Below are positions 1 through 29,495 of a stretch of DNA of 29,495 nt, piece after piece. The stretch's first letter is position 1. Every line of letters starts with the position of its first letter. The notes below the pieces were generated by a model. The model ran no database searches and was not told where the DNA came from. It was given only the letters and a program-made list of their open reading frames with translations. The stretch comes from Prasinococcaceae sp. CCMP 1430 (taxonomy: Eukaryota > Prasinodermophyta > Palmophyllophyceae > Prasinococcales > Prasinococcaceae), in the NCBI GenBank assembly GCA_013416795.1, contig RQSC01000029.1, forward strand, positions 311,773 to 341,267, written 5' to 3'. A program made the translations under genes and the position numbers.

Positions 1-679
1 CTCCCGCCCGAGGCGCCGCCCGCCTCGCGCGCGCGCTGTGCGCGCGTGCCGCGCGCGCGCCCTCAAAAACCCGCGCAAGAAAAAAGAAAGAAAAAAAGAA
101 AAAGAAAAAAGCGACGATGGAAAAGAACGACGGCCCCATCCCAAACGTCGCATCGAACCGCTGCGGTGGGAAGCTGCCGAGGATTTTGATTTTTGATTTT
201 TGATTTTTGATTTTGGTTTTGATTTTGCTTTTGGTTTTGATGGTGGTTTTTTGATGCCGCGGCGGCGGGCGACGCCGCGAACGCACACTGTACTGTGCCT
301 TCGATTTTGACTTCGATTTTGATTTTGATTTTGATTTTGATTTAATTGCTAAAAAAAACGCGCGCCCGGCCGCGCGCGCAGTGACCGGTGCGCGCGGGCG
401 CGGCGCGAACCCAAACCTCATCCGCGACTTTTTTGGGAGGAGGTCGCACGCGCCTCCTCAAAAAGGGTTTGAATCCGCGCCCGCGCATTCTGATCTGCCC
501 ATATCAAAACACGCGTTTGGAGTCTCCCGTGAGCACAAGTGATATGCATGCAAATGTGAAGTGTTCGTGAGGGACGTGCGCGCGCGCGTGCAACGGTTGC
601 GGGGTCGCCGCGGCGTCGTTCGAACGGGTGGGCGGTTCCCCCGCAGTGTGCGTGGGTGTGCGGCTCCTGCCCCCCCCCC
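1..679. promoter_or_regulatory. Upstream region of the RCC1 gene, low complexity
   Basis: I see no credible gene here. The stretch holds a purine tract near 62-112, two AT-rich blocks built from GATTTT/GATTTTT words (about 181-256 and 301-345) and GC-rich CG-alternating DNA. Open frames across it in both directions have no recognisable domain and lack the composition of the neighbouring real genes. It probably contains the promoter and 5' UTR of the gene starting at 680, but no TATA box or other defined element stands out. Confidence 0.5.
181..345. repeat. GATTTT-type simple repeats (two blocks)
   Basis: Two blocks of imperfect 6-7 nt tandem words (GATTTT, GATTTTT, GGTTTT) occupy about 181-256 and 301-345. 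They are separated by a GC-rich spacer. They contrast sharply with the surrounding high-GC sequence and look like microsatellite expansion upstream of the RCC1 gene. Confidence 0.8.
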
Positions 680-3600
680 ATGATCGGATCGCATGGCCTC
701 TCGGCGCCGTCGGGCGGCGGCGGCGGCGCGGAGCGCGAGCCGGGCGTGGGGGCCTCGGCCGTGGGCATCGACGTCAAGGTGATGAACGACGGGGTCGACC
801 GGCTGGCACTGTCGGCGAGCGCCTTGCCCGCCGGCGCAGCAGCTCCTGACAGGGGAGACTGGGCGGTGGGCGTGCTCCATGGCAGCAGCGCGAGCGCGGC
901 CGCGCGCGGCGCGCGCGGCACCCATGGCGGCGCCAGCGGCGGCGCTGAGGCGGCCAGCCCAGTGCTTGGTGAGGCGCCCGTCGCGACAGTGGACTTCGCC
1001 AGCGCCGCCGTGGAGGGGCGCGCGACGTCCACCGACAGCACACAGGACAGCGTGCTGCTGGGTTTCATGGCCATGCGAGCACGCCGACGTGCGGCGGCGA
1101 CCGGTGGCGGAGCGCGCTCGGCGCACGGCGCGCTAGCCACCACCGAGCTCAGCGCGCTCGCCGCCGATGAGCTCCGCCTCCTCAAGCATGCGCACGGCGC
1201 GGAAACCGCCACTGCCGGTGAGATGGAGGTTGGACCCGAAGAGGACGAGCTTTCCACCCCCGCCGTCGACCGCGAGTGGGGCGATGCGCACATGTGGGGC
1301 GACAAGGAGACCATCGAGTCGGTGGTCGGCAGGCGAGCGCACGGCGTCGACCTGGGGCCCAAGCGCTTCCTCCCCGGCGTGAGCGGCTTGGACGTGACGG
1401 AGAGGTACACGCAGCACGAGAGGGAGGCCGTGCGCGCCGTTGGTGACCACATGCACAGCAAGGCGCGCGAGGGGCTGCTCAAGAATGTCGACGCGGAGCG
1501 GCGAGCGGCGCTGCGCGAGGCGGGCGTCGCGCGCTACGGTCTGCAGGCGAGCGAGCGCGACGAGGTGGTCGTCGGCGAGGCCGTTGGTGCAGACGACTTC
1601 GAGCTCCCCGAAGTTCCCATCGCGATCGCCACGGCGAAGCTCGCGGCGGCCAAAACTCGCAAGGGCACTTCCTTCGACGCCCACAAGCTGCCGCGCGTCG
1701 ATGCGCGTGGCGACATCGACCGGGTAGTTGGCCAGGGCTACGCGGGCTTGGGGGCGGAGGGAGAGTGGGAGAGTGGCGCCGACGCGTACGCGACGCCCCC
1801 TGACGAGGCAAAGACCAGTCTGCTGCTGCGGCGCGCATCGCATTGGGCTGACATGTGGAAGCTGCCCGCGAAGGAGGCGGTGGACGCAGCGGAGCGCGCC
1901 GCGCAGCGGCGCCTCGGCGGGGGAGGCGACGGGCCGGGAGGGGTGGAGGAGGCGGCGGCGGCGCACCCCGCGTGGACAGAGCAGCCGCCGGGCGTCGGCG
2001 CGAACGCGGGTGTGGCAGGGGTCGAAGCAATCCTCGATGCGCTCGACGTGGAGCGCGATGCGGCACTCGAGAGCGCCGCTGCCGCCGGTCGCACACCTGC
2101 CCGCACGCCGAACACGCCAGGCGCGCCGGGATCCGGCGGGAGCGCTCGCCACCACAGGCGTGGTGCTGTGGCACCTTTCCCAGAGGGCGTCCCTGGCACA
2201 ACCAACACGGCGGTCATGGCACAGGCATTTCGCGCTCAGAGATTCATCCCAGGCGCCGGTGGTGGCATGCGCGTGCTCGCCAAGGCAACCAAGGCACGCT
2301 TCCCGCGACTCGGCACGCTGGGAGAGCATCACTTGGTGCTGCGCAACGCGCTGGTGGCCCTGCCCGGCGGGTCGGTCGCCGCACCCGGCGCGGGCCAGGT
2401 GGATGGTACTGCTGTAGAATACGTCGAGGGCGTCGCGGTGCAGAAGGGACCGCCGCCACATCTCGCTCCCTTCATGTGGCCGCGCCGTGCGCAGCTGCCC
2501 ATCGGCTGTCGAGTGGACCAGGTCAGCGTTGGAAACGACCACGTTGTTGCGCGCGTCTCGGGTTCGCGGTTGGAGCCGCCTCGCGAAGAATTCGCGAGCG
2601 CGAGTCGCGAGACACCCGCCGCGGGCCTCGGGAGCGCCGTTGATGGGGCTTCAGGTGCGCCTCCCAAGGAGGTTGCACCGCCTGGCCCCGACCACGGGCT
2701 TATGGTTGACCGAAGTGTAGGAATCTCGCACGCGCACGGGTCAGCGTTGTTTTCTTGGGGAGAGAGGTGCGACTGCGCATGCGTGCGCCCCGCCGCACGC
2801 GCGCGGGCGCGGCGGGCGGCCAGGTGCGTTAAGGTGCGTGCCGCAGCGGCTGCAGTGTCCGGCGCTGACAGGAGAAATGCGATAGGTACGACGGTCTCGT
2901 GGTGAGTATGGGGTCCGGGAGGCATGGGCAGACGGGGCAGCAGCACACACGCGACACGCACGCCCCTGAGCTTTTAGAAACACTCACAGAGGCGGACGTG
3001 CGTGCGTTGGACTGCGGCGACGAGCACACGTGCGTGGTGACTGCCACTGGAGACGTGGCGGCATTCGGCCGTGGCGACGGCCTGCGGTTGGGCACAGGCG
3101 AGGAACAGAGTTCTAGCGTTCCCCGCGTGGTCTTCTGGGTAGGGCAGGGTACTCACAAGATCAAGGCCGTGGCCGCAGGGGGTGCGCACACGCTCCTCCT
3201 CACCGAGGCGCAGAATGTGCTGGCGTTTGGCTCGAATGGCGATGGGCAGCTGGGCATTGGCACCACACGCGCCTCTGCCAAGCCTGTGGAGGTGCGGACG
3301 GTGCGCAGCTTGCGGGTGACTGCGATCGCGTGTGGCTCCCGTCACTCGTTGGCAATCACGAGGGAGGGGCTGCTCTATGCCTTCGGGAACAACGACGCAG
3401 GGCAGCTTGGGCTTGGCTCCGCCGGCGACGCCATGCTCTACCAGGCCGACCGCGAGTATGAAAGCGACGAAGAGGACCACGAGGAGCTCGCGCGTCGGAT
3501 TGCCGAGGACCTTGCGCGACATGAGCGTGACGCGCAGCGAGTGCTCAGCGCTGGAGATGACCTTGGCGACGAAGACTACGAGGGGACAGACACCGACGCA

Positions 3601-5585
3601 GCTCTCCGTAGCCGGGTGACGGACGGCGGCAGCGAGGCCGGCGAGATGGGCGAGGGCCCATTCTGGCGGCCCGCGCCCTCCCAGAAACTCCCGTGCCGCG
3701 TGCGCCACCCAGAGTGGCGGGGTGGCGACAGCGGCACTGAGCAGTTTGTGAGCGAGTCTGCCGCAGCGGCATCTTCGGCCAGCCTCGCAATGGGAGACAC
3801 GGGCGCTGCTGTGATGGCTGTATCCGCTGGCGAGATGCACTCGGTGGTGCTCACTTCGTCAGGCGCAGTGTATACCTTCGGCGCCGGCGACCGCGGCCAG
3901 TTGGGTCATGGGGATGCCATGGATCGCCACTGGCCATGCTGCGTGGAACGCCTGAGCGGCGGGCGTGGTGGGCAGCGTGTGGTCATTCAGCAGGTGGCGG
4001 CAGGCGCCGCACACACCGTCGCTCTGTCGAAGCTCGGCCTGGTGTACACGTGGGGCGCCGGCGAGCTCGCGCAGCTTGCCAACGGCGTGCTCGATGACGT
4101 GCACCAACCCGAGGTCGTTCGCGCGCTAAGCACCGTGCGTGTCGGCCAAGTGGCAGCAGGCGGCGGCTGCACGGCCTTCGTGCTCCGGCACGACGGCTCG
4201 CTGTGGACGGCGGGCTCTACGGCGTACGGGCGGCCGGGAGAACGCAACCCGACGCGGCTGGCGGTGCTCATGCGCCGACAGCTCAACAGGCGAGACCAGA
4301 AGAAGGTGCTGGTGATGTTGAGCACTATTGACATGCTCACGCCTCACGAGATGCGCTTCACAGACCTAGAGCAGCAGACTATCCTCTATGGACCTTTCGG
4401 AGAGGAGGTGCTCGCGCACTTGCTCGACGCGCTGCTGCAGCGCATGCTCGCGCACCCCGTCTTCCTGCACATGCTGGTGAGGTTTGTCAAGAGCGTCGCG
4501 GACCACGCGTTGGGCATCTGCAAGTACTCGTTCCGAAGGCTGCTGGTGGATGCCATCGAGCACACCGGCGTGCATCTGTTGAAGGAGCAGCGCGACGACA
4601 TAGAGATCATCCGCGAGCGAAAGGCAAACATTTGCAAGCAAAACTCGCATGAAAACGGCGGCAGTGGAACCACCACCTCCGCAGCCACGCCTAGCGCCAG
4701 CGTGATGGCATCCACGTCGCCAATGACGTACTTCGGCCACGTCCACGATAAGGACAGCTTCGAGCGCTACACTAGATGGCGCATCCGCGCCCGCTCGCTT
4801 GGACGTTTCGTGCAGGAGGCCGCCCGCGCCCACATGCTCGACGGGACTGACATGGCGGACATCGAGGCAGCGTGCCCCGGCTCGCTGCACTCCCTGCACA
4901 TCACCGACTCGGCAATGGCAGAGACGAAACTCGATCTCTTCCGCACCCTCGTTTGGCGCACAACGGCGGGCCAAGGCGGCGAGGGCCACAGTGGACGTAG
5001 CGGCGGGTCCCAGGTCACGGGTGCGCGCGGAGGCGCTGGAGCCAACGACGGCACTGCGGGTGCAACAGCGAGCTTGCTGTCCGGCACACGCGTGTACACA
5101 CGCGCGTCGGAGGACACCGCCTATTCGGGCTTCGTTCCGGGCCTCGAGGGGTCCGAGGAGGGCATCGCCGAGGTGGAGAGCTGGAGGGCGCACCTCCAGC
5201 GGCGCGCAGTTGAGCGCGAGCAGCTCGTGGGGTTGCGCGGCCTGTCATCGCTCGCAGTCGAGCAGGCGGAGCGAGCGCAGCGCGAGCGTGTGGAGGCACT
5301 TAAGCGCGAGGCGGAGGCGTATGCGCCGGGGAAGACAGGCGCGCTGGGCACCGGCGCTGGCCCGCCGAGCGCGCAGGCGCCCAAGGTACATCCGCATGAG
5401 CAGGCACCTGAGGGTGCGGACGCGGTCACCGCACGGGGCGGCTTCAGGGAGGGCGCGCCGCCGGGGCCGAAGGTCGCAGTTCGCGGCGTTGGGACGATAG
5501 ACACGGACGGCGCCATGAGGAGGCTGGCGGACGGGGCGAGGAGTATCGAACCGAGCATGTTGGCGGAGGTGCGCGCGCGCGCGCG

Positions 5586-5622
<37 letters not shown>

Positions 5623-6224
5623 GCCTGTCTGTGTGTGTGTGTGTATCCTACATGTACATAAATGCGAGAGGCTGAGCCGCACGCGCAAGTGCTTGCTCTC
5701 GCACCCCTGGTGCGTGCTGCGTGCGTGCGCCATTGGCTGACCCCACCGTGCGCACGCGCCGCGCCGTGCCTGCGCCGCAGATGCCGCTCGTTGAGAGGCC
5801 GAAGACGGGGCCCAGCACGCCCCTCAACGCGTTGGTCGACATTAGCCGCGAGGAGGCCGCCTGGGTCGACCAGATGGCAAAGTTGGGATCCATCGCCGAG
5901 GGGGACGAGCGCCTGCACACGGACGGCAGCGGCATCCACGAGTGTACTGCTCCGGCCCCGCGCGAGCGCAGCGGCAGTGAGCAGTCCGTCCCGCCGATGA
6001 GCAACATCTTCGCGCCCATGCAAGCGGGCACCACCAAGGGCGCGGGTGCCGCGCACGCGCCCGCGGCCAGCTCCAGCGCCAGCGAAGATATCAACATCAC
6101 GTCCGAGCGCGCCGATTTCCTGGCCGAGTGCGCGCGCATGCGCCAGGTGGCCGCCAAGTACGCCGAGCCGCCGCCGAGGCCCCTGCGGGGAGTGGAGAAC
6201 GGCGTGAGGCCAGGGCGGAACTAG
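680..6224 (+). CDS. Large RCC1-repeat (seven-bladed propeller) protein, three exons
   Basis: Inferred exons are 680-2766, 2907-5568 and 5781-6224, giving about 1730 residues with a consistent frame. The start is the first ATG of the frame, just after a run of C. The N-terminal 600 residues are Ala/Gly/Arg-rich with no domain I recognise. From about residue 690 seven RCC1-type blades follow, marked by FSWG..GRHGQTG across the first splice, then AFGRGDGLRLGTG, AFGSNGDGQLGIG, AFGNNDAGQLGLG, TFGAGDRGQLGHG, TWGAGELAQLANG and a degenerate last blade. An acidic insert (EYESDEEDHEE and on) interrupts the propeller between blades four and five. A helical region with HEMRF, FGEEVLAHLLDALLQ and long charged stretches fills residues 1150-1580. 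Known RCC1 proteins bind chromatin, GTPases or membranes; this architecture does not say which. The exon 1/2 junction is less certain (acceptor AG at 2905-2906, or at 2870-2871); the exon 2/3 junction (GAG then GTGCGC; CGCCGCAG before ATGCCG) is good. Confidence 0.8.
5585..5645. repeat. TGTC/TG microsatellite in RCC1 intron 2
   Basis: A run of TGTC tetranucleotides followed by TG dinucleotides lies directly behind the proposed donor at 5569, inside the second intron (5569-5780) of the RCC1 gene. An open frame runs through it for a short distance, giving Val/Cys/Leu/Ser repeats, but this is an intron reading rather than protein. Confidence 0.85.
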
Positions 6225-6385
6225 CTTTTGCCGTCACGGCATCGCTAGCCGCGGAGGATCGCAGTAATGCAGGTGCACAGTTGTACGCGCGGGCGGTGGC
6301 ACGCTGCGCGCGCATGCGCGTATGTGTCTGTGCCCGCGCGCGCACGCGCGTGTGTGCGTTCGCCCCTCGCCTCGCGCGATGCGCG

Positions 6386-7318
6386 CTATCGGGCGCCGGC
6401 GTCGCCGTCGCCAGTGGCTTCGACGAGCTCCGAGTCTAGCAGCGAGAGCACCGCCATGTGGCCCGGCGCGTGTGTAATCGCCAACGGCACGGCGTCGCCG
6501 GCCGCCTCGAGCGCGCACTGCGTGCTCACGCCGCACGCCCAGAAGACGGGTACCTCGCCCTCCCTGACGTCCACCGCGTTGCCAAAGTCCGGCTCGTTCA
6601 TGGGCGTGGCGATGCCCAGCGCGGCGACGCCGTCCTCGCCCCACGCGAGCGGCGCGCCGTGGGCACCCGGGTAGCGGCCGGTGATCTCGCACACGCGCGG
6701 GATGTCTGCCGGCGCGTACGGCCGCATAGACACCACGAGGTTGCCGCGGAAGGGTCCGGCGGGCTCGTTGGGCACCGCTGTGCGGTACATGGGCACGTTG
6801 CGTCCGAGCTCGACGTGGCGTGGCACGAGGCCGGCCTCGGCGAGCGCGGCCTCCCACGAAAACGAGCAACCGAGCGCAAAGGCGACCATGTCGCCGCTGG
6901 CAAGCTCGGCAACGTCCGTGGCCTCGCGTTCGGGCTCTCCGTCTTTCCACACGATGTAGCGAGGCAGGTCGGTGAAGACGTCGCAGCCGGGCGCAGCGAG
7001 CGGAAGCGAGCGACACCCAGGCGAGCCCACATCGAGCAGAGGCGCCTGGCGAGGGTTGCGCAGGGCGAAGCATAGGAAATCGAACGCGTGCGCCGCGGGG
7101 AGCACGACCAAGTTTGCCTGCGCGAGACCTGGCGCGGCTCCGGGCGTCGGTGCGTCAAAGCGGCCCTCACGACATCCGCGCCAGAACACCGCAGCCTGCG
7201 CGCGGCAGGCGCCGCCACCGGCGCCGGCGCCGGCGTCATCGTGAGTGCTGGTTGGCGCGACGAACGTTGGTGGGAGACCCGTGCGCAGCGCGCGCGGAAG
7301 TGGCTGCTGCGGCGGCAT
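6386..7318 (-). CDS. YcsI/DUF1445 family protein (putative hydro-lyase, D-glutamate cyclase N-domain type)
   Basis: A 310-residue protein, starting at the first ATG before the conserved region; the frame stays open upstream but reads as Arg/Ala-rich noise. Family blocks in order are ANLVVLPAAHAFDFLCFALRNP, PLLDVGSPG, DLPRYIVWKDGE, DMVAFALGCSFSWEAAL, RNVPMYRTAVPNEPAGPF, NLVVSMRPYAPADI, PEDFG-type MNEPDFGNAVDV, EVPVFWACGVSTQ and a terminal ITHAPGHM. These match the bacterial YcsI-like family of about 265 residues, also found as one domain of eukaryotic D-glutamate cyclase (DGLUCY). The second domain of DGLUCY (DUF4392) is absent here, so I do not claim that activity. The protein may be organellar: the 50 residues before the conserved region are basic and Ala/Pro-rich. 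Its 3' end converges on the RCC1 gene with 160 nt between them. Confidence 0.85.
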   Translation of the reverse strand: MPPQQPLPRALRTGLPPTFVAPTSTHDDAGAGAGGGACRAQAAVFWRGCREGRFDAPTPGAAPGLAQANLVVLPAAHAFDFLCFALRNPRQAPLLDVGSPGCRSLPLAAPGCDVFTDLPRYIVWKDGEPEREATDVAELASGDMVAFALGCSFSWEAALAEAGLVPRHVELGRNVPMYRTAVPNEPAGPFRGNLVVSMRPYAPADIPRVCEITGRYPGAHGAPLAWGEDGVAALGIATPMNEPDFGNAVDVREGEVPVFWACGVSTQCALEAAGDAVPLAITHAPGHMAVLSLLDSELVEATGDGDAGAR

Positions 7319-7437
7319 CGGCGGCTCGCCAGCGAGGTGAAGCGCGCCGCGCGGCGTGTGGCGCACTGCGTGTGCGCACGCATACACAGGCAACCTCTCG
7401 TGCACGTGTGAACGCCACAGTGCGCGCACGCGCGCAC
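7319..7437. promoter_or_regulatory. Short divergent intergenic region, probable bidirectional promoter
   Basis: Only 119 nt separate the ATG codons of two divergent genes (minus-strand start at 7318, plus-strand start at 7438). The stretch is GC-rich with CGCGC/GTGTGC words and no TATA box. Promoter function is inferred from gene arrangement alone. Confidence 0.45.
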
Positions 7438-8460
7438 ATGGAGGCGGCGGCAGGATGTGGCAGCGGAAGTGATGAGTGGGAGGTCGCGGGAGGCCGCCGG
7501 CGCGCCCGCACGCGGCGCGGTGGCGGTGGTGACGGCGACGTTGACGGCGGTGACGGGCTGCGGCGCTTGCTCGCGCGCGGCGGTGCACGGCTGCGCGCGG
7601 ACCTTGCGGCCGTTGCCGCGGGCGCGCGGCCGGCGATGCTGCTCGACTATGCTGGAGCGCCGACGGCGGCGGTCGCAGTAGCCCTCGATGCCGCGTGTGC
7701 TCCCCATGGCCCACGTGTGCGCGCTTGGCTGCTTGCTGACGGCTTTCTGTACGTCGTCAACTCGACAACCGTGCGTGCTATGGGCGCGTGCGCATCAGGG
7801 GCTCACCCGCTGCCTAGACTCATCGTGCTCGACGGGCGCAGCGACGCTACCGATGAGGACAATGGCGCAGGCGACGGCAATGGCGGCAGCAGCGGCGGTG
7901 GTCGAGTCGGTGGCATCGGTGCCGCGCCTCGGTGGGGCACAGAGCACGAGCAGGCCGCGCTGCGTGCACTCGTCTGCGAGGTGTGCATTGCGGGCGAGGA
8001 GGCGGCGGGCGAGGGCGAGGGCAAGGATGAGGGCGCCTTTGGTGAGACGCCGCGGTCAGTGGTCGACCTGCGCGTGCGCGCGGCGAGCGCATGTGCTCGC
8101 GCAGCGCTCGCGCTGCCGTGCCTCAGCGGCGCACTGCTTGGCTACCCGGTGACGTACGCGTTCTCGCCGACCGAAGCAGGCGCAGCCGCCGCGGGCAGGG
8201 CGCTTGGCGGCAGTGGCAGCGCGCTTACGCTCTTCGAGGCGCACGCGAGGAGTGAAAGCGCGCGCAGCAGCACCTTCGCCGCGCACGAGACACCGGAGCC
8301 CATCGCGGCCTTCACCGTGCCCTCGGCGCTCTGCCCGCTCGGCGCGCGCGAGGGATGGGCGCGCGCTTGGGGCGAGCGCCTCGGAGGCTTCAACGGCCGC
8401 CTGTGGGAGCGCGCGGTGCTCGTCGCCGCTGCTGCGCCGTCGCAGCGGCTCGTGCTCTGA
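7438..8460 (+). CDS. Hypothetical protein, possible C1orf74/UPF0739 (DUF4504) relative
   Basis: A 340-residue single-exon protein; the start is the ATG beginning MEAAAGCGSG, chosen because coding-like composition begins there. Visible blocks are GARPAMLLDYAGAP, VRAWLLADGFLYVVN, LPRLIVLDG, CLSGALLGYPVTYAFSP, PIAAFTVPSALCP and a terminal SQRLVL. A Gly/Asn/Ser-rich insert sits near residues 135-165 and a Glu/Gly-rich one near 185-205. The order LLDY, LLADGFLYVVN, LGYPVTYAF and a short hydrophobic C-terminus resembles, from memory, the animal UPF0739/C1orf74 family of unknown function; that assignment is tentative. There are no membrane segments or catalytic motifs I can name. It is divergent from the DUF1445 gene and the two could be co-expressed. 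Confidence 0.65.
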   Translation: MEAAAGCGSGSDEWEVAGGRRRARTRRGGGGDGDVDGGDGLRRLLARGGARLRADLAAVAAGARPAMLLDYAGAPTAAVAVALDAACAPHGPRVRAWLLADGFLYVVNSTTVRAMGACASGAHPLPRLIVLDGRSDATDEDNGAGDGNGGSSGGGRVGGIGAAPRWGTEHEQAALRALVCEVCIAGEEAAGEGEGKDEGAFGETPRSVVDLRVRAASACARAALALPCLSGALLGYPVTYAFSPTEAGAAAAGRALGGSGSALTLFEAHARSESARSSTFAAHETPEPIAAFTVPSALCPLGAREGWARAWGERLGGFNGRLWERAVLVAAAAPSQRLVL

Positions 8461-8816
8461 GGGAGGGGAAGGGCAGAGGAGGGGGGCGTGCCTCAGGCTT
8501 GGCCCTGCTGCCACGCTCCTCGCGTTGTAGCATGTGTGCTGTACTGTGCGATTTTGGTAAACGATTTCTGTCAACGACGTGCGCAAGCACGTACACACGC
8601 ACGGTTCTCGCGTGCACAAGCACGAACGCGACTGCGCGAGCGAGCGCGCGCTCGAGGCGCTGCTTTCCAAGGGGCGGCGACACCCCCAGCGCCGGCAGGA
8701 GCGCCATCAACTGCTTCTCGACAGAAGGTGATTTCAAACAGGCATTATACATGGGAGTAGAAGGGAGGGAAAGGGAGGGGAGGGGGAAAAGGGACGGGGT
8801 CCACCGCCCCCGCCCA
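8461..8816. other. Convergent intergenic region with G-rich tract
   Basis: This lies between the ends of two converging genes. It has relatively AT-richer parts near 8527-8580 and 8720-8755. About 8755-8801 has repeated GGG/GGGG runs that could form a G-quadruplex on the plus strand. I see no gene here. Confidence 0.5.
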
Positions 8817-11800
8817 TCAGCGCGCCAGCCTGGCGTGCTCGCTCTTGAGCTCGTACACGGTGGGGAACGCGGCGTTGGCGACGTCCGCCGGCTGCCCGGC
8901 GTAGTACGATGCCATGAATCTGGGCGTCGACAGGCGCTTGTTCCCGCGCCAGTCTGGCATTCGAAGCGGCACCAGCCTGTGCGGAGTGCCGACCCTGCCC
9001 TGGAGACTGTCGGCCGTGATGGAGCCGAGATCGGACACCGTGTCGGTCCACTCGGAGCTGCCGTCGAGCACGAGGAGGGAGCCGTCGATATTAAAATTCG
9101 CGCGCGCGGTGTCGCCATGCGTCTGGACGTCCACCGCGACGTGCGCGAGCGACACGGCCGCGCTGAGGTCGTACGCGATCTTGCCGATGACGCTCTCGAC
9201 GCCCCCCATGCGCATCGACATGACCTGGCAGATCTTCTTGCCGTCAGCGTCCAGGCGTGCGTCAAACCTGAAGAAATTGTCACCGTCCTGGACGTCAAAG
9301 ACAACACCCAGCGAGCTGTTGGGCGTGAGCACGCCCTCGATCGCGATCTCTGTGGGAAAGTAGCCAGCCTCCCAGCTGCTCTCGGCGTCGCTGCCCATGA
9401 GGAAGGTAGGAGTGTACGATGTGCTGTCGCACAGCGAAGGGTCGCTCTGGTTGAGATTGAGCTCCAGGAGAGAGGCGGGGGCCTCTATGCCTTCGCCGGA
9501 GATGAGCGACCACGTCAGGTCCTGGCCACTCTCGCTCAGCGTCTTGGAGACGTCGTGAGGGCCGAACCAGAGCGGCCGCCTGCTGTCCTCCTCAGGCAGG
9601 TCGCTGAGCGTCGAGAAGTCGATGCTGTCGACGAATGTGTCGTTGGACAAGGCAAAGGAGAGCGCAGCCTCCACGCGCGCCACCCTCTCAGAGGTCTCTT
9701 GCAGCCAATCGCGCACCGAGCGCGCGCTTCCGTCGTCCTCGTTGACCACGATGACGTCGTCGACGGTGAGCGTGCCATCATAGCCAAGGGCCCCTGCTGC
9801 GCTCGCATCGTTGCGCGTCATGGCCATGTGGTGCTTGAAGACGGTGCTCCTCCAGCCGAAGGCGGTGGTGCCATCTTCGCCGCCCTCGGGGCTGATCCTC
9901 TGCGCGGTATCGACGCCGCACACCAGCGGGCACACGTTGGGCTTCCCCGGGCTCGCGTTTTCGTGGCCGCTCCACACGTAGCTGTCGCCGCAGCGCTGCA
10001 GGCTGCCCATCGACTCGTCGTACGAATCAGGGTAGTCGAAGTTGTAGGAGACGTAGTGGGCGTCCTCGTGGTCGACGTCGGGGTGGCGCAGGTAGTACGT
10101 CTCGCCGCCTGAGTCCAGACCGCTCGGCAGAGGGCGATCCACGTCGGCGAGCTCGCAATCCGAATATTGCGAGTCCTTGTCCATCTCGTCGCACCCGAAC
10201 CAGATGCCCCCCGCTCCAAGGATAGCGTCGCGGAACGTCAACGGCGCGCCATCGTCCTCAAAGCCGCCGTCGTAGTCGTACTGGTCATACAGCTTCCAGC
10301 CCCTGAGGTTGCACGGCACGTCGCCAATGTTGATAATCTCCAACCAGTCCTCAGGATCGCCGCGCGGGTGCACTTCGTTGATCTTGAGGGCGTCTACTTC
10401 GCACACCAAAGGCACGTAGTCGTCGGGGACCTCTATGACGCCTGTGTCTCCCACGCCCACAGCTCGTGGGGGGGTGCCAAAGAGATCGTCCAGGCTGAAG
10501 CCAGGAGGAAGGTCATCGAGCCAGCCGCCGGGCGGAGGCGGACTCAGCAGGTCGTAATCACTGTACTCTTGGTCGTGGTACTCACTGTACTCTTGGTAGT
10601 TGTACTCACTGTACTCTTGGTAGTTGTAATCACTGTAGTTTTGGTCGTGGTACTCACTGTACTCTTGGTAGTTGTAATCACTGTAATTTTGGTCGTGGTA
10701 ATCACCGTACCCGTAGTCGTAGTAATCACCGTAACCATGGAGGTGGTAATCACTGTACTCTTGGTCGTGGTACTCACTGTACTCTTGGTAGTTGTAATCA
10801 CTGTAATTTTGGTCGTGGTACTCACTGTACTCTTGGTAGTTGTAATCACTGTACTCTTGGTCGTGGTACTCACTGTACTCTTGGTAGTCGTAATCACTGT
10901 AATTTTGGTCGTGGTAATCACTGTACTCTTGGTAGTTGTAATCACTGTAATTTTGGTCGTGGTACTCACCGTACCCGTAGTCGTAGTAATCACCGTAACC
11001 ATGGAGGTGGTAATCACTGTACTCTTGGTCGTGGTACTCACTGTACTCTTGGTAGTTGTAATCACTGTAATTTTGGTCGTGGTAATCACTGTACTCTTGG
11101 TAGTTGTAATCACTGTAATTTTGGTCGTGGTACTCACTGTACTCTTGGTAGTTGTAATCACTGTAATTTTGGTCGTGGTAATCACTGTACTCTTGGTAGT
11201 TGTAATCACTGTAATTTTGGTCGTGGTACTCACCGTACCCGTAGTCGTAGTAATCACCGTAACCATGGAGGTGGTAATCACTGTACTCTTGGTCGTGGTC
11301 CGGCGAGGGCGCGTCCGGCGAGGGCGCGTCCGGCGGCGGCGAATCAGGCGGCGCGGAAGGTGCGCTCGGCACGTCCGTCTGGCCGAACAAGTTCCACCCC
11401 CAGCAGAGGATTTCGACGTCGGTCTGCGCGACGCCGCACGTGTGGTACGCTCCGGCGCTCACGGAGGACCACGTGCCCACGCCGCTGGGAACAGTTGTCT
11501 GGCCGTTGATATTGTATCCCCAGCAGTGCAGCGCGGAGTCCACCTGCGCGATGCCGCACGTGTGCCGAAGTCCGGCGCTCACCGAGGACCACGCGCCCAT
11601 GCCGCTTGGAACGGTTGTCTGGTCGTACTCGTCATATCCCCAGCAGTGCAGCACGCCGTCCGCCTGCGCGATGCCGCACGTGTGGTAACCTCCGACGCTC
11701 ACGGAGGACCACGCGCCCACGCCGCTTGGCACGTCCGTCTGGCCGTAGTCGCCATATCCCCAGCAGTGCATCGCGCCGTCGCCTTGCGCGATCCCACACG

Positions 11801-14800
11801 TGTGAAGTCCTCCGGCGCTCACGGAGGACCACGCGCTCACACCGCTCGGCATGGTAGTCCGGTTGTAGGTGCTGTGTCCCCAGCAGTGCAGCGCGCCATT
11901 GCTCTGCGCGATGCCGCACGTGTGCTCATGCCCGGCGCTCACTGAGGACCACGCGCTCACATTGCTCGGCACGTCCGTCTGGCCATGCCCTGTTGCTCCC
12001 CAGCAGTGCAGCGTGCCATCGTCCTTCGCGATGCCGCACGTGTGCTCATGTCCGGTGCTCACGGAAGACCACGCGCTCACATGGCTAGACACGTTCGTGG
12101 GCCTGCGGTACTCGTCGTCGCCGTCGTATTCAGAATCGATGTAGGAGGTATCTCCCCAACAGCGCAGCTCGCCGTCGGCGTGCGCGAGGTCGCACGTGTG
12201 GAACAGTCCGGCGCTCACAGAGTGGGGTGGGCTCGGCGGTGGGCTCGGCAGTGGGCTCGGCGGTGGGCTTGGCGGCGGAGACGGCGGTGGGCTTGGAGGG
12301 GAGCTCGGTGTGTGCGGGCTCGGATCGTAAAAACCCCACACCATCACGCCGCCAGGAATGTTCGTCTGGCCTTGCTCGTCGGCTCCCCAGCAGTGCAGCG
12401 CGCCGTCGGCCTGCGCAACGCCGCACGTGTGGTAGGAACCGGCACCCACGGAGGACCAAGCACTCACGACCACAGGCACGTCCGTCTGACCATATTCATT
12501 CCATCCCCAGCAGTGCAGCGCGCCGTCGGCCAGCGCGACGCCGCACGTGTGGTAGGAGCCGGTGCTCACGGAGGACCACACACTCACGACCACAGGGACG
12601 TCCGTCTGACCATATGCATTCCATCCCCAGCAGTGCAGCACGCCGTCGGCCTGCGCGACGCCGCACGTGTGGTAGGAGCCGGTGCTCACGGAGGCCCACG
12701 CACTCACAACGACCGGAACGTCAGTCTCGCCATTGCCATTATATCCCCAGCAGTGCAGTGCACCGTCGGCCTGCGCGATGCCGCACGTGTGGTAGGAACC
12801 GGCGCTCACGAAGGACCACGCACTCACATTGACCGGCACGTCCGTCTGGCCATCGCTGTTAGATCCCCAGCAGTGCAGCGCGCCGTCCGCCTGGCGCTAC
12901 GGCGTGCACACCATCCTCGGCCGCGAGTGGGAGGACCACGCACTCACAACCACCGGAACGTCCGTCTGGCCAACGCCGTTATATCCCCAGCAGTGCAGCG
13001 CGCCGTCGGCCTGCGCGATGCCGCACGTGTGGTAGACACCGGCGCTCGCGGAGGACCACGCGCTCACAACCACCGGCACATCCGTCTGGCCCTCGCCGTT
13101 CGATCCCCAGCAGTGCAGCGCGCCGTCGGCTCGCGCGATGCCGCACGTGTGGTACTGTCCCGTGGCCCCGGGGAAAGCCTCGCCAGCGGCGGCCGACGGG
13201 TCCTCCGGCGAGTACGGTGAAGACGGAGTAGGGCTCGGTGTGTGCGGGCTCGGATCGTAAAAACCCCACACCATCACGCCGCTAGGAACGTTCGTCTGGC
13301 CTTGCTCGTCGGCTCCCCAGCAGTGCAGCGCGCCGTCGGCCTGCGCGACGCCGCATGTATGGTAGAAACCGGCACCCACGGAGGACCACGCACTCACGAC
13401 CACAGGCACGTCCGTCTGTGCAGCGCGCCGTCGGCCTGCGCGACGCCGCATGTATGGTAGAAACCGGCACCCACGGAGGACCAAGCACTCACGACCACAG
13501 GCACGTCCGTCCGACCATCGCTGTCGACTCCCCAGCAGTGCAGGGCGTCGTCGGCCTGCGCGATGCCGCACGTGTGCTGGCTTCCAGCGCTCACGGAGGA
13601 CCACGCACTCACGACGACCGGCACGTCCGTCCGACCATTGTCGTTCGATCCCCAGCAGTGCAGCGCGTCGTCGGCCTGCGCGATGCCGCACGTGTGATAC
13701 CATCCGGCGCTCACGGACGACCACGCACTCACGACCACAGGCACGTCCGTCTGACCACCGCCATTAAATCCCCAGCAGTGCAGTACACCGTCGGCCTGCG
13801 CGATGCCGCACGTGTGGAAGGAGCCGGCGCTCACGAAGGACCACGCACTCACATTGACCGGCGCGTCCGTCTGGCCATCGCTGTTAGATCCCCAGCAGTG
13901 CAGCGCGCCGTCCGCCTGCGCGATGCCGCACGTGTGGTAGGAGCCGGCGCTCACGGAGGACCACGCACTCACAACCACCGGAACGTCCGTCTGGCCAACG
14001 CCGTTTGTTCGTCTGGCCTTGCTCGTCGGCTCCCCAGCAGTGCAGCGCGTCGTCGGCCTGCGCGACGCCGCATGTATGGTAGAAACCGGCACCCACGGAG
14101 GACCACGCACTCACGACCACAGGCACGTCCGTCTGGCCACCGCCATTAAATCCCCAGCAGTACAGCGCGTCGTCGGCCTGCGCGATGCCGCACGTGTGGT
14201 GGACTCCAGCGCTCACGGAGGACCATGCACTCACGACGACCGGTACGTCCGTCTGGCCATCGCCGTTAGATCCCCAGCAATGCAGCACGCCGTCGGCCTG
14301 CGCAACGCCGCACGTGTGGTAGGAGCCGGCGCTCACAGAGGACCACGCACTCACAACCACCGGCACGTCCGTCTGACCATCTACATTCCATCCCCAGCAG
14401 TGCAGCGCGCCGTCCGCCTGCGCGATACCGCACGTGTGGTACTCTCCGGCGCTCACGGAGGACCACGCACCTACGCTGCTCGGCACGTGCGTCTGGCCCT
14501 CGCCGTTCGATCCCCAGCAGTGCAGCGCGCCGTCGGCCTGCGCGATGCCGCACGTGTGGTAGGAGCCGGCGCTCACGGAGGACCACGCACTCACATTGAC
14601 CGGCACGTCCGTCTGGCCCTCTATGCTGCGTCCCCAGCAGTGCAGCGCGCCATCGTCATGCGCGATGCCGCATGTGTGCTCACGTCCTGCGCCAACGGAG
14701 GACCACGCACTCACATTGACCGGCACGTCCGTCTGGCCGTACACGTTGTCTCCCCAGCAGTGCAGCGCGCCGTCCGCCTGCGCGATGCCGCACGTGTGCG

Positions 14801-15103
14801 TGTATCCTGCGCCCCCGGGAAAAGCCTCGCCAGCGGCGGCCGACGGGTCCTCCGGCGCGTACGGGCTCGGCGGTAGAGATGGCGGTGGGCTCGGCAAAGA
14901 ATTTGGCGGGGATGGGCTCGGCGGTGCGCTCGGCGGCGGCGGGCTCGGCGGCGGGCTCGGCGGCGGGCTCGGGGGGAGGCTCGGCGGCGGGCTCCGAACA
15001 ACGCTACTCGCGCGAGCTCTGCGAGGTGTGCATCCGCCGCCGCTGCCGCTGCCACTGCCGCCGCCGCTGCCGCCGCCGCGCGTTTGCGTGCACTGCGCCG
15101 CAT
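8817..15103 (-). CDS. Giant modular secreted-type CWG-repeat / Tyr-rich / lamin-tail protein, disrupted as assembled
   Basis: The main frame runs from about 14990 down to the TGA at 8817. It encodes, N to C: a Pro/Ser linker; about 26 CWG units of 40 residues; Pro-Ser linkers at about 13160-13250 and 12225-12320; a Tyr/Asp repeat block (10550-11310); a lamin-tail domain (about 10410-9925); and a C-terminal domain of about 370 residues I do not recognise, partly beta-rich (VVFDVQDGDNFFRFDARLD). Each unit carries HTCGIAQADGALHCWG, then GQTDVP and VSAWSSVSAG, with two Cys that could pair, as in secreted RCC1/BNR-like repeats. The 5' end is unresolved: an ATG at 15103 opens a signal-peptide-like stretch (MRRSARKR then Ala-rich) but in another frame, so a small intron or frame error lies near 15000. 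Three further breaks exist: a 22-nt insertion near 13989-14010, a 25-nt deletion near 13418, and a TAG inside 12894-12929. The uninterrupted part is 8817-12839. An extracellular or cell-surface role is inferred from Cys pairs, linkers and the paralogue's signal peptide. Confidence 0.7.
9925..10410 (-). other. Lamin-tail domain (LTD) within the modular protein
   Basis: The encoded segment reads LKINEVHPRGDPEDWLEIIN, then LRGWKLYDQ, ILGAGGIWFGC, LPSGLDSGGETYYLRHPD, MGSLQRCGDSYVW and SPGKPNVCP. This is the LTD pattern (INEV...DWLEIIN, GW.L.D, SGGE.YYL.., G..RC.D, PG.PN), a small beta-sandwich common in secreted bacterial and algal proteins as well as in lamins. The acidic composition fits calcium or polycation binding, but that is inference. 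Confidence 0.85.
10553..11310 (-). repeat. Tyr/Asp-rich coding repeat with exact 264-nt higher-order period
   Basis: The protein here is built of 8-residue words such as EYSDYHDQ and NYSDYNYQ, almost entirely Y, D, E, S, H, N, Q. A diagnostic variant (HLHGYGDYYDYGYG) recurs with its CCATGG at 10735, 10999 and 11263, that is, every 264 nt (88 codons). Within each period the 24-nt words alternate. The complement strand is also open and would give Val/Leu/Ile repeats, a by-product of the codons used. Perfect frame conservation and near-identity of words suggest recent expansion with selection on the Tyr-rich reading. Confidence 0.9.
11341..14830 (-). repeat. Array of 120-nt (40-residue) CWG units
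   Basis: The CCCCAGCAG word (encoding CWG on the minus strand) recurs every 120 nt, for example at 11519, 11639, 11759, 11879 and 11999. I count about 7 units in 11341-12180, 7 in 12360-13150 and 12 in 13310-14830. They are separated by Pro/Ser linkers. Blocks are duplicated: linkers with PEDPSAAAGEAFPG occur at about 13160-13210 and 14812-14862. The unit with GADEQGQTN followed by VMVWGFYDPSPHTPS occurs near 12315-12400 and 13245-13330, and a truncated form sits at 14011. Confidence 0.9.
12894..12929. other. 36-nt same-orientation complement patch inside a CWG unit
   Basis: Flanks on both sides match the sister copy at about 13875-14005 exactly for more than 40 nt. Between them each of the 36 bases is the Watson-Crick complement of the base at the same position in the sister (13919-13954), without reversal. 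For example, observed GCGCTACGGCGTGCAC stands opposite expected CGCGATGCCGCACGTG. The patch covers exactly 12 codons of the minus-strand frame and creates one TAG; the frame resumes after it. Confidence 0.9.
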
Positions 15104-15609
15104 CCCCCCGGCAGTTTCCCTTTTTTCTTTACGTTTGATCTTTGGATTAGCAAAGCGCGTTGAGTGCAAAGTGATACGGAATTGTGGACAGAAAAAATAC
15201 GAACATTTTAATCGCACTGTAATCGCACCCTTCCAAGAAGAACTACTCACTGAACAGAGTGATGATGGTAGTAGTTTTCACAGAGTACTGGTCAAGACTA
15301 CGAGGGCATTTTGGGCGCCCTCCTAGGCGCCTGATTGCGCGCCCGCTCTCTCTCTCTCTCTCTGCTCTCTCTCTCTCTTCCTCTCTCTCTCTCTCTCTCT
15401 GTCGTAAGTTTAGCCACGCATCCTCAGCAGTATGCGCAAGGCACCGGATCGCAGAGCGCCTCTCTGCATGGCCACGTTGGCAGCTTACGACGTACGACCG
15501 CGCGACGCCATCCTTTGTCGGCCAATCAATACTCATACAGCAATTGCCCCTCCACGAAGCGGCGCGGCGCAGTCGCGACCAGCAGGCTGCCATCGCGCGC
15601 GAGGTCGAC
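15104..15609. other. Intergenic region between the two CWG-repeat genes
   Basis: It holds the 3' flank of the upstream minus-strand paralogue and presumably the promoter of the large gene. 15120-15300 is unusually AT-rich for the window. A CT-dinucleotide microsatellite fills about 15342-15401. A plus-strand frame crossing the region and the array is a shadow of the array. I see no other gene. Confidence 0.5.
15342..15401. repeat. CT/GA dinucleotide microsatellite
   Basis: Nearly uninterrupted CT repeats, broken by single G or TC variants, lie between the two CWG-repeat genes. On the transcribed (minus) strand this is a GA tract. Confidence 0.9.
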
Positions 15610-16815
15610 TTAGAACGGCGGCGGCGCGTCCGGCGGCGGCGCGTCCGGCGACGGCGGCCACGCCGCGTTAGGAAAGCCCATGGGAAAGCCCATTGGCGAG
15701 TCATGGGAAAGAAGGCCCCGCGTTGGCGGGCTCGGCTTGAAAAAGTCCCACGCGATCACGTCACTCGGAACGTCTGTCTGACCATCGCCGTTGTGTCCCC
15801 AGCAGTGCATCGTTCCGCCGGCCTGCGCGACGCCGCACGTGTGATCTTCGCCGGCGCTCGCGGAGGACCACGCGCTTACATCACTCGGCACGCCCGTCTG
15901 ACCATCGCCGTTGTATCCCCAGCAGTGCAACGATCCGTCGGCCTGCGCGACGCCGCAATTGTGATACGATCCGGCACTCACGGAGGACCACGCACTCACG
16001 CCACTCGGCACATCCGTCTGACCGTTGGCATTGTATCCCCAGCAGTACATCGCGCCATCGGCCTGCGCGATACCGCATGTGTGCTCCCCTCCGGTGCTCA
16101 CGGAGGACCACGCGTTCACGCCGCTCGGCACGTCCGTCTGACCGTAGTTGTCGTCTCCCCAGCAGTGCATCGCGCCGTCGCCTCGCGCGATGCCGCACGT
16201 GTGATACCATCCGGCGCTCACGGAGGACCATTCGCCCACGCCGCCGGGAACAGTTGTCTGGCCGTTGCTATTCCGTCCCCAGCAATGCATCGCGCCGTCG
16301 TCCCGCGCGATGCCGCACGTGTAATATCCTCCGCTGCTCACGGAGGCCCACGCGCTCACATGGCTCGGCACGGTAGTCTGACCATCGCCGTTATATCCCC
16401 AGCAGTGCATCGCGCCGTCCGCCTGCGCAACGCCACACGTGTGGTATTTCCCGGCGCTCGCGGAGGACCACGCGCCCACGCCCCTCGGCACGTCCGTCTG
16501 ACCGTAGTTGTTGTCTCCCCAGCAGTGCAGCGCGCCGTCGTCTTGCGCGATGCCACACGTGTGGAAACTTCCGGCGCTCGCGAAAAAGGAGGAGGAGGAG
16601 GAGGAGGAAGAGGAGGGGGCATGGGGGGCACGAAGGCTGTCCACAGCATGGCGGAGGCCGCCGCTGCGCGCGTCGCGCGATGAGGAGCCCTCAGCGGCGG
16701 TGGCGCCGTACGGTGCGGCGCACAGCGCGAGCAGCAGCGCGAGCAGCAGCGCGAGCAGCGGTGCTGCGAAGGGCACGGCCAGCCATTGTATGCAAGCCCG
16801 AGGCCGGCAGGCCAT
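15610..16815 (-). CDS. Secreted CWG-repeat (RCC1-like) protein, seven units
   Basis: An intact single-exon protein of 401 residues. The start is the ATG giving MACRPRACIQWLAVPF, because a textbook signal peptide follows: a basic N-region, a Leu/Ala core (LLALLLALLLALCAAPYG), and probable cleavage near ATAAEG. A Ser-rich stretch (about residues 72-80) leads into seven 40-residue units with HTCGIA, DGAMHCWG, GQTDVP and VSAWSSVSAG. The protein ends in a Pro-rich tail (PPSPDAPPPDAPPPF). The seven units would suit a seven-bladed propeller with one disulfide per blade; that is inference. It is a tandem paralogue of the larger disrupted gene just downstream, sharing the unit and the WDFFKPSP/WGFYDPSP-type unit-to-linker transition, but it lacks the Tyr-rich and lamin-tail parts. 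Confidence 0.85.
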   Translation of the reverse strand: MACRPRACIQWLAVPFAAPLLALLLALLLALCAAPYGATAAEGSSSRDARSGGLRHAVDSLRAPHAPSSSSSSSSSFFASAGSFHTCGIAQDDGALHCWGDNNYGQTDVPRGVGAWSSASAGKYHTCGVAQADGAMHCWGYNGDGQTTVPSHVSAWASVSSGGYYTCGIARDDGAMHCWGRNSNGQTTVPGGVGEWSSVSAGWYHTCGIARGDGAMHCWGDDNYGQTDVPSGVNAWSSVSTGGEHTCGIAQADGAMYCWGYNANGQTDVPSGVSAWSSVSAGSYHNCGVAQADGSLHCWGYNGDGQTGVPSDVSAWSSASAGEDHTCGVAQAGGTMHCWGHNGDGQTDVPSDVIAWDFFKPSPPTRGLLSHDSPMGFPMGFPNAAWPPSPDAPPPDAPPPF

Positions 16816-16905
16816 CGTTTCCGCGAGGCACTGAGCAGGGGCGGACAGGGGCCCGCCTGCCGTCGGCGGGGGTTGCGACGCGTGCAAACGGCGCACGCGC
16901 GCGCG

Positions 16906-17763
16906 CTACGGCCGCCAGGCGATCGCCGGCCGGCCCCCCTTTCGGCCCTGTCCCCGCCCGCCGCCCCTCCCGCCCTCCTGGAACTGTTGCATGGCCTTCC
17001 ATACGCCTGCGCGAGTCACCTCGGACATCGTGTCGACGAAGTACAGCCTCTCCGCCCTCAAGCGAGAGAACGGTTCGCGCGCCACTTCGTACAGGATCTC
17101 GTCCAGTTGTGCGAGGCTCTTATCAGTCGGCACCACAAGCAGCTCGACCTCGCGGTGATGCGTGTACTGCGCGACGTCTGGATCATCGTCGAGGCGGCAC
17201 TCTACCTTGCCGATCATGCAGTTGTCGATCACGCCCTGGATTTTCCTGCCGTCGTGCCCAGGCGTCGCTGTGAGCGCGACGATGCGCGCCTTGATGTTCG
17301 CTTTGCTCAACGACTCCACCACGTTGACGAAGGCATACTTGCCACTTGCGTGGTGCGCCTCGTCCACAACCACGCACACCACTCGCTCCTGCGGGCACGA
17401 TGCGTTCATGATGTCCTTCTCCACACATTGCGGCGTCGCAAACACCACGCGCTTCGTCTGCCAGAGCGCACGGCGCTTTGCGCTGGGCCCGCTCGATCCG
17501 GTCATCTGCACCACATGCGCCGGATCGAAGCCGACGGCTGCCTGGACCGCCCTCATCTGCTGGTCGACCAGCGGCTTCGTGGCGGCCAAGAAGATAATGA
17601 TGCCTTGAGGATACCAACGGTAGAAGTTGGCCATCACCACGCCAGCGATGAGCGTCTTGCCCAAGCCCGTCGGAAGGCAGATCATCGTGTTCTCGAAGAG
17701 CGCCGATGCGACCATCTCGAACTGATACTCACGACGAGGGGGATACGTGGGGTACTNGCCCAA
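16906..17763 (-). pseudogene. FANCM/MPH1-type DEAH helicase fragment (N-terminal ATPase lobe only)
   Basis: The frame reads YPTYPPRREYQ, motif I CLPTGLGKTLIA, motif Ia ATKPLVDQQ, motif II VVVDEAHHASGKYAF and motif III ALTATPG. MVASALFENT, NFYRWYP, MTGSSGPSAKR, QCVEKDI and YTHHREVELLVVP complete a good match to FANCM/Hef/Fml1, fork-remodelling DNA helicases. Family members continue with an insert domain and a second RecA lobe. Here the reading breaks off after VTRAGVWKAMQQFQ into Gly/Arg-rich residues and a TAG at 16906-16908, only 90 nt before the next gene. Upstream the frame meets the N at 17757 about ten residues before the Q-motif-like region; it stays open beyond (LLRRHIHCRGLG) but that may be chance. 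So it is a gene cut by the assembly, a remnant, or a gene with an unseen splice. I see no good donor at the break. Confidence 0.75.
17757..17757. other. Single N: probable contig join
   Basis: One undetermined base lies inside the helicase frame, immediately before an unrelated plus-strand gene. With the similar N at 20682, also at a cut gene, this suggests a scaffold gap written as 1 nt rather than a single unread base. Confidence 0.6.
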
Positions 17764-17849
17764 ACCACGGCAGTGAATGTGGCGCCTCAGTAGGGGCTCG
17801 CCGTAAGTTGCGGCCAGCGCTGGCGCTCGTGGCGGCGTACCGGCTGTCG

Positions 17850-19182
17850 ATGGGCGCGGGCGGGCTCGTGCACGGCGGGACGGGCGTCGACGCGCGCCGC
17901 TCCGCCGCCGAGACGGGGGGCGGGGCGGACGGCATGAGCGAGCGCGCTGATGAGCGCTCCCCCCGCATTCGGGGGCAGGGCGGCAGGGGAGGCGGCGCAG
18001 GTGGGATCGTAGCGAGCACGCGCGGGGACGGGGGTTCCGACCTGGATAGCGGCGGGAACGTTCGTGTGACGCAGTACTCTGACTGGCTGCAGACGGTGTA
18101 CCCGCCAGGGAGCGACTTCGACGTGGCCGAGCTGCTGCCCAACCTGATGCCGCTCCAGGAGAAGCACAAGGCGTGGGAGGGCGACCAAAACAACACGTTC
18201 TTCAGAGGTACGCCCGCTTTCGGCCGCGACCTGTCTGGGTGCCCTGCCGTCCACACGCGTGCGCAGGCACACAGACCACTGCCACCACACATCGCATCAC
18301 TCCGCCCCGCCCCGCTCGACAGCCTCGTTGACCCCCGCGTGCGCCTGACGCACCTCACGCGCGAACGCCGCGCGCTTCGAACGACAGTCCTCCGCCCCGC
18401 CGCCGTCGACGCGCTTCACGACAAGCTCAAGGCCGCCGAGAACCGCCGCGACGGCGACCCGGAGCCACCAGCGGTATGGACGTACGCCGGCCAGGCCGGC
18501 AACGCGTTCATCGACGGCCGCGAGGACAACATGGCCAAGTTCAAGCCCGGCGTGTACGACATGAAGTTCGTCTTCAGCAGCAACAACGCCAAGCACACGG
18601 TGCGCACACCTTACTGGTACGAGTGGGAGAGCGTGCTGCGGCCGGTCATCGAGAGCGTGCTCGGTAAGGGCGCGTGCGAGAGGCTCATCCGGCTGCAGCT
18701 GGCGTACATGACGCCCGGCGCGCAGATCTTCCACCACAGGGACACGGGCCGCTGGGTGAAGGACGCACACAGGGTGCACATACCCCTGGAGGTGAACCCG
18801 CACACGCGCTTCCAGGTGAAGCTCCACGCGGACGACGACGAGTGGGTGCAGGTGCCCCTCGAGCGAGGCAGGTCCTTCGAAATCAACAACAACTTCATGC
18901 ATAGGGTGTTCAATGACGGCGAGGAGTACCGCACGCACCTCCTCGTGGACTTGGGCGAAGAGAGGCGCACGTACATTGACCTCAAGCCGGGAGGTGCGTC
19001 GTGGCGCTGCCTCCTAGCGCATGCGTTTCGACCGAGGAACCCCCCTCCCCCCCCCATCCCCCCGAGTATATGCTGCTCCGCCATGCTCGCAGCGCTGACG
19101 CGCTCGGCCGCGCCGTCGGTGCGAGCCCACACTAGAGCACTGCGTGTACGACAAGCTCAACAAGAGGGGCGTGTGCCACTGA
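17850..19182 (+). CDS. Aspartyl/asparaginyl beta-hydroxylase-type 2-oxoglutarate dioxygenase, three exons
   Basis: Inferred exons 17850-18207, 18388-18993 and 19136-19182 give 336 residues. Both introns have GT-AG ends (donors GTACGC and GTGCGT; acceptors ACGACAG and ACACTAG). The joins give FFR-VLRPAAVD and DLKPG-EHCVYDKLNKRGVCH and leave a clean TGA. Intron 1 is 180 nt with no stop, so the unspliced frame is also open. The core has LQLAYMTPGAQIFHHRDTGR (HxD iron ligands), HIPLEVNPHTRF, then FEINNNFMHRVFN (distal His) and YRTHLLVDLGE (2OG-binding Arg). This is the PF05118 double-stranded beta-helix. The family hydroxylates Asp/Asn in proteins, and many bacterial and algal members have unknown substrates. 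The start is uncertain: the frame is open back toward the N at 17757, with a hydrophobic stretch (LRPALALVAAYRL) just before this ATG, so a signal or anchor sequence may be missing. Confidence 0.85.
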
Positions 19183-19441
19183 GCGCGGGCGTGCGGCCCC
19201 GACACAACGCCCGCCCGCGTCGGCTGTGCAGGCGCGGCGCTCAAGTGCGCTGAGTGGCAGGCACCGACGGCGACGGCCGCGCGTCGCGCGCGACGACGCG
19301 CCTGTGCGCCGCGGATACCATTCGCACAATAATTACTGTACAGGGCGGTTGTGGCAGGCACCACCTCGCGATGAACGCCCGCCGCGCTGCTGCCGCCAAC
19401 GCGAGCGCGTCCACGATGGCGGGCCCGCCTTATTAATTCCT

Positions 19442-20467
19442 TCAGAGATCCGCTGCCCGCCCGACGCCGCCAGCGTCAAGCAGCATGTGCTGCTTGAAGC
19501 ACAGCGTGGCGGGGTCGTGCAAGTGATTCTTGCCAGTGGGCATGCTGCACGCGAGCCCGCTGGCGTCCGCAAGCGCTGGCTCGGCGGCCGCGTGCTTCGA
19601 GTGAGGCTCGGTGGCCAGCTGGCAGTAGTCCACCAGAGACACCTGCGACAGGGACACGCCGAGGTGCGTGTCGGGCGACATGCCAGGCTTGCTGAGCCGG
19701 CCGCCCACCCTGCGCATGGCGAGCGCGTGCGACAGTTTGCCGCTCAGCTCCGGACACGGCGCGTTCTGGAAGGCGTCGCCTCTCGACCCGGCGAGCGTGC
19801 GGCTCACGACGTCGGCGGTCTGCACCACCTCGTACATGTAGCCGCCGTACAGCGAGATGGCCGCCTTGTGGCGCTCGACCGAGCGGTCACCGCACGCGTC
19901 CTCCGCGACGGCGACGCGAAAGCCGGCGTTGAACGCGCCGAACACGGTGTGCTGGACGCACACCGACGTGATCAGTCCGCACACGATGATGGTGTGCACG
20001 CCCTTCGCGCGCAGGTCCGGCGTCAGGTCGGGCGCGTTCACGAACGCGCCGAACGTATCCTTGTCGACTGTGGTCTCGCCCGGCAGAGGGCTTGCCCACG
20101 GCTCCGTGGCGCGGGGGTCGACCTCGTACTGCTTGCGCCCGGGATTGAGGCGCTCGAACTGCGGCAGCCAGGGGCACTGTTCGCGCGAGTACGCCGCGCG
20201 CACGTGGACGACCTCGGCGCCCGAATCGCGCGCGGCCGCGAGCAGCGCCGCCACGTTCTCGGGAAGGTGCGGGAAGTTCTCCCGCGCGGGCTCGCACTCC
20301 GTCCAGTAGACGGGCTGCAGGTCGACGAGCATGAGCGCCGTGCCCGGCCCCAGCGCCGCGGGCGGCGCGGGCGCCGTGCTGCCCGGCAGGGACGCGAGGT
20401 TTGCCTCCGACTGGATCGCGCGCATGCCGGTCATGCCACGCAGCCCGTCGAGACCGCCTGCGGACAT
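19442..20467 (-). CDS. Isochorismatase-like cysteine hydrolase, possibly 5'-incomplete
   Basis: From the ATG at 20467 the protein has 341 residues. Catalytic triad candidates are the Asp of ALMLVDLQ, the Lys of TTVDKDTFGAF and the Cys of IIVCGLITSVCVQHT, the D-K-C set of the isochorismatase/nicotinamidase superfamily. Supporting blocks are AEVVHVRAAYS and FRVAVAEDACGDRS. A C-terminal extension of about 100 residues (from SRTLAGSRGD) has no match I know. Similar proteins cleave isochorismate, nicotinamide or N-carbamoyl compounds; the substrate cannot be read from the sequence. The frame stays open upstream, Ala/Pro-rich, right to the N at 20682, so an organelle-targeting N-terminus may extend into the gap. 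The gene converges on the dioxygenase gene with 259 nt between stops. Confidence 0.85.
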   Translation of the reverse strand: MSAGGLDGLRGMTGMRAIQSEANLASLPGSTAPAPPAALGPGTALMLVDLQPVYWTECEPARENFPHLPENVAALLAAARDSGAEVVHVRAAYSREQCPWLPQFERLNPGRKQYEVDPRATEPWASPLPGETTVDKDTFGAFVNAPDLTPDLRAKGVHTIIVCGLITSVCVQHTVFGAFNAGFRVAVAEDACGDRSVERHKAAISLYGGYMYEVVQTADVVSRTLAGSRGDAFQNAPCPELSGKLSHALAMRRVGGRLSKPGMSPDTHLGVSLSQVSLVDYCQLATEPHSKHAAAEPALADASGLACSMPTGKNHLHDPATLCFKQHMLLDAGGVGRAADL

Positions 20468-20681
20468 GTGCCCGTGGTGCAGGGCTCGCGCCGCCGGCGG
20501 GCTCGCCGGGCTGGCAGCACCCGCAGGCCCATCGTGCCGCTCTGTGGAGTCGCCCGCCGCCGCAGCGCTCGCTGCAGGGGTGTGCCACGTGCTGCGCGAG
20601 GGCCACTCGTGCACGGCAGGCGCTTGCTCCGCGGCCAGCGGCGGCGGCAGAGCGGCGGCCGGCTGTGCGCGGGCCTGCAGA

Positions 20682-20682
20682 N
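20682..20682. other. Single N: probable contig join
   Basis: This is one undetermined base. On its left is the still-open 5' end of the isochorismatase-like frame; on its right, with no spacer, is the interior of an importin-9-like protein. Two unrelated coding interiors meeting at an N is the signature of a collapsed scaffold gap or misjoin. Confidence 0.7.
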
Positions 20683-21191
20683 GGCCAACTACAATGACCC
20701 GCTCATCGCCGAGGACGCCTCTGAGGTCCTGCAGGAATTAGTAGGCACCGCTGAGCACGCCGCAGCTGCTGTGCTCTCCCGTGCGGTGCCTGGCATTCGC
20801 TCGATGCTCACAAGTGGCAGCGCGAGCGCGAGTGGCAGCGAGGAAACTGGCATGCTCGAGGCGTCCCTGCACTTGCTTGCGTCCATTACTCGGCGGGCGC
20901 CGCCAGCCGCGGCGCGGGCAGCGTACGAGGAGCTAGCACCGGCGACTCTTGCGTGCGTGAGCAACGATGCGGACAGCGGCGTTGTCCAAGGCGCCTGCCA
21001 GGCGCTGCGCGCCTTCGTGCACGCTGCGGGCTCTGCGCAGGAACTTGCCGCATGGGCTGGTGGCGCTGCCATGCAGCACATGATCGAGTGCGCGTCCAGG
21101 TTGCTCGCGACTGGTGCGAGCGCCATGAGCGACAGGTCCATCATGTTCTCGGGAGGATTTTTGCGCACGCTGCTGGCGCGGCTGCCGGCAG
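20683..21191 (+). pseudogene. Importin-9-like karyopherin fragment (internal ARM/HEAT exon)
   Basis: The frame beginning at the N reads ANYNDPLIAEDASEVLQEL, then a linker with Ser/Gly, EASLHLLASITRRAPP, ELAPATLACVSNDADSGVVQ, GACQALRAFVHAA, ELAAWAGG, MIECASRLLATGAS and FSGGFLRTLLARLPAG. Order and spacing resemble the middle of importin-9 (IPO9/Kap114-like), including the ECLRAYV...WH...MQVVSQLLDP...FVGRLVSTLI-type blocks as I remember them. IPO9-type nuclear import receptors have about 1000 residues, so only one exon-sized piece is here. A GT donor (GCAG then GTGCCG) at 21192 fits where the similarity stops; the rest of the gene is not found downstream. It is either an assembly fragment or a remnant. 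Confidence 0.6.
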
Positions 21192-22238
21192 GTGCCGAGG
21201 CAGACGGCGTGTCGTGCGCGATCGCGGGCACGCAGCATTTCATCTCCGAAAATATTCCCTTGACATGGTTTTATGCATTTATACATGACGTCAATAAGGG
21301 GATTTCAACGCGCGCGCCGAACGGGTGGGTTTGTCGGTGGGTGGGTGGGTTGAGGACGGGGGAAAGGCGAGCGGGAACAGGCAGACAGACGGCCCGCATG
21401 CGTCCACGGAGGACGGAGCCGATGGACGAGCCGCACCGGCTGCAACCGTCGCGAGCCCGGGCTGGCGAGTGCCGACCGACCGACCCCCCACACCACGCCG
21501 CTGGCCGACAGGCAGGCAGGCCGAGACCGTCGGGTGCAGCAGGGCCGCGGGTCGCGCGCTCGGTCGGTAGGTCGGCTCCGCAGCCACGTGACGGATGGAG
21601 TCGGCGGTCGATCCATGGTGGGTGGGTGTGGGTGTGAGCGGCCTGCTTGCGCGACCAGCGAGGGAGCGAGCGCGCGCCAGCCTCTCTGTCGGGCGGCCCC
21701 CGCGAACCGACATCCGACCGACCGACCGAGCGAGTGGCTGCGGCTATGCCTCTGCGCCCCCCACACCACGGACCACACACAGCGCAGCTGTGCCCGCTTG
21801 CGCGCCGAAGGGGCGCGCGCCGCCAAGCCCCGCCGCCGCCGCCCCGCGCCGCATTCGTGTGCACTCGGGGTTACGGTATGGAATACCCGGGTATATACAG
21901 GAATACCCGGATTTATATGGACTAAGTCCCATCCTAAAGCCGAATGTCCATGGCCCATCCACGGAACTGACGTAAATCCACCGAAGGAACATGCGCACTC
22001 GCCCTCACACCGCGAATTCGGGCGGCTCCGCAGAACTTTACTGTACGAAATGCCTAAACCCTAAAACCCAAAAGTCACAGATGCATTTTCAGCCCCGCGA
22101 ACTTTTAACCCCGCGAACTTTTAACCCGCAATCCCTTTTTACTCATAGAGACTTTCCGCACCCCCGCCGCTGCGGCGAGGCGCCGTCGGCGAGGGGGGGG
22201 CCAAAAATCAGCCATGTTCGGGTTGCGGGACTTTTTTT
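21192..22238. other. Noncoding, repeat-rich region
   Basis: No frame here looks like protein. Visible items are G-rich runs (21320-21360) and scattered CGAC/GTCG tetranucleotide clusters near 21474-21486, 21562-21576 and 21714-21732; the last two can pair as inverted repeats. The word CCCCCCACACCACG occurs twice (near 21485 and 21757), a 12-nt palindrome (ATACCCGGGTAT) lies at 21883-21894, and GGAATACCCGG is repeated close by. A telomere-like CCCTAAAACCC stands near 22060. A 16-nt direct repeat, CCCGCGAACTTTTAAC, fills about 22095-22128. This could be remnants of a small nonautonomous element, but no defined ends or target-site duplication are visible. Confidence 0.4.
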
Positions 22239-22592
22239 TCAAATCCGTTTGATGACGGCGCCGCGGCGCCGCGCGCGTTTCGCGCGCGCGCCGAAGGGGA
22301 ACTTTTCGATCAAAATCTTCTTTATTTTGCGTTGTACGCGCGCATTTCCGCGGAAAACGCCGCCGCGCGCCGACCGACGCCGACGCATTCGCAGCGCTCG
22401 CTCACCCTCCTGCACGTAACGGCCTCCGAAAAGGTGGTTGAAACAATTCGTGGCCCCAAATCCAACGGCACCACCGAGTCCATACACGAAGGGAAAAGGC
22501 GCGTTCGGTGTCGCGCCCGCAGCGTCCGCATCCTCCTCGTCGCCAGCGTTACGACACTCGCCCGCTCGGTCCGGCTCCTGCAGCTGTTTCAT
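22239..22592 (-). CDS. Doubtful small protein or first exon
   Basis: From the ATG at 22592 a 117-residue frame reads MKQLQEPDRAGECRNAG, acidic residues, then FPFVYGLGGAVGFGATNCFN and HLFGGRYVQEG, and then a very basic tail. The middle has a more protein-like composition than shadows nearby. A strong donor-like GTGAGC follows the codons for VQEG, so the real product may splice away from the basic tail. An AATAAA on the minus strand lies about 40-60 nt further on. I recognise no family. It is about equally likely to be noncoding. Confidence 0.3.
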   Translation of the reverse strand: MKQLQEPDRAGECRNAGDEEDADAAGATPNAPFPFVYGLGGAVGFGATNCFNHLFGGRYVQEGERALRMRRRRSARGGVFRGNARVQRKIKKILIEKFPFGARAKRARRRGAVIKRI

Positions 22593-23007
22593 CGGTGTGC
22601 GTGCGTGGGTGCGGGCGCGGGCGTGGGGTGTGTTCCGAGTGCCTCGATAGAGAGTCCTACGCGCTCGCATGCGTTCGGCTCATCATCATCAAGCCACGAT
22701 GGATGCGCGCGGCGTCGCGTGCTCAGCAGGGATATATTCGTCGAGGTGCGCTGCGTTGGGGAACAGTAGTAAGAAGCTTCCTGCGGCGTGCGCGCGCGCG
22801 TGCGCGCGGGTGTGCGTGCGTGCGGTCGCGTTGGGCCGGGGCGAGGTGAGGAGGCTCCACAGCCCCGCGCCCGGGCGAAGCGGCTCGCGCGCGGGCGTGT
22901 GGGCGCGAGATCGCCGGGCTCCGCGGAGGAAGAGACGAGACGCACGCGCGCGCGCACGCACGCACGTGCGCTCGTAGACGGGCCGCAGGCGGCGTGCGGG
23001 ATCCACC
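22593..23007. promoter_or_regulatory. Upstream region of the zinc-finger/membrane protein gene
   Basis: GC-rich with long CG-alternating runs (22788-22815, 22940-22975) and one ATA-rich word near 22730. It probably holds the promoter and 5' UTR of the gene at 23008 and possibly of the doubtful gene on the other strand. I see no defined element. Confidence 0.35.
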
Positions 23008-25229
23008 ATGGGTGGGCGCGGGCGGCCCGGCTGGGAGCTCGTACGGGAGAGGCTTCTTCGGGGCGCGGGCGGCCGCGACGATGCCAGCTTGCCGGGCCGC
23101 GGCGGCGGTGACGACTGCGGCGGAGCGGCGGAGACGGCGCCGGCGCCGGCCCCCGCTGCGGAGGAGGCTCCGACGAGGGGCTCGTGCCACAAGTGCGGCC
23201 AGGCCTGGCATAGAGTACGGACTCTGCGCGCGAGAGCGAGCGAGAGCGAGAGCTAGAATATGTCTGTGTGTGTGCGCGCGCGCGTTCGTGTGTTTGTGTG
23301 TTTCCCGCACGCCCGTCGCGACCGCCCACCACCACGGAGACGCACACGCGCGCGCAGGGGCACGCCCACACTCGCGAATGCGCACAGCGGCGAGAGCGCC
23401 CGCACATGCGCTGACGTGCGCGCCATACGCGCGCGCGCGCACAGTCGCGCACAGGCACCATGCGGAGGTGCGACGTGTGCGGAGCCGTGTACCACGCGCA
23501 CGACTGCGGTGGACGGCTGGAAGCCGTCGACGCGAGCCTCGTGGAGCGCTGCGAGGAGTGCCCGCGCTGCTCGGGTCTGTGCGCGTGTAACATCGGGGGG
23601 AAGGTGAGCTGCCGGGTCTCGGACCTGCGCATGTACATGCGCAAGAAGCGGAAGAGGGCGCGCGAGTTCGGGGGAGCGGCGGCATACGCGCGCGACGCGG
23701 TCGAAGCCTGCGCCTCTCCGGCTTCTGCGGGGGCAGGAGCAGCGGGAGCAGCGACTCCAGCAGCGACAGCAGCCGCGCCAAAAGCAGCACCACTCAAAAG
23801 TGCAGTACCGCCACTACTACTAGCAGGAGGAATGCCATGCACGGGCGCGGTGCCAGTGGCAGCACACCCCGCCCCGCATTTGGGGGGGGGAGCTGTGGCG
23901 AACGCCCAGCGAGTCGACGTCGGCGGTACCTTCGGCGCCGAGCCAGCCGCCCCACCGAGGGGCCTCTTGGAGGAGTTCGACGCGGCGCTCGAGGTGATAG
24001 ACTTCTCAGTGCCCTCCACGAAGCCGCCGGCGCCCGGCGGTGGGGGCGGGAGCAGCGGCGCCGATGGCAACACTTGCAGCGGCTGGCGGCCTGAGGGCAG
24101 CGCCCGTGAGAGTGGGCTCAATCCGGGCGAAGTCTATAAGTTCGCGGGCGTCTCTGCGGCCACAGCGGCGGTCACAGTGGCGCAGGTGGTGACGAGCGTA
24201 ATGACCATGACCAACATCGACGGCGGCGAGGGCGGCGGGGGCGCCAGCGGCGAGCTCAGGCGGCTACTGAGGGAGGGCAACGCCAGCGCATACGTGGACG
24301 GCGCGGCGGCGGCTCAGGTGCTGGGACATAAGGGCGGGACTGAGGCGCGCCTCGAGGTCGCCCTGATCGTCGCGTCGCTGTTGCTGCAGCTCGCGGTTGT
24401 TTTGGTCTGGCACTACCGTCCCAGTGGTTGCAGGGGCAAGGGCCTCCTCGGAGACCTCAAGGCGAGCGTGCTCCTGATACGCCGCCCGCAGTGGGCCAGG
24501 CGCGCGTGCGCCATGGTGGAGCGCCGTGGCTGGCGGGTTCCTTTCTGTCGGGCGCGGTGCATTGGGATGCTTTTCATCACTGCTTGCGTGTGGGTAACGG
24601 CGTTGCAGATGTGGCTGCCGGGTGCAAACGTGCGGACCGCGCTGGCCTTCTATGCGGCGCGTACAGCGACGGTGGCCATGATTGCTGCCATGATCATGTT
24701 TGGCAGCGATGGCTTCGACACCGGCCTGGAAGGTGGCTGCGTCCGCATGTCGCGCGTGGCGACTGCTGCGGTCGCGTGGGCGCTGCCGGCTGTGCTCGCA
24801 AGATCGGCGCTGCCGTGGTGGCAGCAGCTGGGCGTGCACGCGCTGTTCGCGCGTCACTGCGCGTTCAGCCTCGTGCTTCTTCCTTTGTCAGGCATTGGCA
24901 GCCTGGCTGAGATGCGGGCCATCCTTCGCGGCCGGGGGTCCTGCAACTGCGTCGTCGAACGCGGTGACAGCACGTCCCGTTTGTGCTCGCACCTTTGCAC
25001 GCGGGCGGGCCTGGCGATGTTCCTGCTCACGCATATCGCCATGGTTACGGGACACGCGCTGCCGACCGCGGTCGAGGCGCTGCGGCCCGGCACCTTCGCG
25101 CGCACGCCCCAGCTCGTCGGGAGTGCGCCGCCGCCCGCGCAGCTCGCGGCCGCGGCCGCGCTTGTCGCGGGCCACGCGCTCACGCTGCGCACCGCCCTCA
25201 CGCTCGCGCGCCGCGGGCGCCTCGACTGA
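23008..25229 (+). CDS. CDCA7/R1-type zinc finger fused to a polytopic membrane domain, two exons
   Basis: Exons 23008-23214 and 23445-25229 give 663 residues. The start ATG has a strong CCACCATGG context. The intron is GTACGG to CGCACAG, phase 0, joining CHKCGQAWHR to SRTGTMRRCDVCG. The zinc-finger part (residues about 60-125) has CHKC, CDVC and CEECPRCSGLCACN, the pattern of the zf-4CXXC_R1 domain of CDCA7 and the R1 repressor (a nuclear, DNA/chromatin-binding fold). A basic patch KKRKRAREF follows, then 230 residues of Ala/Pro/Gly linker. From about residue 371 there are around seven hydrophobic segments: VALIVASLLLQLAVVLVW, GMLFITACVWVTALQMWL, ALAFYAARTATVAMIAAMIM, VATAAVAWALPAVLA, FSLVLLPLSGIGSL, LAMFLLTHIAMVTGHAL and AAAAALVAGHALTL. 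The combination is unusual; it may sit in the nuclear envelope or ER. I do not recognise the membrane domain. Confidence 0.75.
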
Positions 25230-26924
<1,695 letters not shown>

Positions 26925-26996
26925 CGCGCGCGCCCGCCTCGCGCCCGTGGGAGCTCGCTATTATGAAACATAACAATTCGGCCAAACACCCCGCGA
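26925..26996. other. Short convergent gap between fabG and the coiled-coil gene
   Basis: Only 72 nt separate the two stop codons. The second half is AT-richer (TATTATGAAACATAACAATT). Both 3' UTRs must end here or overlap. Confidence 0.5.
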
Positions 26997-29495
26997 TCAC
27001 CGCCGCGCCGCTACGTCCGCGCCCGCTATGTACGCCAGGATGCTCCCGAAAAAGCCGACACGGGGCTGCTCCGTCTCCTCGCCCTCGAAGTAGTCGTCTG
27101 GCAGGACAGCTGCGGCGGCCTGCTGCTGTCCGAGCGGCGCCGGCGGAGGGGCCGGCGCGGGCGCGCCTTGGGCGGTCGCGCGAGCGAAAGAATCGTCCAC
27201 TTCCCGGCCGAGGCGGTTGATGGTCTCCGTGAGCTGCTCATTCTCCTCGAGCAGCTTTTCGATGACGCTCTGGGAGGCAGCGGCGGCAGCTTCGAGGGCG
27301 TCGGCCCGCTCCGTCGCCGCCACCACGCGTGCCTCGCCGCCGGCTTGGTCTGTGAGGCCGTGCACGCCGCCTGCGCTCTCGGCGAGGCGCTCGCGCAGCT
27401 CGGCGGCCTCCATGGACGCCAGCGCGCTCTGCTCCGTCAGGCGCTCAACCTCGAGGCGGAGCGCCGACTCGGCGATGTGCGCGCGATCTCGCGCCGCCTC
27501 AGAGCGCTCGAGATCGCCCCTCAGCGCGTCAATCGCCGCGGCCTCAGAGGCCGCGGCCGGCGCGTCGGCACCGCCGTTCGCGCCCGTGCCGACTTCCGAG
27601 GCGACACGCGCCTGTAGCTCCGCGAGCGCCTGGTCGCGCTCGGCGGTCGCGTGCTCAAGCTCCGCGCGCAGCTCCGCCATCGTGGCGGGGGCAGCAGCGC
27701 CGGCGTGATCGCCATCAGCCGCAGTCGGAGATTCCGTGGCCCCCGCCTGAGCGCACTGCCGAAGCGCGGCGTCGCGCTCGGCGGTGAGCTCGGACACCAC
27801 TGCCTCGAGGTCCACCAAAGCATTGGCATCGGCTCGGCGCGCCCCTTGGCTAGCGTCGAGCTCACGCATCAGATCGGCCACCCGCGCCTCTGCCTCTGCG
27901 CGCGCTCCCTCCGCTCTGTCGCGCTCATCACGGAGCTTCCCTAGCTCTGCTTCGGCGCGGCTTGCGGCCTCGCGCGCACTCACGCCCTCCGCCTCTGCCG
28001 CCGCGCTCGCCGCTCGGGCGGCCTCGAGCTCCCCCTGCAGCGCGGAGAGACCGGGGGGGGTGCCCTGTGCCCCGTCGCTCGGCCCGCTGTGCGCAGTGCC
28101 ATCGCAGGCGCCAGGGCCGCCATCGCCGCTCTTGTCTTCGCTGCTCGTGTTATTATCAACACCCTCGGTGCTGCTGCCAGTGAGCATCAGCACCTTCTCG
28201 AGCGCCGCGATGCCCGACAGGTCACCCGCGGGGCTTCCGCTCGTGCTGCCCACCGAAGAGTGCTGGCGCGAGAGCGAGCCCGCTGCCGCAGGTCCGCGTG
28301 CCTGCTGCTGCCCTCCGCGGCCTTGTTCCGCAGCCTGTGATTGCGGCTGCAGCGACGCGTGCGTTGCGGCATGCACCTGCATCTGCAGTTGTGGTGCGGT
28401 GGGCAGCGTACCGGCGCCCGCATGGCCGCTGCGAGCGGCTGCAGTGGCAGCGTGTCCGTGCGCTTGCGGGTGGCCCGCGCGTTTTTGCTCGAGGTCCCTC
28501 TTCGTGGCCTCCACAGCCGCCAGGCGCAGCGCGAGGGTGCCGCGCTCGCTCTCGAAGCGCGCGGCATCCTCGCGCCGCGCCGCCTCAGCCGCGTCGGCTG
28601 CCATGACGGCCTCGTCACGGGCGACCAGCGCCGCCATGAGCGACTCGGGGTCGATGCCCGTCGACTCTGCAGCCGCGCTCGCAGACGCGCGCGCCTCCTC
28701 GAGGTCCGCCTCGAGCTGGGCGATACGAGCAGACATCTCGCGCTCGCGCTCGCCGTGCTGTGCAGCCGCCTCGGCGACAGTCTGCGTGGCGCGTGCGGCC
28801 GCCTCGCGCTCAGCGGCGAGGCCCTCCTCCAGTGCTCGCTCGCGCGCGGCGGCGCGCGCGCCCGCGCTCGCGGCCGCCTCCTCCGCTTCGGCCGCAGCCC
28901 GCGCCGCGTTCGCACTCGCCACGCGCATGTCCTCCGTGCGCGCGGCCTCAAGCTCGTCGACGCGCGCGCGCAGCCTGTCGACCTCTTGCGTCTGTGCCTC
29001 GGACGCCTCGCCCGGCTGGGCCCGCTCCCTCCGCTCACGCTCAAGGCGCTCGGCATCGTCGGCGCGCTTGCGGAGCGTGGCGAACTGGGCGTCCATGGCA
29101 GTTGCGATGGCCGCCTGTGCGCTGAGCTCCTCGCGCAGCGCGTCCACCTCTAGCGACCGCGTGCGCGCATGCGCGGCCGCTGCCTCGCGCAGCTCGGCCT
29201 CGACGAGAGCGTGGCGGGTGCCCTCGGCCTCCATCTCTGACCGCAGCCGCGAATTCTCGGCCTCCGCCTCGGCGAGGCGCGCACCCAGCGACGCATCTGC
29301 GACCGCGCCCGTGTCTGCGCCCGCGTGCGAGTCTTCTCCAGCGTCAGTGCCTGCACCTGCGCTCGTGTCCGCATCTGCGCCCGCGTTTGTGTCCGCATCT
29401 GCGCCCGCGTTTGTGTCCGCATCTGCGCCCGCGTTTGTGTCCGCATCTGCGCCCGCGTTTGTGTCCGCATCTGCGCCCGCGTTTGTGTCCGCATC
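26997..29495 (-). CDS. Long coiled-coil protein, 5' end beyond the window
   Basis: The frame is open from the right edge to the TGA at 26997, at least 832 residues. At the edge it encodes repeats of ADADTNAG, then a Glu/Ala/Arg heptad-rich coiled coil (LAEAEAENSRLRSEMEAE onward). A Ser/Gln/Gly-rich break follows at about 28060-28480, a second coiled coil (ELEAARAASAAAEAEG onward) and a leucine-spaced end (VIEKLLEENEQLTETINRLG). The C-terminus is Pro-rich and then PDDYFEGEETEQPRVGFFGSILAYIAGAD, a compact acidic-to-hydrophobic tail that could bind a membrane or partner. It resembles golgin or kinetochore-type scaffolds only in general build. I cannot name the family. It converges on fabG. Confidence 0.75.
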   Translation of the reverse strand, partial: DADTNAGADADTNAGADADTNAGADADTNAGADADTNAGADADTSAGAGTDAGEDSHAGADTGAVADASLGARLAEAEAENSRLRSEMEAEGTRHALVEAELREAAAAHARTRSLEVDALREELSAQAAIATAMDAQFATLRKRADDAERLERERRERAQPGEASEAQTQEVDRLRARVDELEAARTEDMRVASANAARAAAEAEEAAASAGARAAARERALEEGLAAEREAAARATQTVAEAAAQHGEREREMSARIAQLEADLEEARASASAAAESTGIDPESLMAALVARDEAVMAADAAEAARREDAARFESERGTLALRLAAVEATKRDLEQKRAGHPQAHGHAATAAARSGHAGAGTLPTAPQLQMQVHAATHASLQPQSQAAEQGRGGQQQARGPAAAGSLSRQHSSVGSTSGSPAGDLSGIAALEKVLMLTGSSTEGVDNNTSSEDKSGDGGPGACDGTAHSGPSDGAQGTPPGLSALQGELEAARAASAAAEAEGVSAREAASRAEAELGKLRDERDRAEGARAEAEARVADLMRELDASQGARRADANALVDLEAVVSELTAERDAALRQCAQAGATESPTAADGDHAGAAAPATMAELRAELEHATAERDQALAELQARVASEVGTGANGGADAPAAASEAAAIDALRGDLERSEAARDRAHIAESALRLEVERLTEQSALASMEAAELRERLAESAGGVHGLTDQAGGEARVVAATERADALEAAAAASQSVIEKLLEENEQLTETINRLGREVDDSFARATAQGAPAPAPPPAPLGQQQAAAAVLPDDYFEGEETEQPRVGFFGSILAYIAGADVAARR
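29377..29495. repeat. 24-nt coding tandem repeat at the window edge
   Basis: Five copies of a 24-nt unit (start GCGCCCGCGTTTGTGTCCGC) begin at 29377, 29401, 29425, 29449 and 29473; the last lacks one base at the edge. Degenerate copies precede them (29293-29376). On the minus strand each unit encodes ADADTNAG in the frame of the coiled-coil protein. Copies are identical, so the tract is young or still expanding, and its true length is not visible. Confidence 0.95.

Follow-up and report, generated by a model that had tools for sequence, protein, structure and literature searches.

Within the window (the whole stretch of 29,495 nucleotides that was analysed), a 36-nt block is the exact complement of its sister repeat, written in the same left-to-right order. 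Judged from the sequence, this block is very probably an artefact of sequence construction, in which a piece was complemented without being reversed. In all, about nine such complement-only blocks of 36-95 nt were found in the assembly, and for several of them sister copies fix the edges to the base.

The block of the window lies in an array of RCC1 repeats and is bounded by flanks that recur in a sister copy of ordinary sequence. The features concerned are as follows.

8817-14897, minus strand: the frame in which the block lies, open but broken and composed of RCC1_2 repeats (units HTCGIAQADGALHCWG with a period of 120 nt); PF13540 with E 4.6e-56, 2.1e-44 and 1.4e-17 on three pieces
12839-12893, no strand assigned: left flank, 55/55 the same as 13864-13918
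12894-12929, no strand assigned: complement block of 36 nt, same-polarity complement of the sister repeat (36/36), which brings a TAG into the minus-strand frame
12930-12980, no strand assigned: right flank, 51/51 the same as 13955-14005
13864-14005, no strand assigned: copy of the sister repeat in its ordinary form, with 13919-13954 as the partner of the block
14541-14576, no strand assigned: further unit that shows these 36 bases in their ordinary form; the block is its complement as well

Compared base by base at an offset of 1025, all 36 positions of 12894-12929 are complementary to 13919-13954 without reversal, and towards the left the identity of the flanks ends with a first mismatch at 12838. 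The block matches its sister with an identity of 1.0 as the complement, 0.33 as the reverse complement and 0.22 as the plain reverse, and chance agreement at the homologous register is excluded (4^-36). An earlier note on this DNA had described a same-order complement of 36 nt between exact flanks of more than 40 nt on each side, a mismatch to the reverse complement and a negligible probability of chance agreement, all of which the comparison bears out. A change confined to the window is rejected, since the block stands in the assembly at C76:324666-324701 and others are found at unrelated loci.

Complement-only blocks at other loci

Every RCC1_2 array located in the assembly was scanned for same-polarity complement matches. 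On contig C3, the segment L007:320-364 (C3:358717-358761) is the complement of an array on C49 and of another C3 array at 45/45 positions, between identical flanks of 67 and 59 nt, and L050:2982-3051 (C3:330481-330550) is the complement of C3:359495-359564 at 70/70 positions. A further segment that is rich in lysine codons, L007:161-203, follows the complement of L050:2077-2108, interrupted by an insertion of 12 nt. As a natural control, mirror matches in an exact-match scan of the RCC1 arrays reach at most 19 nt in non-simple sequence.

Blocks of the same kind interrupt conserved genes. In the beta-tubulin gene on C73, positions L075:1406-1500 are complementary at 95/95 positions to L071:1903-1997 of the copy on C72, the flanks are identical over 668 and 369 nt, and the complement-only translation of the block agrees in 31/31 residues. 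On C94, the second H2B copy (L060:1832-1886) is the complement of the C59 H2B over 55/55 nt, and the first copy (L060:1209-1263) over at least 55/55 nt. The adjoining H2A gene contains stop codons in two segments as written, and these read as H2A, namely SRSAKAGLQFPVGRIAR and RHIQLAIRNDEELSKLLG, only in the complement-only frame. Their complement-only translations match H2A chains in the PDB (E 3.4e-4); in a separate search the best match reached 1.6e-10 and the first single-copy H2A chains 7e-6. Tubulin suggests an affinity of this sequence to the green lineage, as do plant H2A chains among the best PDB matches, though neither amounts to proof. The beta-tubulin on C72 is normal, and the H2B on C59 looks normal.

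Several peculiarities accompany these genes. The H2B body on C94 occurs twice, as identical stretches of 239 nt at L060:1280-1518 and 1585-1823, 305 nt apart; each duplicate is incomplete and has a complement-only block to one side of it. Three beta-tubulin loci (L070, L071 and L075 on C112, C72 and C73) are identical or nearly so in their coding sequence and entirely different beyond the exon, and two of the copies have an N right at the edge of the exon.

Where a close sister is available, the blocks measure 36, 45, 55, 70 and 95 nt. The complement is perfect wherever a near-identical sister exists, and no decayed older blocks were seen. The comparison covered about 190 kb of the 24.5-Mb assembly, picked for repeats, and is therefore not a measure of block density in the genome. 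Within 187 kb, 101 same-length replacement blocks stand between matching flanks, a count that requires exact flanks of at least 14 bases on both sides, so that the H2A, H2B and 70-nt blocks fall outside it. Five of these pairings, representing three distinct blocks, are complement-only. There are no mirror blocks among the 101 and no true reverse-complement blocks either, the sole two calls of the latter kind being a locus compared with itself. Inspection of the translations of five CCT genes, two alpha-tubulins, two FtsZ genes, H3 and H2A.Z revealed no block, and a complement-only tblastn of the CCT genes and tubulins was likewise without one; these clean conserved genes amount to an estimated 14 kb, a sample too small to prove a confinement of the blocks to repeats. 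A copia-type transposon family, searched as a further source of repeats, yielded one match only.

The outside comparison for complement-only sequence was made in prokaryotes: the complement of the E. coli 16S rRNA (1,542 nt) had 0 matches among 5,426 E. coli genomes, and a search of 84,980 genomes with the complement of the 530-loop motif likewise gave 0 matches.

Origin of the blocks

The earlier note had offered two candidates, an editing or consensus artefact and a so far undescribed parallel-strand event; the former is strongly favoured and the latter disfavoured. The preference for an artefact follows from the recurrence of exact, length-keeping complements in unrelated genes (RCC1 arrays, beta-tubulin, H2A and H2B), the damage to conserved histone and tubulin sequences, the exactness of the blocks against their sisters and their absence from the prokaryote assemblies tested. 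The note had also called for a scan for unreversed complements of neighbouring repeats, a positive outcome of which was to support a real event. The scan, carried out on part of the assembly, is positive, but the recurrence points to a systematic pipeline fault and not to the reality of the blocks.

Under such a fault, a short piece that was due as a reverse complement would have been complemented, left unreversed and then written into the scaffold, probably during gap filling or repeat resolution. As the inserted piece kept its length, the flanks remain in register. The same fault very probably also acted on beta-tubulin on C73, on H2A and H2B on C94 and on the RCC1 arrays on C3. A candidate at the level of code is the Perl function reverse called in list context, which would leave the order of the string as it was without preventing its complementation; this is a well-known route to complementation without reversal. 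Orientation faults of assembly and gap-filling software predict exact, length-preserving, complement-only blocks that coincide with joins and repeats of a single assembly and are absent from other genomes; in the present case, the step at which the fault arose is inferred from the sequence. In the literature, we found no paper on this exact assembler or gap-filling fault.

At three loci, paired blocks surround a short normal piece, with lengths of 43-116-45 nt (C3), about 51-147-55 nt (H2A) and at least 55-263-55 nt (H2B, in the C59 register). These pairs resemble two filled gaps that flank a small contig, as we infer from their layout. Isolated single Ns stand at positions 17757 and 20682 of the window, and NN followed by 14 T is found at L051:2159-2160, where an RCC1 array ends; all of these are likely scaffold joins. 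Other marks of such joins are the exon-edge N of the two beta-tubulin copies and the duplicated H2B body.

The foremost alternative holds that the blocks are real DNA, produced by same-polarity (parallel) or “swinger” copying, where the polymerase systematically swaps A and T, and likewise C and G, over a short stretch before resuming normal synthesis. We give this account only a slim chance, and it is equally hard to credit that the organism possesses a process by which short complements of a template are inserted, in the same polarity, into its genome. Seligmann reports the exchange A<->T + C<->G as the only swinger rule seen in DNA, with the 16S rRNA gene in the mitogenome record of Kamimuria wangi as an example (PMC4942731). 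A systematic exchange of this type with sharp switches is what the present sequence displays; moreover, the blocks recur at several loci of the genome, and parallel-direction synthesis has been claimed to occur in PCR (PMC4304224). The presence of normal or normal-looking counterparts (beta-tubulin on C72, H2B on C59) implies that broken copies need not be lethal, which counts against an artefact. On the other hand, a same-polarity complement inside a duplex has no accepted chemistry, the blocks destroy conserved genes, every block with a near-identical sister is exact and undecayed, and the 16S complement has no match in thousands of prokaryote genomes. The Kamimuria wangi case resembles the present one in that a same-polarity complement with sharp edges is set into otherwise regular sequence. 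It differs in that the complement spans an entire gene of a database record, as opposed to about nine blocks of 36-95 nt in nuclear-type genes, and a biological origin is putative in both cases. The cited swinger cases in DNA rest on database sequences themselves, and neither PMC4942731 nor PMC4304224 provides independent evidence for the blocks.

Errors in the decoding of two-base colour-space (SOLiD) data form a second alternative, since a sequence and its complement share the same colours. Colour-space translation errors do yield complement-only stretches, and these would be expected under this explanation. Yet such errors should produce all three XOR-type exchanges, with A<->C/G<->T and A<->G/C<->T appearing about as often as the complement, whereas the two other base exchanges (XOR1 and XOR2) gave 0 rows at E<=1e-4, as opposed to 413 for the complement. 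Colour-space decoding is rejected on these grounds and is, in our estimate, slimmer still in probability. An ordinary small inversion or template switch, which the recent rearrangements of this repeat-rich region might recommend, has a negligible probability. The window block shares with microinversions its shortness and its intact flanks, but microinversions are reverse-complemented and the window block is not; the base comparison with the sister refutes an inversion and a mirror copy alike.

If the blocks were real, they would contradict a basic rule of how nucleic acids are copied. As the product of a construction fault, they would mean that conserved beta-tubulin, H2A and H2B genes are silently broken in this genome. 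Complement-only blocks escape ordinary alignment tools, and claims of swinger replication draw on sequences of this type in public records. A simple screen is to align an assembly with its complement, left unreversed.

The RCC1 reading frame around the block

On the minus strand, the frame as written reads SAWSSHSRPRMVCTP, a stop and then RQADGALHCWG, where the sister register has VSAGSYHTCGIAQ. The TAG that the block had been said to add to an otherwise continuous frame is thus present, but the continuity is not: the RCC1 frame is also shifted from about 13418 to 14006 by a rearranged stretch, as the open reading frames indicate. Similarly, both edges of the block do coincide with codon boundaries of the minus strand, as had been pointed out, but a meaning of this alignment is rejected. 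Other blocks measure 55, 70 and 95 nt, and as block lengths are mostly not multiples of three, the codon-aligned edges in the window are a coincidence.

The out-of-frame stretch 13418-14006 is bounded by direct repeats at 13289-13417 and 14006-14134, which lie at an offset of 717 and are alike in 127/129 nt, and a 95-nt tandem repeat (93/95) is located at one of its edges. The region 13289-14134 is possibly a misassembly or a recent rearrangement. Within the long RCC1 frame, a 48-nt tandem array of 15.5 copies at window positions 10554-11299 encodes a tyrosine-rich repeat (YSDYHDQNYSDYNYQE).
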